Shown one piece after another: positions 1-64,000 of a stretch of 64,000 nucleotides of DNA. Each line of letters opens with the position of its first letter. Position 1 is the first letter of the stretch. The stretch is from positions 62,001 through 126,000 of the forward strand of contig NZ_JAMHFY010000007.1 of NCBI RefSeq assembly GCF_023897015.1, written 5' to 3'. Source of the stretch: Desulfosporosinus nitroreducens (GTDB lineage Bacteria > Bacillota > Desulfitobacteriia > Desulfitobacteriales > Desulfitobacteriaceae). The notes under the pieces are model-generated. The model did no database searches and was not told the DNA's origin. It saw only the letters and a list, made by a program, of their open reading frames with translations. Made by a program: the position numbers and the translations under genes.

Positions 1-51
1 AAATTGCTGAACTTCCTCAGCTATAATCTGGTAAGCCTCAAATTTTTTCAC
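1..51 (-). CDS. 5' end of an unidentified gene, cut by the window edge
   Basis: A GTG codon at 51 on the minus strand opens a reading frame that runs off the left edge (17 codons visible, starting MKKFEAYQII). It has a good GGAGGAAA ribosome binding site at 57-64 and a well-formed promoter about 50 bases further up. It is probably the next gene downstream of the helicase. Too little is visible to name a product. Confidence 0.5.
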   Translation of the reverse strand, partial: MKKFEAYQIIAEEVQQF

Positions 52-99
52 TTAATTTCCTCCACGTTTAAGATTACTGAAACAAAAGCCACAATCTTT

Positions 100-128
100 A
101 TTGTAATTTATAGAACGGATAATTTCAA
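100..128 (-). promoter_or_regulatory. Sigma-A type promoter for the left-edge gene
   Basis: On the minus strand TTGAAA (123-128) and TACAAT (100-105) are separated by exactly 17 bases, near-consensus -35 and -10 boxes. The promoter lies between the helicase stop codon and the GTG start at 51, so the edge gene probably has its own promoter rather than relying on helicase readthrough. Confidence 0.5.
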
Positions 129-190
129 CGAACACCTGTTAATAGCCATTCCTCCCATCATCTTATTGGGATTCATATTTCCGGCTGTTC

Positions 191-2320
191 TTAAACTGCC
201 CATATCAGATTTTGTTTTTCACAGATGTCTTTCATAAAGGAACGCTGGGAACCATCCTTGAAGTGAACCAGAATCATATTCCCATCCTCTTTCGCAATGA
301 TACCCTCTCCAAAGGTTCTATGTTCTATTACTAAACCAACACCTAAATCACTGGTCATAGTTACAGTTTCTTTTTGGATAACTTCTTCCGGGTTTTCCCC
401 TTTCATAACCAGAGAAGTCTCGCGAACAAAACGAGAAGACTTAACATGTTTATTATTATAATAATCCATCGAGCATAAGGTTAAGTGCTGTTTAGCCCTG
501 GTCATCCCTACATAGAACAGACGCCTTTCCTCTTCCAATAATTCTTTCTGTCCACGTTGGTCGTTCTCAGGTATAACCCCCTCAACGAGGTCAAGCAAAT
601 AAACCTGTTCCCATTCTAATCCTTTAGCCGAATGCATCGTTGAAAGTGTCACAGCATTACTGTGCTTATTTTTATAAGAAAGCTTCATTTGCTCTTCTAG
701 GAAGGTCAAGCGCTTGGCAAATTCTACTATGGCAGGTTCATTTTGAGCAATTGAGATTAGAATATCCAGGAGACTCCCTATATACTCTTCAGAAAACCCC
801 AGCGAGTCACATATTCGTTCAATCGCTTTATCATATTCCAACTGGCTTCTGATAAAACGGATGGCCTTTGCAGGAGGAAGTGTATTAAGCACCTTAAATT
901 GTTTCTTAAGTTCTAAATACTCATTTTTACGCTTTGAAGTAACCTCAGGTTGTTCTGCTAATATCTCAAAGATTGAGCGGTCAATTGCCCTTTGCTTAAG
1001 ATAATCAAGTTGTTGCTTTCTAATATGACAATTAAGCTTAGACCAAATCTTCTCTAAGATTGGCAAGCTTTTATCACTAAAAGAGAAGCGCAAAAAGTTT
1101 AGAATATCATTTATAACCCAGTGTGAGAAAAACTTCTGCTTGCCTGCCTCTCTCATATAAAAGGGAATATTAGCCCTGCTTAACTCTTCAGCCAAACAAA
1201 TTGCAGATAGATTGTTGCGGTAAAGCACCCCTATCTTCGATAAATCTTTTTGACTTCTAAGTTCTTGGATTAAAAACTGATATTGCTCCCTTATTCCTGT
1301 AAAGTGCTCTATTCGAAGTATGTCTCCCGCAGGATTCTTCGTGAACATTTCTTTATCAAAACGCAACTTATTGGAACGAATGAACCCACGGGCTGCGTCC
1401 ACAATTTGAGGGGTTGAGCGGAAATTCTGTTCCATGCGCAGAATCTTTGCACCAGGATATGTTTGTTCAAAATTTAGTAAATATTCCGGCTCGGCGGCTC
1501 TAAATCCAAAGATGCTTTGGTCATCATCCCCGACTGCAAAAATATTGCCTTTAGGTTTTGCGACGATTTCTATGATCTTATGTTGGAGAAGAGAAGTGTC
1601 TTGGCTTTCATCAGTGAGAATATAGTCAAAGCGCTTGCGATAAGCCTCAAGACGCTTAGTGTTTTCATTTAGCTCCTGGAACGCAATGGAAAGCATGTCA
1701 TCATAGTCGATCAACCTTGGCTGACTATTTCTCTTATACTCCTCATAGTCGTTATAAATTAATGGGAAGTTCTTGATATCTGCCTTCTTAAACTCTTCGG
1801 GCTGCCTTAAAGTATTTTTTACATAACAGATGGTATTCTGTAACCCTTCCAGTTGCTCGTCCGTAATTGCTGAAGCATTGCGCTTTTCATAGATTCTACG
1901 CAGGACCCCTGTCTTGCTTTCAGGGCCTTTTTGTTCCTCAATAATCTCGAACCGAGTGTCCCTTTGTCGAAAGGCTGACCGAACCACTTCATAGGCGAAA
2001 CTATGGATTGTTGAAAATTGAATTTCTTTGTTAGTTTTGTTTTCCGTGTCAGCCTTAACTCCAAACCTTTCCATATATCGCTCACGCATTTCTTTTGCGG
2101 CCGCCCGTCCGAACGTCAGACAAAGAATCGCTCGGGGATCCACCCTTTTTACTCGTATTAAGTAGGCTATGCGAACTGTTAGAACCGTCGTCTTTCCCGC
2201 GCCTGGAACAGCCAAGAGCAATAGCGGCCCCTGATCATGGATGACTGCCCCTTTTTGTTGTGTTGTTAAATTAAGTCCGCTTTTTTCAATATCTGCAAAG
2301 AATTCCTTTTCGTTTACCAA
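191..2320 (-). CDS. UvrD/PcrA-like superfamily 1 DNA helicase
   Basis: A 709-residue ATP-dependent 3'-5' helicase of the UvrD/Rep/PcrA family, expected to act in DNA repair or replication restart. Seen: Walker A AVPGAGKTT near residue 40, DEXX box ILTDESQDTS, motif III VGDDDQSIFGFR, motif V STMHSAKGLEWEQVYLLDL and motif VI RRLFYVGMTRAKQHL. The last 50 residues (GLVIEHRTFGEGII onward) resemble the Tudor-like tail of PcrA. The start is TTG, supported by a GGGAGAG ribosome binding site five bases upstream. It is slightly shorter than typical PcrA and could be a paralogue of the housekeeping enzyme, so no symbol is given. Confidence 0.9.
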   Translation of the reverse strand: MVNEKEFFADIEKSGLNLTTQQKGAVIHDQGPLLLLAVPGAGKTTVLTVRIAYLIRVKRVDPRAILCLTFGRAAAKEMRERYMERFGVKADTENKTNKEIQFSTIHSFAYEVVRSAFRQRDTRFEIIEEQKGPESKTGVLRRIYEKRNASAITDEQLEGLQNTICYVKNTLRQPEEFKKADIKNFPLIYNDYEEYKRNSQPRLIDYDDMLSIAFQELNENTKRLEAYRKRFDYILTDESQDTSLLQHKIIEIVAKPKGNIFAVGDDDQSIFGFRAAEPEYLLNFEQTYPGAKILRMEQNFRSTPQIVDAARGFIRSNKLRFDKEMFTKNPAGDILRIEHFTGIREQYQFLIQELRSQKDLSKIGVLYRNNLSAICLAEELSRANIPFYMREAGKQKFFSHWVINDILNFLRFSFSDKSLPILEKIWSKLNCHIRKQQLDYLKQRAIDRSIFEILAEQPEVTSKRKNEYLELKKQFKVLNTLPPAKAIRFIRSQLEYDKAIERICDSLGFSEEYIGSLLDILISIAQNEPAIVEFAKRLTFLEEQMKLSYKNKHSNAVTLSTMHSAKGLEWEQVYLLDLVEGVIPENDQRGQKELLEEERRLFYVGMTRAKQHLTLCSMDYYNNKHVKSSRFVRETSLVMKGENPEEVIQKETVTMTSDLGVGLVIEHRTFGEGIIAKEDGNMILVHFKDGSQRSFMKDICEKQNLIWAV

Positions 2321-2445
2321 ATTAGCTCTCCCACTTTTATAATTCAGTTGTCTAACTATACTTTAGTATTTTATCATTGACATTCATAATAGTATATAAT
2401 CCGACATCTGAAAGATCTGAGTTCGCTGCACAATAGTCAGTAAAA

Positions 2446-2606
2446 GGGGATGTAACGAAACTTGTTTTCCAGTTTATTACATCCCCGCTCTATTTGTAAT
2501 CCCCTTAATATTAGAGGACTGTTCACCACTTCAAAGGTGTACAGTCCTCTATTTTGGGATAACGCACCACGAGCTTGAAAAAATCTCAAGTTTCGTTACG
2601 GCCCCT
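2446..2606. repeat. Composite inverted-repeat element between helicase and thiolase genes
   Basis: The 326-base gap 2321-2646 holds no gene but is full of dyads. GTAACGAAACTTG at 2452-2464 is matched in reverse complement by CAAGTTTCGTTAC at 2588-2600. Inside are a hairpin of GGGGATGTAA (2446-2455) with TTACATCCCC (2477-2486) and a second hairpin at 2512-2551. The nested layout resembles a small non-autonomous repeat or a complex intergenic terminator. Its origin is not known from this window. Confidence 0.5.
2512..2551. terminator. Strong hairpin, possible thiolase terminator
   Basis: TAGAGGACTGT at 2512-2522 pairs with ACAGTCCTCTA at 2541-2551, with a further ACC/GGT pairing inside. It lies about 95 bases downstream of the thiolase stop on the minus strand. 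The T-run on either side is weak, so termination is likely but not certain. Confidence 0.45.
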
Positions 2607-2646
2607 TCAGATCATAACAATACCTAATTTCATCATCTCTTTTTTA

Positions 2647-3828
2647 TCAAACACGCTCAATAATCAACGCTTTACCCATGCCACCCCCAATGCACAAAGT
2701 AGCCAGACCATATCTTAGGTTTCTGCGCATCATTTCATAAAGAAGCGTAACAACGATTCTAGCTCCGGTACATCCCACCGGATGTCCTAACCCTACGCCG
2801 CTTCCATTGACATTAACAATCGAACGATTCAACTCCAATAATTTCTCCACAGCAATATACTGTGCCGCAAAGGCTTCGTTCACCTCAAAGAGATCAATAT
2901 CACCTAGGGTCAGGTTAGCCTTTTGCAATGCCTTCTTAACGGCCGGCACAGGTCCATACCCCATGAGTTCAGGTTCAACTCCAGCAACTGCATAAGACAC
3001 TATTCTAGCTAATGGCTTAACCCCAAGTTCCTTGACCTTTCTTTCTGAGGCCAGTACCACCGCAGCTGCCCCATCATTGAGTCCCGAACTGTTTCCAGCA
3101 GTGACGGTACCATCCTTGATAAAACTTGGCTTTAATTTAGCAAGATCCTCCATGGTTAAACCATCTCTCGGATGTTCATCTGTATCTACAACGTTTGACT
3201 TGCCCTTCTTTAAGGCGATGGTGACTGGTACGATTTCCTCTTTAAACCGACCGTTCTTGATAGCATCCAGGGCATTTTGATGACTTCTGAGCGCTATTAA
3301 ATCTTGCTCTTCTCGGGTAATACCGTACTTTGTTGCCAAATTTTCTGCTGTTTGACCCATCAAGATATGATCGATTGGGTCCTCTAATAGTTCCCAGACC
3401 GAGTCTTTTATCTCTCCATGCTGAAGACGTTGTCCCCAGCGTGTACTTTTTAGCAAATAAGGAGAAGAACTCATACATTCTACTCCTCCGGCTAAGACTA
3501 GTTCAGAATCTCCTAAGCGAATTTCCTGCGTACCGGACACGATGGCCTGCATCGCTGAACTGCATTGTCTTTGGACAGTAAATGCGGTTACCTCTTTGGG
3601 AAAACCAGCCTTTAATGAGACGACCCTTGCTACATTAGGCTCATCTGTCCTTTGGATACAGTTTCCTAAGATCACCTCATCAAACTGGCTTTTATCGACT
3701 ATACCTGCTCTTTTCACAGCTTCTTTTGCCGGAAACAAAGCAAGTTCATTAGGGAGCAGGGTCTTTAATGAGCCGCCGAAATCTCCTATGGGTGTCCGAG
3801 CCCCAGATAAAATAAAAACCTCTTGCAC
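2647..3828 (-). CDS. Acetyl-CoA acetyltransferase (thiolase)
   Basis: Thiolase of about 393 residues, condensing two acetyl-CoA to acetoacetyl-CoA or cleaving 3-ketoacyl-CoA. Seen: acylated cysteine in [12 protein letters not shown] (near residue 89), the [17 protein letters not shown] block with the catalytic histidine, and the C-terminal [13 protein letters not shown] with the second catalytic cysteine. I place the start at GTG 3828, giving the family-typical N-terminus [15 protein letters not shown], because AAGGAG lies nine bases upstream; an ATG 24 bases earlier has no good ribosome binding site. Lying downstream of acs, it may channel acetyl-CoA into C4 metabolism (inference). Confidence 0.92.
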
Positions 3829-3966
3829 TGCGCTCAACTCCTTACTTTTCATTTACCAGAACATTATATCACTTTATTATAAAAATTAGGTTTACTTTAT
3901 CAGAAAATTCAGTTGTAAATAGGAGTATGGTTTTCACTTCATTAAGATGTAAATTTACCCAATAAA

Positions 3967-4014
3967 AAAGCTCACGAAGATCTTACATTTGATTGTAAAA
4001 TCTCCCTGAGCTTT
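3967..4014 (-). terminator. Intrinsic terminator downstream of acs and the marR remnant
   Basis: AAAGCTCA (3967-3974) pairs with TGAGCTTT (4007-4014), with inner GAT/TTAC pairings. On the minus strand the hairpin is followed by a T-rich run (TTTTTTATT). It would end transcripts coming from acs. Confidence 0.6.
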
Positions 4015-4029
4015 ATAATCTCGCATCCA

Positions 4030-4219
4030 TCATTTAATCAGTATTTCTAAATAAGATAGTCCTTTTGTTACTAACAAATCCAGAATTCTTGTTAAGTTTG
4101 CTTTATCATTTAGGCAACATAAGCGCTAATCATTTTATGATATCCATGCTTGAATTGCCATAGACATCATTCAGAATTGAATTGACCCCTTTTCTCTTGT
4201 AACATTTACGTCGTTGTCT
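4030..4219 (-). pseudogene. Decayed marR-family regulator fragment
   Basis: This apparently noncoding stretch aligns base by base with the middle of the intact marR gene at 6759-7202. Shared blocks include GTTACTAACAA/TTTACTAACAA, AGAATTCTTGT/AGATTCTTGT, AGAATTG and CTTGTAACATTTA/TTGTAACATTTA in the same order and orientation. It covers the winged-helix region, but start, end and frame are lost through substitutions and small indels. It sits directly after the acs stop codon. A duplication followed by decay is the simplest reading; the acs 3' end may have been reshaped by the same event. Confidence 0.8.
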
Positions 4220-6544
4220 TTAGCCCATTGAACCACAAAAACAGATTTGCCCCTCTTCTGATAAGTCATCTTTGATATTTCCCTCGTTGATCACCGCATG
4301 ACTAAAATCCGGTGTTCCATCCGCGAATATTGCTTCGGCAGCATTTTTGTTGTTTAACATGATATTTGTAATAGCCAAGGCAACCTCAGGCACTAATTTC
4401 AGTCTTTCGATCCACTGAAAGCAATAAAAATGAGTAACTGGATGTCGTGATCCATCCTTAGGATGAGTACAGTACCATACTGTATAACTGTACCCATCAT
4501 AAGACTCCTCATTACAACGATTAAATGTGGCAGTGTCAGGAATCGAAACCAGATCTCTCTTTGATTTCATGGAAGCATTCTTCGCTTCAGGAATTCTCCG
4601 GGCGTCAATATTCTCTTTCAGAAAATTAATGACTCCAACGTCTGCCAGGGTGCTGGTATCCCCTATTTCTCGACCCTCTGCGATGTCTTTTAAAAGACGT
4701 CTCATTATTTTCCCGCTTCGAGTCTTAGGTAATTCAGTACTCAAAAAGATGTCATCCGGCCGTGCAAGTGAACCGATCTTTAGGACAACATGTGCTTTTA
4801 GTTCATTAACCAGCTCATCGTTAACCGCAATTCCTTCTTTTAAACTAACGAAGGCAAACACCGCTTGGCCCTTTACTTCGTGTGTTCTGCCCACACATGC
4901 CGCTTCAGCCACAAATGGATGATCAGCTAACGCACTTTCCACTTCCGCCGTTCCGATTCGATGACCGGAGACATTAATGACATCATCCACGCGTCCAGTT
5001 ACCCAAAAATAACTATCTTCATCCCATTTCGCTTCGTCTCCGGTAAAATACATGCCCTTAAACTGGCTCCAATAGGTATCTTCATATCGTTTGTCATCAC
5101 CATACACCGTTTTAAGCATCGCTGGCCATGGCTCACGAATCACTAAATATCCGCTCTTACCTTTCGGGACAGGATCACCAGCGTGATCAACTATTTCTAT
5201 ATGGACTCCTGGAAATGGGATCGTGCACGATCCAGGCTTTAGGGGTGTAATCCCTGGGACGGGTGTCATCATTATCATACCCGTTTCCGTTTGCCACCAG
5301 GTATCCACTATGGGGCATTGCTCTCGTCCGATATGTTTATAGTACCACATCCAAGCTTCCGGATTAATCGGTTCACCGACCGAGCCCAAGAGTCGTAAAC
5401 TTGAAAGATCTCTGCCTGAGGGATAACTTTCTCCCCATTTCATAAACGTACGAATCGCAGTTGGTGCAGTATATAAAATTGTAACCCTATATTTCTCAAC
5501 GATTTTCCAATAGCGATCCTTTTCTGGATAATCAGGGGCTCCTTCATACATCACAACCGTTGCACCATTACTTAATGGCCCATATACTAAATAACTGTGT
5601 CCAGTTATCCACCCAACATCCGCTGTACACCAATACACATCTTCTTCTTTGACGTCAAATACCCATTCATGCGTTGTCGAAACTCCAACCATATAGCCGC
5701 CTACCGTATGAACCACCCCTTTGGGTTTTCCAGTGGTTCCACTGGTGTAAAGAATAAAAAGCATATCATCCGCTTCCATTGGTTCCGCTGGACATACTAT
5801 AGAAACATTCTCGACAGCTTCGTGATACCATACATCTCGTCCTTCTATCATATCGACAGGTTGACCGGTCCGCTTGACGACGATTACATTTTCTACACAA
5901 TTATTTATACAAGTTACAGAGGGAAGTGCATGATCCACATTAGCTTTCAACGGGATACTATTCCCTCGTCGATAGCTTCCATCCGTGGTCACTACAACCT
6001 TTGACTGAGAGTCCTGAATCCTGTCCTTCAAAGCTTCTGCGCTGAACCCGCCAAATACAACACAGTGCGCAGCTCCTATCCTGGCACACGCGAGCATCGC
6101 GATAACGGTCTCAGGAATCATAGGCATATAAATTGTCACACGGTCTCCTTTTTCTACATCAAGAGACTTAAGTACATTCGCAAACTGGGAAACCTCGCGC
6201 AGAAGATCTTGATAGGTAAGGACTCGTCGATCTCCTTGTTCCCCTTCAAATATTAGAGCCGCTTTGTTCCGACGCGCTCCTTTTAAATGACGGTCCAGGC
6301 AATTATAAGCTGCATTCAATTTTCCGCCGACATACCACTTTGCAAATGGATAATTCCATTCTAGAATGGTGTCCCATGATTTAAACCAGTCCAATCGTTT
6401 CCCTTGTTCGTTCCAAAACTCATTCCGGTCCTGCCCTAGCTTATAAATTTCTGGGTTTTTAATTACGGAATTTGAAGTAAATTCCTTAGGAGGGAAAAAT
6501 ATCTTTTTCTCCTCCAGTGATCCTGGCCTATGTTTCTCTGTCAT
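4220..6544 (-). CDS. acs: Acetyl-CoA synthetase with a Cys-containing C-terminal extension
   Basis: AMP-forming acetate:CoA ligase of 774 residues. Seen: P-loop-like [15 protein letters not shown], the acetate-pocket motif DTWWQTETG, hinge/adenylate motifs [20 protein letters not shown] and the C-terminal lysine motif [14 protein letters not shown], whose lysine is acetylated for control in known Acs enzymes. The usual Acs body ends near residue 655; about 115 further residues follow, holding cysteines in FNRC, VWYC, HFYC and ICFCG contexts, a segment I do not recognise. The ATG start has an AGGAGGG site. marR lies upstream on the same strand and a marR remnant abuts the stop, suggesting local regulation and rearrangement. 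Confidence 0.92.
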
Positions 6545-6691
6545 ATATTACCCTCCTATCTTATATTCCTTTTATAATACACCACCAGGCCTAAAAGCGA
6601 TAGTCATTTAGCCGACAATTCGGAATATTAATTTTCCATTTCATTTTTTATTTTTGAAGGAGTTCCGAAGAACTGTTCACAGCGAATATAA

Positions 6692-6727
6692 ATAACCCCT
6701 CCTGTAACATTTTACTGGAGGGGTTAT
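6692..6727 (-). terminator. Intrinsic terminator after marR
   Basis: ATAACCCCTCC (6692-6702) pairs perfectly with GGAGGGGTTAT (6717-6727). It lies just past the marR stop codon at 6759 on the minus strand, so acs probably has its own promoter between here and 6545. Confidence 0.75.
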
Positions 6728-6758
6728 CCGCAATATTGAATTAATATTCTATGAAAGA

Positions 6759-7202
6759 TTACAACAGCTTTTCAATCGAGCTTGAAATTATTCTTAAACT
6801 GCGTACAAGCTCTTGATATTCGTCTTTATTCAAATCAGAAATGCATGCTTTGTTGGCATTATTTGATATATCAATCAGATGTTCTAGGGCATTTCCGCCT
6901 TGTTCTGTAAGAGTTATGCTATAAATCCTGCGGTCATTTATATCAATATTTCTAACAACATACCCCTTTTTTACTAACAAGTCTAAGATTCTTGTGACAT
7001 TTGTTTTATCCTTGAGGCATGCACGGGCTAAGTCAGTTTGGGATGCTCCCGGATTATGATAAACAGCATTTAGAATTGCCCATTGTTCTGTTGTAACATT
7101 TAAGCCGTTGTCTTTTATCAACTTACTAAAATAGGTTTTCATAAAATAGTTTGTTTTAGCAACAATAAAACCCAAGGAATCATCTATATTAAAATCTTTC
7201 AT
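6759..7202 (-). CDS. MarR-family transcriptional regulator
   Basis: A 147-residue winged-helix repressor. The fold is visible in order: NVTTEQWAILNAVYHNPG (helix region), SQTDLARACLKDKTNVTR (helix-turn-helix) and LLVKKGYVVRNIDINDRRIY (wing with the conserved D..R), followed by a C-terminal dimerisation helix. MarR proteins bind palindromic operators and usually release DNA on binding small aromatic or acyl-type ligands. It lies between acs and the DUF169 gene on the same strand. A degraded copy of the gene follows acs. The target genes are not evident from the sequence. Confidence 0.9.
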   Translation of the reverse strand: MKDFNIDDSLGFIVAKTNYFMKTYFSKLIKDNGLNVTTEQWAILNAVYHNPGASQTDLARACLKDKTNVTRILDLLVKKGYVVRNIDINDRRIYSITLTEQGGNALEHLIDISNNANKACISDLNKDEYQELVRSLRIISSSIEKLL

Positions 7203-7300
7203 ATATTCCCCTTCTTCATTCGTAACATCTAAAGAATAATAATATCATGAATCTTTAATTGAGCAAACTTCGTCTCAAAATATTATCTTCTTTTGAAAAA

Positions 7301-7322
7301 CAAGGGGGCAATTGCCCCCTTG
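7301..7322 (-). terminator. Perfect-palindrome terminator after the DUF169 gene
   Basis: A 22-base perfect palindrome (CAAGGGGGCA and its complement, back to back) lies ten bases past the DUF169 stop. On the minus strand it is followed by TTTTTC, a classic Rho-independent terminator. Confidence 0.8.
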
Positions 7323-7331
7323 CTCGCCGAG

Positions 7332-8048
7332 CTAGATCCTTTCTGCAATTTTCAACCATGTTTCTTTGGTCAAAAAGCTTTCTTCCACTTGCTCTTCTAA
7401 CTCTAAAAAGCGTTTATAGGGAATGCTAAAAGAAAGGACATCTTTGTCGATAAATTTACGGGCCGAGGGGTCGGTTAGACCTATACAGCACTTCGGGTTT
7501 TCCGACTCCACTTGATCCAATGCATAAAGTATTGACTGATGACAGCCAGCGCCAAAATCCACTTTTACATTGTCTTGGGTTGCTTTATCGTAATTAGCAA
7601 AGAACACCAGTGCTGATAGTTGATCCGCATTGGTTAGAAAAATGACAACCTCTGGTGTTTCACCCTCCCCTAATTCTGCCAAAGGTTTAAAGACAATATA
7701 CTTCTTTGCCACGACTACCGGTAAGCCCGTTACAAATTTGGCTGCAACATCAGGATTCTTTTTATAAAATTCTCCTTCCATGCCGCCTACCCCGCCGGTA
7801 GACAAAAAATACTCCGTAAAACCCAATTTGAATTGTTCAAAACCCAGCCCTACTGCTCCGCCTCCGCACCCAGGGGTTTTAGAGTCAAACACTGCGCTCC
7901 GGCCCTTAGTTGCTGCATTTAACATTGAGATAACACAGCCCCACTTTCCCTCCTGAAATTGCAGAGCCCCCTCAGGTTTTAGATCTGTACGAAATACTGC
8001 AACCGGCTGGGTTTTGAGTTTAATAGCTTTGGCAATTTTGCTTTTCAT
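7332..8048 (-). CDS. DUF169 family protein
   Basis: A 238-residue soluble protein of the DUF169 family, common in anaerobes and of unknown function. Recognisable features are the N-terminal [12 protein letters not shown] segment, conserved cysteines in [22 protein letters not shown] and NPKCCIG, and the C-terminal [14 protein letters not shown]. The clustered cysteines suggest metal or redox chemistry (inference). It is a single gene with its own terminator. It points the same way as marR, 129 bases upstream of it, so MarR control is possible but unproven. Confidence 0.85.
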
Positions 8049-8341
8049 TTTAACACTTCCTTCCTGACAGTTTGTTTTATATTCCTATGTTTCAGTATAT
8101 TATTGTTATAACAATTGTAGATATAGCAACTATATTTGTCAACGTTTTTATACTATAATGAAACCATTTAAGGACCAATACGATCAACACCTACTCTGTT
8201 AATACTAGCAAGAAAATTTGATATACTAAAGAGGAAAGAAAGCGTCCTTACTAGAATATTCATAATCAATATACTTTATTAGTTTAGGAACGGACCTATT
8301 TACTTAGGAAATAGAAAATTTAACAAAAAGGGAGATGTGTG

Positions 8342-8851
8342 ATGTCTAACTTCGTTGAAATTAATCCAGAACGTTTTGAACGGAGCCCGTTTAAGTTAAT
8401 AGGTAAGGATTGGATGCTTATTACTGCTGAAAAGGATGGAAAGATTAATACTATGACTGCCTCGTGGGGCGGTTTTGGGGTAATGTGGGGTAAAAATGTT
8501 GCCTATATTGTTCTCCGCCCACAACGCTACACTAAAGAGTTTGTGGATAACTCTAAGACATTTTCCATCACATTTTTGGATAACAGCTTTAGAACAACAT
8601 TAAGTTATCTTGGCACAAAGTCTGGCAGAGATGAAGATAAAATCAAAAACTCCAAGTTAACCGTTCTTCATACCGATGATATTCCGTATTTTGAAGAAGC
8701 AAGTATCGCAGTTCTTTGTAAGAAACTCTATGCCCAAGAATATAAACCCGAGTTTTTTATTGATCAAGAGCTTAATGAAAAATGGTATCCTGAGGTTGAC
8801 CATCATACATTGTACATTGCAGAAGTTACAAAAATCCTTATAAAAGAGTAG
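8342..8851 (+). CDS. Flavin reductase-like (flavoredoxin-type) protein
   Basis: About 169 residues with the flavin reductase/FMN-binding split-barrel signature: an N-terminal RSPFKLIGKDWMLIT segment, TMTASWGGFGVMWGKNVAYI and VLRPQRYTKEFVDNSKTFSI. Relatives bind FMN and pass electrons from NAD(P)H or other carriers in anaerobes. I place the start at ATG 8342 because AAGGGAG ends seven bases upstream; a GTG three bases earlier is also possible. It is a single gene, divergent from the DUF169 gene and closed by a hairpin. Its redox partner is not evident. Confidence 0.85.
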   Translation: MSNFVEINPERFERSPFKLIGKDWMLITAEKDGKINTMTASWGGFGVMWGKNVAYIVLRPQRYTKEFVDNSKTFSITFLDNSFRTTLSYLGTKSGRDEDKIKNSKLTVLHTDDIPYFEEASIAVLCKKLYAQEYKPEFFIDQELNEKWYPEVDHHTLYIAEVTKILIKE

Positions 8852-8858
8852 CAAAAAG

Positions 8859-8893
8859 GAAGGCAGGAAGCAAAACAATTGCATCCTGCCTTC
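8859..8893. terminator. Bidirectional terminator between flavin reductase and mcp
   Basis: GAAGGCAGGA (8859-8868) pairs with TCCTGCCTTC (8884-8893). It lies between two convergent genes and can serve both. Confidence 0.7.
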
Positions 8894-8922
8894 TTATCAC
8901 CAGTAGGTGAAGATGGGCGCAT

Positions 8923-10956
8923 TTAAACCTGAAACTTGCTAACGGCTTCCTGAAGATTCTGGGCTAGCGTAGCAAGGCTCTGGCTGGAAGAGGCTATTTC
9001 CTGCATGGACGCCGATTGCTCCTCAGTAGCAGCCGATACCGTCTGGGCTTCACCAGTAACCTTTTTACTTAAGTCATCAATCTGGTTCACAGATCCTACT
9101 ATCTGTTGGCTGCCAATAGCCATCTCATCAATGGTCAAAGCTATTTCTTTCACCTGTTCAGATACGTGGGTCACCAATTCTGTGATTTCCTGAAAAGCTT
9201 GTCCGGCAGCATTAACTACTTCTGCTCCCAAGGTAACTTCCTGAGTGCCATTACCCATGGCCAGGACAGCTTGATCGGTGTCTCCCTGAATTTCGCCGAT
9301 CAGTGAGGCTATCTGCTTGGTTGCTTCCTGTGACTGTTCGGCAAGTTTACGCACTTCTTCAGCCACTACTGCAAAACCTCGTCCTTGTTCACCAGCCCGT
9401 GCAGCTTCAATAGCGGCGTTAAGGGCCAACAGATTCGTCTGTTCTGCAATACCAGAAATTGTAATAACAATCTGCCCAATTTCCTTTGAGCGTTCGCCCA
9501 ATTCAGCGACCGCCTTGGCCGAATTGTTTACAGTTTGTTCAATCTTTGCCATTTGTGAAACAGCTTTATTTACCGAGCTGTTCCCTTCGTTGGCCTTATT
9601 GGCAGCCTGGACCGATTGTCCAGCCACCTCCGTCGTTGTCGCTGAAACCTGTTGAATACTGGCTGACATCTGCTCAACAACGGCTGAAGCTTCATCAACA
9701 GCCCTCAACTGCTCTTCTGCACCTGTCGCCACTTCGGTAATTGACGTTGCTACCTGGTTCACGGCCAGAGCCGATTGTTCGACGCTAGCCGTTAATTCTT
9801 CACTGGCAGCAGCTAACTGCTCGGCTTGATAGCTGACCATAGTGACCATTTCATGCAAATGCATCCTCATCTTTTGGAAACCATTCGCCAGTTGACCGAT
9901 TTCGTCTTCCGCAAAATCCCCTGTCTCACGCTCTCTAAAATCTCCTTGGGCCAAGAGCAGACACTCATCTCGTATCAACAAAACAGGTTTTGTGAACCTT
10001 TTGGCAATAAATACTATTGCAAGTCCAGTAATCAATAAACAAACCACGGCAATTATCAGCATCATTCGGGTTAAGCTAGTGGTTTCCCTGGTAGCCTCGA
10101 CTTCAGGCGCCGCCACCGACATGATCCAGCGTTGTCCGCCCGGCAAGTCGATTGGAGTGAAAACCGCTATCCTTGGCACATTATCAACAAAGGTATATGC
10201 TCCGCTTAGCTGTTTCCCTGACTCTGCTGCCGACTTAAACAGGTTAATCAGATGGTCGTCAAGCTCAGCCTTTGGCAACTTAAGTTCAGGATTAATAGTC
10301 TTCTCCAAAAGATTCAGTTTGCCGATCGCTTCAGGAAGTTTTGGATGAGCTATGATCATGCCTGAATCATCCGCAATTTGACCATAGCCACTATCTAGAA
10401 ATTTCAGATCTTTAATGAGTGCGGACACTCTTTCCACCGAAAATGTTCCAACCAACACCCCAGTGAACTGATCATTATTCTTGACAGGAACCGCTAAGAC
10501 AACTGCTAACTTCCCAGTTGACTTGGAAACTAGGGGGTCTGAAACAACTGCTTGCTTGGTGTCTATAACTTTCTTAAAATAGTCGCGGTCACCGTAGGAG
10601 GAAGTCGCTCCAGTGCTGGTGAGCCCTGATCCATCAGGTGCCACGAAAACAACGGCATCAAAAGTACCAAATCGTTCTTTGGCCTCTGCCATAGCCTGAA
10701 CCATCCGCACTTTGTCGGAACCCGTACGAATTTCCTCTAGATTACCCAGGTCTTGAAGCCGAGACAGCATAAGCTCCATATCGGCTTGAACGCGATTGCT
10801 GTAATCAGTTCCCACCGCGATGGCTGTTTGATCGACACTCTTGGTCAGGGACTGTTTGGAAAGGTAGTAGCTAACCCCAGTTAGCACACTTAATACCACG
10901 ATAACAAGGGGCAACAAGAGCAGCAGCAATTTGGTTTGAATACTTTTAACGTTCAC
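8923..10956 (-). CDS. Methyl-accepting chemotaxis protein
   Basis: A 677-residue transmembrane chemoreceptor. Order: membrane helix about residues 9-30, an extracellular double-Cache-like sensor (about 35-290, with the [12 protein letters not shown] and [10 protein letters not shown] motifs), a second helix ([20 protein letters not shown]), a HAMP linker ([20 protein letters not shown]) and a long coiled-coil signalling domain. The conserved hairpin tip reads [20 protein letters not shown]. It should couple to CheA/CheW, which are not in this window. The start is GTG with AAAGGAG eight bases upstream. The long leader holds a c-di-GMP-I riboswitch and terminator, so receptor expression is probably tuned by c-di-GMP. 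Confidence 0.95.
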
Positions 10957-11013
10957 TTCTTCGACTCCTTTAGCTCAATTCCTACAAAATACGACTTTTA
11001 TGTATATAATTAA

Positions 11014-11042
11014 AAGCTGTAGCGTTTAAAGCGCCACAGCTT
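11014..11042 (-). terminator. Terminator of the c-di-GMP riboswitch expression platform
   Basis: AAGCTGTAGCG (11014-11024) and CGCCACAGCTT (11032-11042) form an 11-pair stem with one mismatch. On the minus strand the hairpin is followed by TTTTAATT. It lies between the riboswitch aptamer and the mcp start codon and should decide whether mcp is transcribed. Confidence 0.75.
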
Positions 11043-11063
11043 AAAAATCACCAATAAAACGGT

Positions 11064-11150
11064 GTTCTACCTTTGGCAACCTGACTGTCATAGTACTTAT
11101 ACCTTAGACTCATGGCTTTGTGTCCTTACTTTTCAGTAAGTTTACTTTTC
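11064..11150 (-). ncRNA. Cyclic di-GMP-I (GEMM-I) riboswitch upstream of mcp
   Basis: The minus strand matches the GEMM-I aptamer. CTTACTGAAAAGTAAG forms the P1b stem with a GNRA-type loop, followed by the conserved GGACACAAAGCC block, then GTCTAAGGTAT and the closing ATGACAGTCAGGTTGCC, which holds the tetraloop-receptor side. A CACC/GGTG pairing and a terminator (11014-11042) follow, then mcp. Known GEMM-I switches bind c-di-GMP and control motility, chemotaxis and surface genes. The next gene upstream on the same strand is a diguanylate cyclase. The rest of the gap, 11151-11285, shows nothing I recognise beyond AT-rich promoter-like sequence. Confidence 0.85.
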
Positions 11151-11285
11151 ACTTTATTAAATTATGATGATGAGTCCTTCGTAACATCAGATTTTATATT
11201 CGTCATTATATACATTAATTATCTGAAATACAACATACATTTAATATCAAGTTATTAAAAGTTATACCAGAACTTTTTAAACCAA

Positions 11286-11326
11286 AATTCCATTACCGCC
11301 CCCTCTCACGATCGTGTAATGGAATT
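11286..11326 (-). terminator. Putative terminator after the diguanylate cyclase gene
   Basis: AATTCCATTAC (11286-11296) pairs with GTAATGGAATT (11316-11326); the loop carries its own CACGATCGTG palindrome. On the minus strand it is followed by TTGGTTT, a modest T-run, 43 bases past the stop codon. Confidence 0.5.
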
Positions 11327-11368
11327 AGAAACCTCCGCAACAGTCAGTGTATTGAATGTGGTTCTTAC

Positions 11369-12571
11369 TCATATTGAGGAACTTAAATGAAGGTTATGCT
11401 CGGAAACAACAGCATTCCTGCCGCCCTCTTTTGCTTTGTACAAGGCTCTGTCAACTCGATCCATAATTAAACCCTCATCATCCTGAGTACAGAATGATGT
11501 AACGCCAAAGCTGCAGGTTAGAGCCATTCCCTTCTTCATTGACTCTTTACAGATTGATTTTCGTAACCTTTCCGCGAGGGCAGAAGCCTCTTGACAATAC
11601 GTCTGAGGTAAAAGAATTACAAACTCCTCACCACCCCAACGAGCAAACACATCCACTCCCCTAACTAAGCCTTTCACAAGATTGGCTATCTCTATAAGAA
11701 CTATATCTCCAAAAATATGGCCATTTTTATCATTAAACTGCTTGAAATGGTCTATGTCAAACATAATAAGAGAAAAGGAATTTCCGTACCTCCTAGCTCC
11801 CTCAATCTCACTGCTCAACGCCTCGTTGAATTTCAGGCGGTTATATATATTAGTTAATGAGTCTTTCGTAGAAAGATCTTTAAAGTATTGTTTGTTAACA
11901 AAATCAAGCCTCATGTACTTGCCCAGACTGTACGAGGATATGCTGCTAAAAAAGATTGCTAATGACAGATACCCAAATACCGAACTAAATTCTAGCAAAG
12001 GTGGATGATATTTAGTCAGAGTAATAACCATATAACCAATCAATGCGAAAAGTGAAAGAAATACTTTATAGTGCAGTAAGTTTGGCACTAGAAAGAAAAT
12101 CCCTAAAACAATCACATTAATCGAAAAAGCCTGGATTAGAAAATGATAGTCCTCATATTTCATAACAATAATAAAAAACAGTACAATAAAGATGAGTTGA
12201 TAAATAGTGATCTTTAAAAAAGGAGATGACTTCAGGAAATAATCTGGCTTAAAATAAAACATCACTGATAACCCAAGGAACGTCAAACGACATAGAAAAA
12301 AAATAGCCAGAACCATGAATTGGCTGTTTGATGAAAAATCATAAACTAGATACAAGGAAAAAATGCTTCCTACTATAAGAGCGACTTTTCGCATATAGTT
12401 TTTAGACCTTGTTAAGTATGAATCCTGAAATTGCTGTTCTAAATGCTTGTCTAAGAACATTCCGGTCAATTTAGAAGTAACATGGTTTTGAGAATCCGCC
12501 AAAAAATCACTTCTTTCTAAAAGTACCACATTAGTAACCCTACCGCCCTTTACATTTCCACTATTAAACAT
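11369..12571 (-). CDS. Membrane diguanylate cyclase (GGDEF domain)
   Basis: A 400-residue protein with about six predicted membrane helices (roughly residues 60-215) and a C-terminal GGDEF domain. It should make c-di-GMP from two GTP. The active-site loop reads RWGGEEFVILLP, and RGVD five residues before it fits the product-inhibition I-site. LIMFDIDHFKQFNDKNGH is the metal/GTP-binding block. No extracellular sensor domain is visible, so the membrane part may be the sensor. The start is uncertain: ATG 12571 has a poor ribosome binding site and codons 12-16 offer alternatives. It lies upstream of the c-di-GMP-switched mcp gene. Confidence 0.92.
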   Translation of the reverse strand: MFNSGNVKGGRVTNVVLLERSDFLADSQNHVTSKLTGMFLDKHLEQQFQDSYLTRSKNYMRKVALIVGSIFSLYLVYDFSSNSQFMVLAIFFLCRLTFLGLSVMFYFKPDYFLKSSPFLKITIYQLIFIVLFFIIVMKYEDYHFLIQAFSINVIVLGIFFLVPNLLHYKVFLSLFALIGYMVITLTKYHPPLLEFSSVFGYLSLAIFFSSISSYSLGKYMRLDFVNKQYFKDLSTKDSLTNIYNRLKFNEALSSEIEGARRYGNSFSLIMFDIDHFKQFNDKNGHIFGDIVLIEIANLVKGLVRGVDVFARWGGEEFVILLPQTYCQEASALAERLRKSICKESMKKGMALTCSFGVTSFCTQDDEGLIMDRVDRALYKAKEGGRNAVVSEHNLHLSSSI

Positions 12572-12720
12572 TTTAAGATGAATATTGAATATATTATATT
12601 ACAATATGGAGTATAATTCTATATTTTGTTATATTCTGTATAACTTTATTGTTGTAATCATATCTTTTTTGTTATACTTTGAAGAAATTTCTTCCAAATT
12701 GATCTATCATATAGAAATGA

Positions 12721-12760
12721 AAATACGCTAATCAGTTTTTACACACAGATTAGCGTATTT
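12721..12760. terminator. Terminator between radical SAM and cyclase genes
   Basis: AAATACGCTAATC (12721-12733) pairs perfectly with GATTAGCGTATTT (12748-12760), with T-rich flanks on both strands. It closes the radical SAM gene, which ends at 12807. Confidence 0.75.
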
Positions 12761-12806
12761 TTGTAATTGAAAAGAGATTTCCATCTGATTAGTGATCCCT
12801 GCGCCT

Positions 12807-13679
12807 TTAAAATAAGCGAGAATCTACCTGTCTAAATCTATCTTCAGGAACAGATAAGAGCTTCTCTAGAGTTTCTAATATTTCTGGCTTTTGTTTCGGT
12901 ATTTTTCCATTAACCCAAGCAAAATTCGAGACATGATCACTGAGAAGGTCGAAAGGACCCTTTAAGTTGGCAACTAGAAGATGGGTTTCTTCTAGAGCTT
13001 CATGGGGGCTAAGCAGGTGAAAGTGCCCTTGTTGGTAATCTTCATACAGAGGGGTTCCTTTCCAAGGCACATATGTACGCAACCTCACAAAGTCTGGGGT
13101 AAATGCATTCAGTACCCTAGCGCTTTCTATTGCATGTTCATATGTACGCTCGCGTCCACCAATCCCAATGAGGATATATTCACTCAGTTCGATACCAGCG
13201 CCTCTCACCTTTAGACCCTCTTCAATCATTTCTGAGGACGTAAACCCTTTTTCTATCCTACGCAGAACTTCATCATCTCCGCTCTCCATTCCGGAGTGTA
13301 TACGGGTTAGGCCTGCCTCTTTTAGACGGCGAAAATCCTTTATTTTTTTTAATTTGAGATATTTTGCCGAGCCATATACCGTCATACGCTTCAAGAATGG
13401 AAACATTTCTTGAGCATAATACAGAATTTCTGTAAGCTGGTCTGTTTTCATTAATATTGTGTTCCCATCTGGAAAAAAGATCGACTGGACTTTTTCCCCA
13501 TGGTATTTTCGGGCTGTTCGAAGGTCCTCTTTAATATCTGAAACGGATCGAATTCGAAATTTTGTTTTGCGATACATACCACAAAAAGTGCATTTATTAT
13601 GGGGACAACCGATAGTTGCTTGAATGAGTAAGCTTTCTGCTTCACTTGGTGGACGGTAGACAGTTCCTTCGTAACGCAT
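12807..13679 (-). CDS. Radical SAM protein, Elp3/HemN-like
   Basis: A 290-residue radical S-adenosylmethionine enzyme. The cluster motif CPHNKCTFCGMY (CxxxCxxC) lies near residue 25, followed by a TIM-barrel pattern with FPDGNTILM, THSGMESG-like IHSGMESGDDEV and ELSEYILIGIGG blocks. Such proteins use a [4Fe-4S] cluster to make a 5'-deoxyadenosyl radical. The substrate cannot be read from the sequence, and no partner gene is adjacent. ATG has a good GAGGAG site. The gene stands alone with its own terminator. Confidence 0.88.
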   Translation of the reverse strand: MRYEGTVYRPPSEAESLLIQATIGCPHNKCTFCGMYRKTKFRIRSVSDIKEDLRTARKYHGEKVQSIFFPDGNTILMKTDQLTEILYYAQEMFPFLKRMTVYGSAKYLKLKKIKDFRRLKEAGLTRIHSGMESGDDEVLRRIEKGFTSSEMIEEGLKVRGAGIELSEYILIGIGGRERTYEHAIESARVLNAFTPDFVRLRTYVPWKGTPLYEDYQQGHFHLLSPHEALEETHLLVANLKGPFDLLSDHVSNFAWVNGKIPKQKPEILETLEKLLSVPEDRFRQVDSRLF

Positions 13680-13769
13680 TTTAAGCTCCTCTCTAAAGAT
13701 AATTATGGCCTTAGAACTTATAAGCTCGGCCGAACAAACATTTCTTTACTTTTTTGTCTTTATCAATTC

Positions 13770-14060
13770 CGAGACTCCCACTTCTTGTGGGGTGTTCCTT
13801 ATTCTACTTCGGTGACGATAGTCTCCAGTGGAGAGTATCGCCGAGCGCCTTTCCCAACACTTAGCGCGAAGGAGGTAGACTCCATCCTACGGCGCGAATG
13901 TAATCGTCTGTGGATATGTCCCTTCGGCATAAGTCTATCCTCAGCGCAATTGTATTCGTTACGGGCCGTGCGCTTTCGGCGATAAGTTCCACCGGAGACT
14001 ATCGTACTGGAGACTTATGCCACCGAAGTCTTCGATGTTCAGCTTTAGCTGAACTAGTTC
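13770..14060. repeat. Palindromic intergenic repeat region
   Basis: The 511-base gap 13680-14190 contains no convincing gene. It is richer in GC than its surroundings and holds long imperfect inverted repeats. An arm beginning ACTTCGGTGACGATAGTCTC (from about 13806) is matched in reverse complement at about 13970-14030, where a 15-base insertion duplicates part of the arm. Inside are smaller dyads, and a GTTCAGC/GCTGAAC hairpin lies at 14037-14054. It could form a large cruciform or RNA structure. Function and origin are unknown. Confidence 0.6.
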
Positions 14061-14190
14061 ACTAAACGGCTGCCCGATGATTTCCTGCTTAGCTAAGAAA
14101 ATTTGATCTTGAATATGTCTGGAAACTGAAGGATTTAGCCCCCCCTATACAGAATACTCTGATTTTATACTATTGGCAAGGAGGGGTAGA

Positions 14191-15018
14191 ATGAAAAATA
14201 TCTTTCAACGTAATTGGTATATTGAAGTGCGTCGCAGCGACAACGGACAGCTTCAAGCTAAAACGAGCTATGTTGATACCACCCGAGAAGCAACTGCTCA
14301 TCTTTTGGTAGACGTTAATTCCTTTATTATAGAAGAAGCCCTATGGGAAGAACAGAAATCTTCAAAACCAATCGGCGCCCGCACACGTCAAGTCACACCA
14401 CTGCAAGGCTCTGAAGCTTACTTTAGTTCCGGTCCGGCACTTAGAGAAGCAGCAACGTTTCTCAAGGACCCCCTTGCGGTTCCTCTTTTTTCCGAAACTG
14501 TTAAAGGGATTATTCAGGCTGAAACCTTTCTCCTAAGCGAGCGTGGCTATAGTTCAGAGGATGAATACGATCAAAAGTGGACGAATTTCTATTTAGGCTC
14601 CTGTAGGTACTACAGCAACTTAGACAAAGTGACTATGAGTTGGTATGAGCACGTTGGGGAAAGTAAACGATCTGGTAATTTGTTTGTGCGTTTCAAGACT
14701 CAGAGCCTTTTTGAGCTGAGGGAGGGGCAATACTTATTGATAGGAAATTTAAGTGATTCTTTCCACGAGGTTAATGTACGTCTAAAATTGGATGAGTTTA
14801 CAGTTAAAGAAGCTGATGGGGTTCTTTTGCGTACTCCCGACATTATTTGCCGTGAGGCAGCATCTTTACTAGTGAACCTGCATGGCCTCGATATACGTGG
14901 GATTTCTAAAAAAGAGCTGGCAAGGCTTTTAGGCAAAGGGCAAGGTTGTGTTCATGTCATCGATTTGGTGAGTGATTGTACGCAAATCCTGGACACTCTA
15001 GTCCGCAAGGTAGTATAA
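14191..15018 (+). CDS. Uncharacterised protein, possibly DUF2889
   Basis: About 275 residues, soluble, no signal peptide or membrane helix. The overall pattern (N-terminal beta-rich segment, GVLLRTPDIICREAASLLVN, and C-terminal GCVHVIDLVSDCTQIL) resembles DUF2889 proteins, whose function is unknown; I am only moderately sure. ATG 14191 is chosen because a strong AAGGAGGGG site sits at 14178-14186; a TTG 18 bases earlier lies upstream of that site. Nearby genes give no clue to its role. Confidence 0.7.
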   Translation: MKNIFQRNWYIEVRRSDNGQLQAKTSYVDTTREATAHLLVDVNSFIIEEALWEEQKSSKPIGARTRQVTPLQGSEAYFSSGPALREAATFLKDPLAVPLFSETVKGIIQAETFLLSERGYSSEDEYDQKWTNFYLGSCRYYSNLDKVTMSWYEHVGESKRSGNLFVRFKTQSLFELREGQYLLIGNLSDSFHEVNVRLKLDEFTVKEADGVLLRTPDIICREAASLLVNLHGLDIRGISKKELARLLGKGQGCVHVIDLVSDCTQILDTLVRKVV

Positions 15019-15061
15019 ACAATTCTAATTCCGCGAGAAAAGAGATAACAAAGTGAAAAAG

Positions 15062-15100
15062 AAGGACCCCAAAGCCTTAACGTAAGGATTTGGGGTTCTT
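15062..15100. terminator. Terminator between convergent genes
   Basis: ACCCCAAA...CCTTA pairs with TAAGG...TTTGGGGT around a short loop and is followed on the plus strand by CTTGCTTTTT. It serves the upstream plus-strand gene and may also serve the minus-strand peptidoglycan-binding gene. Confidence 0.75.
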
Positions 15101-15134
15101 GCTTTTTAAAATCATCCCGGGAGTCTATCAGAAT

Positions 15135-16337
15135 TTAACAACAATCTACTCCCAAAGCAGTCCAGGTCTGAATACCGACGATTCCATCCGTAACTAGACC
15201 CATACACTCTTGGAAAGCAAGGACAGCCGCTCTAGTAATAGGTCCAAAGATCCCATCAACATTGCCCGTATAGAATCCTCTTGTTTTCAAGAGTCCTTGC
15301 AGTTTTACTACTGCTGGTCCAGTGCTCCCTTGTTCAAGAGTAGGACATTGATTTCCCGGTGGCGGGGTTGGTGTATGACAATCTACGCCCAGCGCTGTCC
15401 AAGTTTTTATTCCAACAATTCCATCTTGCGCCAGGCCCATGCTCCCTTGAAATGCTACGACTGCAGCCCGCGTGACAGGACCAAAAATTCCATCGACATT
15501 GCCTGTGTAGAAGCCTCTTGCTTTCAAGAGTCCTTGCAGTTTTACTACTGCTGGTCCAGTGCTCCCTTGTTGGAGAGTTGGACAGTGATTTCCCGGTGGT
15601 GGGGTTGGCGTATGACAATCTACGCCCAGTGCAGTCCAGGTTTTTATCCCGACAATTCCATCTTGCGCCAGGCCCATGCTCCCTTGAAATGCTACGACTG
15701 CAGCCCGCGTGACAGGACCAAAAATTCCATCGACATTGCCTGTGTAGAAGCCTCTTGCTTTCAAGAGTCCTTGCAGTTTTACTACTGCTGGCCCAGCGCT
15801 CCCTTGTTGGAGAGTTGGACAGTGATTTCCCGGTGGTGGGGTTGGTGTATGACAATCTACGCCCAGTGCAGTCCAGGTTTTTATCCCGACGATTCCGTCT
15901 TGCGCCAATCCCATGCTTCCTTGAAATCCTACAACAGCTGCCCGCGTGACAGGACCAAAAATTCCATCGACATTGCCTGTATAGAAGCCTCTTGTTTTCA
16001 AGAGTCCTTGCAGTTTTACTACTGCTGGTCCAGTGCTCCCTTGTCGGAGAGTTGGACAGTGATTTCCTGGTGGCGGGGTTGGTGTATGACAATCTACGCC
16101 CAAAGCAGTCCAGGTTTTTATCCCGACAATTCCATCTTGCGCTAATCCCTTGCTCTTTTGAAAAGCAAGGACTGCCCCTCTAGTCAATGACCCAAAAATC
16201 CCATCAATTTTTCCAGGGTTGAAACCGGCTGCTGCTAACTTAGTTTGCAACTTTTTCACGTTAGCACCAGATGAGCCCATTTTTAATAAAGGACATTGCG
16301 GTTGTCCATTGGAATTACCTATGTTTTTGTTATGCAA
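15135..16337 (-). CDS. Protein of five tandem peptidoglycan-binding domains
   Basis: A 400-residue protein made almost wholly of five PG_binding_1 domains of about 70 residues, each following the pattern GxxVxxLQxxLxxxGF...IDGIFGxxTxxAVxxFQ and ending DGIVGIKTWTALGVDC. They are joined by identical proline-rich linkers (HTPTPPPGN). No catalytic domain and no obvious signal peptide are present, so it is probably a wall- or spore-associated binding protein; export is unexplained. The start is TTG after a run of eight G on the minus strand acting as ribosome binding site. Three of the 237-base units are nearly identical in DNA. It is divergent from the GH18 gene, which carries the same domain. 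Confidence 0.88.
   Translation of the reverse strand: MHNKNIGNSNGQPQCPLLKMGSSGANVKKLQTKLAAAGFNPGKIDGIFGSLTRGAVLAFQKSKGLAQDGIVGIKTWTALGVDCHTPTPPPGNHCPTLRQGSTGPAVVKLQGLLKTRGFYTGNVDGIFGPVTRAAVVGFQGSMGLAQDGIVGIKTWTALGVDCHTPTPPPGNHCPTLQQGSAGPAVVKLQGLLKARGFYTGNVDGIFGPVTRAAVVAFQGSMGLAQDGIVGIKTWTALGVDCHTPTPPPGNHCPTLQQGSTGPAVVKLQGLLKARGFYTGNVDGIFGPVTRAAVVAFQGSMGLAQDGIVGIKTWTALGVDCHTPTPPPGNQCPTLEQGSTGPAVVKLQGLLKTRGFYTGNVDGIFGPITRAAVLAFQECMGLVTDGIVGIQTWTALGVDCC
15373..16083 (-). repeat. Three near-identical 237-base tandem repeats inside the PG-binding gene
   Basis: The marker GTATGACAATCTACGCC occurs at 15373, 15610, 15847 and 16084, exactly 237 bases apart. The three complete units between them differ at few positions, while the outer units are more diverged. 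This points to recent duplication or gene conversion and makes copy-number change likely. Confidence 0.9.
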
Positions 16338-16509
16338 GTCAAAGCCCCCCCCTTTTTTCTAGCATATGTCGGATTAATTAACAATGTAAATTGTCCTTGA
16401 TTTCTAAAATCATTATTACTATTTAGATAATCACTAACCCTTAAATAATGCATAAAATAGTAAATCACAGGCAATTGTCTCTGATATTGAATGTAAAGAG
16501 GTGACGATA

Positions 16510-17832
16510 TTGACTACCTTAAGGCGGGGAGCGCGAGGGAACGAGGTTAGCGAGCTTCAAAGACTGTTACTGGAATGGGGTTATAACCCGGGGCCAATTG
16601 ATGGAGTTTTTGGGGCGAAGACTGAACAGGCCGTCCTTCAGTTCCAAAGGGATCATGGATTAACGCGGGACGGCATTGTTGGTCCCATAACTTGGCGGGC
16701 TCTTCAAAGTCAACTGCCAGGCTATCAAATGTACACAATTCAAGCAGGTGACACTTTATACAAAATAGCCTTGAGATCTCAAATCAGTCTGTCTAGTTTA
16801 TTAGCTGCCAACCCTGGGGTTGACCCTAATCAATTAAGAATCGGTCAACAAATTAGGATTCCCGTTCCTGGTCCTGGACCAGAACCCGTTCTTACACGTG
16901 TCGTAAGCGGATGGTTACCTTATTGGGTTCAATCTCTAGCTTTTCAATCCGTTCAAAATCACCCGGAGATATTTCATTCAATTTCACCTTTCTGGTATGT
17001 AATGACATCTGATGGTGATGTCCTAAGCTTTCCTGGTGCAGAAAGCAGTACCATTCTTTCCTATGCCAGAGAACATGGAATTAGGGTAATCCCACTTATC
17101 ACGAATAGTTTTGACAGTGAACTCATTTCAATAGTTCTTAATGATCCAGTTCTTCGCCAAAGACATGTTCAGAACATCGTCAGCAAAACAGTTCAAATGG
17201 ACTATCCAGGAATCGATATTAATTATGAGAATTTATATGTTAGAGACCGCGAATTATTTGTAGTCTTTCTGCGAGAACTCAAGGCTGCTCTTTATGCCAT
17301 GAGCAGATTGCTTATTGTGAGTGTTCATGCTAAGACTGATGCAGCGGGAGCGTGGAGCGGCGCAGAAGCACATGATTATGTTGGAATTGGCCAAGCGGCT
17401 GATGCCGTTCGTGTCATGGGGTACGACTTTCACTGGCAAGGAAGCGATCCTGGACCCGTGGCACCAGCCGATTGGGTCGATGCAGTCTTGGCCTATGCGG
17501 TTTCAACTATCCCAAGAAATAAGATAGAACTTGGCGTGCCAGTTTCGGGTTATGATTGGCCGCTAGGTCAAACGGCGACGAGTGTTACCTATTCTTTCGC
17601 TGTTGTTAAAGCTAACCAGTATAACGTTCCCATTGCCTTGGATGCTTTACTGGGCCCCCACTATACTTATATGGATATTGCTGGCATTAACCATGAAGTT
17701 TGGTTTGTGGATGTACTTTATTTCGGAACACTTTTAGACCTAGTTAATAAATACGATATCCGTGGGATTTGTATCTGGCACCTGGGTGCGGAGGATCCGA
17801 AAATTTACGATGCTATAATTGGCAAGTTCTAA
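16510..17832 (+). CDS. GH18 cell-wall hydrolase with PG-binding and LysM domains (SleL/YaaH-like)
   Basis: About 440 residues: PG_binding_1 (residues about 5-65), a LysM domain (YTIQAGDTLYKIALRS...IGQQIRIP), then a glycoside hydrolase 18 barrel. The catalytic motif reads YPGIDINYENL, keeping the essential glutamate; RVMGYDFHW and GICIWHLGAEDP are later barrel strands. In Bacillus and Clostridium such proteins act as N-acetylglucosaminidases during spore germination. No signal peptide, as for SleL. The sequence AGAGGTGA at 16497-16504 looks like the ribosome binding site, favouring TTG 16510; GTG 16501 would overlap it. The divergent neighbour carries five copies of the same binding domain. 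Confidence 0.9.
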   Translation: MTTLRRGARGNEVSELQRLLLEWGYNPGPIDGVFGAKTEQAVLQFQRDHGLTRDGIVGPITWRALQSQLPGYQMYTIQAGDTLYKIALRSQISLSSLLAANPGVDPNQLRIGQQIRIPVPGPGPEPVLTRVVSGWLPYWVQSLAFQSVQNHPEIFHSISPFWYVMTSDGDVLSFPGAESSTILSYAREHGIRVIPLITNSFDSELISIVLNDPVLRQRHVQNIVSKTVQMDYPGIDINYENLYVRDRELFVVFLRELKAALYAMSRLLIVSVHAKTDAAGAWSGAEAHDYVGIGQAADAVRVMGYDFHWQGSDPGPVAPADWVDAVLAYAVSTIPRNKIELGVPVSGYDWPLGQTATSVTYSFAVVKANQYNVPIALDALLGPHYTYMDIAGINHEVWFVDVLYFGTLLDLVNKYDIRGICIWHLGAEDPKIYDAIIGKF

Positions 17833-17900
17833 TCCCTTCATTAACAGTATTCATTTTGTTGGACTCGTGGTTGATATGAGCACAATCCTATCAATTATTT

Positions 17901-17940
17901 TAAAGTAAGGAGCTTCCCGGTTGGGAAGCTCCTTACTTTA
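17901..17940 (+). terminator. Terminator after the GH18 gene
   Basis: Perfect 18-pair inverted repeat with a GGTT loop (arms 17901-17918 and 17923-17940, core GGAGCTTCCC/GGGAAGCTCC). Confidence 0.85.
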
Positions 17941-18030
17941 GAGCGTGTCTATCCATGGGAAATCAATAGAGATTCAGTCAATTACATAGAAATCCTTCTA
18001 TCTAGCATAATAGGATTCAGGAGGTGTATT

Positions 18031-18123
18031 ATGGATCTTTATTGGCTTATTCAAGCTGTTGCCTACTGGTCCCTTGTTTTATTTTTGTTAGTAAAATACG
18101 GAATACCGCAACTTGGTTTTTAA
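18031..18123 (+). CDS. 30-residue membrane miniprotein
   Basis: A short frame MDLYWLIQAVAYW... of 30 codons preceded by a near-perfect AGGAGGTG site at 18019-18026, four bases from the ATG. The product is one hydrophobic helix (AYWSLVLFLLVKYG) with a short polar tail. The stop codon sits in the loop of an intrinsic terminator (18110-18138), so the gene is compact and separately terminated. I do not recognise a family. Strong translation signals plus the terminator argue that it is real; the function is unknown. Single-helix proteins this small often modulate a membrane partner. Confidence 0.65.
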   Translation: MDLYWLIQAVAYWSLVLFLLVKYGIPQLGF

Positions 18124-18138
18124 CCAAGTTGTTTTTTG
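18110..18138 (+). terminator. Terminator overlapping the miniprotein stop codon
   Basis: AACTTGGTT (18110-18118) pairs with AACCAAGTT (18122-18130), followed by GTTTTTTG. A textbook Rho-independent terminator. Confidence 0.85.
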
Positions 18139-18370
18139 TTTAAGTTTTCTGTTTAAGCTGTCATCTTAGAAAAGTCTATTTCAATAGGTCAATTAAGATT
18201 TCTAAGGATAAATAATCTAGAGGTCCGCTAAAGAATCTGATGCAATTCCACGTAATCCGGCAATGTATAACTCACTTTGTTCTTTTCAATGCTTCTTTGA
18301 TAAAAATAGTCTAAATTTATTACATTATTTTGATTTGTACTTATATACAATATAATGTAATTTGTGTTAA

Positions 18371-18408
18371 TATTCAATTAAATGAATCTTAATTCATTTA
18401 ATTGAATA
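18371..18408. promoter_or_regulatory. Perfect AT-rich palindrome upstream of the first CoA-hydrolase gene
   Basis: TATTCAATTAAATGAA (18371-18386) is repeated as its exact reverse complement at 18393-18408 around TCTTAA. It lies 115 bases before the coding start, in a 399-base gap (18124-18522) otherwise without recognisable features. A similarly placed palindrome precedes the paralogue at 26766. It could be an operator or a leader hairpin. Confidence 0.5.
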
Positions 18409-18522
18409 TATTCCTATACATCCTATTTCCTCATATTGGAAGCAAAGTGTCCATAAAATTCTGTCTTGAACGCGCATTATTGTTTGCAACCAATAATTAA
18501 ATGAAATGGCAGGCGATATAAC

Positions 18523-20757
18523 ATGAATCAAAAGCCAGGTACAATTTATGACGACGCAAAAAAGTGTGTTGATCAAGTTATCAATTATGTAGGGAAAGAT
18601 ATTACCTTTTGTATGTCTCTAGCCCTTGGTAAACCCATTATCTTTATGAATGAACTGTACCGACGGGCTAAAGAGGATCCTGAAATAAAGCTAAAAATTA
18701 TTACTGCACTCACGCTTGAAAAACCCAAAGGCCATAGTAATCTGGAAAAACGTTTTTTGGGACCTCTGTCAGACAGGGTTTTTGAAGGTGTTCCTGAATT
18801 TGATTTTATGCTTGATTTCAGAGCTGGAAAGCTATCCAAAAACGTTGAAGTGCTCGAATTCTTCTGCAAAGCTGGCGGATATCTGTCTAGTCCTGAAGCT
18901 CAGCAAAACCATTTAGCTACAAACTACACCCACGCCACTCGTGATGCTATAGCCTTAGGTGCTAACGTCTTCGGCCAGTTAGTCGGTTATCAGGAAATCG
19001 ATGGCAAAACGATGTATTCTATGAGTTGTAACACAGATGTCTGTCTGGAAGCCGTAAAAGTCTTAAAAGAGCTAAGGGCAAAAGGAAAAAAAGTTGCTAT
19101 CATCGGAGAGGCAAACAAGAAAATGCCCTTTATGTATGGAGATGCAGTTGTAGAAGCGGATACATATGACATTATTCTTCAGGGACCACAATACGATTAT
19201 GAACTTTTCTGTCCCCCTAAAGATCCTGTTGCCCTGCCCGATCACATGATCGGCATTAATGTCAGCACTTTGATAAAAGACGGGGGCACTATACAGGTAG
19301 GAATTGGCGCTTTGGGCGATGCTATTGTAGCAGGGCTTATCATGCGTAATGAGCATAACGATTTATATCAGGAGATTTTAGAAAAGGCCGGTATTTTTAA
19401 ACGATACAAAAAACTAATCACCGAATGGGGGGACACAGGAACTTTCGAGAAAGGTCTCTATGGTTCATCTGAGATGTTTGTTGATGCCTTTATGCAAATG
19501 TACAAGAGTAAAATTCTAAAAAGAAAGGTCTTTAACAGCGCACCTCTTATGAAACTCATTAATGAAGGAAAACTCGAACCAGATAACATCCCCGCTGATG
19601 TCATAGATCAACTCATTGAAATGAAAGCAATTCATTCTAAATTAAATGAAGAAGACTTTGTCTTTCTCACTAATTACGGCATCTTGAAAAAGGGTCTTTC
19701 CTATGAATCGGGTGCAATTATCGATGAGGGTACTAAATACTCTGCAGATATGAATGACGAAAGAAATCTTATGGAGATTCGAAAGCTGCTCGGGAAAAAG
19801 TTACTAGGTGGTCAAGTTATCCTCGGTGCCTTCTTTGTTGGCCCGAAAGCCTTCTATCGGGCTCTTAATGATATGAGTGAAGAGGAAAGAAAACTCTTTG
19901 GCATGTCCGGTGTGGAGAAAGTTAACCAGCTTTATGGTGATGAAGAACTGAGAAGCCTGCAACGTAAGGACGCACGTTTTGTCAATACCGGCATGGTGGC
20001 AAGTGTTCTGGGATCCATTGCTTCGGATCAGCTCGAGGATGGTCGAGTTATCAGTGGAATTGGCGGTCAATATAATTTTGTGGCCATGGGGCACGCCCTA
20101 GCAGATGCCAGGGTTATTATGATGGTCAAAAGTACAAAAGGTTCTGGTAAGAGCCTTAAGTCCAACATCGTCTTCAGCTATGGTCATTGCTCTATACCCA
20201 AACATCTAAGGGATATCATTGTTACAGAGTATGGGATTGCCGACGTTCGCAGCAAACCTGAAAAACAGGTTATTGCAGAATTAATCAATGTCGCTGATTC
20301 CCGATTTCAAAACCAACTTTTAGATCGGGCCAAGAAAGCAGGCAAAATACCTCAAGATTATGAAATTCCTCAAGAATACAGAAATAATACACCAGAAAAG
20401 ATTACTGCCTTACTTAAGCCTTATCAGATGCACGGAGTATTCCAGCCATTTCCCTTTGGAACGGATTTGACGGATACTGAAATTGCTCTCGGAGGGGCCC
20501 TTAAGGGCTTGAAAAAGCTCTCAAGTGGCAACCGTCTAAAAATGGCTACAGGGTTGCTGCAAGAATTCTTTAGACCGATCCCAGAATCAACTCATCATTA
20601 TATGGAGAGATTAAATCTCCTCAAGCCTTCTTCAATACAAGAAAGGATCCTGCGAAAACTAGTGGTTTTCGCATTAAGAAACAATACTCTTCTCAAGAAA
20701 CCGAGTCTTAACGAACAGCCTGTTTTAGATCAGGTCAGGGATAAACACTCGCTTTAG
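18523..20757 (+). CDS. Acetyl-CoA hydrolase/transferase family protein, copy 1
   Basis: A 744-residue member of the long subfamily of acetyl-CoA hydrolase/CoA transferases. It begins with the subfamily motif LALGKP...NELYRRA..DP..KLKIITAL and contains DGGTIQVGIGALGDAI, GIGGQYNFVAMG and HLRDIIVTEYGIADVRSKPE, the C-terminal CoA-transferase blocks. Relatives move CoA between carboxylic acids or hydrolyse acetyl-CoA; the acyl substrate is not known. The ATG start fits the paralogue at 26766 (IYDDAKKCVD alignment). The ribosome binding site is only moderate (GGCAGGCGAT). It is a single transcription unit with palindrome upstream and terminator downstream. Confidence 0.88.
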   Translation: MNQKPGTIYDDAKKCVDQVINYVGKDITFCMSLALGKPIIFMNELYRRAKEDPEIKLKIITALTLEKPKGHSNLEKRFLGPLSDRVFEGVPEFDFMLDFRAGKLSKNVEVLEFFCKAGGYLSSPEAQQNHLATNYTHATRDAIALGANVFGQLVGYQEIDGKTMYSMSCNTDVCLEAVKVLKELRAKGKKVAIIGEANKKMPFMYGDAVVEADTYDIILQGPQYDYELFCPPKDPVALPDHMIGINVSTLIKDGGTIQVGIGALGDAIVAGLIMRNEHNDLYQEILEKAGIFKRYKKLITEWGDTGTFEKGLYGSSEMFVDAFMQMYKSKILKRKVFNSAPLMKLINEGKLEPDNIPADVIDQLIEMKAIHSKLNEEDFVFLTNYGILKKGLSYESGAIIDEGTKYSADMNDERNLMEIRKLLGKKLLGGQVILGAFFVGPKAFYRALNDMSEEERKLFGMSGVEKVNQLYGDEELRSLQRKDARFVNTGMVASVLGSIASDQLEDGRVISGIGGQYNFVAMGHALADARVIMMVKSTKGSGKSLKSNIVFSYGHCSIPKHLRDIIVTEYGIADVRSKPEKQVIAELINVADSRFQNQLLDRAKKAGKIPQDYEIPQEYRNNTPEKITALLKPYQMHGVFQPFPFGTDLTDTEIALGGALKGLKKLSSGNRLKMATGLLQEFFRPIPESTHHYMERLNLLKPSSIQERILRKLVVFALRNNTLLKKPSLNEQPVLDQVRDKHSL

Positions 20758-20779
20758 TTTCCACCTAATCTAAAAACAA

Positions 20780-20805
20780 AAGCCCCCAATTCAATTGAGG
20801 GGCTT
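20780..20805 (+). terminator. Terminator after CoA-hydrolase copy 1
   Basis: AAGCCCC (20780-20786) pairs with GGGGCTT (20799-20805), with an inner AATT/AATT pairing, followed by ATTTTC on the plus strand. Confidence 0.7.
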
Positions 20806-20838
20806 ATTTTCATGGCCTGAGCAAGATTCTAACAGGTT

Positions 20839-21489
20839 TTACGACGATGAATTGTTTCCTCTTGTGAAGAATGTCTTTGCTTCCTGAACTCTTTGGTCTA
20901 ATAGTGAACTTTCCATTTTTTTCATAATTTCCGACACTTTTACCTCGTCATCTTTAAAGGTTGCCATAGCTGCTTTATTAACTTCTTTTTCCGTCTCGGC
21001 CAATCGATTCACAAAACCAAGATAGTTATCTTCACTTTGATAATGAACTATAATCATTTGCTCATACTGATCTTCGTTTGTAGCTAATAATGCCAGATAA
21101 TGCTCACAGAGCAGTTTTATTTCCTCAATTTGGTGATGATAGATTTGTTTAACTAATCGTTCGGCTTTAGGATCCTTTTGCACAGTTTTTTCCACCATTA
21201 CCAAAGCTTCCTCACGGGAAATTTCATTCTTGTATAGTTTACAAGCTGTATTTAAGGCAATTTCCTTGGTGTATAGATAGCCTGCTCTAAAACCTTTTGT
21301 TGATTCTTTATATCTGCGATGACGTTGCATATATGGGACAAAAACTATCGGGAAAAGAATCATCCAAGCAGATAGCTCCGGCTTTTCCAGAACACTGGCC
21401 GTAATTATTTGTGCTGTCCTAGTTTCATAAGCTAAAATGCTCTTATGATTTTCATCTATGATCACTTGTTCCTGATTAGTCATTTTCAT
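20839..21489 (-). CDS. Uncharacterised 216-residue protein
   Basis: I do not recognise a family. It has one hydrophobic stretch (WMILFPIVFVPYM, about residues 42-54) flanked by basic residues, then a long helical, charged C-terminal half rich in Glu and Lys, including DPKAERLVKQIYHHQIEEIK. It looks like a membrane-anchored or peripheral helical protein. It is the last of three minus-strand genes following the YeiH-like exporter and a 94-residue protein, and may be an accessory of that exporter (inference from order only). A hairpin at 21502-21535 separates it from the preceding gene. Confidence 0.7.
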   Translation of the reverse strand: MKMTNQEQVIIDENHKSILAYETRTAQIITASVLEKPELSAWMILFPIVFVPYMQRHRRYKESTKGFRAGYLYTKEIALNTACKLYKNEISREEALVMVEKTVQKDPKAERLVKQIYHHQIEEIKLLCEHYLALLATNEDQYEQMIIVHYQSEDNYLGFVNRLAETEKEVNKAAMATFKDDEVKVSEIMKKMESSLLDQRVQEAKTFFTRGNNSSS

Positions 21490-21501
21490 CCCCTCTTCGA
21501 T

Positions 21502-21535
21502 AAAGAACTCTCCCAGAATCCCAGGAGAGCTCTTT
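21502..21535 (-). terminator. Hairpin between the 94- and 216-residue genes
   Basis: AAAGAACTCTCC (21502-21513) pairs with GGAGAGCTCTTT (21524-21535), one mismatch. Within the presumed operon it would act as an attenuator or RNA-processing site rather than a full stop. Confidence 0.5.
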
Positions 21536-21553
21536 ATTATAAAATTGTAAGCT

Positions 21554-21838
21554 TTACTGACCCTCTTCTTCCATTCCAGGCGAATACTGCAGACTATGTG
21601 TAACTCGCGGTTCTATATCTCTGATTTGTTCCACAAAGATATAAAACCATGCACCTGCTTCAATTTTTTCGTCGATGATTAATTGATGTTCCTCAGAAAA
21701 GCCAGCCGCTTTTGACAAAAAGGGTAACCCCATCGTCACAAATAAATACAATAGTACTAAACTCAAGGCCAGTGACAGTGACTTGCTAGGCTTGAATCTA
21801 TTTCTCGGTATTGTTAAGAACTCTCTCAATACATACAT
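21554..21838 (-). CDS. Small single-pass membrane protein of unknown function
   Basis: 94 residues: a basic N-terminus (IPRNRFKPSKS), one hydrophobic helix (LALSLVLLYLFVTMGLPFL) and an acidic C-terminal half that probably lies outside the cell. No family recognised. It begins 30 bases after the YeiH-like exporter gene on the same strand and is likely co-transcribed, suggesting an accessory role. Confidence 0.6.
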   Translation of the reverse strand: MYVLREFLTIPRNRFKPSKSLSLALSLVLLYLFVTMGLPFLSKAAGFSEEHQLIIDEKIEAGAWFYIFVEQIRDIEPRVTHSLQYSPGMEEEGQ

Positions 21839-21868
21839 TTTAAACCTCCAGCATACGATCTATGCTCG

Positions 21869-23608
21869 TTACTGCATCAATTTTTCCGTAATTTGAGGGA
21901 AAACTTTCATGAACATAATATACGCCATCGTAAAGGTCAACGCAATATTAAAGGACTGACCGCATACATAAAGTATTGCCGGTTTTCCACCTTTAAAATA
22001 CTTGCCTAGTTCACGGAAATTTGTCGATAAACCAATACTAGCAAACGCTAAAGCAAAGAACCACTTCTGAAGACTACCCAAAAAGCTGCTGGTACCATTA
22101 TCAATAAGCACTTTTGAGCTGTCTGAACCCATTCCTGCATAAATGAGAGTGAAAACTATGGACGCTCCAAGGAAACCAAGGACAAACTTAGGAAACCGAT
22201 TCCAAATCTCACGCATTGCACTTGAGACTTTCAAATCTGCTTTGGATTTGTCAACATCAACCTTTAATGCCCAATAGGCAGCAATACAAAAAGCCATTAA
22301 ACCGATCATAATATTTTGGATCATTTTAATAGTCGCAGCCACGTCTCTGGCGACAGGTCCAAGGATTTCACCGGCTGCCACAACTGCTCCGGTGGAGTCA
22401 ACCGTTCCGCCGATCCAAGCACCGCCAAGCACCGGGTTCAGACCTAGTGCCTTAATCATCAATGGCATTACAACCATCATTATGGCTGTAAACGTAATAG
22501 AGATACCAACTGCAAGAGTAAGTTCTTCCTTTTTCGCCCTACAAGCGGCAGCGGCTGAAATAGCAGCTGAAACACCACTTACAGACATATCTGCGGAAAT
22601 AACCATGTTTAAAGTGGGCGATTCGATTTTAAGAATTTTTTGTCCGAACCAGAAGGTAGTGATTAAAACAACTGGGGTTACTATCCAAGTTACAAACACT
22701 CCAGGGATACCGATAATCATCATTTTATTGATCAAGATGGTTGCTCCAAGGAGTACCAAGCCTGTTTTTATATAGTATTCAGTTTGCACAGCCGGCATAA
22801 TCCACTTTGGTGTACCGATGGTGTTACTTACTAAAAAACCAAGGATAATAGCCCACATTACGTATTCCAGTCCCCAAGCCTTAGCAAATTCGTGACCGCC
22901 TAAGAAGAAGGACAGAGCCGCAACGATAAATACAACAGGGAAAGCAACTAAGAATTTTTTCGCTGATTCTCCCATAAAATGTTTTCCTATGCCAAATAAG
23001 AGAGCCAAAACAATCATTAATGGAATCATAGTAGTAAAATGATTATAAGGTTTCGTTTCTGCCGCAGACTTAGCTTTTGCTGCGTCTGCTTTGGCCTTTT
23101 GCCATGCAGCAATTTTCGTTTTTGCTTCTTTGTTTAACTCTGTATCCTGAAAACTTGCCTCCGAGGCTGCTTTTTCTGCTAGAACCGCTGCAGCCTTCGC
23201 CTCGGTTGTCGCTACTTTTGCCTTTTCATATTTTTCCGCAGATGCTGCACTTTTTGCTTTTGCATCACTCTCACTTAGGAAAAATGATTTCATCGGATTA
23301 TCGCTCCATGATCCCGGGACAGTAAAATATTTAGATACTGATTTAGCCAGAGGAGCACTGGTTCCCTTTAAACCAGCTTTTGCATCATTTGCCTCAAGCC
23401 AGGCGATAGTTTTAAATGGTGCTTTTTCCGCTTCAGCCTGCATCGTAGCATTGCTATCCGCAATTATTTTATCCATATTTGCGGGGGGATTAGCGAAAAA
23501 CAGGAACATACTTAAGATAAGAATAATAGCTCCAAGCCAAATTGCCCAGTAATCTTCAAACTTCAATAAGAAAGAATATTTACTTTTAGGGTTCGTAGGA
23601 TTAGACAT
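21869..23608 (-). CDS. YeiH-family putative sulfate exporter with an N-terminal Ala-rich insertion
   Basis: A 579-residue polytopic membrane protein. The C-terminal ~380 residues are the YeiH/UPF0324 transporter (putative sulfate exporter) with motifs SADMSVSGVSAAISAAAACR, GGAWIGGTVDSTGAVVAAGE and KWFFALAFASIGL. Before it, after a first helix (YWAIWLGAIILILSMFLFF), comes about 140 residues of Ala/Lys/Glu-rich, coiled-coil-like sequence that ordinary YeiH proteins of about 340 residues, such as the one at 49400, lack. Transport of sulfate, sulfite or a sulfonate is a family-level inference. ATG has a GGGAGGT site. First gene of a three-gene unit downstream of the palindromes at 23937-23984. 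Confidence 0.85.
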   Translation of the reverse strand: MSNPTNPKSKYSFLLKFEDYWAIWLGAIILILSMFLFFANPPANMDKIIADSNATMQAEAEKAPFKTIAWLEANDAKAGLKGTSAPLAKSVSKYFTVPGSWSDNPMKSFFLSESDAKAKSAASAEKYEKAKVATTEAKAAAVLAEKAASEASFQDTELNKEAKTKIAAWQKAKADAAKAKSAAETKPYNHFTTMIPLMIVLALLFGIGKHFMGESAKKFLVAFPVVFIVAALSFFLGGHEFAKAWGLEYVMWAIILGFLVSNTIGTPKWIMPAVQTEYYIKTGLVLLGATILINKMMIIGIPGVFVTWIVTPVVLITTFWFGQKILKIESPTLNMVISADMSVSGVSAAISAAAACRAKKEELTLAVGISITFTAIMMVVMPLMIKALGLNPVLGGAWIGGTVDSTGAVVAAGEILGPVARDVAATIKMIQNIMIGLMAFCIAAYWALKVDVDKSKADLKVSSAMREIWNRFPKFVLGFLGASIVFTLIYAGMGSDSSKVLIDNGTSSFLGSLQKWFFALAFASIGLSTNFRELGKYFKGGKPAILYVCGQSFNIALTFTMAYIMFMKVFPQITEKLMQ

Positions 23609-23936
23609 TTTTTACCTCCCAAAATTTAGATTTTTACTCTTTTTTAGATCTTCTGAATTTTTCTAGATAGTTAAACCACACCTCCTTCTTCATGCACAGT
23701 CTCCAATATTGATTGTTATCTCTTTCACATATTCTTAATGCAAGTTCTATACCAATTTTACATAGTAAGGATTAGTTATTTCTATAGTTGTTCTTGAAAC
23801 TATCTTCTAAACATAAAATGGAACATAATCCATTTATTATACAAAAAAGAGTAAGTTTAAAATTATATTTATGTTCCTTCAGCACAGATTATTCTATATC
23901 AATTATTTTGAACATTCTTGTTTTTAATGACTTTAT

Positions 23937-23984
23937 CCGTGACATAATGTCACCGTGACATTATGTCGTGACATTATGTCACGG
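23937..23984. promoter_or_regulatory. Nested triple palindrome, probable operator
   Basis: Within the 544-base divergent gap 23609-24152, GTGACATAATGTCAC occurs as a perfect palindrome, followed by CGTGACATTATGTC and GTGACATTATGTCACGG. The outer 17 bases (23937-23953 and 23968-23984) are exact reverse complements. Half-sites TGACA/TGTCA recall CRP/FNR-superfamily operators, but three contiguous copies also allow a cruciform. It may control the exporter (start 23608), the sulfatase (start 24153) or both. Confidence 0.65.
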
Positions 23985-24152
23985 TTTTGTCAACGAATGC
24001 TTCTATTTTCGTACGCTGACGCCAAGTTAAGCTATCGTAATCTTAACAATTTCTTAACAATCTAACCATCTATTAAACTCATTAGCTTGTTATACTATAT
24101 ATAGTTGTACTTCTCAGGAAATGGAAGATAAAATTTATCAATAGGGGGGCAC

Positions 24153-26264
24153 ATGTTTCTTCCAAAGATTTCGAGTAATGTTACTAACTTCAAATTTTAT
24201 AACGGATTACTTAATCTCAGCTTAATTACTTGTCTGCCCTTGTTTATGCTATTTTCCTTAGAGACCGTATATAGAGGTGGTATTTCAAGTACACTTTCTT
24301 GGATTGCACAATACTCAAAACAGTTCTTACTTAGCTATGTCTTAATGTTTGGAGTTATTAACTTTTTTTATGTCTTTAAACGGAAAATCTATATCTCTAT
24401 GGGAGTCTTATTTCTATCTTTTTTCTCCCTCATAGGCCTTATAAGCAGACAAAAATTAATTTGGAGGGGTGAGCCCCTTCTTCCCTGGGACCTCATCCTG
24501 GGCAAAGATGCCCTGATTATAGCTAAAGAGTTTAGTGGTACTCCTGAACTCATTCCACTTCTATACATAAGTGTTATCACAATCTCTCTTTTGCTTTCAG
24601 TTCAAGTGATACCTAAAGAAGTTTTCAATTGGAGGGGAAAATTAGCTCCTTTTGCGATATCCTTAGCCTTACTTATTTCCTTTTATTCAGGAGTCATATC
24701 CTTGGAGAAAACCTTTTCGCTTCAGCAGATTAACTGGAGCCAAAAACTAAACTACGAGGAAAATGGCATGTTGCTCGGCTTCATCCTCAATACAACCTAT
24801 CTATCGGTTGATAAACCAGACAATTACGAACAGGAACTAGTGAAAGAGATTATTAGTAATACAACGCCATCTTATATTGTCGATCCTAACTTTAAGCCAA
24901 ACATTATTTTCGTGATGAGTGAAGCCTTTTGGGATCCTACTCTTTTGAAGGAAGTCTCATTTAGCGAAGACCCCATTCCCTACTTTCGTTCTTTGCAAAA
25001 GGATCAAACCAGCGGAGTGATGCTTTCTCCAGTGTATGGAGGAGGCACAGCTAACACCGAATTTGAAGTATTAACGGGATTATCAACTCAATTTCTTCCA
25101 AAAGGCGTAGTTCCTTATGTTGAATATCTCCGTAAACCTATAGACGCTTTACCTGCCGTTTTAAAGAAACAAGGGTATGAGACGACAGCTATTCACACCT
25201 ATGATAACTGGTTTTATGGTCGAAACAATGTTTATAAGAACTTAGCATTTGATAAGTTTATTAGCAAAGAATTCTTTGATCAGCCGGAATACAATGGCCC
25301 ATATATCCGTGACACTGAGCTTTCTCAGAGAATTCTCTCAGAAATGAAGAAAACGGAAAAGCCAGATTTTGTTTATGCTGTTTCTATGCAGGCTCATGGG
25401 CCTTACTCTGCCGAAGAAACCCCAGAAAACTCGGTTAAAGTAAGCGGAGATATAAGTCCATCGTCAAGAGCAATTTTAGAAAACTATACTCAGATTATTT
25501 CCGATGTTGATCAATCCCTTAAGCTATTAATTGAAGGGTTAGAGCAGTTGAGCGAACCCTCAATCGCAGTTTTTTTCGGGGATCATTTACCTATGCTTGG
25601 GACAAACTTTGACGTTTATCAAGAAGCAAATTTCTTTCAAGATGAACTCAATTACCAAGATTACTTAAATATGTACAGTGTCCCCTTTGTCGTCTGGGAT
25701 AACTTTTCAAACGACAAGGAGGAACTTCGTATATCCTCAAACTTTCTAAGTTCATATATCCTCGAACGTGCCAAGAAACCAGGAAGTCCGACGACAGACT
25801 TCCTGCACTCCCTTATTCAAAACGGTTCCAGTGTCGTAATCAGTGAGCATCATTTGCAGAGAGAGGATATTTCTCAAAAGGAAATTAGTCAGTACCAGTT
25901 GCTTCAATATGATATTCTCTTTGGCAACGAGTACGCTTACCTCATAAAACCGGATCACAAACCTCAAGTGAACAGTGATTATATTGTAGGGGACGGGCGG
26001 GCGCTCATTGTCAATGCCTCCCCTCCTAATACGTCAGTTATTGAGATAACGGGGGAAAACTTCTTATTTGACCACAAAGTCTATATAAACGGACAACTCG
26101 TTCAAACCGATTTTGAAAATCCCACCTATATAACAGCCAGTCTTCCTAAGCGCTTGAATAATAAATCTGGAGCTCTAGATATTCAGATTAAGTTGACGGA
26201 CAGTATGGGAAATGTCATCTCAGAATCCAATACCTTTAAGCTTGACAGCTTTAGTAATATTTGA
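24153..26264 (+). CDS. LTA synthase-family sulfatase with C-terminal TIG-like domain
   Basis: A 703-residue membrane enzyme. About five N-terminal helices (residues 20-190) precede an extracellular alkaline-phosphatase/sulfatase fold: NIIFVMSEAFWDPT with the nucleophile region, GGGTANTEFEVLTGLS, AIHTYDNWFYGRNNVY and AVFFGDHLPMLG. LtaS relatives transfer glycerol phosphate from phosphatidylglycerol onto wall polymers or lipids. The last ~95 residues (VNASPPNTSVIEITGENFLF...VYINGQ) look like an IPT/TIG immunoglobulin-type domain, uncommon in LtaS. ATG has a strong AGGGGGG site. It stands alone, closed by a terminator; its exact polymer is not known. Confidence 0.9.
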   Translation: MFLPKISSNVTNFKFYNGLLNLSLITCLPLFMLFSLETVYRGGISSTLSWIAQYSKQFLLSYVLMFGVINFFYVFKRKIYISMGVLFLSFFSLIGLISRQKLIWRGEPLLPWDLILGKDALIIAKEFSGTPELIPLLYISVITISLLLSVQVIPKEVFNWRGKLAPFAISLALLISFYSGVISLEKTFSLQQINWSQKLNYEENGMLLGFILNTTYLSVDKPDNYEQELVKEIISNTTPSYIVDPNFKPNIIFVMSEAFWDPTLLKEVSFSEDPIPYFRSLQKDQTSGVMLSPVYGGGTANTEFEVLTGLSTQFLPKGVVPYVEYLRKPIDALPAVLKKQGYETTAIHTYDNWFYGRNNVYKNLAFDKFISKEFFDQPEYNGPYIRDTELSQRILSEMKKTEKPDFVYAVSMQAHGPYSAEETPENSVKVSGDISPSSRAILENYTQIISDVDQSLKLLIEGLEQLSEPSIAVFFGDHLPMLGTNFDVYQEANFFQDELNYQDYLNMYSVPFVVWDNFSNDKEELRISSNFLSSYILERAKKPGSPTTDFLHSLIQNGSSVVISEHHLQREDISQKEISQYQLLQYDILFGNEYAYLIKPDHKPQVNSDYIVGDGRALIVNASPPNTSVIEITGENFLFDHKVYINGQLVQTDFENPTYITASLPKRLNNKSGALDIQIKLTDSMGNVISESNTFKLDSFSNI

Positions 26265-26291
26265 TCTGACACAAGGCTTTTAACCTTTTTG

Positions 26292-26344
26292 ATGAAGCAA
26301 CTCCCTCAGAGGCGAATTGGATATTTCTGAGGGAGTTGCTTCAT
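26292..26344 (+). terminator. Terminator after the LtaS-like gene
   Basis: ATGAAGCAACTCCCTCAGA (26292-26310) pairs perfectly with its reverse complement at 26326-26344. A 19-pair stem. Confidence 0.85.
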
Positions 26345-26538
26345 TCACAAAAACACTTTCTTTTTTTACGTCATTCTTATACTCATAATTTTCATAATAT
26401 TTGGTTTAATCATGATTTTGTTTCTCTCCGTCTATCAATAATAGCTTTTTATTATTCAACAAATTAAGTAATAGGAATAATATAAATTTATAAACAATTT
26501 AGAATAATCCTATTACATTCTATAGGGAAATATGATAA

Positions 26539-26572
26539 AATTTACCTGAATGAATTATCATTCAGGTAAATT
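26539..26572. promoter_or_regulatory. Perfect palindrome upstream of CoA-hydrolase copy 2
   Basis: AATTTACCTGAATGA (26539-26553) and TCATTCAGGTAAATT (26558-26572) are perfect arms around ATTA. It lies 194 bases upstream of the start codon in a 501-base gap (26265-26765) with no other gene. Its position mirrors the palindrome before copy 1, but the sequences share only a TGAA/TTCA core. Confidence 0.5.
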
Positions 26573-26765
26573 ATTTAATTTTTTGTTAATTATTTACGGA
26601 TGGGCTTATTAAAGTAGCAATTATTTGGATGTGGATTGGAGGACAGTTAGCTGAAGTTAGATTAAGAGTATTATTTACAACAATGTGGCTCATCGAGTAA
26701 ATAACAATCGGTCTAAAGATGCTCTCATTTTCTGTAATTTGTTGAAATGGTGGGTGACTATTCAA

Positions 26766-28988
26766 ATGAAAGAAAACTCGGGAATGATCTATGACGATGC
26801 GAAAAAGTGTGTCGATGAAGTTATTAACTACATAGGGAAGGATATTAGATATGCTATGACTCTTGCCCTAGGGAAGCCAGTTCATTTTATCAATGAACTT
26901 TACTCACGAGCAAAAAAGGACCCCGAAATTAAACTAAAAATTATTACTGCTCTTTCTCTGGAGATACCTAAAGGCAACTCTGAACTTGAACGGCGCCTAA
27001 TGCAACCGATTGTAGACAGAGTTTTTGCAGGTGTTCCGGAATTTGAATATATGATTGATTTTAGGGCAGGTACCCTTCCAAAAAATGTGCAAGTCTTCGA
27101 ATTTTACTCTAAAGCAGGTACTTACCTCAATAATCCCGTAGCCCAACAGCATCATTTGTCTTCACACTATACACATGTTGTTAGAGATGCTTTAGCCCTA
27201 GGCACAAACGTTTTTGGTGAACTTATAGGTTACAAAGAAATCAATGGCAAAACTATGTATTCTATGGCCTGTAACCCTGATATCTGTCTTGAAACCGTTC
27301 GTTTAATGAGTGAAATGAGAGCCAATGGTCAAAAAATAGTGATCGTCGGAGAAGCAAACAAAAAAATGCCTTTTATGTATGGAGATGCCGTTGTAGAGGC
27401 CGAAACCTATGATATGATTCTTCAGGGTCCACAATTCGACTACGAACTTTTCTGTGCACCTAAAGATTCGGTCGCCCTGGCAGATCATATGATCGCTATC
27501 AATGTCAGCCCTTTAATCAAAGATGGCGGTACCATTCAAGTGGGCATTGGAGCCCTAGGGGATGCCATTGTTTCAGGACTTATTATGCGCAATGAACATA
27601 ATGCTTTATATCAGGAAATCCTGGAGAAAGCTGGCATAAAAAAACGATATAAAGAACTGATCACACGCTGGGGAGATACAGGCACTTTCGAAAAGGGGCT
27701 TTACGGCTCATCTGAAATGTTTGTTGATGCCTTTATGCAGATGTATAAAAGTAAGATTCTGAAAAGGAAAGTCTTTGAGAGCATCCCGCTTATGAAATTG
27801 ATCAACGCGGGAAGGCTTGCGGCCGATAACATACCTCCTGATATTATCGACCAACTCATCGAGATAAAAGCCTTGCATAGAAAACTTAAGGCCAAGGACT
27901 TTGCTTTTCTCACGGAATTCGGAATCCTTAAACAGGGCCTTTCTTATGAAAACTATGCAATTATCGACGGAGAGACCCGCTACTCTGCCGATATGAATGA
28001 GGAGAAAAACAGACTTGAGATTCGAAAACTGCTTGGGAAGGAACTCCTCAAGGGTACCGTGATACTGGGGGCATTCTTTTTAGGTCCAAAAGCATTTTAT
28101 CAAGCCCTCAATGATATGAGCGAGGAAGAAAGACAGCTCTTTGCCATGTCAGCTGTCGAGAAGGTCAATCAGCTTTATGGCGGAGAAGAACTGCGTACCC
28201 TGCAACGGAAGGATGCCCGATTTATAAATACCGGCATGGTCGGCAGCGTTTTTGGAGCAATCGCTTCAGATCAACTTGAGAATGGTCAAGTTGTCAGTGG
28301 AATCGGCGGGCAATATAACTTTGTAGCGATGGGCCATGTCCTGCCTGATGCCAGGATCATTATCATGATCAAAAGCACAAAAGGTTCCGGTAAGAACCTT
28401 AAATCAAATATAGTCTTTAGTTACGGTCATTGTTCAATCCCTAAACATATGAGAGATATTGTAGTTACAGAGTATGGGATAGCTGACATTCGCAGTAAAC
28501 CGGAAAAGCAGGTTATTGCCGAAATGATCAATATTGCTGATTCTAGGTTTCAGAAACAGCTCGTAGCGCAAGCGAAAAAGGCAGGAAAGCTCCCCCTGGA
28601 TTATGAAGTTCCTGAGGAGTATAGAAATAATACACCACAAAAGATACATGCCCTGCTTAAACCCTATCAGTCGCATGGGCTCTTTCCACAATTCCCGTTT
28701 GGAACAGATTTAACAGAAATTGATATCACTCTGGCTGGTGCCTTGAAAGGCATGAAGGGGCTCGCCAAGGGAAATCGACTCAAATTAGCAAAAGGAATGT
28801 TGGCAGAACTTTTCAGACCTACTCCAAAATCAGTTCAGCACTACTTGGACAGAATGAAACTTGCCCACCCTTCTTCGATTAATGAGAAAATCATGAGAAA
28901 GATTGTTGTTTTCGCACTTAGGAATGCCAATGTAATTCCGTCTTCTGCTCCACGTCCCATAAATCTTTCGACTCAAGTAAAAGGCTAA
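26766..28988 (+). CDS. Acetyl-CoA hydrolase/transferase family protein, copy 2
   Basis: About 740 residues, clearly a paralogue of the protein at 18523: the two align end to end with most residues identical, including LALGKP, DGGTIQVGIGALGDAI, GIGGQYNFVAMG and VVTEYGIADIRSKPEKQVIA. It should be a CoA hydrolase or transferase acting on a short-chain acyl-CoA. I set the start at ATG 26766, aligned with copy 1 and preceded by GGTGGGTGA; an upstream GTG at 26685 adds 27 unconserved residues. Two retained copies 8 kb apart, each with its own palindrome, suggest different expression or substrates. Confidence 0.88.
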   Translation: MKENSGMIYDDAKKCVDEVINYIGKDIRYAMTLALGKPVHFINELYSRAKKDPEIKLKIITALSLEIPKGNSELERRLMQPIVDRVFAGVPEFEYMIDFRAGTLPKNVQVFEFYSKAGTYLNNPVAQQHHLSSHYTHVVRDALALGTNVFGELIGYKEINGKTMYSMACNPDICLETVRLMSEMRANGQKIVIVGEANKKMPFMYGDAVVEAETYDMILQGPQFDYELFCAPKDSVALADHMIAINVSPLIKDGGTIQVGIGALGDAIVSGLIMRNEHNALYQEILEKAGIKKRYKELITRWGDTGTFEKGLYGSSEMFVDAFMQMYKSKILKRKVFESIPLMKLINAGRLAADNIPPDIIDQLIEIKALHRKLKAKDFAFLTEFGILKQGLSYENYAIIDGETRYSADMNEEKNRLEIRKLLGKELLKGTVILGAFFLGPKAFYQALNDMSEEERQLFAMSAVEKVNQLYGGEELRTLQRKDARFINTGMVGSVFGAIASDQLENGQVVSGIGGQYNFVAMGHVLPDARIIIMIKSTKGSGKNLKSNIVFSYGHCSIPKHMRDIVVTEYGIADIRSKPEKQVIAEMINIADSRFQKQLVAQAKKAGKLPLDYEVPEEYRNNTPQKIHALLKPYQSHGLFPQFPFGTDLTEIDITLAGALKGMKGLAKGNRLKLAKGMLAELFRPTPKSVQHYLDRMKLAHPSSINEKIMRKIVVFALRNANVIPSSAPRPINLSTQVKG

Positions 28989-29019
28989 GTTTTGGTAAGC
29001 CTTTATTGATTAAAAATAT

Positions 29020-29064
29020 AAACACGTCTATGAGATGGCTAAAACTATCCTCATAGACGTGTTT
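29020..29064. terminator. Bidirectional terminator
   Basis: AAACACGTCTATGAG (29020-29034) pairs perfectly with CTCATAGACGTGTTT (29050-29064), between the convergent CoA-hydrolase gene and the ABC permease operon. Confidence 0.85.
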
Positions 29065-29102
29065 CCTTATTTAGGGTAATTTTATACCTTTAAGTTGAGG
29101 GG

Positions 29103-30035
29103 CTACCTCTCCTCTCGGTCATACGACAGACCCAACGCCCCAGGCGCGGTTAGACGTCCTTTTTGACGGGCTACCACAAAAACCAGGATTATAACTGTGA
29201 ACAAATAAGGCAACATTTGTAAGAAAAAGGGCGATATTTGATAGCCCAGAACTTGCAGACGGAAACCAAGGGCATCAATCCCCCCAAAAAGGTAGGCACC
29301 CATTAAGGCCCGCCATGGATTCCACAAGGCAAAAATCACGAGAGCTACCGCTATCCATCCTCGGCCCGCCGTCATGTTTTCCAACCAACTTGGGGCATAG
29401 GCTAAGGATAAGTATGCTCCTCCTATACCGCCTAAGGCTCCACCTGCCATTACATAGATATATCTCAGATAAAAGACGTTTAAACCAAGGGCATCCATAG
29501 CTGCCGGATTTTCTCCCAAAGCTCTGAGATTTAAGCCAGGTCTAGTACGAAACATAAAATACCATATTATAACAACCAACACATAGCTGATGTACACTAA
29601 CGCATCATGTTGAAAGAAAATGGGGCCTATGTAGGGTATATCTGCCAAGGGACCCAGGGGGATAACACCAAATGGCTTCTCAACAGGAATTCCAATATAA
29701 GCCTTACCAAGGTAACCGCTTAGCCCCGTACCAAAAATAGTTAGCGCTAAACCGCTTACGACTTGATTAGCCCGAAGTGTAATGGTTAGGAAGGCATGAA
29801 TTAAGGCCACTGCTCCGCCAGCCAGCATGGAAGCTAACAAACCGAGCCAAGGGCTGCCTGTGGTTACTGCCATCATAAACCCTGAAACTGCACCGATCAG
29901 CATAATACCTTCAACTCCGAGGTTGATGATTCCTGCTCTTTCAGTAATTAGTTCACCCAGGGCCGCATAGAGAATCGGTGTACCGGCAATCACTGAAGCT
30001 GCCAATAAAGGGATCAAGAATTCTTGGATGCTCAC
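29103..30035 (-). CDS. ABC importer permease 2, BMP/nucleoside type
   Basis: A 310-residue inner-membrane permease of the BPD_transp_2 family, matching the YufQ/NupC-type second permease of nucleoside importers. Seen: about eight to nine helices and family blocks [19 protein letters not shown] and [17 protein letters not shown]. It works with the partner permease, ATPase and BMP lipoprotein encoded just upstream. Its start overlaps the previous gene by four bases, indicating translational coupling. It is the last gene of the operon, closed by a bidirectional terminator. The substrate is inferred as a nucleoside or related compound. Confidence 0.9.
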
Positions 30036-31123
30036 TTGCTTAATTCCTCTCCTTTCTGGCTCACCAGTTTCAACCGGTAGTTAGTAAGGACTTCTCCTCC
30101 AAGGACAAAGAAGAGTATCGCCCCCTGTAACATCGTAGCTACAGCGGCAGGCACACCTTCTACCTGGACTGCGTATCCTCCCACCTGCAACGCCCCAAAC
30201 AAGACCGAGACTATAAGGATAGCCAAGGGGTTAAGCTTGCTGAGCCAAGCGACAATAATAGCCGTATACCCGTAGCCCGGGCTGATTCCATGTTGCAGCT
30301 TACCAATAATGCCGCTAACTTCAGCCATACCTGCCAACCCTGAAATTGCCCCGCTTAGGAACATCACCAATAAAATATTTCGTTTGATATTCATGCCTGC
30401 GTAACGCGCCGCTCGTTCACTTGAACCAATTACGTTAATGCTGTATCCCCAGCGGGAATACTTAAAAACAATGGCTAGGATAACGGCCAAGGCTAAAGCG
30501 AAGAACAAACCCGTATGAACACGGGAATCACCCAGACCAGGCAACCTGGCAGCCTCCGCAAAAGATGCAGTTATGGGGAAATTTGATCCCTCGGGATCTC
30601 TCCAGGGGCCATAGACCAAAAAGTCCACCCAGAGGATCGCCACGTAATTGAGCATTAAGGTTGTAATAATTTCATTAACCTTCCAAATCGCTCTCGGAAT
30701 AGCCGTCAAAAGTGCCCAAAGTCCCCCTGCAATCATTCCAAGGATAATCATTCCCGGGAGCATGAGGTAAACTGGCAGAGCGGGAAAGGTTAAGGGCAAC
30801 CAGGTTGCCGCCATAGCCCCCATGTAGAGTTGCCCTTCAGCACCAATGTTCCACAACTTCATCTTAAAAGCCAACGAAACCCCTAATGAGGTTAACATCA
30901 GTGGAATAGCCTTAACCATGGTCTCGGTGAGTCCATATTTCGAACCCAAACTGTCAACCAACATAAGCGAATACACTGTCAGTGGATTTTCTCCGGTAAG
31001 GACTAAGAAAATCCCTCCTAATAACAGAGCCAACAGTACGGATATTAAAGGGATGATAAAAACCATCACCGGCGACGGAGTTAAGCGCTTTTCCAGTTTA
31101 AAGGTGAGCCGGTTCATTGTCAT
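30032..31123 (-). CDS. ABC importer permease 1, BMP/nucleoside type
   Basis: A 363-residue membrane permease of the BPD_transp_2 family, corresponding to YufP/NupB. Typical motifs include KLWNIGAEGQLYMGAMAATW, WKVNEIITTLMLNYVAILW and GAISGLAGMAEVSGI. Together with the smaller permease it should form the translocation channel. Its start lies inside the end of the ATPase gene (26-base overlap), and its end overlaps the next permease by four bases. Confidence 0.9.
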   Translation of the reverse strand: MTMNRLTFKLEKRLTPSPVMVFIIPLISVLLALLLGGIFLVLTGENPLTVYSLMLVDSLGSKYGLTETMVKAIPLMLTSLGVSLAFKMKLWNIGAEGQLYMGAMAATWLPLTFPALPVYLMLPGMIILGMIAGGLWALLTAIPRAIWKVNEIITTLMLNYVAILWVDFLVYGPWRDPEGSNFPITASFAEAARLPGLGDSRVHTGLFFALALAVILAIVFKYSRWGYSINVIGSSERAARYAGMNIKRNILLVMFLSGAISGLAGMAEVSGIIGKLQHGISPGYGYTAIIVAWLSKLNPLAILIVSVLFGALQVGGYAVQVEGVPAAVATMLQGAILFFVLGGEVLTNYRLKLVSQKGEELSK

Positions 31124-32645
31124 TCATCCTTTCTTTGGCTAAGCTGGAACCTGTCATTAAGAGTCCTACCTCTTCTAAGTTAGCTTGTTCAACCGGAAAA
31201 TCTCCTGTTAGCTGACCGTCGAATACTACCCCTACCCGGTCTGCTAATTTAAATATCTCGTCAAGGTCCTCTGAGATCAGCAGGATTGCCGTCTTTTGTT
31301 TCTTTAATTCCAAAAGTAATTTATGGACCGCTTCAGTGGCTCCGATATCCAATCCCCTTGCAGGATAAATAACTACCATTAATTTGGGTGAACTAGAAAT
31401 CTCTCTAGCCAATAACAGCTTCTGCAAGTTCCCCCCTGACAGCACTTTAATAGGCTGATGCAAGCTGGATATTTTAACCTGATACTGTTTTACTAAAGTC
31501 TCGGCATTATGCGCTACCGCTTGGGATTTCAACAACCATCGCCCTGAGTACTCCGGCTGATGATAATTTTTTAGAATAAGGTTTTCCAGGGCATTTAGTT
31601 CAGGTACAAGTCCCATACCTAAGCGATCTTCAGGTACATAAGCAACCCCTAGGTCAATGATAGTGCGGGGGGAGAGGTTGCTTATATTCCCGTTGTTTAA
31701 AAGAACTTTCCCGCTCTCGACCTGGCGCAAGCCTGCGATGACTTCCGCCATCTCTCGTTGTCCGTTGCCCGATACGCCGGCTAGCCCGAGTATTTCTCCT
31801 TCCCGTACACAAAGGGTCATGTTACGCAAGCAAGGCAGACCCATGTCATTGAAGGCATTTACCTTATCCAGTTCCAGTACGACCCCACCCACAGGAGAAG
31901 AGTCTCTCTCATACTTTGAGGCCACAGCTCTGCCAACCATTAAGCGGACCATTTCTTTGGCATTAATTTGGTCATGTTCAAGTACGCCAGCTAACTTTCC
32001 CTGTCGCAACACGGTAACTCGATCTGCAATCGCCTCAACTTCATTAAGCTTATGTGTAATAAGAACAATGGCACATCCTGCGGAGGCCATTCTGCGTAAA
32101 TTTTCAAACAGTTCGCCGGCTTCTTGAGGAGTCAATACCGCCGTGGGTTCATCCAATATCAATACTTTAGAACCGCGGTAGAGCATACGGACAATCTCCA
32201 CGCGCTGTTTTTCTCCGACCGAAAGTTGCCAAACCTTGGCATTCAAATTGATCTCCAGACCATATTTCTTTCCAAGCTCATTAATCTTGGCTTTAAGTTC
32301 CTTGTTCGCTAAAAAAAAGGAATTTCCCTTTTCACCTAATGTAATATTTTCGGCTACAGTAAAGGGCTCGACTAATTTAAAGTGTTGATGGACCATACCG
32401 ATACCGCAAGCTATGGCATCCCTAGGGGAACGAAATTTTTGTTCAACCCCGTTTAGCAGAATTTTGCCGGCATCTGGCTTGTAAAGCCCAGCCAGTACGG
32501 ACATTAAAGTACTTTTCCCTGATCCGTTCTCTCCCAATATGGCATGTATTTCTCCAGGGTTAATATCAAGGTCTACATGGTCATTCGCCAGTACACCTGG
32601 GAACTTTTTCACGATTCCCTTTAATTGGATTAAGGATTGGTTCAT
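31098..32645 (-). CDS. ABC importer ATPase, double-domain, nucleoside/sugar type
   Basis: About 515 residues with two ATP-binding cassettes in one chain, as in YufO/NupA and sugar importers. Domain 1: Walker A GENGSGKST, signature LSVGEKQRVEI, Walker B VLILDEPTAVL. Domain 2: GVSGNGQREMAE replaces Walker A, LSGGNLQKLLLAREI is the signature and MVVIYPARGLDIGATE the Walker B region, a degenerate second site typical of this group. I place the start at ATG 32645, preceded by GAGGGG; a frame upstream adds five residues. A hairpin at 32712-32759 separates it from the lipoprotein gene. Confidence 0.9.
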   Translation of the reverse strand: MNQSLIQLKGIVKKFPGVLANDHVDLDINPGEIHAILGENGSGKSTLMSVLAGLYKPDAGKILLNGVEQKFRSPRDAIACGIGMVHQHFKLVEPFTVAENITLGEKGNSFFLANKELKAKINELGKKYGLEINLNAKVWQLSVGEKQRVEIVRMLYRGSKVLILDEPTAVLTPQEAGELFENLRRMASAGCAIVLITHKLNEVEAIADRVTVLRQGKLAGVLEHDQINAKEMVRLMVGRAVASKYERDSSPVGGVVLELDKVNAFNDMGLPCLRNMTLCVREGEILGLAGVSGNGQREMAEVIAGLRQVESGKVLLNNGNISNLSPRTIIDLGVAYVPEDRLGMGLVPELNALENLILKNYHQPEYSGRWLLKSQAVAHNAETLVKQYQVKISSLHQPIKVLSGGNLQKLLLAREISSSPKLMVVIYPARGLDIGATEAVHKLLLELKKQKTAILLISEDLDEIFKLADRVGVVFDGQLTGDFPVEQANLEEVGLLMTGSSLAKERMNDNEPAHL

Positions 32646-32711
32646 CTCTGTTCCCCTCAATTCACAAACAATTTCCGGCGAAACCTTAAAAAGGAGGCTG
32701 CGAAATTATGG

Positions 32712-32759
32712 GAGATTATGCTTTTAAGGTTAATTAAACACCCTTCTAAGCATAATCTC
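32712..32759 (-). terminator. Attenuating hairpin between lipoprotein and ATPase genes
   Basis: GAGATTATGCTT (32712-32723) pairs perfectly with AAGCATAATCTC (32748-32759). No strong T-run follows, so partial termination or mRNA stabilisation is likely, giving more binding protein than transporter, a usual ratio for ABC importers. Confidence 0.5.
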
Positions 32760-32795
32760 TGCCATAAAGATGGACAAATTATTTATATCCGGATT

Positions 32796-33917
32796 TTATT
32801 TGGGGATTGTTCCGTCTACACCTTCAACAAACCAGTCCATTGAAAGCATATCTTTGTCAGCCATTACTTGACCTTCTGGGACTTTAACAGCTCCCGTTTG
32901 ATCCTTAATAGGGCCGGTAAAGACATCCCATTTTTTGCTCACAATTTTATCTTTAGCATCTGCTACAAGTTTCTTAGTGTCATCGGTCACCATAGGACCG
33001 AAAGGAGCAATATCAACAATACCATCGCTCATAGGACCCCAGTATTGATCGTTTTTCCAAGTCTTATTAATAACTGATTCCACAGTTTGCACATAGTAAG
33101 GACCCCAATTCCAAACTGCAGATGTCAACACTGCTTTTGGTGCCATATTGGACATATCCATATTATAACCGATACCATATTTACCTGCTTCTTCTGCCGC
33201 TTGCATAGGTCCAGGAGTATCCTGGTGTTGAGCAATGACATCTGCTCCAGCCGTCAGGAGGCTCTTGGCAGCATCTTTTTCTTTAGCAGGATCATACCAA
33301 GTATTAGTCCAAACTACCTTTACTTTGGCAGCGGGATTAACAGAGCGTACCCCTTGAGTAAAGGCGTTAATGCCCCGGATAACCTCTGGGATAGGCATGG
33401 CTGCTACGTAGCCAATAGTGTTGCTTTTCGTAGTTTTACCAGCCGTAATACCTGTCAGATAACGAGCTTGGTAAATACGACCGAAATAGGTCCCTACATT
33501 ATCTGCGGTTTTGTAACCTGAATTGTGCATAAAGGTAACCTCAGGGTATTTTTTTGCCACATTAATGGTCGGATCCATATAGCCAAAGCTGGTTGTAAAG
33601 ATGATTTTGTTACCCTTTTCAGCGAGTTGAGTAATAACGCGCTCAGAATCCGCTCCCTCAGGAACTGATTCCATAATCGTTGTCTCCACTTGTGGTAATT
33701 TTTCTACTAAGTATTTGCGACCTTGGTCATGAGCAAAACTCCAACCTGCATCCCCTACTGGTCCAACATACACAAACGCAACCTTGAGTTTCTCCTTAGC
33801 AGCGTCAGCCGGCGCTGGAGTTGAAGTTGCTGGGGTCTTGGCACCGCAACCGGAAATAACCAAAAGCAGCGAAACCAATAAGGCGACTAAAATTGCACTT
33901 CTTCGTTTTAAATTCAT
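32796..33917 (-). CDS. BMP-family substrate-binding lipoprotein
   Basis: A 373-residue secreted lipoprotein of the BmpA/PnrA (Med) family, the binding component of the importer encoded downstream. The signal peptide ends in a lipobox (LLVISGCG), so the mature protein is anchored at its cysteine. Family motifs follow: KVAFVYVGPVGDAGWSFAHD, KIIFTTSFGYMDPT and TIGYVAAMPIPEVIRGINAF. Known members bind purine nucleosides; here the ligand is inferred. AGGAGG precedes the ATG. A promoter lies about 150 bases upstream, with a structured leader. Confidence 0.93.
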   Translation of the reverse strand: MNLKRRSAILVALLVSLLLVISGCGAKTPATSTPAPADAAKEKLKVAFVYVGPVGDAGWSFAHDQGRKYLVEKLPQVETTIMESVPEGADSERVITQLAEKGNKIIFTTSFGYMDPTINVAKKYPEVTFMHNSGYKTADNVGTYFGRIYQARYLTGITAGKTTKSNTIGYVAAMPIPEVIRGINAFTQGVRSVNPAAKVKVVWTNTWYDPAKEKDAAKSLLTAGADVIAQHQDTPGPMQAAEEAGKYGIGYNMDMSNMAPKAVLTSAVWNWGPYYVQTVESVINKTWKNDQYWGPMSDGIVDIAPFGPMVTDDTKKLVADAKDKIVSKKWDVFTGPIKDQTGAVKVPEGQVMADKDMLSMDWFVEGVDGTIPK

Positions 33918-34061
33918 CTCAATTTTCCTCCTTTTTCTTTCTCTATTCCCACCACTAAATAAATTTGTCTGTTATTCACCCCCCATTTCTTTTACAAGAA
34001 AAGCTTCCCAGAGATAAGATAATCACCTCTAGAAAGCTTCGTTGCTAAATTACTCAGTACT
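33918..34061 (-). promoter_or_regulatory. Structured leader of the BMP importer operon
   Basis: The 391-base gap 33918-34308 contains a promoter (34068-34096) and this roughly 144-base leader. On the minus strand AAGCTT, AGAG, CTCT and AAGCTT occur in nested order, allowing a two-tier stem-loop at about 33999-34040, followed by a CTTTTCTTGTAAAAG hairpin. I do not match it to a named riboswitch; purine and preQ1 consensus sequences are not evident. Confidence 0.35.
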
Positions 34062-34067
34062 AGCTCT

Positions 34068-34096
34068 ATTATATTACCTGCAATTATAAATTACAA
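34068..34096 (-). promoter_or_regulatory. Sigma-A promoter for the BMP importer operon
   Basis: On the minus strand TTGTAA (34091-34096) and a perfect TATAAT (34068-34073) are 17 bases apart. Confidence 0.6.
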
Positions 34097-34253
34097 TGAT
34101 TTCTTGTGTATGTAGGATTTTCTTCATTTACTATTATTATCTTTTCTCGGTACTCAGAAATTCCGAGATAACTATTGCCATATATTTTATAAATATTAAT
34201 GAATTTTCAAAAAAATTTAGCTATTAGTTTTCCGTTAAATTCAATTCTTACAA

Positions 34254-34288
34254 AAAAAACATTTGCAGATTTATCCGCAAATGTTTTT
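34254..34288 (-). terminator. Terminator after the LutB-like gene
   Basis: AAAACATTTGC pairs with GCAAATGTTTT around a ten-base loop, with a long T-run on the minus strand. Confidence 0.8.
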
Positions 34289-34308
34289 AGAAACTGGCTT
34301 TTTTAGTT

Positions 34309-35523
34309 TTATCCTTCTAATTTACCGTAAATAACGCGCTCTCGAAGTTCTCCAATCATAGCAGGAACATTGATACTCATCGGACAGCGCTCTACACATC
34401 TGCCACAACGCAAGCAAGAGTAAACGAGCGGAGCTGCTTTCTCCATGCCTCCGGACACAAATGCTGTCCAGATTGCACCTATGCCGCCCATATAAGTATG
34501 ACCAAAATGACCTGCAGTTACTTGGAACACAGGGCACTCATACATACATCCACCGCAACGCAGACAATGCAAAGCCTGACTGAACTTTTCCTCATGGGCC
34601 ATTTCATTTCGACCATTATCTACGAAGATGACGTAGAATTCCTTAGGGCCATGCGCTCCATAAGTTGTCACTTTCTCGATATCGCCCGTTTTGCTCGGAC
34701 CGCTGACAATATTAACGTAACCTGGAACACCATACTGAGCATATCTCCAGGTAACTTCAGCAACTTTCATAGCTTCCTGGAACGTCGGCACTAATTTCTC
34801 GACCCCAACCATAACAATATGGACCGGAGGCGCACCCGTTGCCAATCGAACATTACCTTCGTTTTCAATAATAACCATAGCGCCGGTATCCGCGGCCACC
34901 ACATTGGCACCACTGATTCCTATATCCGCAGTAAAATACTTTTCACGCAGAAATTCTTTTACTACCTTCACTTCTTCGGCAATATCAGGCGGCACTACTT
35001 TGCCAAAAAACTTCGTAAAGACCTCAGCCACCTGCTCTCGTGGAACATGAATGGAGGGGGAAAGGATATGCATTGGACGTTCCTTACGCAGTTGAAGTAT
35101 GAACTCTCCCAAGTCAGTCTCCCAGACCTCGTTGCCATTGTCCTCCAGGTATTCACGCAGATGGAGTTCCTCTCCCAGCATACTTTTCCCTTTGACTACA
35201 GTTTTACCCTTGCCAATAATACCGAGAGCAATATCTAAAGCAGCCTGATGATCCTTAGCATAAAACGCTTTTCCTTTGTTGCGCTCCACAGAGGCCATTG
35301 CCGTTTCCAATAGATTGTCCAAATTAGCCATAGACTGCCGCTTAATCTCTTGTACTTCCTCTGCTAGTTCCGGGGTATGCGGAAAACGTTCTAAAGTTTC
35401 GGTAACAGTATTGCGATAGGAAGTAACCGCCCTTGAAATCGCTGTCCGAATGTTTTTATCCTCGCTGGCTGCATTAAGGGACTTGGCATAATTGACAAAG
35501 TCCTTTCTCAAATCCACTGTCAT
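34309..35523 (-). CDS. LUD-domain iron-sulfur protein (LutB-like)
   Basis: A 404-residue protein with an N-terminal LUD (DUF162) domain (AKDHQAALDIALGIIGKGKT onward; VVAADTGAMVIIENEGN is characteristic) and a C-terminal ferredoxin-like domain with two [4Fe-4S] motifs, CLRCGGCMYECP and CLRCGRCVERCP. LutB homologues take part in oxidising L-lactate to pyruvate with LutA and LutC. No lutC follows here, and the protein is shorter than Bacillus LutB (about 475), so the donor could be another hydroxy acid. The ATG overlaps the stop of the preceding gene (ATGA), so the two are translationally coupled. Confidence 0.88.
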   Translation of the reverse strand: MTVDLRKDFVNYAKSLNAASEDKNIRTAISRAVTSYRNTVTETLERFPHTPELAEEVQEIKRQSMANLDNLLETAMASVERNKGKAFYAKDHQAALDIALGIIGKGKTVVKGKSMLGEELHLREYLEDNGNEVWETDLGEFILQLRKERPMHILSPSIHVPREQVAEVFTKFFGKVVPPDIAEEVKVVKEFLREKYFTADIGISGANVVAADTGAMVIIENEGNVRLATGAPPVHIVMVGVEKLVPTFQEAMKVAEVTWRYAQYGVPGYVNIVSGPSKTGDIEKVTTYGAHGPKEFYVIFVDNGRNEMAHEEKFSQALHCLRCGGCMYECPVFQVTAGHFGHTYMGGIGAIWTAFVSGGMEKAAPLVYSCLRCGRCVERCPMSINVPAMIGELRERVIYGKLEG

Positions 35524-36506
35524 GCTTTAACCCCCCTATATAGGAATTCAATTAAATCTTCAACTACGGCTGAGTCACCCTTGATGCGTCCAGCCTCTAA
35601 GGCTGAGAGGCAATACGGACATGACGTCAGAATATGTGATGAACCGCTTTCCTTCAATTCAGTCACACGGCGTTCACCAATAACATGGGATAACTCGGGA
35701 AACAGAATTTTTATGGGTCCGCCACAACAAGACGTCCATTCACGGCTCATAGGAGCTTCTTTCACATCGGCGCCAATGCTGACCAGAATATCTCTCAGTT
35801 CTTGATGAATACCTAATTCTCGAGCCAAGCGGCAAGAATCATGTATCACAACTGACTCAGCAGATTGGAGCTTAGCTAACTTATCTCGCCGTTCCCAGAC
35901 GAGGTCAACATACGTACGTATTTCAAAGTCAAAACCCTCAACCATTTTTGGATAAACAAACTTAAAGACTTCTGCGGCATGAGGAGAGAGGCAAACGATG
36001 GTTTTAGCACCGCTTTTTTTAATCACTTCCACTACTCTCTTTACATAATCCTCCATGTCTTGTAAGTATCCTAATTCATACAACAAGGCTCCGCTGTACA
36101 GTTCCTCTTTTCCTGAGTAACAGAACTCATAACCCAGTTCTTGAAGCACCTTGGCGGCTTTAAAACAAACCGAATTATACCTATCCTTGTCCTTAGCAAG
36201 TACCGAAGCATACATCTTTTCTGGACTGAATCCGGTCTTATTCAGTATATTTCTAGCGCCCATCATCATAGAAAAAACCTTGCTGCCCTGGTCGAGATGA
36301 GTAATTGTTTTAACCAACGAGTCGATAAAGGGGAGCATTTGATATTCCCCACCCGTATAGAAAAGCACTTCCCCTTTAGCCGGTAAGTCAAGCTCCTTAG
36401 CCCACGAAGAAACTTCAGAACCTTTTAAAGCCAGCGGACTGCCATGCTTAATAATATTTTCACTTATGACATCCAACACCATCGGCATTTTTGTTTCCAC
36501 AGTCAA
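35520..36506 (-). CDS. Cysteine-rich (Fe-S)-binding oxidoreductase subunit (LutA/HdrD-like)
   Basis: A 328-residue protein with CCG-type cysteine-rich domains: VIHDSCRLARELG, WTSCCGGPIKILFPE and TSCPYC in the C-terminal half, and an N-terminal half starting GEVLFYTGGEYQMLPFI that resembles a degenerate first CCG domain. Such proteins bind an unusual Fe-S cluster in lactate utilisation (LutA) and heterodisulfide-reductase-type complexes. It is the first gene of a two-gene operon with the LutB-like protein. Longer than LutA (about 238), so an exact LutA role is uncertain. Confidence 0.85.
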   Translation of the reverse strand: MTVETKMPMVLDVISENIIKHGSPLALKGSEVSSWAKELDLPAKGEVLFYTGGEYQMLPFIDSLVKTITHLDQGSKVFSMMMGARNILNKTGFSPEKMYASVLAKDKDRYNSVCFKAAKVLQELGYEFCYSGKEELYSGALLYELGYLQDMEDYVKRVVEVIKKSGAKTIVCLSPHAAEVFKFVYPKMVEGFDFEIRTYVDLVWERRDKLAKLQSAESVVIHDSCRLARELGIHQELRDILVSIGADVKEAPMSREWTSCCGGPIKILFPELSHVIGERRVTELKESGSSHILTSCPYCLSALEAGRIKGDSAVVEDLIEFLYRGVKA

Positions 36507-36579
36507 ACACTTCCTCCCACAATAATATATGGTTCAAATACCCATTCTCTTGATACAGGCATTTTTCTCCATTCAGAAA

Positions 36580-36605
36580 GCGCGCATCGATTTTCTCCTG
36601 CGCGC
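36580..36605. promoter_or_regulatory. GCGCGC dyad in the lut-like leader
   Basis: GCGCGCA (36580-36586) and TGCGCGC (36599-36605) form a GC-rich dyad in an AT-rich gap, 74 bases upstream of the LutA-like start and downstream of a plausible minus-strand promoter (ATTATA at 36649-36654, AAGTAA at 36671-36676, 16 bases apart). It could be an operator for a lactate-type regulator. Confidence 0.4.
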
Positions 36606-36860
36606 CTTCATTATTTCAATACCAAATCAGCCTAGCTTCACATATTTCATTATAATAAAAAACCAAATGAAAGTAACCCTATTCGTGTATTGTATTATGT
36701 ATTCCTGTTAATCCTCTTTAATAGGTGCTAACTCCCAATCTGGAATTATTGGAATTAGTCAGATCAAAAATTGATAGAAACCGTACAAATTTACTATAAC
36801 CTCCAATACTCTCTTTTTAATTTCAAATTCCTTGATATTGGCCATAATACGGCAGATTTC

Positions 36861-36889
36861 TTGACAAGCACATTTAGGACGTTTATTGT
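36861..36889 (+). promoter_or_regulatory. Sigma-A promoter for the M23-bactofilin operon
   Basis: A perfect -35 box TTGACA (36861-36866) and TATTGT (36884-36889) are 17 bases apart, about 45 bases before the coding start. Confidence 0.6.
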
Positions 36890-36934
36890 AAATATAGGAA
36901 TTGAATTTTCAAATATTTTTCTGGAGGAATGAGA

Positions 36935-37843
36935 TTGAAAGGTAAATATACGATTATATTCATTCCGCCCGATCAGTCGACGACTCGCCAATTTCAGTTT
37001 TCTAAACTCGGCAAGCGGTATCTGGGTGCAGGAATACTTCTTATAGGGTTGATAATTACCGGTATGTTTGCTCGAACCCTTTATCTAAGTCATTACATAA
37101 GTCATCTGCAACCTACTATAGACCACATTACTCAACTTGAATCCACGATTGAAGAACGTGATGAGAAAATCTCCAATCTAAATGAAAAGTCCACTCAAAT
37201 CACTGAAGATCTTAAACGGATAATAGACCTCGAAGAAAAACTTTCTACCATATTGCCATTACAACCATCCTCATCATCGACATCCCTTAGCCGCGGTATC
37301 AGCCCTCATGCCCCGAACTTTATTCTTGTCAACCCTCTGGTTCAAACTCCCGACCAAAATGCTCAAATTGTTGCTGACCATTTAGTTCTCTTACAGCGCT
37401 ATTACGAAGCAGCGATCGTGCAAAAAGATCAGCTTGAACACACTCCAAGCCTTCTTCCTGTAAATGGAGAAATCACCTCTCCTCACGGTTATCGCCGAAA
37501 TCCCTTTGGAGGTTGGTCAAAAGAGTTTCATAATGGAATTGACATCGCCTGTGATTATGGCACCCCTGTTTTAGCGACTGCAGATGGGGTTGTCACCTTT
37601 GCTGGCAGAAACTCAATCTTCGGACTTAGAGTAGACATTGATCACGGCCAGGGCATAACAACCTTTTATGGTCATAATTCTCGGCTTCTGGTGAAGGAAG
37701 GGGACCATGTAAAAAAACGAGACGTTATTGCTTACAGTGGAAATTCCGGTCGAAGTACGGGATCTCATCTTCATTACGGTACCGTTGTTAATGAAAGAAA
37801 TGTAGATCCTTTAACCTTTACTGAAGTAACAAAGGAGATTTAA
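36935..37843 (+). CDS. M23-family membrane-anchored murein endopeptidase
   Basis: About 302 residues: one N-terminal membrane helix (YLGAGILLIGLIITGMFA), a coiled-coil stalk (ESTIEERDEKISNLNEKS) and a C-terminal LytM/M23 zinc peptidase domain. The metal-binding residues are in FHNGIDIACDYG and the second histidine motif GSHLHYG; HGQGITTFYGHNS is the central block. It should cleave peptidoglycan cross-bridges at the cell surface. The ribosome binding site GGAGG (36923-36927) is one base from ATG 36929 but seven from TTG 36935, favouring the latter. The bactofilin gene follows five bases later, a pairing that suggests shape or division control. Confidence 0.9.
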   Translation: MKGKYTIIFIPPDQSTTRQFQFSKLGKRYLGAGILLIGLIITGMFARTLYLSHYISHLQPTIDHITQLESTIEERDEKISNLNEKSTQITEDLKRIIDLEEKLSTILPLQPSSSSTSLSRGISPHAPNFILVNPLVQTPDQNAQIVADHLVLLQRYYEAAIVQKDQLEHTPSLLPVNGEITSPHGYRRNPFGGWSKEFHNGIDIACDYGTPVLATADGVVTFAGRNSIFGLRVDIDHGQGITTFYGHNSRLLVKEGDHVKKRDVIAYSGNSGRSTGSHLHYGTVVNERNVDPLTFTEVTKEI

Positions 37844-37848
37844 AGCAA

Positions 37849-38280
37849 ATGTTCAAAAAACTTTCGAACTCTCAATCTAATGGTGACGTTACGTTAATTG
37901 CTTCGGAGTGCCAAATAACCGGATCAATTATCATCAATGGGAATGCTAGGATTGACGGAAAAGTCGAAGGAAGTGTACAAGCAACCGGGGATTTAATAAT
38001 TGGTAACAGCGCTTATTTGAAGGCTGATATTGAGGCCAATACTGTGAGCATTGCCGGGGAAGTACACGGAAACATAAAAACTGCGGATCTTTTAGAATTA
38101 AATTCTACTGCGCGCTTATTTGGAGATATATGCACACGTCAGTTTAAAGTTGAACAAGGTGCTCAATTTACTGGGTTGAGTCAACTATTTGAAGAAACGA
38201 CTCCTCCTTTGATTGTTCATGAAAATAGTAAGGAGCCTCGCTCAGCAAGGGAAACGAAACGGGTCTCAACGCGTGCCTGA
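37849..38280 (+). CDS. Bactofilin (polymer-forming cytoskeletal protein)
   Basis: A 143-residue bactofilin: a central right-handed beta-helix with the repeating pattern GSIIINGNARIDGKVEGSV, GDLIIGNSAYLKADIEA and SIAGEVHGNIKTADLLEL, flanked by short disordered tails. Bactofilins self-assemble into nucleotide-free filaments that position wall enzymes. Its gene follows an M23 peptidase gene by five bases, and such pairs are found in several bacteria. A terminator closes the unit. Confidence 0.92.
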   Translation: MFKKLSNSQSNGDVTLIASECQITGSIIINGNARIDGKVEGSVQATGDLIIGNSAYLKADIEANTVSIAGEVHGNIKTADLLELNSTARLFGDICTRQFKVEQGAQFTGLSQLFEETTPPLIVHENSKEPRSARETKRVSTRA

Positions 38281-38328
38281 TTCTGAATTGATCTGAATCT
38301 TTTTGAAAAACAATCTTAATGAACTTAT

Positions 38329-38366
38329 GAGGGCAGTCGACCAGTAATTCTGGTACGATTGCCCTC
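38329..38366. terminator. Terminator between bactofilin and leuA
   Basis: GAGGGCA (38329-38335) pairs with TGCCCTC (38360-38366), with inner TCG/CGA and CAG/CTG pairings, between convergent genes. Confidence 0.75.
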
Positions 38367-38379
38367 TTCTATTTCTAAC

Positions 38380-39882
38380 TCAGTTCGTTGGTCTTTTCTC
38401 AAGAGCATTAATATAGGCTTTAGCACTAGCTTCAATGATATCCGTAGAAAAACCTTTTCCCACTACAAGACGACCATCCCCATGACGCAGCTTAACCGTG
38501 GCTTCTCCCAGCGCTTCACTGCTTCGTGTCACAGATTTGAGATAATAATCTTCAAGGATCGAATTATTTCCTGTTATCCTGTCAATCGTGTTAAATAATG
38601 CGTTCACAGGACCATTGCCACAAGCGGCATCGGTCATCACGTTCCCCTCAATTTCCAAGGTCACGGTAGCAGTAGCCATCTCGATACCATTTGTCGCAAT
38701 AGACATACTCTTTAGAACAATACTATTCGCTGTGCTTCCTGAATCCCCCATCAGGACGTAAAGGTCTTGATCGAACACTTCCTTCTTCAGATCCGCTAAC
38801 TGCAAGAACCGTTGATAAACATCATCAAGCTGAGCACCTTCTACCTTATATCCCAATTCCTCCAGACAATGTTGGAGGGCATGTCTTCCCGATCTTGCTG
38901 TAAGGCTGATAAAATTTTGCGACACTCCGATGGTTTCGGGTTGAATAATCTCATAAGTTTCTCGATCTTTTAGAACTCCATCTTGATGAATGCCTGATGC
39001 ATGATTAAAAGCATTGGCTCCAACAATCGCCTTATGATCTGGGACTGTCACTCCAGTTATACGGGAAACCAGTCTGCTGGTGGCTGATATCTCACGGGTG
39101 TTGACTTTGCTCTCTACCCCGTAGCCGTCACGCCGGGTGTAAATTGACATAATGACCTCTTCAAGAGAAGTATTTCCTGCCCTTTCGCCGATACCGTTAA
39201 TCGTTCCCTCAACTTGGCCCGCTCCCGCTTTAATTCCTGCTAAAGAATTGGCGGTTGCCATGCCTAAATCATTGTGACAATGAACACTCACGATGGCTTT
39301 GTCAATATTAATAACGTTTTGAATAACCGATTGAATCAGTTCCCCGTATTCCCATGGGTTTGCATAACCTACGGTATCTGGGATATTAACCACAGTAGCC
39401 CCTGCAGAAATTACATTTTCAATCACCCTTGCCAAGAAAATTGGGTCACTGCGGAAAGCATCCTCTGCGTAGAACTCAACATCGCTTACATATTTTTTTG
39501 CGTACTTAACCGCAGCAACTGCCTGCTCCACAACTTGGTCAGGAGTGAGTTTTAATTTCTTTTCCATATGAACAGGAGAAACTCCTATGCCCGTATGGAT
39601 TCGAGGATATTCCGCTTTGCGCAGAGCTTCCGCACAAAGATCAATGTCTTGTACTACCGCTCTGGTTAACCCGCAGATGATAACCCCTTTAAGTTCCTTA
39701 GCAATCGTCCGAACGGATTCTAAGTCCCCAGGCGAGGATGCGGGAAAACCTGCTTCTATGACATCCACTCCAAGCTTCACTAACTGTTGACCTATTTCCA
39801 ATTTCTCTTTGACATTTAGAGTAATCCCCAAGGATTGCTCCCCATCTCTGAGGGTAGTATCGAATACATATAATCTGCGCAT
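38380..39882 (-). CDS. leuA: 2-isopropylmalate synthase
   Basis: About 500 residues. Condenses acetyl-CoA with 2-oxoisovalerate, the first committed step of leucine synthesis. Seen: FDTTLRDGEQSLGITL (metal and substrate binding), VIEAGFPASSPGD, VSVHCHNDLGMATANSL with the metal-binding HxH, and NGIGERAGNTSLEEV; the C-terminal allosteric domain holds GDSGSTANSIVL and ends near GRLVVGKGFSTDIIEASAKA. I set the start at ATG 39882 (MRRLYVFDTT), with AGGAGG 11 bases upstream; the frame upstream of it is the T-box leader, not protein. A leucine T-box controls it; no other leu or ilv genes are adjacent. Confidence 0.95.
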   Translation of the reverse strand: MRRLYVFDTTLRDGEQSLGITLNVKEKLEIGQQLVKLGVDVIEAGFPASSPGDLESVRTIAKELKGVIICGLTRAVVQDIDLCAEALRKAEYPRIHTGIGVSPVHMEKKLKLTPDQVVEQAVAAVKYAKKYVSDVEFYAEDAFRSDPIFLARVIENVISAGATVVNIPDTVGYANPWEYGELIQSVIQNVINIDKAIVSVHCHNDLGMATANSLAGIKAGAGQVEGTINGIGERAGNTSLEEVIMSIYTRRDGYGVESKVNTREISATSRLVSRITGVTVPDHKAIVGANAFNHASGIHQDGVLKDRETYEIIQPETIGVSQNFISLTARSGRHALQHCLEELGYKVEGAQLDDVYQRFLQLADLKKEVFDQDLYVLMGDSGSTANSIVLKSMSIATNGIEMATATVTLEIEGNVMTDAACGNGPVNALFNTIDRITGNNSILEDYYLKSVTRSSEALGEATVKLRHGDGRLVVGKGFSTDIIEASAKAYINALEKRPTN

Positions 39883-39910
39883 TTTTTGTGATTCCTCCTT
39901 AAAATAAAAT

Positions 39911-40240
39911 AAACCCTTCGTCTCTGATTGAGACGAAGGGTTAGTTCGCGGTACCACTCAAGTTGACAGCAAATAGCCGTCTTCTCTAAAGATACGGGAG
40001 TTAATCGTGGTTCGTAGTTCGTGGTTCGACCCTAAAAATAACTTTATGGTTCGAACTTCGAAAACCGAACTTCAAACATCGAAGTTCCGATATCTCCTTC
40101 CTTTTAACGGCGGAAGCTCCGTCCGAGCCTACTTTAAACAATTTCGGTCGGCTACTCGAGGAAGAGTTCCAAGCCCATACCATTACTGTCTTTCACCACC
40201 TGACAGCTCTCTATAAACGGTAAAAAGGACTGTACTATTT
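39911..40240 (-). ncRNA. T-box riboswitch of leuA, probable leucine specifier CUC
   Basis: The 435-base gap before leuA is a T-box leader on the minus strand. From 5': AGTACAGTCC near 40235, the stem I AGAGAGCTGTCAGG and GGTGAAAGACAG blocks, specifier context GGAACTCTTCC (CTC at 40164-40166), AGTAGGCTCGGACGGAGC, the T-box core AGTGGTACCGCG (39947-39958) and the terminator AACCCTTCGTCTC/GAGACGAAGGGTT (39911-39942) with a T-rich tail. Uncharged tRNA-Leu should favour the antiterminator. An insertion of GTTCG-rich repeats at about 40003-40095 separates stem I from the antiterminator. Confidence 0.9.
40003..40095. repeat. GTTCG-rich repeat inserted in the T-box leader
   Basis: The plus strand shows CGTGGTTCGTAGTTCGTGGTTCG-type short repeats (units GTGGTTC/GTAGTTC at 40007-40028) followed by GGTTCGAACTTCGAAAACCG and a further ACTTC...GAAGT dyad. 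This is not part of the conserved T-box and resembles simple-repeat expansion or a small inserted repeat. Confidence 0.5.
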
Positions 40241-40317
40241 CCTCTCATCGTCATTTTAACAGTTTTTATTATTCTACACTACTATTTTTTATTGTCAAGG
40301 GGTTTCTACAATTAGTT

Positions 40318-41724
40318 TCAATTAACTTTCGCATAGCTTTTGCGGCTATAGGATATCACTGCCGCCAGAAGGGCAATACCCATGGAAACTAACATAACGG
40401 AGTGATAAGCAGACATAAACTCTTCTACTTGACTAGGTTGGGGCAGAGTAACACCGCCCCATGCTTCGAACAACGAAACGGATAAGGCAATACCTATCAC
40501 CATTCCTAAATTTCTGACAAGGCTGTTTATTCCCCCGGCAATACTAAGCTTTTGAGGAGGAACTGAACTCATCACACTGCTGTTGTTTGGAGATTGGAAC
40601 ATGCCAGCTCCTAAGCCCATGAGTATGGGACCGGGGATTATCTGTAAAAAACTTGCAGTGGTCTGAAGGGTAGAAAAATAGAACAAACCTAATGAAGTAA
40701 TGACCAACCCGCCTGTTGTGAGAATCATAGGTCCAAATTTGTCAGAAGCGGAACCACTGACAGGAGCTACAATAGCCATTACCACCGGGAAGACCATTAA
40801 CATTAATCCAACCTGAGAAGGCCTGTAGTTAAGAATCCCTTGCAAGTAAAATGGTAAAAGCATGTTGTTAGCAAACATAGCTACAAAGGATAACCCTCCT
40901 GAGAGGTTTCCTATAAGAAAAGGACGGTTGCGGAAGAGTGATAAGTCAATCATAGGATGCTGAACTTTACGCTCAGTTATAACGAAGAAGACCAGCGATG
41001 TTATGCCTAGCACCAGGCTTAAAAGAACAGGAAGACTCGACCAGCCCCATGCCTCACTATTCGTAATTCCCAAGAGTACACAGATCATCCCGAATGTAAA
41101 TGAAAAAGCACCCGTATAGTCAAAACTCTCTTTATCTTTGTTCGGTACATCACTTGGCAAAATCAAAAGAACTGCCGCATACCCTATAATGCCAATAGGA
41201 AGGTTAATGAAAAAAATTGAGCGCCAGCTAGTCATGCCAATGATAATTCCGCCTAAAGCAGGGCCTGTCAGCGAGCCTAGAGCAACGACAGTTCCTGTCA
41301 GTCCCAGTGCTCTGCCCCGCTCCTTAGGTGGGAAAATCGCGGTAATAATGGCGGCGCTGTTAGACATTAACATCGAAGCGCCTATTGCTTGCACCACTCT
41401 AGTCCCTACCAGGAACCATATGTCTTGGGCAAAGCCGCATAAAACTGAACCTAGAGTGAAAATTATAAAACCAAGGGCGAAGACCCTTTTACGTCCAAAC
41501 ATGTCAGCAATCCGACCGAAGACCGGTAATAAACTGGTAATTGTCAAAAGATAGGCACTAACCACCCATTGAAGTGTAGAAAGATCCGAATGGAATTGAC
41601 TAGATATGGTAGGCAAGGCTACGTTTACAATACTGCTGTCTAAAGTAGCCATAAAGGTACCGATCGCCACTGTAGCTAGAACATACCAACGATAATTTGG
41701 GGAATTTTTAATTGTTTCCAACAT
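40318..41724 (-). CDS. DHA2-family MFS multidrug transporter
   Basis: About 468 residues with some 14 predicted membrane helices. Seen: helix 1 motif D1-like GTFMATLDSSIVNVALPTI, motif A FGRIADMFGRKRVF and motif C-like TGPALGGIIIGMTSWRSIF, as in EmrB-type proton-driven exporters. Substrates are likely lipophilic drugs or metabolites. I set the start at ATG 41724 (MLETIKNSPNYRW) with a GAGGAGAG site; the frame extends 25 residues further upstream without conservation. A truncated MFS gene of the same type lies divergently at 42050. No regulator gene is adjacent. Confidence 0.9.
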   Translation of the reverse strand: MLETIKNSPNYRWYVLATVAIGTFMATLDSSIVNVALPTISSQFHSDLSTLQWVVSAYLLTITSLLPVFGRIADMFGRKRVFALGFIIFTLGSVLCGFAQDIWFLVGTRVVQAIGASMLMSNSAAIITAIFPPKERGRALGLTGTVVALGSLTGPALGGIIIGMTSWRSIFFINLPIGIIGYAAVLLILPSDVPNKDKESFDYTGAFSFTFGMICVLLGITNSEAWGWSSLPVLLSLVLGITSLVFFVITERKVQHPMIDLSLFRNRPFLIGNLSGGLSFVAMFANNMLLPFYLQGILNYRPSQVGLMLMVFPVVMAIVAPVSGSASDKFGPMILTTGGLVITSLGLFYFSTLQTTASFLQIIPGPILMGLGAGMFQSPNNSSVMSSVPPQKLSIAGGINSLVRNLGMVIGIALSVSLFEAWGGVTLPQPSQVEEFMSAYHSVMLVSMGIALLAAVISYSRKSYAKVN

Positions 41725-41819
41725 TATTTTTCTCTCCTCTGAGCAATCCCATCTTGTTTCCACCCCGGACGACCGTGTCAATTGTTCATGATAACACAAC
41801 CATACTCTCTTAACAAACC

Positions 41820-41960
41820 AGGCTTACTTGCCATAACTATAGTTGTTGTCCCAATAATTTTCCAGTTAATTATATCAAGGCAATTAAAAATCATCAAGAA
41901 TGACCTTGGAGCACAAGACTTACAACAAAAAAACAGAACCACGTCTTACGATGTGGTTCT
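41820..41960 (+). other. Possible remnant of a membrane-protein 3' end with terminator
   Basis: The gap 41725-42049 lies between divergent MFS genes. On the plus strand it encodes a short hydrophobic stretch (LLAITIVVVPIIFQLIISRQ) followed by a charged tail, recalling the C-terminus of a sugar ABC permease, and then a clear terminator: AGAACCAC (41935-41942) with GTGGTTCT (41953-41960) and a T-rich tail. No start is visible. Read as a gene remnant, with low confidence. Confidence 0.3.
41935..41960 (+). terminator. Orphan intrinsic terminator
   Basis: AGAACCAC/GTGGTTCT stem followed by ATCTTTTGTTATT on the plus strand. No intact plus-strand gene precedes it, supporting loss of a gene here. 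Confidence 0.65.
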
Positions 41961-42049
41961 ATCTTTTGTTATTGTTCACTCACACATTAAATCTTCTATC
42001 AATTCACAATGGCAATGTCCGTGAAATTAGTTCTTTCGTCTCTCTGTTC

Positions 42050-43023
42050 CAGGCACGGCGTTCGTTGGTTTGGCTATTGGCAATGCTCTTGGTCCAATTA
42101 TTTCTGCATTTATTGTAGGTGTTGCGCAATGGCGCTGGTTATTCTGTATCCCTCTCTTCATCTTAATTACGTTGCCCTTTTACCGCAAAAATTTAGGAGA
42201 AGAGCAGGACGAGCAGGGGGATCCCGTAAAACTTGACTGGATCGGTGGTGGTTTACTGGCTTCTACAGTGACCTTGCTGCTTCTAGGCGTTACGAGTGGA
42301 ACCTGGTGGTTTGCTATTGGCGGATTGCTAGCTCTGGTTTTGTTCATAGCACGAATTCGTTCCGCCGCCAAACCGTTTATTCAACCTGAGCTCTTTAGAA
42401 ATAAAAGCTATTCTCTCTTGCTAACGATTGCTTTTCTAATAAGTGGAATTGGTTTTTCCCTTTATCCTCTAAGTCCATTGCTTTTGGCTCATGTACATCA
42501 GCTGCCACCTAGCTGGATCGGTTTTGCGATGGTTCCTGGAGCAGTAGCTTCGGCCATTCTTGGAAGAAAAGGCGGTAAGCTGGCAGACTTAAAAGGGAAT
42601 TTATATCTATTCTTTGTTGCATCAGGATTGCTATTAACCTGTTTTGCCTTACTTTCAACCTTCACTGGAATTACTTACGTATTTATTGCTATCTTTTTAA
42701 TTTTCGGTAATGTGGGGCAAACCTTTATGATGGTTGCTATGTCCAATTCAGTGTCCGTGACCTTGCCTAAGAAACAGGCTGGAGTAGGAATGGGATTATA
42801 TATGATGCTGAATTTCATTGCAGGGGGAATGGCTTCAGGGGTTTACGGCAAGGTGGTGGATCTTGGCTCCAATGTTCATTGGAACCCCGCAAATATCTAT
42901 CCAAATGGCATTATTTACAGTAATATATTTCTCGTTCTTGCTGCCTTACTAGTAGGTATTCTGATGTTTTACTATTCTCAGGTTGGAAGAGCAAACAGAA
43001 AAAGTATCAAGTTGGAAGGATGA
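42050..43023 (+). pseudogene. 5'-truncated MFS transporter (DHA2-like)
   Basis: The frame encodes about 324 residues beginning PGTAFVGLAIGNALGPIISA, the middle of the N-terminal half of a DHA2 transporter. The first four to five helices, with the conserved D1 and A motifs, are absent. The rest looks normal: VAQWRWLFCIPLFIL, an intact C-terminal half and a natural stop. An internal ATG at 42070 lacks a convincing ribosome binding site. Upstream is a terminator and unrelated sequence, so a deletion or recombination probably removed the 5' end. A function as a short transporter is unlikely but not excluded. Confidence 0.75.
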
Positions 43024-43130
43024 AGCTAGTTTAGATTAAGTCTACTATTGTTCATATTTGAAAAAAAGATCTCGGAAACAGCGTTTGGTTTCCTAAGAGA
43101 AAAACGATGATTAATAAAGGTGGACATTAA

Positions 43131-43165
43131 CAAAGGAGGATGCCTTTTCAAGCAATCCTCCTTTG
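43131..43165. terminator. Terminator between truncated MFS and HlyD genes
   Basis: CAAAGGAGGAT (43131-43141) pairs with ATCCTCCTTTG (43155-43165), 34 bases past the stop of the HlyD gene on the minus strand. Confidence 0.65.
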
Positions 43166-43198
43166 CATTCTCCTCCACAATTTCAAAAGTTCTTCTCT

Positions 43199-44503
43199 TT
43201 AAAGTGTTTCTTTAAGACTTTTCCCTTCTTTAAGTTCTTTTAAATTTGGGTCCTGAAGAATTAGATCTCCTTCCATTAAGCCTTCCTCTATAGTAACCTG
43301 ACTGTCATTTTCCAGGCCTTTTTTCACTGGCTGGATTTTAGCTTTACCTTCCCGAATCAGCCAGACAGCCTCCCCCTCTTGATAAGGAAAAAGGGCAGTT
43401 TTGGGGACCATTAGTTGATTGGGGACTTCCAGCGTGGTGAATTTGACATCCACATTGCTTCCGAGAACAACTTTGGGAGAATCTTCAGAGAGCAAAATAG
43501 TAACTTTAACACGATTTTCCTTAAGGCCAAGGGGAGAAACCCTCTCGATCGCTGAGATAGCAACGGCATCAACTGTACCCGCAAACGACTTATCACCCGA
43601 GCTGGTCGCTTGAATCACTTGAACCGGACTTCCTACTTTTATATCTAGGGCATCACTGGCCAGAACGAAGCTCTCTAATTTGTAACCCTCATTTGTGAAC
43701 ACGGTCAGAATTTGCTGGCCTTGAGGGATGACGTTGCCTTCTTTAAGAGAGAGGTCTTTGATAATCCCATCTTGAGGAGCTACTACTGCGGCTTTGTTGA
43801 TCTTATCTTCTAACTGGTCGATTTGCGCCTGAACGGCTTTCTTCTGATTACTATAATACAGCTCTGTCCCTTGAGAAGTCTGATGTTGCTCATATATCAG
43901 TTGTAAGCCTAATTTCTGCTGTTCCAACAGGTTTTTCGCTTTCTCGAACGTTCTCTCAGCTTCTTCATATTGAACACGAGCGATGGTACCGGCGTCATAG
44001 AGAGCCTTCATGCGAGTTAAGTTTTGTCCCTCAGTCTGGACATCCTTTTCGGCTAGCTGTATGAGTAAAGTTTGTTGGGCGATTTGTGCCTGATCAGGGC
44101 TTTTATCATTTTCTAAGCGTTGTCCTTCCAGACTTTGCAATTGAGCCTTCAGTCCCTCCAGTTGATATTTAAAATCACTGATGTTCATTTCCAAAAGCAC
44201 TTGTCCCTTTTTAACACTGTCTCCATTTTGGACCTTGAGGGATTGCAATTTTCCCTCAACAGGGTTAAAGATCGGCCATTCTTGGGCAGCCATAACTTCC
44301 CCTTCCTCTGTGAACCCTTTGCTGAAGTCTTTGGGGTGCAGGGCAATAACGTTAACCGGCAGGGGCATCGCATTAGTGATGGTGACCGCAATAAAAATCA
44401 GGAGTGCAAGCCCTCCGAAAATTAAGAACTTACGATGCTTAACCTTTGGCAACTTAAATTTTTTAGGTGTTTGATTAAACTTGGTTTCAATGGCCATTTT
44501 CAC
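43199..44503 (-). CDS. HlyD-family efflux adaptor
   Basis: A 434-residue membrane-fusion-type adaptor. One N-terminal membrane helix (FLIFGGLALLIFIAVTITNA) is followed by a lipoyl/barrel-sandwich half (GKLQSLKVQNGDSVKKGQVL), a long coiled-coil hairpin (about residues 120-240), the second lipoyl half (APQDGIIKDLSLKEGNVIPQ) and beta-barrel domains. In Gram-positives such proteins assist MacB-like ABC exporters. It is the last of four genes on the minus strand (tetR, ATPase, permease, adaptor), 81 bases after the permease. Confidence 0.9.
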   Translation of the reverse strand: MKMAIETKFNQTPKKFKLPKVKHRKFLIFGGLALLIFIAVTITNAMPLPVNVIALHPKDFSKGFTEEGEVMAAQEWPIFNPVEGKLQSLKVQNGDSVKKGQVLLEMNISDFKYQLEGLKAQLQSLEGQRLENDKSPDQAQIAQQTLLIQLAEKDVQTEGQNLTRMKALYDAGTIARVQYEEAERTFEKAKNLLEQQKLGLQLIYEQHQTSQGTELYYSNQKKAVQAQIDQLEDKINKAAVVAPQDGIIKDLSLKEGNVIPQGQQILTVFTNEGYKLESFVLASDALDIKVGSPVQVIQATSSGDKSFAGTVDAVAISAIERVSPLGLKENRVKVTILLSEDSPKVVLGSNVDVKFTTLEVPNQLMVPKTALFPYQEGEAVWLIREGKAKIQPVKKGLENDSQVTIEEGLMEGDLILQDPNLKELKEGKSLKETL

Positions 44504-44584
44504 CCTCCTCTTACTTTCAAATTACAATTCGCAGCTTAATATTTTAATTAACATTCCGATTTCGATCCCAATTCAGTCAGCTCT

Positions 44585-46963
44585 TTAGTCTCGAGTTGCA
44601 AGGATTTCAACATAGGGAAGTGATTTTATTTTGTAGTACGCTCTGCTTTGGGCCACTAAAACAGAAAAGGCAGTTCCTGCAGCCGCGCCCAGCAAAGCCA
44701 TGGGTGGAAGGTCTGCCGGAAGAGAGTACATATCATTGCTCATTGACTGTGCCATACTCATGCTTAATCCATAGGCCATCGGTATTCCAAGCAGGATTCC
44801 AAAAGCATATAAGGTCCATTGTTCTGAAGTGATCACTCGCAATACCTCACTTGGTGTCATTCCTAACACACGGAGAGACGCTAATTCTCGTTTCCGTTCT
44901 GAGAGAGAGATGATACTGGCATTATAGATAAGAGCAAATCCGCAAAAGCCGCCGAGAATAGCGAGCAACCAAACCGTAAAACCAAACGATTCCATCATTT
45001 TTTGGATCTTAGCCCCCGTATCCTTGAGAGATTCGATTGAGGAGACGTTACTGGCATTTTGATATTTGCTTTTCATGGATCCTATTTCAGCAGAATCCAT
45101 CTGGATTAACATTGCAGTACTTATTTCCCCTTGCCTTAGAAATCGTTGTAATTCTGTATCCTTCATAAAGGCATTAAGTCCAACATATTGAGGGACTACC
45201 CCTGTGACCAGTAAGTTCTCACCCTTTTGACTGAGAGTTTCTCTCCGCAAGGGACTTTCTACATAGATGACATCTCCCGCTTTGACGTTTAAAGATTTAG
45301 CTAAATGTTCTGATAGCAAAACTCCATGGTCAGGAACCTCCAAGCGTCGGCCGCTTTTATCCAGAATGTTATAGAGTGTCGAATCTTCAGAGAGACCCAT
45401 CAATGCGACGTCTTTCTTTAACCAACTGCTTCTCAAAGAAGCAGGTACTTCCAGTACAGGTTCAACTTTAGACACCCCTGCGTCATGTGCGAGGGCGAAT
45501 TTCACTGCCCCAGTAGGGGAAGGTTCAGTTAACTGTAATTTGACATCATAGGTTTGAACTTGTTCCAGCTGGACCACCGTTAGTAAATCGGTCATGTTCT
45601 GCATTGACCATGAAACTGTCATTAAACTATAGACTACCGCGATCCCTATGACGTTAAAGAGACTCCTGGTTGGTGTTCGAAAAACATCCCGAATACCCAT
45701 CTGGGCTTGAGATGAGAGGGTTTGCCAAAACCACGTGAATTTTTCGATTAAAGTTTTACGCGCAGTCCCTGGTGCCGGGGGTCTCATGGCTTCGGCCGGT
45801 TCCAAGCGCAAAATATCCAGACTTCCTTTTACCCCACTGAGTACGCTAAAGACGAACGCCAGAGCCAGACTAAAAAAAAGGTATTTAAAAGAGAATTCGC
45901 TTTTAAGACCAGGCAGAGCAAAGAATTCTTTGTACATAGTGGTTAAGGGAAACGAAAGAGCAACTCCAGATAATCCTCCCAGCACCCCCCCTGTTGTCCC
46001 TATGACCACGGGATAGGTCAGATAATGCAGGACAATCTCTCGATCCGTAAAACCAAAGGCCTTAAGTGTCCCGATTGCCACCCTTTGCTGTTCGATCAGC
46101 CGACGCAACATTGTATACAGAATAATGGCCGCAACCCCCAGAAACACTACAGGAAGGGTTTTTGTCATAGTTCGAATTTGTTTAATTTCACTTGTTAGAA
46201 TGGCGTGACTCGTTTGATCCTTACGAGGGACAATACTCCTGACTCCATAGGGTTTTAACTCGGCTTGGAGACTGTCCTTCACCGAATCGAAGCTAACTCC
46301 AGGTTTCAGAGTTATCACAATATCATTGACTTGTCCTTTTTCCTTGACCAGTGCTTTAAGTGTGCTTAAGGGAACATAGGCTATCCCAAATTCTTCAGCT
46401 GATGGATAAAGGTCTTGGGCATTTCTCATAATGTAAATGAACTCTGGGCTTTGCGCAGTTCCCGTTATATATAAGGAGACCTGATTTCCATCAATACTAA
46501 CATCAATTGAATCTCCTAACGACAAATGATTTGCTGCTAGGAATTTTGGGTCTACGAGGATTTCCGGTTGGTTTTCGTTCGGAAGTTGCCCCTCGATAAG
46601 CTGAATTTGGTTAATTTGAGGGGCATTGGCATCATTCAATGTCAACATTTTCAAGTATCGATTAGAGTCTTCTTGTTGGTCTATCACACGAACTTCTTTG
46701 ACAATCCGTCCTGCGGCTTGATCAATTCCAGGCAGGAACGTAAGCGAGTTTACTTTGTTTTCAGGATACCCTGTCACCGTAATAAATCCATCGGCAAAGT
46801 TTGTTTCCACATAAAAATCTTGCTGTGCCTTATCCATACTTTCCACAGCAATGGACATCGAGGTATAGAGAAGTAAGCCTAAGGCAATGACCATGATACA
46901 AGCGAGATAAACCCCAAAATTTTCTCTGATATCTCTCCATGTCTTTCTTCTAAGCATTACCAT
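44585..46963 (-). CDS. ABC transporter permease with two FtsX domains
   Basis: A 792-residue membrane protein with two FtsX/MacB-type units: an N-terminal helix (VYLACIMVIALGLLLYTSMS), a large extracellular domain, a three-helix FtsX block (VFLGVAAIILYTMLRRLIEQ, TLKAFGFTDREIV), a second extracellular domain and a final FtsX block (LRVLGMTPSEVLRVI). Such permeases export peptides, lipids or antibiotics, or act in resistance and signalling. The start overlaps the ATPase gene by seven bases. The partner ATPase and adaptor are encoded on both sides. Confidence 0.9.
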   Translation of the reverse strand: MVMLRRKTWRDIRENFGVYLACIMVIALGLLLYTSMSIAVESMDKAQQDFYVETNFADGFITVTGYPENKVNSLTFLPGIDQAAGRIVKEVRVIDQQEDSNRYLKMLTLNDANAPQINQIQLIEGQLPNENQPEILVDPKFLAANHLSLGDSIDVSIDGNQVSLYITGTAQSPEFIYIMRNAQDLYPSAEEFGIAYVPLSTLKALVKEKGQVNDIVITLKPGVSFDSVKDSLQAELKPYGVRSIVPRKDQTSHAILTSEIKQIRTMTKTLPVVFLGVAAIILYTMLRRLIEQQRVAIGTLKAFGFTDREIVLHYLTYPVVIGTTGGVLGGLSGVALSFPLTTMYKEFFALPGLKSEFSFKYLFFSLALAFVFSVLSGVKGSLDILRLEPAEAMRPPAPGTARKTLIEKFTWFWQTLSSQAQMGIRDVFRTPTRSLFNVIGIAVVYSLMTVSWSMQNMTDLLTVVQLEQVQTYDVKLQLTEPSPTGAVKFALAHDAGVSKVEPVLEVPASLRSSWLKKDVALMGLSEDSTLYNILDKSGRRLEVPDHGVLLSEHLAKSLNVKAGDVIYVESPLRRETLSQKGENLLVTGVVPQYVGLNAFMKDTELQRFLRQGEISTAMLIQMDSAEIGSMKSKYQNASNVSSIESLKDTGAKIQKMMESFGFTVWLLAILGGFCGFALIYNASIISLSERKRELASLRVLGMTPSEVLRVITSEQWTLYAFGILLGIPMAYGLSMSMAQSMSNDMYSLPADLPPMALLGAAAGTAFSVLVAQSRAYYKIKSLPYVEILATRD

Positions 46964-47661
46964 GATATCTCCTCAGGGCAAAGTGGTTTTTCTATAATTT
47001 TGACATCATCCAGTAACCCGTCCTTCAAATAGAAAACCCTATTTGCCATTTTGGCAATTTCCACGTTATGCGTAATGATAATCACAGTCTTATGATATTC
47101 ACGATTTAATTTCTGCAAGGCTTTTAAAACCTGAATACCTGTTTGAATATCTAACGCCCCCGTCGGCTCATCACAAAGGAGAAGTTCAGGGTTTTTAACG
47201 ATAGCCCGTGCAATAGCAACCCGTTGTTGCTGTCCTCCGGAGAGTTGGGATGGGAAATGATCTGACCAATTCTCCAGACCAACCTCACGCAAGATGTCTG
47301 ATACAGAAAGAGGATTTTGAGCAATTTCCACAGCTAGTCTTACATTTTCATAGGCTGTGAGATTTGGCATTAAGTTGTAGTTTTGAAAGACAAAGCCCAC
47401 TTCATTACGGCGGTAAAGTGTAAGCTCTTGGTCATCAATCTCATGAAGCGGTTGTTCTTTGTAATAAAGCTCACCCGTCGATGCCTGGGTCATTCCACCG
47501 ATAATATTCAGTAACGTAGTTTTCCCGGAGCCGCTTTGGCCTAAGACGACAATAAATTCCCCATAAAAGATTTGGAAGTTTATTCCCTTCAAGACTTCGA
47601 TTTCCACTTCACCTGTGCGATAATGCTTGCGAAGGTCTTTTCCTTCCATAAGAACGTCCAT
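46957..47661 (-). CDS. ABC transporter ATPase, MacB/LolD type
   Basis: A 234-residue ATP-binding subunit with all expected motifs: Walker [16 protein letters not shown]-loop [16 protein letters not shown], signature [17 protein letters not shown], Walker [14 protein letters not shown] and H-loop VIIITHN. It powers the FtsX-type permease encoded immediately downstream. The start may be the first ATG or four codons later; both suit the ribosome binding site AGGAGGTGA. tetR lies 12 bases upstream. Confidence 0.93.
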
Positions 47662-47673
47662 TCATCTCACCTC

Positions 47674-48330
47674 CTAGACATGTGAATTAGTCTCCACTTC
47701 TGAACCGTACATTCCATACTTCAAGATTTCCATGTACTCCATATAATCTGCCATAATCTTATCGTAGTCTTGGAACATCTCCTGTTCCTTGCCTTTATAG
47801 TCCTTGAGATACTTTTCTCCAAGTGCCCCTAGAAAAAGCATAATCATTTGAATCGCCTTAGAGGGTTCTACACCGCTGCGAAACTTTGAATAATCAATAT
47901 CTTCAAAGAACAACGGCATCCAATCCTTTGAAGTTTGAAGATATTTCTTTTCAATCTCTGGCCGCATGTCCAGTGGAGCCTTTTCGAGTGATTCCATAAA
48001 TAGTTTGACAATATATGGATACTTATGAGCTATCTTAAGCTTTATCACTCCCAACTCACTTATCCTTTGAAAAATGTCCTTTGTCTCGGTCAATGGGTAT
48101 CTCGTAAATTCTTCAATCATTTCCCGAATGCAGTAATCTAAGATATAGAAAAATAAGCTTTTTTTATTCTTAAAATAATGAAACAGAATCCCTTTAGAAA
48201 TACCCGCTTCTTTAATAATTGAGTTAGTTGACGCGTTATCATATCCTTTATTAGCAAATTCATGGACACATACATCTAAAATCTTTTTCTTTTTATCTTC
48301 ATTTAGATTTTCAAAATTATCGTACAACAT
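47674..48330 (-). CDS. TetR-family repressor of the efflux operon
   Basis: A 218-residue regulator. The N-terminal helix-turn-helix reads KILDVCVHEFANKGYDNAST...IIKEAGISKGILFHYFKNKK, typical of TetR. The C-terminal ligand domain is divergent, so the inducer cannot be guessed. It is the first gene of the four-gene efflux unit. A strong inverted-repeat operator (48398-48436) lies just upstream, so the protein most likely represses its own operon and releases on binding a transported compound. Confidence 0.9.
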   Translation of the reverse strand: MLYDNFENLNEDKKKKILDVCVHEFANKGYDNASTNSIIKEAGISKGILFHYFKNKKSLFFYILDYCIREMIEEFTRYPLTETKDIFQRISELGVIKLKIAHKYPYIVKLFMESLEKAPLDMRPEIEKKYLQTSKDWMPLFFEDIDYSKFRSGVEPSKAIQMIMLFLGALGEKYLKDYKGKEQEMFQDYDKIMADYMEYMEILKYGMYGSEVETNSHV

Positions 48331-48397
48331 GATCTCTCCTTGTAAGACTGCGCTAGTATGATAAACAATCGACGGATGATAGGATTATACACTAAGT

Positions 48398-48436
48398 TTG
48401 ACCACTCGGTCAATAGGTTTGTGACCGAGTGGTCAA
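48398..48436. promoter_or_regulatory. TetR-type operator
   Basis: TTGACCACTCGGTCA (48398-48412) and its exact reverse complement TGACCGAGTGGTCAA (48422-48436) flank nine bases. Each arm itself holds a TGACC-N4-GGTCA dyad. It lies 68 bases upstream of the tetR start codon, over the probable promoter. Confidence 0.8.
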
Positions 48437-48450
48437 GGGCTATGAATAGC

Positions 48451-48622
48451 TAAAGAAAACTTGGCTGGCGCCCACGAAGACACCGTCTTCGCACGTATTA
48501 GCCTTCTTGCAGACACTATCTTCGCAGGTGTTAACTTAGCGGAGAAGCCTCCGGCGAGGCGGCAGCCTTAGTTGCACTTATACTTGGAAAGTATATAACG
48601 TAAGTTTATACTTTCCAAGTAT
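48451..48622. repeat. Dispersed intergenic repeat, copy A
   Basis: The region between tetR and 48783 holds no gene. It starts with TAAAGAAAACTTGGCTGGCG, found in reverse complement at 62802-62823 and, with one change, at 62699-62720. Near its other end the block 48570-48599 matches 62746-62775 in reverse complement. It also contains a CTTGGAAAGTATA/TATACTTTCCAAG palindrome. It is a repeat family member of unknown type, without coding capacity. Confidence 0.75.
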
Positions 48623-48625
48623 AAA

Positions 48626-48649
48626 AAAGCAGGGGCTGTCCCCTGCTTT
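48626..48649. terminator. GC-rich hairpin next to repeat copy A
   Basis: AAAGCAGGGG (48626-48635) pairs perfectly with CCCCTGCTTT (48640-48649) around CTGT, a compact terminator-like hairpin just after the repeat. Confidence 0.65.
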
Positions 48650-48782
48650 CCTACTCAAACAAAAGTGCTAACCTTATGTTTTTTATTATAAGTATATATT
48701 ATTGCAGTAAAAATTTCAGGCTAAAGATACCTTTACGTGGAAATAACTAAATGATACGCAAACCTAAAGGGGGGCTAAACGC

Positions 48783-49328
48783 TTGGAAGAGATATTTTCG
48801 CCCAACAGCATCATAGACTTAGGTCCTGTCGACTTAGTGATTGTACCGCAGGTAGATTCTGCTCCAAATGTTATACAGCTAAAAGTTTATGAACGAGAAC
48901 ACTTTTTTCTTAACCCTAATCCAGCTGTTAACCAAAATCAAATAGCAGTATACTCTATTTGTTCGAGTTGCTTTACCCAAGCGGTTGCTGAAATCCGCGA
49001 TCTATATGCTGGATGGTCCAAAATCGATAGAACTGAGCCCACAAAACTGATTGGTATTCATAATCAAAATCCGAACACCCTTTATATCCAGTTTTCGCTC
49101 GGAGAACGTTATTTTATCTATAAACGTTGCCTAACATTAAATAGAGACATGGTTTACGAAGAATTGTTCGGCAAGAAGCATAACCTAAGCAGGCGTTCTC
49201 TAAACAGTGAGGATGAACAGTATCTCATCTCTAGGCTTAGGTTTATGCCAAAGGCAAAAAATGCAATTAGCTTTTATGCTTTTAAAGCTCACATCCGTAC
49301 CCGAAGACATTTTGCATTTTCTCATTGA
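48783..49328 (+). CDS. Uncharacterised 181-residue protein
   Basis: No family recognised. A TTG start follows a strong AAAGGGGGG site eight bases upstream. The protein is soluble, with a CSSCF pair of cysteines near residue 59, aromatic-rich segments (NPNTLYIQFSLGERYFIYKR) and a basic C-terminus (HIRTRRHFAFSH). The last 20 residues could result from a frameshift. It lies alone between a dispersed repeat and a convergent YeiH gene and may be lineage-specific. Confidence 0.6.
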   Translation: MEEIFSPNSIIDLGPVDLVIVPQVDSAPNVIQLKVYEREHFFLNPNPAVNQNQIAVYSICSSCFTQAVAEIRDLYAGWSKIDRTEPTKLIGIHNQNPNTLYIQFSLGERYFIYKRCLTLNRDMVYEELFGKKHNLSRRSLNSEDEQYLISRLRFMPKAKNAISFYAFKAHIRTRRHFAFSH

Positions 49329-49358
49329 TGGAGGTCTATTAGGAAAAGCTACAAACTA

Positions 49359-49390
49359 CTCAGTAGTAACTGTTCCCTGTTGCTACTGAG
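49359..49390 (+). terminator. Hairpin between convergent genes
   Basis: CTCAGTAG (49359-49366) pairs with CTACTGAG (49383-49390). The T-run is poor, so confidence is limited. Confidence 0.4.
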
Positions 49391-49399
49391 ACTGTAACC

Positions 49400-50440
49400 T
49401 TACAAGCTAAACCACATAAGGGTAAAGAAAGATACTGTTGATACTACTATTGAAGCAATGATCATTGCCAGAAGGGGACGCATTGCTCTAGTCCGCAAAC
49501 TTGACAGATGGACATTAAGCCCTAACCCAACCATGGCCGCTGCTAGCAGAAAAGTGGATGCTTTGGAAATATCGTTTAGAACATAATCTGGAATCGGCAG
49601 ATAAGTTCCCATTAAACTTGTCATTATGAATCCTGCCAGAAACCAGGGAAAGGGAGCGCTTTGATTACCCTCCCCCTCTCCTTTGCGCTTCATCCAAAAT
49701 GAAAGGATTAGGCTTAAGGGGATCAGCAAGAATACTCTGCCAAGCTTGGCTAGTAATCCCATCGCTAACACATCCTGGCCGGCTGGCATTGCGGCAGCTG
49801 CCACATGAGCTATCTCATGTAAACTAACACCACTCCAGATCCCGTATTGGACAGCACTCATGGGTAAAAATGGCATCAAAAATGTATAGGTTAAAGCAAA
49901 GACTGTCCCAATTAAGGCAATAATACCGGCGCTGATTGCAGTATCTTCGTCATTCGCTTTTAAAATCGGAGATACAGCTGCAATTGCTGCGGCTCCACAC
50001 ACTCCTGTCCCGATTCCAAGAAGCAAAGAGAGGTTGAGGTCTGCTTTAAACAACTTTGCCAATAACATAGTAGTTGTTATCGCAATAACAATCGTCATTG
50101 CGTCATAAACAAGAAGCATCCCGCCCTTATTAATAACCATATCAATATTAAGCTTGAATCCATAGAGTATGATGGCAAACCGCATCAGGTAACGCGCAGA
50201 AAACTGAATTCCTTCGCGAATACTTTCCGGATATCCAATAACATTTCGATAAATAACGGCAATCAAGATAGCACTTAGCATTGCTCCTATTCGATTAATT
50301 CCCGGTAAGGCTGCCAGCCATGTACCAGAACCGGCAACAACCATTGTAAATAAAATTCCTATTATAAAACGGTTCCGTCTTTCCTGATCTATCACTAAAG
50401 CTTCTTGAAAGCTTAAGTCCACCTTTGCTTGAAACCACAT
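49400..50440 (-). CDS. YeiH-family putative sulfate exporter
   Basis: A 346-residue membrane protein of normal YeiH/UPF0324 length with about ten helices. Motifs: LLLGIGTGVCGAAAIAAVSP, ISAGIIALIGTVFALTYTF, SGVSLHEIAHVAAAAMPAG and AAAMVGLGLNVHL. Members have been proposed to export sulfate or sulfite-type anions; direct evidence is limited. It is divergent from a CysB/CysL-like LysR gene, which in known YeiE-YeiH pairs regulates the exporter. Distinct from the longer paralogue at 21869. Confidence 0.88.
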   Translation of the reverse strand: MWFQAKVDLSFQEALVIDQERRNRFIIGILFTMVVAGSGTWLAALPGINRIGAMLSAILIAVIYRNVIGYPESIREGIQFSARYLMRFAIILYGFKLNIDMVINKGGMLLVYDAMTIVIAITTTMLLAKLFKADLNLSLLLGIGTGVCGAAAIAAVSPILKANDEDTAISAGIIALIGTVFALTYTFLMPFLPMSAVQYGIWSGVSLHEIAHVAAAAMPAGQDVLAMGLLAKLGRVFLLIPLSLILSFWMKRKGEGEGNQSAPFPWFLAGFIMTSLMGTYLPIPDYVLNDISKASTFLLAAAMVGLGLNVHLSSLRTRAMRPLLAMIIASIVVSTVSFFTLMWFSL

Positions 50441-50676
50441 TTTCCATAGGCCTCCTCATCATTCTAGTCATTTGCTCTTCTAAAGGACTGAGTTTCTATC
50501 TAAAACTATAGAATGATTGAGGTAATGGAGCAATATAGGTTCCTGTCAGCAATCATTAGGAATACATATTATTCGCTTTTCCAGAGTTATTGTATTATAA
50601 TGTAGTACTTCCTTGAAGTGCACGAACATAAAAACCGCAATATTTTCCATAGTTAAATGAACTTGAGGTGTAAACA

Positions 50677-51600
50677 ATGATTGCCGATCCCTTAAAAATC
50701 TTTGTAACTGTTGCAGAGCTTAAGAATTTTTCTCGTGCCGCTGAAGAATTGTATTTATCTCAACCCAGTGTCAGCCTTCAGATACGCAATCTAGAAAATG
50801 AGCTTGGCTCCAAGCTCATAAATCGTTCACCGAAACATTTAGAGCTCACTCAATCAGGTGAAATACTCTATAGTTTGGCAAAACAGATATTGCAACTGTA
50901 TGAAAAGGCAAAACAAGATATCAACGAGTTAACAACTACTGTTACAGGATCACTCAAGGTTGGTGCCAGCTATACGATTGGTGAGTATATTTTACCTTTT
51001 GCATTGGCAGAATTTGCTGCTCAATTTCCAAATGTAGATATCGATGCATCAATCGCTAACACTGTGGAAATCACCCAAGCTGTCCGATCTAATCATTTGG
51101 ACCTGGCACTGGTGGAAGGTGAGGTCAATCACCCAGACCTTGACATTCAAGCTCTGATGGATGACGAGATCATTTTAGTTGTCCCTAACCAACATGCTTT
51201 GGCGAGACTTCCCATTGTCACAGCTGATCATCTTCAAGACCGAGTATGGATTCTTAGAGAAAGTGGGTCTGGAACTCGAGACTTCAGTGACAAGTTGATT
51301 AAGGATTGGAACATTAACGTAAAAAAATCCCATATCTTTGGAAGCAGTCAAGCCGTTAAGCAGGCAGTCATTGCAGGTCTGGGGATTGCACTTGTCTCAA
51401 GCTGGATAGTGCGTAAAGAATTGGCGGCCAAAGAATTGACAGCGATCCGAATTAAAGGGAAGCGGCTAATTCGTACATTTTCAATAATAAGACTGAAAAA
51501 CAATGAAATGTCCAAGGCTATGAACGTTTTTACAGAAAACCTTCTCTCACATGACCTTATCTCTTCGCTTATTGATAATAATCCTTCCGTACTCGATTAA
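50677..51600 (+). CDS. LysR-family regulator, CysL/YeiE-like
   Basis: A 307-residue LysR regulator: N-terminal winged helix (FVTVAELKNFSRAAEELYLS, QPSVSLQIRNLENELG) and a periplasmic-binding-protein-like effector domain beginning LKVGASYTIGEYILP. CysL/YeiE relatives respond to sulfur or sulfite signals. It is divergent from the YeiH-type exporter across 236 bases, where an AATGATTG/CAATCATT dyad (50512-50519, 50550-50557) could be its binding site. It likely controls that exporter (context inference). Confidence 0.9.
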   Translation: MIADPLKIFVTVAELKNFSRAAEELYLSQPSVSLQIRNLENELGSKLINRSPKHLELTQSGEILYSLAKQILQLYEKAKQDINELTTTVTGSLKVGASYTIGEYILPFALAEFAAQFPNVDIDASIANTVEITQAVRSNHLDLALVEGEVNHPDLDIQALMDDEIILVVPNQHALARLPIVTADHLQDRVWILRESGSGTRDFSDKLIKDWNINVKKSHIFGSSQAVKQAVIAGLGIALVSSWIVRKELAAKELTAIRIKGKRLIRTFSIIRLKNNEMSKAMNVFTENLLSHDLISSLIDNNPSVLD

Positions 51601-51614
51601 AGGATATTGAAACA

Positions 51615-51680
51615 GTAAGAAATGAGCCACGCCCCTAACAAAAAGATGTTTTTTGTCAGGGGCATGGCTCATTTCTTACT
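51615..51680. terminator. Long hairpin between LysR and MBL-fold genes
   Basis: AGTAAGAAATGAGCCA (51615-51630) pairs with TGGCTCATTTCTTACT (51665-51680), with a further GCCCCT/AGGGGC and ACAAAAA/TTTTTGT pairing inside. A bidirectional terminator for convergent genes. Confidence 0.8.
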
Positions 51681-51755
51681 ATTCTCACGAATAATATCAT
51701 TCTGTAGGATTCCTTACACTGTATTAAACTACTTTCATTCAAATCGGGAGCCTTT

Positions 51756-52742
51756 TTAGCTGCTTATTCTAAAAATTCTCACGCCATCTTTTTCTGTCCT
51801 TTCCAGTTCGCTCTTATACATTAAATATTCAAGATGGGCCAGAGTTTCAGTCATGGCGAAGCGCAACTCGTGATAGCTGAGGTCCTGTCTGAAAACCTGT
51901 TTGCACACTTGATAAGCTGTGGCGCCACCGCCTGTACAACTTTTGATTTCTTGCAACCGAGCTTCGTGGTGAGCCTCTAATTGACTTATTCTCTCTTCAA
52001 TCGTGGAGAACGGCTTACCGTGAGAGGGTAAAGCCAGCTTACAGTTCAAACTGCGGATGCTGTCGAGGGCGTGTAAAAAGTTATCCAAGGGGTTAGGGTT
52101 AGGATAAGCATCAGTTTGGGGCCACAAACTAATATTGGACGAGATTTCGGGTAACAAGTGATCCCCTGATAACAGTACTCCATGATCGACATTATAAAAG
52201 CAGATATGTCCATCTGAATGCCCCTGTGTCAAGATAACCTGGTACTCAAAATCCCCTATAGTTACCACTTGACCCGCTTTTAAGGTTGTCAACTCTGCAT
52301 GTGGAGATGTAAAAAAACGAATAATGTCATTTACGGAACCCATAGTTTCTTTGACCATATCATTAGGCATGCCATTTTCTCTAAACAAAGCATCTAAGGC
52401 ATCGAAGCTATTTTCACTTTTCCAATAGTGTTTTATCAGCTCGGCATCGATTTCCCCGATATAGACCGGAGCACCAGAAAAGCACTGAAGCCATCCCGAA
52501 CATCCATAATGGTCCGGATGAAAATGTGTAAGATAGATTCCTTTAATATCTGTAGGCTTAATGGAGTGTTCCTCAAAAAATTGCATCCATCCTTCAACTG
52601 TGGCCTCTCGACTAAGGCCCGCATCAATAAGCCACCAGCCGAGTGATCCTTTTACTGCATAACAGTTGACATGGTTTAACCTAAATGGCAAGGGCAGTTT
52701 TACTTTATAAATCCCTAGAGCTTCGTAAATCACGATCATCAC
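51756..52742 (-). CDS. MBL-fold metallohydrolase
   Basis: A 328-residue protein of the metallo-beta-lactamase fold. The metal site is present: THFHPDHYG (HxHxDH), QGHSDGHICF and the aspartate in VLLSGDHLLPEI; PSHGKPF supplies the last histidine. The C-terminal extension after residue 240 (ARLQEIKSCTGGGATAYQVC) is helical and resembles LACTB2/PA2915-type family tails. The substrate, often a thioester, cannot be assigned. Single gene. Confidence 0.88.
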   Translation of the reverse strand: MMIVIYEALGIYKVKLPLPFRLNHVNCYAVKGSLGWWLIDAGLSREATVEGWMQFFEEHSIKPTDIKGIYLTHFHPDHYGCSGWLQCFSGAPVYIGEIDAELIKHYWKSENSFDALDALFRENGMPNDMVKETMGSVNDIIRFFTSPHAELTTLKAGQVVTIGDFEYQVILTQGHSDGHICFYNVDHGVLLSGDHLLPEISSNISLWPQTDAYPNPNPLDNFLHALDSIRSLNCKLALPSHGKPFSTIEERISQLEAHHEARLQEIKSCTGGGATAYQVCKQVFRQDLSYHELRFAMTETLAHLEYLMYKSELERTEKDGVRIFRISS

Positions 52743-52980
52743 TTTCTTTCTTTTCTGTAGATTATATCAGAATAGTCTTACTAGTTATTCTTTATATTAT
52801 TTCAAATACCTGCCATTTAGTAAGACCATGTCCATTTAAATACGAGGTATCTTAAATGCTGAAAACACATAATGTAAAAATAAAAGTTATTGGATGTATT
52901 ATACAATCATCCAATTGGATGTTGTAAGGTTGGAAACTCCCCCATATAATTAGCTAAAACTTAAACAGGGGGAGAAAAAT

Positions 52981-54156
52981 ATGCCATACACCTTTGCCGA
53001 AAGGGTAAATCACATGGAGAATTCAGCGATTCGCGAACTTCTAAAAGTTACTGAACAACCGCAGATTATTTCTTTTGCCGGTGGTCTTCCAGCCCCAGAG
53101 TTATTTCCTCTTAAGGAAATCCAGGAATCTTATGCTCAAGTTTTTGGGACAGGCGACCCTTCAGTCCTCCAATACGGAACTACGGAAGGATATTTACCCT
53201 TACGTGAAGAGATAGCTGCCCAAATGAGGATTAAAGGCATCCAAGCTGAAGCAGAAAACATATTTCTTACGAACGGTTCACAACAAGGCTTAGACCTCAT
53301 CGCCAAGTTATTTATTAATCCTGGCGATATAGTGCTCCTCCAGAACCCTAGTTATCTTGGAGCCATCCAAACCTTTCGAAGTTACCAAGCCAATTTTGAG
53401 ACAATCCCTACAAATGGGACAGGAATTGACAGTGCGGCTCTCGAATTATCAATTAAGCTTAACCGCCCCAAGATCATTTACCTAGCTCCCACATATCAGA
53501 ATCCAACCGGCACCACTTTAACTGTTGAGGAGAGAAAGATGGTACTCCGTATCGCGAGTAAGTACAATATCCCCATAATTGAGGATGATCCTTACGGCGA
53601 ACTTCATTATGATGGTTCTTCCATTTTACCTATTAGGTCTTTTTCTACCGAGGACGAAGTGGTTTATCTAGGTACCTTTTCTAAAACCCTCGCACCGGGG
53701 CTTCGACTCGGCTGGATTGTCGGCGGAAAGGATCTGATAACCAAACTCGTCGTTGCAAAACAAGGGACCGATTTACACACCAGCACTCTATTACAAAAAG
53801 CTACTCATTACTACCTAACTCATTTTAATCCAATTCAACACATCGAAACGATTCGCCAAGCCTATAAAATACGAAGAGATCTTATGCTTAACGAACTAAA
53901 GGAAAACTTTAACGATCAAGCTATATGGACCGAGCCATCTGGGGGAATGTTTATTTGGCTGACCCTGCCAGAAGCGTATGACACTCTTAAACTCCTGCCC
54001 TATGCCTTGGCTAGTAATGTGGCCTATGTTCCGGGGGTAAATTTTTTTACAGATGGAAAAATTTACAGCAACATGAGATTAAATTTTTCTAACCCCTCCC
54101 CACTGCAAATAAAACAGGGAATTAAACGTTTGGCAAGCATATTACCAAATTACTAA
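52981..54156 (+). CDS. PLP-dependent class I/II aminotransferase
   Basis: A 391-residue fold-type I aminotransferase resembling 2-aminoadipate/LysN or MocR-type domains. Seen: ITNGSQQGLDL-like FLTNGSQQGLDLIAK, TYQNPTG (asparagine contacting PLP), EDDPYGELHY and the catalytic lysine in YLGTFSKTLAPGLRLGW. The amino donor is not known; 2-aminoadipate or aromatic/branched amino acids are typical. AGGGGGAG precedes the ATG. The MocR regulator encoded 88 bases downstream has a related domain and may control this gene. Confidence 0.9.
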   Translation: MPYTFAERVNHMENSAIRELLKVTEQPQIISFAGGLPAPELFPLKEIQESYAQVFGTGDPSVLQYGTTEGYLPLREEIAAQMRIKGIQAEAENIFLTNGSQQGLDLIAKLFINPGDIVLLQNPSYLGAIQTFRSYQANFETIPTNGTGIDSAALELSIKLNRPKIIYLAPTYQNPTGTTLTVEERKMVLRIASKYNIPIIEDDPYGELHYDGSSILPIRSFSTEDEVVYLGTFSKTLAPGLRLGWIVGGKDLITKLVVAKQGTDLHTSTLLQKATHYYLTHFNPIQHIETIRQAYKIRRDLMLNELKENFNDQAIWTEPSGGMFIWLTLPEAYDTLKLLPYALASNVAYVPGVNFFTDGKIYSNMRLNFSNPSPLQIKQGIKRLASILPNY

Positions 54157-54244
54157 TTCGGGATAAGTCGAACCGAGAACCACAATTTTAAATATTTGAC
54201 TTCAGACATGTTAAATCGAAACAAGTAATGTGAGGAAAACAACA

Positions 54245-55798
54245 ATGAAACTGCACTTAGACCGTTCCCTAAAAACGCCGCTTTACTTACAAATCAGAAG
54301 TCAGATTCGTCAACTCATTCTAGCTAATGAACTCCCTCCCGGATACCGCCTCCCACCTGAGCGCAAACTTGCCGCCTCTTTAGGAGTCAATCGCACAACA
54401 GTAGTCAACGCCTACCATGAGCTGACAGCAGATGGATTAATTCAGCCACATGTAGGCAAAGGAACCATCGTAAGTCCAGCCCAGACAGTTCAACATTTTC
54501 TCAACCGTTTGTCTAATCTCGACCATTCTGAGGTATTTGGTATGCCCGTCCAGCCAATATCTTGGCAGAACTTTTATACAAGTCAGTCTGAACGTATGCA
54601 TAATCCGGTATTAGCCTCCATACTGGATGAGATCGGTGAAGAAGATCAGATTTCCTTCGCCTTGGGATCTCCCGCAGGGGAATACTATCCGCTAAACGAA
54701 TTGAACGAAATTTGCAAGGAAGTAATGCGTCCTGGTAATTGGAAGGCCTTAGAATACGGACCTACCATTGGACATTATCCTTTACGCCAATACTTAGCGG
54801 ATTGGCTTAGTTATCGAGGCATAAATGCTCAAGCCCAAACAATTCTTATGACCTCCGGTTCTCAACAGGGACTCGATCTGCTTACCAAAGTTTTCTTAGA
54901 ACCAGGTGACTATATTGTAATGGAGGAACCTTCCTTTCTTGGAGCAATAGGGGTCTTTAAGGCAGCCGGGGCTCACATTCTTACTATACCTTTAGATGAG
55001 GAAGGCTTAAGAATAGATGTCTTAGAGCAGATTCTCTCACGACATCGACCTAAATTCATCTATACTCTCCCGACCTTCCAAAACCCCACTGGAACAACCA
55101 TGAGTCTTGGACGGCGGCATGAACTTCTTAGATTAGCCTATCAATACCATGTGCCCATTGTAGAAGACGATCCTTACAGTGAACTCTATTACGAAAATCA
55201 ACCACTTCCTTCCCTTAAGTCCCTTGATGAGCACGCACATGTAATATATCTTGGAACATTCTCCAAAATGCTCTTTCCAGGTCTCCGCCTCGGCTGGTGC
55301 GCAGCACCTCTCCCGGTTCTAGAGCAATTATCCCTAGCAAAACAGCACGTTGACCTCCATACCAGCACAACAACTCAGTGGATTATGACCGAATTTTGCA
55401 ACCAAGGACTGTTGGACAAACACCTTCCACTTGTAAGAAGCCAATATAAGCGCCAACGAGATGCTATGGTGACCGCTTTAACGGAGTTTGCACCACAAGG
55501 CTTATCTTGGACCGTTCCAGCAGGCGGGTATTATTTATGGTGTGAATTGCCGCCGGGATTGAAAGCTGCAACACTGCTTACCAAAGCAGCGGAAAAGAAA
55601 GTGACTTTTGTCCCAGGAAATGCTTTTTACGTTAACTCCGGAGGGAAGGACAGGATCAGACTCTGTTTCTGTCGTCATTCCGAAACGACGATTCGAGAAG
55701 GGATCTTCCGTCTCTGCGGAGCTGTTTCCGAGTTGTTAAATCAGCCTCACCATGGAGGCAGGATTCTCAGACCTCGATTTAATGAACCTTTAGTGTGA
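54245..55798 (+). CDS. MocR-type GntR/aminotransferase regulator
   Basis: About 517 residues: an N-terminal GntR winged helix (LYLQIRSQIRQLILANELPP, LAASLGVNRTTVVNAYHEL) fused to a PLP-binding aminotransferase-like domain (TSGSQQGLDLLTK, TFQNPTGTT, lysine in YLGTFSKMLFPGLRLGW). MocR proteins such as PdxR and GabR sense PLP or amino acids. I start at ATG 54245 after a GTGAGG site; the frame itself opens 15 bases earlier. It follows the aminotransferase gene on the same strand and is closed by a strong terminator. Confidence 0.92.
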   Translation: MKLHLDRSLKTPLYLQIRSQIRQLILANELPPGYRLPPERKLAASLGVNRTTVVNAYHELTADGLIQPHVGKGTIVSPAQTVQHFLNRLSNLDHSEVFGMPVQPISWQNFYTSQSERMHNPVLASILDEIGEEDQISFALGSPAGEYYPLNELNEICKEVMRPGNWKALEYGPTIGHYPLRQYLADWLSYRGINAQAQTILMTSGSQQGLDLLTKVFLEPGDYIVMEEPSFLGAIGVFKAAGAHILTIPLDEEGLRIDVLEQILSRHRPKFIYTLPTFQNPTGTTMSLGRRHELLRLAYQYHVPIVEDDPYSELYYENQPLPSLKSLDEHAHVIYLGTFSKMLFPGLRLGWCAAPLPVLEQLSLAKQHVDLHTSTTTQWIMTEFCNQGLLDKHLPLVRSQYKRQRDAMVTALTEFAPQGLSWTVPAGGYYLWCELPPGLKAATLLTKAAEKKVTFVPGNAFYVNSGGKDRIRLCFCRHSETTIREGIFRLCGAVSELLNQPHHGGRILRPRFNEPLV

Positions 55799-55807
55799 TG
55801 AATACTT

Positions 55808-55850
55808 AAAGAAGGGGCTTTGCTTCAAAATGATGCAAAGCCCCTTCTTT
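55808..55850 (+). terminator. Terminator after the MocR gene
   Basis: AAAGAAGGGGCTTTGC (55808-55823) pairs perfectly with GCAAAGCCCCTTCTTT (55835-55850), followed by TATGG. Confidence 0.85.
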
Positions 55851-55877
55851 TATGGTATCGGCTAACTCTCAAATCAT

Positions 55878-56064
55878 CTAATCAGTAACTCCCCTGCTGA
55901 CAATCACGTGGTACCCCTGCTCCTCAGCCTCTAAGGCAAGTTTTCACCCCTTCCTCCATTCGGGCGACCTTAATATCGATCTCTAAAGCCTCTTCCAAAC
56001 AACTGACTTCTTTAATCAAACTAGCCAGCTCTTGTAATGATGCGATAAATAAGATTTCGGCCAT
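55878..56064 (-). pseudogene. Remnant of a PrpR-N domain sigma-54 regulator
   Basis: On the minus strand an ATG (56062-56064) with a GGGGGGC site opens a frame MAEILFIASLQELASLIKEV that ends after 45 codons. Adding one base in an AAAA run continues it as LEAEEQGYHVIVSRGVTD before another stop. Together they match the start of the PrpR-N sensor domain (GYDVIISRGGTA motif) of propionate-type sigma-54 activators. The ATPase and DNA-binding parts are missing. It is thus a truncated, frameshifted relic. Confidence 0.65.
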
Positions 56065-56120
56065 TTCTTACGCCCCCCGGGTTCGTGTTGCCATTGATCG
56101 ACCAGCATGGCGTCTATGTC

Positions 56121-56648
56121 TTAGAATTTTGCCCCATACTTATTCACGTGAACCTTATCAAACCCTAAATCTCCCTCCACATGAGGCGACTTTGATTCTT
56201 CAGGGTATCCGATAGAAATAATCGAAGTAACTTTAAGATTCTCTGGAATGCTCAAGATCCTTCGTACGTACTGTTCGGCCGTTTCAGATTCCGAGAACTG
56301 GCGTTCCCTAATTTGAATCCAGCAAGATCCTAATCCTAAAAATGCTGAAGTCAGATGCAGAATCGTTGCCGCAATGGATGCATCTTCTATCCATACATCA
56401 CTTTTCGCAGGATCAGCCAAAATAACAATGCCCAAGGCAGCATCCTTTAGAAACCCTGCACCTTTTTTACATGACGCTAACAGAGTTAAGACCTCAGGAT
56501 CATCGACAGCAACAAATTGCCACGGTTGGAACCCTCGCGAGGAGGGGCTCAATAAAGCAGCTCCCAAAAGCAATTGAACTGTGTCAACATCCAACTTTGC
56601 AGATGCATACTTGCGAATACTGCGGCGTTTATAGAGAAGATCCAACAT
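56121..56648 (-). CDS. Nitroreductase-family flavoprotein
   Basis: About 175 residues. FMN-binding N-terminal motif YKRRSIRKYASAKLD, SPSSRGFQPWQFVAVDD and C-terminal VTSIISIGYPEE are typical of NAD(P)H-dependent nitroreductase-like enzymes. The substrate is unknown; relatives reduce nitro compounds, quinones or enones. I set the start at ATG 56648 (MLDLLYKRRS) preceded by GGGGGTAG; the frame extends 15 residues upstream. Single gene. Confidence 0.88.
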   Translation of the reverse strand: MLDLLYKRRSIRKYASAKLDVDTVQLLLGAALLSPSSRGFQPWQFVAVDDPEVLTLLASCKKGAGFLKDAALGIVILADPAKSDVWIEDASIAATILHLTSAFLGLGSCWIQIRERQFSESETAEQYVRRILSIPENLKVTSIISIGYPEESKSPHVEGDLGFDKVHVNKYGAKF

Positions 56649-56864
56649 AATTCTACCCCCTGTCAAATTTGAACCTAGACGATAATTGAGCAATTTTATG
56701 TAAACTTAAATATACTCATTAAGATTATATTGAACGCCCCCGATTATTTTTGCAAGCCTCAAGCTTTTCCCGATACAGAGTTTTTTCGAAGGAAAAATAT
56801 GGTTGGATCCATTCTCCTGTCCTTATGTTTCTATTCTAGGAGAGCATTTTAATATGCTGAAAAA

Positions 56865-56893
56865 AGAGGCGAGGATCAGGCATCCTCGCCTCT
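56865..56893 (-). terminator. Terminator of the cbi operon
   Basis: AGAGGCGAGGAT (56865-56876) pairs perfectly with ATCCTCGCCTCT (56882-56893), and on the minus strand is followed by TTTTTT. It lies just after cbiJ. Confidence 0.85.
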
Positions 56894-56911
56894 AGTGATT
56901 ATATTCGAAAT

Positions 56912-57649
56912 TCAAGTACATTTTGGCAAAGTAACATTAGCGTCTACCCAATCCAGCAATTCAGGAACACTGTTAACTGTCAAGCCTAAATTCAGATTAT
57001 TTCTTTTGATAAATACAATCTCTAAACCCAATTCCAAGGCAGCAGAGATTTTCGTATCAGTCCCACCAGCAAACCCGCTGTCTCGAGTCAAAAGAATATC
57101 AGCACCGTAAAATTTAAAGAATACTCGATTTACTTCTCTAGAAAATTGTCCTTGCATAGCAACGATGTTCCTAGGCGGAATGCCCATATCTTGACACTTC
57201 TGTACTAAACGTCCCTCAGGCAGAACCCGGACAACTATACGGGCAAATCGGGCAAACGAACTTCGTACTATGCTTTCTAATTGGTGACTTCCCGTCGTGA
57301 CAAAAATCGTTACAGGACGTCCTTTCTCTTGATGCAAAGCACCCACGCGCCGCTCCAATTGGAGCAGTGCTTCCTCCCAATTATCTACTGGATAGATTAA
57401 TGGGCTAACAGGAATAATTGTCTCAGGTCTTTCTAAACGAAGATAAGGAATACCTCGCGGTTCACACCATTGGCGTAAAGGGGCAAACTTTACACTGCTG
57501 GAAGGCGGGCTGGCATCAATGATTAATGTCGGCGCATGGAGACACATCTTTTCGCTCCACGTTTGCATTCGTATTAGCTCAAGCCTTCTGCTATTAAGAC
57601 ATTCACTAATTTCACGCGCCGCAGCTGTTTCTCCCAAAAGTAATATCAT
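56912..57649 (-). CDS. cbiJ: Cobalt-precorrin-6A reductase
   Basis: A 245-residue member of the CbiJ/CobK family that reduces (cobalt-)precorrin-6A during the ring-contracted steps of cobalamin synthesis, using NADPH. Seen: LLGETAAAREI at the N-terminus, LIIDASPP, IPYLRLERPE, MQGQFSREVN, and LTRDSGFAGGTDTKISAALE near the C-terminus. Usual length is about 250. It is the last gene of the cobalt importer operon, 27 bases after cbiO. Other corrin-ring genes are not in this window. Confidence 0.85.
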   Translation of the reverse strand: MILLLGETAAAREISECLNSRRLELIRMQTWSEKMCLHAPTLIIDASPPSSSVKFAPLRQWCEPRGIPYLRLERPETIIPVSPLIYPVDNWEEALLQLERRVGALHQEKGRPVTIFVTTGSHQLESIVRSSFARFARIVVRVLPEGRLVQKCQDMGIPPRNIVAMQGQFSREVNRVFFKFYGADILLTRDSGFAGGTDTKISAALELGLEIVFIKRNNLNLGLTVNSVPELLDWVDANVTLPKCT

Positions 57650-57676
57650 TTGCTGACCTCCATTGAAGCTCTCATT

Positions 57677-58531
57677 CTATGCACTTTGCTGACCGCTCTT
57701 AACCGGAATGTTCTGGAATAATTCTTCTTTTGATTTTGGTAAAGGCGCAGACGGAGGCAGCCATCCTTTTTTGACCAACTCACTATGTGTCTCTATCAGC
57801 CAGGGAATGGTTAAATCAGCGCGTTTCACGATCTCTGTCCGAGAAAATAGTTCACCGGGTAATCCGTGCGCGATAATTTCTCCACGGTACATGATTGCTA
57901 ACCTATTTGACCAGCTATAGGCTAAATCGACATCATGAGTCGAGAGAATAATTGTCTTTCCTTCATCACTTAACTTTTCTAAAAGTTGCATGAACTCTTG
58001 AGCGTGACGAGGATCCATCCCAGCAGTAGGCTCATCAAAAATAATAATTTCTGGCTCCATTGCCAATACCCCCGCAATAGAAACCCGCTTTTTTTGACCA
58101 TAACTTAACAAGTGAGTGGGTTTATCTTCTATGTCTGTGGTTTCAGTATCTAACAAGGCTTGTTTAACTCTCTGTGTTACAACTTCCTCTGAAAGTCCGA
58201 GATTAAGCGGGCCAAACGAGATATCTTGCCATACACTGGCGGAAAATAGCTGACTGTCCGGATCTTGAAAGACAATTCCCACCTTTTTGCGCAGTTCGGT
58301 CAAGGCCTTCTTTTTATAAGATATATCTTGTCCTTGATATTTAATAAAACCCGAGTCAGGGCGATAGATTCCATTAAAATGCATAAACAAAGTCGACTTT
58401 CCGGCTCCGTTTGATCCTAGAATAGCTAACTTTTCTCCCTTTTGAACTTGCAAATTTACTTTGCGCAAAGCACTTGTACCATCTGGATAAGAATATTCTA
58501 AGTCAACTGTTTCAAGTATGAGCTCTGACAA
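57677..58531 (-). CDS. cbiO: Cobalt ECF transporter ATPase
   Basis: A 284-residue energising ATPase of the CbiMNQO cobalt importer. Motifs: Walker A ILGSNGAGKSTLFMHFN, Q-loop FQDPDSQLFSASVWQDI, signature LLSYGQKKRVSIAGVLAMEP, Walker B IIIFDEPTAGMDP and H-loop LSTHD. The signature reads LSYGQ rather than LSGGQ, common in CbiO. Five bases separate it from cbiQ. Confidence 0.93.
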   Translation of the reverse strand: MSELILETVDLEYSYPDGTSALRKVNLQVQKGEKLAILGSNGAGKSTLFMHFNGIYRPDSGFIKYQGQDISYKKKALTELRKKVGIVFQDPDSQLFSASVWQDISFGPLNLGLSEEVVTQRVKQALLDTETTDIEDKPTHLLSYGQKKRVSIAGVLAMEPEIIIFDEPTAGMDPRHAQEFMQLLEKLSDEGKTIILSTHDVDLAYSWSNRLAIMYRGEIIAHGLPGELFSRTEIVKRADLTIPWLIETHSELVKKGWLPPSAPLPKSKEELFQNIPVKSGQQSA

Positions 58532-58536
58532 CTATA

Positions 58537-59307
58537 TTACCTCCAAAGCAAATTCAATAAAATTAAAGGGATTTCGATCACAGCTATTATAAAATAATTT
58601 TTGAAGCTAACCGGCCGTTTCTTGGTAAGCACCTTGATCTCTCCCGTGTAACACCGTGCAGCCATGGAATTGTAAAGGTCTTGCGATTTAACAAAGACCT
58701 TCCCTAAGAGTGCAGAGAAGAGCCTGCTCATAGAACGAAAAGAACTATTCACGGAGATATAGCCTGAACGAGAATACTGTGCACGCCGAATCGCAGTTGC
58801 GGTTTCCATAAAAACGAAGATAAAGCGATATATAAGCACCATTAATTCTGTAATTATGAATGGTACTTTTAACTTATGGAGGACTGTAATCAATTCAGTG
58901 AGCGGAGTAGTCAAGGCCAGAAAATAGAGACACGATACCGCTCCTAACGACCTGAGAAAGAGGTTTGCCGCTGTCATTAGATCTGGGTAGCGTATTCCTA
59001 TGGTAAATCCATTATACGTTTGAGCAAGCCAAAAACCTGAGGAGTTGGTCGATACTGAAAACACAATTGTTAACATACTGATTAAAAGAAAGGCCAGAGG
59101 AACAGTCATAAGCTTAATTAAAACTCGGGTTGGAATACCTGCTTTCAAGATAATTCCTCCGGCCATTACTGCCAAAACGATAAGAGGGGTAATCATCGTT
59201 GAAGATGCTAGGCATACACCCATTGTAAGCATCACAAAAAGTGACTTTTCTGCTGGATGAACGCTTTTTAGATTATTGTTATAGGCATAAGAATCAACGG
59301 CGATCAC
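58537..59307 (-). CDS. cbiQ: Cobalt ECF transporter transmembrane subunit
   Basis: A 256-residue T-component (EcfT family) of the cobalt importer, with about five helices and the coupling motif region LMVLIYRFIFVFMETATAIR...ARCYTG that contacts the ATPase. Its start overlaps the cbiN stop (ATGA). It works with CbiM, CbiN and CbiO. Confidence 0.92.
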   Translation of the reverse strand: MIAVDSYAYNNNLKSVHPAEKSLFVMLTMGVCLASSTMITPLIVLAVMAGGIILKAGIPTRVLIKLMTVPLAFLLISMLTIVFSVSTNSSGFWLAQTYNGFTIGIRYPDLMTAANLFLRSLGAVSCLYFLALTTPLTELITVLHKLKVPFIITELMVLIYRFIFVFMETATAIRRAQYSRSGYISVNSSFRSMSRLFSALLGKVFVKSQDLYNSMAARCYTGEIKVLTKKRPVSFKNYFIIAVIEIPLILLNLLWR

Positions 59308-59600
59308 ACTTGATCCCTCTTATTAATACTGTTTTTGCCCTTCGTGTACCCTAGATAATAAAAAACGAATCCACTCCCGACAGCAGCCTGCAAGGCAAAC
59401 AAGAATGACTCCACCTCTCCGCTGGGCGGTTCCCAAAATGACTCAAACCAAGGTGTGTAAGTTGCATTGAGTGCGCTGATCGCTTCTGAGGCTTGAGTAT
59501 CAGCACCAGCAAACTCGGCGCTTCGGGCTATGTAAAGTGGGACAAATGCCAGTAGCGCAACAAAGGCAAGAATTATCATATTTTTGTTAAAGAGTTTCAT
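59304..59600 (-). CDS. cbiN: Cobalt transporter accessory subunit
   Basis: A 98-residue protein with two membrane helices ([17 protein letters not shown] and [12 protein letters not shown]) flanking an extracellular loop ([15 protein letters not shown]) that matches CbiN. CbiN assists metal loading of CbiM. Its ends overlap cbiM and cbiQ by four bases, indicating coupled translation. Confidence 0.93.
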
Positions 59601-60382
59601 GCTTTCACCTCCCGCTTAATGGAAGATATCCTTTTGCCCGTAAATGCAGTTAAAACCTGCAACTCTTTTTGACTGTAAGCCGAAAGAATATTAAATACCA
59701 TCACCGTAAGCAAACCTTCGCTAATAGCTAAGGGGATCTGGGTGAGTGCAAAAATGCCCAAGAATTTAAGTATAGCAGCAGTTACTCCGCCTGCCGCTGC
59801 CGGAAACGCCAGTCCTAACTGAATAGAGGTTGTCACGTAGGTCATTAAATTTCCTAAAGTTGCCGCCATAAAGATAGAGAGCCATTGGGGAGCTCCCAAC
59901 TTCTTTAAACCTTTGTACACACCATACGAGACAAAAGGGCCAACAATCCCCATAGAAAAAGTATTTGCGCCTAAGGTTGTTATTCCTCCATGAGCCAGTA
60001 AAAGTGCTTGGAAGACTAAAACAATCATGCTTAAAACAGTCATGGCTGTGGGTCCAAACAAAATTGTCCCTAATCCCACACCTGTAGGGTGTGAGCTGCT
60101 GCCAGTAACAGATGGGATTTTTAAAGCTGACATCACAAACGCGAATGCTCCTGCCATACCTAGCAGCATTTTTAAATTTGGGTGGAGTGTGACTGTTTTT
60201 TTGATGGAACGCACCCCGGCAATGACAAAAGGAATCATGACGATCCACCAAAGAGCTGCCCAGTTAAAAGGTAGAAATCCTTCCATAATATGCATAGCAT
60301 AAGCATCGTCTGGAAAGATGATGTATATAGACATAACATAGGTTATTAATAACCCAATATGTTTGCTTTTACGAAGAAACAT
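59597..60382 (-). CDS. cbiM: Cobalt transporter substrate-binding membrane subunit
   Basis: A 261-residue S-component. After a signal peptide (ending DDAYA) the mature protein begins MHIMEGFLP, whose histidine is a known cobalt ligand; [17 protein letters not shown] and [19 protein letters not shown] follow, with about six helices. It is the first gene of the operon cbiMNQO-cbiJ and is preceded by a cobalamin riboswitch and long leader (60383-60900). Confidence 0.94.
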
Positions 60383-60498
60383 AGCTTTATCACTCCTTCT
60401 TACATTTTAAATGCCAAACCTAATGTTTGTTAATTTAACTATCTGAGATACCTTTTATTCACTGTTCCGGATTTCCCTCCTCTCTCATGGAAAAAATA

Positions 60499-60551
60499 AA
60501 GAGATAACCCTACATCACTAATCCGAAAGACAGCAATGTACTGGTTATCTC
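60499..60551 (-). terminator. Second terminator-like hairpin in the cbiM leader
   Basis: GAGATAACC (60501-60509) pairs with GGTTATCTC (60543-60551), with an inner TACAT/ATGTA pairing; on the minus strand TTTATTTTTT follows. It lies about 115 bases before cbiM and could be a second decision point after the riboswitch. Confidence 0.65.
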
Positions 60552-60568
60552 GAACGGTGCGTTCTCTT

Positions 60569-60603
60569 CTGCTTTCAAGTCGCGCTCGCATTTTTGAAAG
60601 CAG
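60569..60603 (-). other. Hairpin within the cbiM leader
   Basis: CTGCTTTCA (60569-60577) pairs with TGAAAGCAG (60595-60603). A further short hairpin, GTTTCCC/GGGAAAC, lies at 60637-60652. Their placement between two terminators suggests an additional structured element of unknown class. Confidence 0.45.
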
Positions 60604-60679
60604 ATCCCGCATGAACAAGACATATACCTGCAGATAGTTTCCCTCGGGAAACCTATTATGTACACAAAATAATATATAA

Positions 60680-60702
60680 AGCCCTCCATGATATGGAGGG
60701 CT
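60680..60702 (-). terminator. Riboswitch-proximal terminator
   Basis: AGCCCTCCAT (60680-60689) and ATGGAGGGCT (60693-60702) form a perfect stem followed on the minus strand by TTATATATTATTTT. It lies just after the cobalamin aptamer and is the likely B12-dependent terminator. Confidence 0.75.
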
Positions 60703-60747
60703 GAATTAACAAAAATTCCTGCCACTCATCCATCGTGAGTTAAAGCA

Positions 60748-60900
60748 TACGAGCAGTCAGGTCTCCTGGCTTAGGATCATCGTTTATTGCCTCCTTCCCA
60801 AGTTTCCTCAGTGGATCCGGCAAAAACTCCCCATTTACAGTGGCGGGACCGCGCCGGATTCACACCGGCTTCCCTGTTTAATTTTTCTATAAAGAAAAAT
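60748..60900 (-). ncRNA. Cobalamin (adenosylcobalamin-type) riboswitch
   Basis: The minus strand carries the B12 aptamer in order: GGGAAGCCGGTGTGAATCCG, GCGGTCCCGCCACTGTAA (B12 box) and the closing GATCCTAAGCCAGGAGACCT. It lies upstream of cbiM. In known cases B12 binding shuts off cobalt import and cobalamin genes, here cbiMNQO-cbiJ. A terminator follows at 60680-60702. Confidence 0.93.
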
Positions 60901-60981
60901 TACTTGCTCGAAATATTTACTTTTTATAAATTTAACACGAATACTCTTCACCGTCAAGTAAGAATTTTTTCAACTTTATAA

Positions 60982-62646
60982 CTATTCAACCTCTTGAATA
61001 ATCGGTAAAATAACAGGTCTGCGGCGTGTTTTTTCATAAAAGTGTTTACTTAAAGTATCTCGGATTTGGTTTTTAAAGACAGCCCATTCAGTAACTCGAT
61101 TCTCTCGACAACGCGCCATCGTCTGTCTAACCTTTTGTTTAGCTTCTTCTAACATGGTCTCTGACTCACGTACATAAACAAATCCTCGTGTCACAATATC
61201 AGGACCCGATACAATAGCCCCACTTGAACGGCTTATGGTCATGACGACAATTAGAATACCATCTTGTGAGAGTTGTTTGCGATCTCGTAACACGATGTTG
61301 CCTACGTCCCCGATCCCTAACCCGTCTATCAAGACTTTTCCAGCCATTACCTTACTGCCTAAAGCTGCCCCGTGGCGCGTGAATTCAACAACCCCACCGT
61401 TCTCAGTAATAAAAATATTTTCTCTGGGAATACCGAGTTGTTCTGCTAACTGGGCATGTTTGATCAACATGCGATACTCCCCGTGAACAGGCATAAAATA
61501 TTGCGGTCGAACCATGCTTAGCATTAATTTTTGTTCTTCCTGACTTGCATGACCCGAAACGTGCATTCCTTCCGCCGATTCGTAAATCACATTAGCTCCC
61601 AATTTAAATAATTGGTCAACCGTCTTAGCTACAGATTTCTCATTACCTGGAATTGGGCTCGCAGAAATGATCACAGTGTCTCCAGGTTGAATCGCTACAT
61701 GCCGGTGATCGTGGTTTGCCATGCGGGTCAACGCTGACATCGGCTCACCTTGGCTCCCAGTGGTTAAGATACAAGCCTGATTTCCCGGCAATCCGATAAT
61801 TTCATCGATATCCATAAGGGTCCCCTCTGGAATATCTAAATATCCCAGTTCCTCAGCAATTCCAACTATATTTACCATACTTCGTCCCACAACCGCTACT
61901 TTGCGGTTAGTATTAACTGCTGAGGTAATCGCTTGTTGAAGTCGGTATACGTTGGAAGCAAAGCTCGCAAGAATGACACGATCCTTAGCATTACGAAATG
62001 CTTCATCAATCATTTCCCCAACATGACTTTCAGAGGGCGTAAATCCAGCTCTTTCTACATTCGTACTGTCTGACAGTAAACATAAAACCCCTTTATCTCC
62101 CAGTTCGGAGAATTTATGAATGTCTAGTATCTCACCCGAAACAGGGGTGTGATCTAGTTTAAAGTCTCCCGTTACAACAACTGTTCCTAAAGGAGAATGG
62201 ATAGCGATCGAAACTGAATCCGGTATACTGTGATTGACACGAATAAATTCAATGCGAAAAACTCCGAGCTTGATGACATCACGAGGCTGTACAACCGTTG
62301 CCTGGATATTATTTAAGTTATTCTCTTTCATCTTGGACTGTATGATTCCTAAAGTCAAACGCGTTCCAAAAACGGGCACATCCACATCTCTCAATAAATA
62401 TGGCAAGGCACCGATATGATCTTCATGTCCATGGGTTAGCAATATACCTAGAAGCATTTCTTTGTGTTCAATCAAATATGTGTAGTCTGGTATTACAATA
62501 TCAATCCCCAGCATGTCTTCATCCGGAAACGCTAATCCAGCATCAACAAGCACCATCTGGTTATCATAGCGTATTACTGTCATATTCTTTCCAATTTCTC
62601 CGAGTCCGCCCAAAGGAATAATTTGCAATTTATGATCTTTTGGCAA
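60982..62646 (-). CDS. rnj: Ribonuclease J
   Basis: A 554-residue RNase J with metallo-beta-lactamase and beta-CASP domains. Seen: IIPLGGLGEIGKNMTVIRYD at the N-terminus, metal site LTHGHEDHIGALP, ASFASNVYRLQQ, the beta-CASP GNEKSVAKTVDQLFKLGANV and VSGHASQEEQKLM (second metal motif). RNase J degrades and matures mRNA by endo- and 5'-exonucleolytic cleavage and is essential or important in Firmicutes. Two other RNase J paralogues may exist elsewhere; this one is not assigned to J1 or J2. A GGAGGTGG site precedes the ATG. Confidence 0.95.
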   Translation of the reverse strand: MPKDHKLQIIPLGGLGEIGKNMTVIRYDNQMVLVDAGLAFPDEDMLGIDIVIPDYTYLIEHKEMLLGILLTHGHEDHIGALPYLLRDVDVPVFGTRLTLGIIQSKMKENNLNNIQATVVQPRDVIKLGVFRIEFIRVNHSIPDSVSIAIHSPLGTVVVTGDFKLDHTPVSGEILDIHKFSELGDKGVLCLLSDSTNVERAGFTPSESHVGEMIDEAFRNAKDRVILASFASNVYRLQQAITSAVNTNRKVAVVGRSMVNIVGIAEELGYLDIPEGTLMDIDEIIGLPGNQACILTTGSQGEPMSALTRMANHDHRHVAIQPGDTVIISASPIPGNEKSVAKTVDQLFKLGANVIYESAEGMHVSGHASQEEQKLMLSMVRPQYFMPVHGEYRMLIKHAQLAEQLGIPRENIFITENGGVVEFTRHGAALGSKVMAGKVLIDGLGIGDVGNIVLRDRKQLSQDGILIVVMTISRSSGAIVSGPDIVTRGFVYVRESETMLEEAKQKVRQTMARCRENRVTEWAVFKNQIRDTLSKHFYEKTRRRPVILPIIQEVE

Positions 62647-62674
62647 TCAAATCCACCTCCTATTTTTGTACTAG

Positions 62675-62823
62675 TATAAGGGCAACCGCCTTCGGCTTGG
62701 CGCTAACCAAGTTTTCTTTACACTACCCAGAAAGTATTAACTTAACGTTATATACTTCTGAAGCATAAGGGCAACTAGGCGACCGCCTGCACCTTCGGCT
62801 TGGCGCTAGCCAAGTTTTCTTTA
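62675..62823. repeat. Dispersed intergenic repeat, copy B
   Basis: The 500-base gap 62647-63146 contains this element. The module TATAAGGGCAAC...TTCGGCTTGGCGCTARCC is present twice (62675-62720 and 62766-62823). Relative to copy A at 48451-48622 it is inverted, and matches include CGTTATATACTT (62746-62757). From 62824 to 63130 I see nothing recognisable. Confidence 0.75.
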
Positions 62824-63146
62824 TATCTCATGTGCCTAAAAAGCTAACGGGATCCCCGTGGTTTCTTCGAAGCCCCAAAATAAAGCAACAAAAAGACGCG
62901 AAATAACATAACGAACACAATGACGCCCAGTATTCGCCAGTACTTCGATAATCATCTATGAAACTAGCCGCACAATAAAGATAATACATTATAGCGCGAA
63001 AAACGAAGGCTTGCAAGTTAGTTCATTTTCTCTTAAAGCACCTTGATCACTCTATTTCTGACATGGATAATGTATTAAATACCACAATTCGGGAACTATA
63101 CCTTTAAGTCGTACTTTCTGACTAGTACTAGAAAGGTGGAATAGTC

Positions 63147-63284
63147 ATGACCAATGTTGTTTGCAGCGCAACCAAATGCCATCATAACGAGGATGGCCAC
63201 TGTCAACTTGAAACATTAAGTGTCACCTCCAGCTTAATGGATCGTGAAGCTGAATGTGCTTTTTACGAACCCGGAGATAAATAA
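63147..63284 (+). CDS. DUF1540 small Cys-rich protein
   Basis: A 45-residue protein of the DUF1540 family. The four-cysteine pattern VCSATKCHHNEDGHC followed by a final cysteine in EAECAFY is typical; such proteins probably bind zinc or iron, and some are linked to sporulation. GAAAGGTGG lies a few bases before the ATG. A terminator follows at 63325. Too short for most gene callers. Function unknown. Confidence 0.8.
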   Translation: MTNVVCSATKCHHNEDGHCQLETLSVTSSLMDREAECAFYEPGDK

Positions 63285-63324
63285 ATCTTCTACAATCTAT
63301 TAATTCCCTTATTATATCTCTTCT

Positions 63325-63356
63325 ATAAGTCATCACCTTAGTAGGTGGTGACTTAT
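63325..63356 (+). terminator. Terminator after the DUF1540 gene
   Basis: ATAAGTCATCACC (63325-63337) pairs with GGTGGTGACTTAT (63344-63356), followed by ATTATTTTTTA. Confidence 0.85.
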
Positions 63357-63459
63357 ATTATTTTTTACAGGCAGGAATTTAGATAGTGCTAGAGAATACT
63401 ATTTTAAAATAAAGAATATTATAAAAATTTTGTGGCTATTTACAATGAGGAGGTTAAAG

Positions 63460-63978
63460 ATGTTAAAATCTAAAGATGATCTTACCCGAGAGCAAGCACT
63501 AGCCCTGTTAGAAGATTTTGCAGTACGCTGGTTAGCGCATGATGGGCTTTGGTTCCAAGCTATTGAGCAAGTGCGAGGGATTGATGAAGCAGTCGAACTA
63601 GATATTAAGGCTTGGCGAACGTTTACTGTCTTAGAGGCTAAACGCATTATGAAGTTCCTTGGGTTACCTAAAGATGGAGGGCTTGACGCATTGGAAAGAG
63701 CTCTAAAGTTTCGGCTTTATGCCTTCATCAATGTACAAGAATGTTTCAGACCTAACGATCATACCCTTATCTTCCAAATGAAGGATTGCCGTGTTCAATC
63801 TAAACGAAAACAAAAGAATATGCCTGACCATCCTTGTAAGCCGGTGGGAGAAGTCGAGTATTCGTTATTTGCTTCTACAATTGACTCGCGAATCAAGACG
63901 ATTTGCATAGCATGCCCGCCAGACCCTCACCCTGAAGAATTCTATTGCGGTTGGAAGTTTACTCTTGGCGATGAATAG
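63460..63978 (+). CDS. Uncharacterised Cys-containing protein (DUF6125-like)
   Basis: About 172 residues, soluble. The N-terminal half (ALLEDFAVRWLAHDGLWFQA...GIDEAVELDIKAW) is helical; the C-terminal half has cysteines in VQECF, KDCRVQ, HPCKP, ICIAC and YCGW, suggesting a metal site. It resembles the DUF6125 proteins of anaerobes, of unknown function; I am moderately sure. ATG 63460 is chosen for its GAGGAGG site. It ends 22 bases before the window edge, so later operon partners cannot be seen. Confidence 0.75.
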   Translation: MLKSKDDLTREQALALLEDFAVRWLAHDGLWFQAIEQVRGIDEAVELDIKAWRTFTVLEAKRIMKFLGLPKDGGLDALERALKFRLYAFINVQECFRPNDHTLIFQMKDCRVQSKRKQKNMPDHPCKPVGEVEYSLFASTIDSRIKTICIACPPDPHPEEFYCGWKFTLGDE

Positions 63979-64000
63979 CTATAAAGAAAATGAACCCCTG

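Follow-up and report, generated by a model that had tools for sequence, protein, structure and literature searches.

Whether a chemoreceptor gene of Desulfosporosinus nitroreducens is controlled by a cyclic dinucleotide made by the enzyme encoded next to it is the question raised by a 4 kb region of the 64 000 nt stretch of DNA that we analysed (the window). The regulated gene, mcp (8923..10956, minus strand), encodes a methyl-accepting chemotaxis protein of 677 aa, with a GTG start and a dCache_1-HAMP-MCPsignal domain order in Pfam. The original prediction was of a local circuit, in which a diguanylate cyclase gene upstream on the same strand would set the level of the receptor through a c-di-GMP riboswitch and terminator in the mcp leader.

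A cmscan search of the whole window matched RF01051 at 11156-11072 on the minus strand with 82.9 bits (E 7.8e-15), well above the gathering score of 35 bits. The match spans the full model (positions 1-87 of 87), and the leader contains the GGACACAAAGCC core. The covariance search that had been proposed thus confirmed a GEMM-I (c-di-GMP-I) aptamer on mcp, with the earlier placement at 11064-11150 off by a few bases. The aptamer is nearly invariant across five orthologous mcp leaders, while the linker and upstream sequence vary. Two pocket positions of the RF01051 alignment, which we take to be A47 and C92 (window position 11075), are both kept. These observations support the classification of the mcp leader as a class-I cyclic-dinucleotide riboswitch.

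The identity of the ligand is complicated by one position of the pocket. Position 20 of the aptamer (window position 11146; model position 11, which presumably corresponds to position 20 of Vc2) is A rather than the usual class-I G; A also stands at the equivalent of Vc2 G20 in the other four of the five orthologous mcp leaders found. A20 is widespread: by a strict sequence pattern it is present in 18 of the 116 GEMM-I aptamers of the genus and in 11 of 29 genus genomes, and 113 of 119 pattern stretches were confirmed. The RF01051 model does not require G20, and the family covers A20 members too. A triple aptamer with the order A20/G20/A20 was seen in genome G021. We found no published frequency of A20 among GEMM-I riboswitches, and the titles and abstracts on Desulfosporosinus and riboswitches contained nothing bearing on the question.

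A20 is also the hallmark of the GEMM-Ib riboswitches of Geobacter, which sense 3',3'-cGAMP, and a G20A class-I aptamer is described as binding cGAMP (PMC7288161 and PMC6274999, both in excerpt). In Cd1, a c-di-GMP-I riboswitch of Clostridioides difficile, the G-to-A change at position 20 had no large effect on binding, according to excerpts of PMC9262584. The prediction of a c-di-GMP riboswitch consequently holds for a class-I cyclic-dinucleotide sensor, for which c-di-GMP is a likely ligand but, because of A20, not a secured one.

The conserved A20 would also be explained if the mcp aptamer were of the GEMM-Ib type, responding to 3',3'-cGAMP or to both dinucleotides, and the chemoreceptor were part of a cGAMP regulon that has an unrecognised synthase. 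We regard this as unlikely. The partner enzymes of GEMM-Ib in Geobacter are Ser/Thr (Hypr-type) GGDEF proteins, whereas GGDEF domain alignment revealed none in three genomes of this genus (the window's genome, G000, together with G007 and G011); the GGDEF domains of Pelosinus G046 that are intact included none either. All four genomes carry A20 aptamers, so the co-occurrence of GEMM-Ib with a Hypr synthase was not reproduced in G000, G007 or G011. The same reading detected at least two Hypr GGDEF proteins, of Ser and Thr types, in the positive control G045 (Geobacteraceae). At the selectivity position, the 19 GGDEF matches of G000 comprise 14 with Asp, two with Asn and three that are unreadable or degenerate. 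The two Asn-type proteins (L011 and L017) are in favour of a cGAMP source, but this type was not seen in G007 or G011. SMODS matches were found in G007, G012, G014 and G021, all of which carry A20 aptamers, but not in G000, G019 or G006. The wide distribution of A20 likewise speaks against a cGAMP regulon, and c-di-GMP is the likelier ligand of the mcp aptamer.

Downstream of the aptamer, the anticipated terminator was found at 11014..11042 (minus strand), with an 11-pair stem and a T-rich tail; the orthologous leaders have the terminator too. The hairpin folds with -16.8 kcal/mol (z -5.27), a value equalled by none of 200 shuffles. A consensus terminator scan yielded three sites overall against a shuffled mean of 3.0, and because this is no excess, the terminator call is based on the fold, the T-run and conservation.

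Folding also predicted an antiterminator at 11033..11077 (minus strand), which encloses a small hairpin (11064-11049). In this structure, GCCAAAG at the 3' end of the aptamer (11077-11071) pairs with CUGUGGC in the 5' arm of the terminator (11039-11033). Pairing of the arm with the aptamer GCC, including C92, was predicted in all seven leaders folded, through linker helices that differ in sequence. The probability of pairing between the arm and C91/C92 was 0.99 in G000 (computed on the prefix ending at the terminator 5' arm), 0.83 in G019, 1.00 in G007, 0.99 in G006, 0.98 in G041, 1.00 in L059 of G011 and 0.90 in G012. Each leader on its own is weak evidence for the pairing, since the observed value was reached by 43 (G000), 110 (G019), 7 (G007), 20 (G006), 17 (G041) and 8 (L059) of 300 shuffled arms, and folded alone the antiterminator has a z of only -0.41. 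We also considered that the terminator arm might pair with the aptamer's CACA core, but dropped this idea because ensemble folds favour the GCC at the aptamer 3' end.

These folds are consistent with a mechanism in which, without ligand, the aptamer GCC including C92 would pair with the terminator 5' arm, and antitermination would allow RNA polymerase to continue into the chemoreceptor gene. Ligand binding would keep C92 in the pocket and free the arm, so that the terminator would form and receptor synthesis would drop. In the cell, the ligand would most likely be c-di-GMP, A20 would alter how tightly or how selectively it is bound, and a response to cGAMP would be possible. The mcp leader is therefore predicted, on modelled structures, to be an OFF switch like Cd1, with which it shares aptamer architecture, A47 and C92. 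In Cd1 the antiterminator sequesters the ligand-binding C (PMC9262584, in excerpt), and the same terminator platform is predicted for the mcp leader. The mcp leader differs from Cd1 in having A rather than G at position 20 and in controlling a dCache chemoreceptor, and its direction of control is a prediction. In C. difficile, riboswitches of class I acted as OFF switches (PMC6200980, in excerpt). The OFF platform predicted for the mcp leader contrasts with GEMM-Ib in Geobacter, where the genes downstream fell on deletion of the synthase gene gacA (PMC6456294, in excerpt).

In the five full-length leaders computed, the terminator fold was more stable than the antiterminated fold by 2.8 to 9.0 kcal/mol, and switching would therefore have to be kinetic. 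The same stability would suit ON-type control, or constitutive attenuation by a terminator that the aptamer no longer controls, and a by-eye reading of one further A20 leader (L067) suggests ON logic. We judge both forms of this alternative improbable: in the mcp leaders the aptamer and the terminator arms occupy separate stretches, the competing structure predicted here joins the arm to GCC/C92, and the strong conservation of the aptamer speaks against a relic.

The remaining part of the question concerns the cyclase gene (11369..12571, minus strand; 400 aa), whose GGDEF domain scores 138.4 bits in Pfam, with no Pfam match elsewhere in the protein. The GGDEF alignment revealed GGEEF, GHIFGD, Asp at the Hypr position and an RGVD I-site (RxxD). 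By sequence, the protein thus has the GG[D/E]EF motif, base-recognition Asp and RxxD of a product-inhibited diguanylate cyclase, and it probably makes c-di-GMP. A same-strand cyclase with an intact I-site had been correctly predicted, but the I-site is not a special feature of this locus, as 12 of the 19 GGDEF matches of the genome carry RxxD.

An inverted repeat where the cyclase gene ends (11287..11325, minus strand) is a possible terminator by its fold, although it is not among the sites of the consensus scan; the segment 11330-11288 folds with -13 kcal/mol (z -2.58; equalled by 4 of 200 shuffles). On the 5' side of the aptamer, a promoter-like site (TTGTAT, 17 nt, TATAAT; 11205..11233, minus strand) was read from the sequence. 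This site is identical in G019 and is not kept in G006 or G007; it is absent from the sites of that scan because its first hexamer matches at only 3/6 positions. The hairpin at the cyclase end and the TATAAT before the aptamer suggest that the cyclase and mcp genes have separate transcripts.

In a local circuit, the adjacent cyclase would set c-di-GMP at the riboswitch and hence the receptor level. Proximity is in favour of this, with approximately 210 bases on the same strand between the cyclase stop and the aptamer, and with, by our estimate, only ~0.03 GGDEF upstream neighbours expected by chance (for eight riboswitches and 19 GGDEF matches, assuming ~5000 genes). However, cyclase, riboswitch and mcp were found together in two genomes only, G000 and G019, which share the gene order. 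The riboswitch and the receptor start are deleted in G018. In G012, G006 and G007 the riboswitch is retained in the orthologous mcp leader, with no cyclase gene in the flanks examined. Among 56 riboswitch loci read in the genus, a flanking GGDEF gene occurred only at the window locus (present twice) and in G019. A conserved unit of cyclase, riboswitch and mcp was accordingly rejected, and the adjacency of the cyclase gene appears to belong to a single small lineage rather than to reflect a conserved partnership. An A20 aptamer also lies side by side with a GGDEF gene and a chemoreceptor gene at L206 of an uncultured Pelosinus, and this lends the circuit some support; there, the riboswitch precedes both genes, whereas here the cyclase gene comes before the riboswitch and is not controlled by it. 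With 19 GGDEF matches in one cell and a diffusible product, a single adjacent enzyme would not necessarily determine how much ligand is present, and we find a local circuit improbable. The cyclase gene is probably transcribed separately from mcp, and would be one contributor among many to the c-di-GMP pool.

Taken as a whole, the reading that we favour, and consider reasonably probable, is an OFF-type terminating class-I riboswitch on mcp with c-di-GMP as its likeliest ligand and the cyclase probably a separate unit. At this locus, c-di-GMP should then lower the chemoreceptor by premature termination. We think it improbable that the A20 GEMM-I aptamers of Bacillota are a functional subset answering cGAMP, or a mixture of cGAMP and c-di-GMP, without a Hypr synthase. 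If they were, there would be an unrecognised cGAMP source, such as the Asn-type GGDEF proteins, chemoreceptor supply would be under the control of two messengers, and the triple aptamer of G021 would be a mixed-ligand gate. Standard c-di-GMP-I annotation masks a pocket change that in Geobacter is tied to another second messenger. Given that A20 is common, that it is conserved in the mcp leaders and that a Hypr synthase was not found in the three genus genomes aligned, Desulfosporosinus is well suited to asking whether A20 alone tells the ligand.

The original prediction had placed a GEMM-I aptamer and a terminator on the leader of a chemoreceptor gene, mcp, with a GGDEF gene upstream, and each of these features was borne out. 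A cmscan of the window, which gave three Rfam matches in all, found RF01051 at 11156-11072 on the minus strand (82.9 bits), a few bases away from the predicted interval. A terminator (11042-11014, minus strand) sits between the aptamer and mcp (8923-10956, minus strand; dCache_1-HAMP-MCPsignal), and the upstream gene (11369-12571, minus strand) encodes a GGDEF protein, referred to here as the cyclase. This is a genuine, well conserved riboswitch that belongs to a known kind. The window is G000:C77:62001-126000 of the host genome (G000; 5.46 Mb, 95 contigs). No paper on this locus was found in the open-licence literature, judged on titles and the beginnings of abstracts, which leaves its absence from print unproven. 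The window also contains an ordinary T-box leader (39926-40257, minus strand) before a 2-isopropylmalate-synthase-like gene and an ordinary cobalamin riboswitch (60739-60922, minus strand) before cobalt-transport-like genes, with gene names assigned by eye. An open frame at 15135-16337 (minus strand) carries five near-identical peptidoglycan-binding-like repeats, which hold long frames open on both strands.

A DNA search of 29 genus genomes with mcp plus its leader identified five orthologous riboswitch-mcp loci (host G000 and relatives G019, G012, G007 and G006) and a fragment in G018. The remaining matches were shorter, and covered the mcp coding part or, in Desulfosporosinus sp. PR (G041), the aptamer alone. 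The five orthologous aptamers are nearly invariant; the upstream sequence and the linker are variable. The RF01051 alignment puts an A of the window aptamer at model position 11, taken here to correspond to G20 of Vc2, and all five orthologues share this nucleotide (A20). The register is fixed by pairing, because the adjoining 13:36 pair is U-A. An excerpt of PMC9262584 gives G11 as the Cd1 equivalent of Vc2 G20.

Among the eight RF01051 matches in G000, A is found in the window aptamer and in locus L008, and G in the other six. A strict A20 pattern gave 18 matches in 11 of the 29 genus genomes (0 for the reversed-pattern control), and the G20 pattern gave 98 matches in 25 of 29; the strict pattern undercounts, as the G012 orthologue (A20, altered core) escaped it. 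Across species genomes, the A20 pattern identified at least 119 stretches, from Bacillota, deltaproteobacterial lineages, Chloroflexi and others among those listed, and for 113 of the 119 listed the match was covered by a covariance model trained on 24 aptamers of the genus. Taken together, these matches show A20 to be common natural variation.

Several other aptamers were observed. Three near-identical tandem GEMM-I aptamers, ~135 bases apart, carry at position 20 an A, a G and an A (L072/L075, G021:C213:367-668). Two further GEMM-I aptamers, L007 and L008 (G000:C2:133672-136082), are separated by 2.3 kb and have one additional U in their core; position 20 is G in one and A in the other, and each precedes a similar ion-antiporter-like gene (by eye). 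For L003 (G000:C66:79597) and L004 (C23:39244), cmscan favours c-di-GMP-I-GGC (RF03167) over RF01051, and both have A where the RF03167 model has G.

Seven A20 leaders of the genus were folded up to the end of the terminator 5' arm, and pairing of the aptamer 3' end nucleotides C91/C92 with the arm was scored. The pairing probability was 0.99 in G000, 0.83 in G019, 1.00 in G007, 0.99 in G006, 0.90 in G012, and, for two further A20 leaders, 0.98 in G041 and 1.00 in L059, which is from D. hippei DSM 8344 (G011). The linker helix enclosed by this pairing differs in sequence between species. The predicted pairing takes C91/C92 much as the Cd1 antiterminator pairs the ligand-binding C (PMC9262584, in excerpt), and on this Cd1-like logic we infer that the mcp leader would be an OFF switch. 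Clostridioides difficile class-I switches are described as OFF switches in an excerpt of PMC6200980, in which one gene behind them rose via its promoter. Four observations count against the prediction or its generality. Shuffled arms reached the observed pairing in 43, 110, 7, 20, 17 and 8 of 300 cases (G000, G019, G007, G006, G041 and L059, respectively); the antiterminator element folded alone had a z of -0.41; the terminator fold was the stabler one in five full-length leaders (in G000, -42.0 versus -33.0 kcal/mol for the antiterminated fold), with G006 showing the narrowest difference, 2.8 kcal/mol; and another A20 leader, L067, seemed by eye to follow ON-like logic.

The proposed local circuit of cyclase, riboswitch and mcp found no support as a conserved arrangement: the three lie side by side in G000 and G019, but the arrangement is not kept in G018, G006, G007 or G012. 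Cyclase orthologues among 40 relatives were found in G018 (96%), G019 (95%), G001 (70%, internal stops), G006 (63%) and G011 (55%, broken), and no close orthologue was found in G007 or G012. In G018 the alignment leaps from the cyclase end into mcp, so that the riboswitch and receptor start are lost; the cyclase frame itself is open. The G006 orthologue and riboswitch-mcp pair are on different contigs, and in G006, G007 and G012 the riboswitch is preceded by genes other than the cyclase. Across 56 genus riboswitch loci (18/18 A20 and 30/98 G20 pattern matches plus the eight RF01051 matches of G000, some places counted twice), with flanks read to at most ~1.5 kb per side, a GGDEF gene was present only at the window locus and in G019. 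The pairing is unusual, because we estimate a chance expectation of ~0.03 GGDEF upstream neighbours (8 riboswitches, 19 GGDEF matches, ~5000 genes assumed), yet it was singled out post hoc. Two elements, a hairpin where the cyclase gene ends (z -2.58) and a TATAAT site ahead of the aptamer that is the same in G019, suggest that cyclase and mcp are transcribed separately; a consensus scan picked up neither element.

Linkage of A20 aptamers to cyclases and chemoreceptors recurs among the listed matches, with the enzyme more often behind the riboswitch than before it. The downstream gene was assignable at 98 of the 119 listed stretches (GGDEF 8, MCP 6, other 84). In G028 an A20 aptamer lies before a GGDEF gene, and in L206 (uncultured Pelosinus, 506-3660) an A20 aptamer is followed in the same orientation by a GGDEF gene and then an MCP gene, so that cyclase and receptor both stand behind the riboswitch. 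The window cyclase lies before its riboswitch. At L108 and L201, among the listed stretches, a GGDEF gene ends just 5' of the aptamer on the same strand. Separately, a G20 aptamer in the host (L006, G000:C1:120283-120366) precedes an HD-GYP-like protein (motif by eye), where feedback on a phosphodiesterase is possible.

The A20 nucleotide raises the question of ligand, since excerpts of PMC6274999 and PMC7288161 report cGAMP binding by a class-I aptamer with the G20A change. In the Hypr type of GGDEF enzyme, which synthesizes cGAMP, Ser replaces the canonical Asp, and natural enzymes with Ser/Thr carry GGDE[F/Y] (PMC6456294, in excerpt); a second Geobacter synthase combines Ser with GGDDF (excerpt of PMC8835794). 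Asp occupies the base-recognition position of the window cyclase. This position was read by alignment over Pfam matches, some of them fragments of a single gene. The 19 G000 matches comprised 14 Asp, 2 Asn and 3 unreadable or degenerate; Asp was read in 20/22 matches in G007 and 26/29 in G011, the rest being degenerate or partial. No Ser/Thr GGDEF was found among readable matches in these three genomes. The same reading of a positive control, Geomobilimonas luticola (L184, G045; Geobacteraceae, A20 match; n=20), recovered a Ser type with GGDEY, a Thr type with GGDEF and, in a partial match, another Ser type with GGDDF. Pelosinus fermentans JBW45 (G046) had Asp in 18/20 and a single Ser in a degenerate match under the cut-off. 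No SMODS match was found in G000, G019 or G006; 6/29 genus genomes have such matches, among them G007, G012, G014 and G021, all with A20 aptamers. The two Asn-type domains of G000, L017 (G000:C55:178356-178805) and L011 (G000:C44:68883-69362), have GGDEF in one and GGEEF in the other; none was seen in G007 or G011 by the same alignment.

With neither Ser/Thr GGDEF nor SMODS matches, G000 appears to carry A20 without either tested known kind of cGAMP synthase, which makes cGAMP the less likely ligand of the window aptamer and c-di-GMP the better bet. In excerpt, PMC9262584 reports no large effect on binding of the G-to-A change at the Cd1 equivalent of position 20; simulations in PMC9049102, also in excerpt, found weaker c-di-GMP binding by G20 or C92 mutants, with G20 less conserved than A47. 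The ligand of the Bacillota A20 aptamers is more worth following than the cyclase-mcp pairing.
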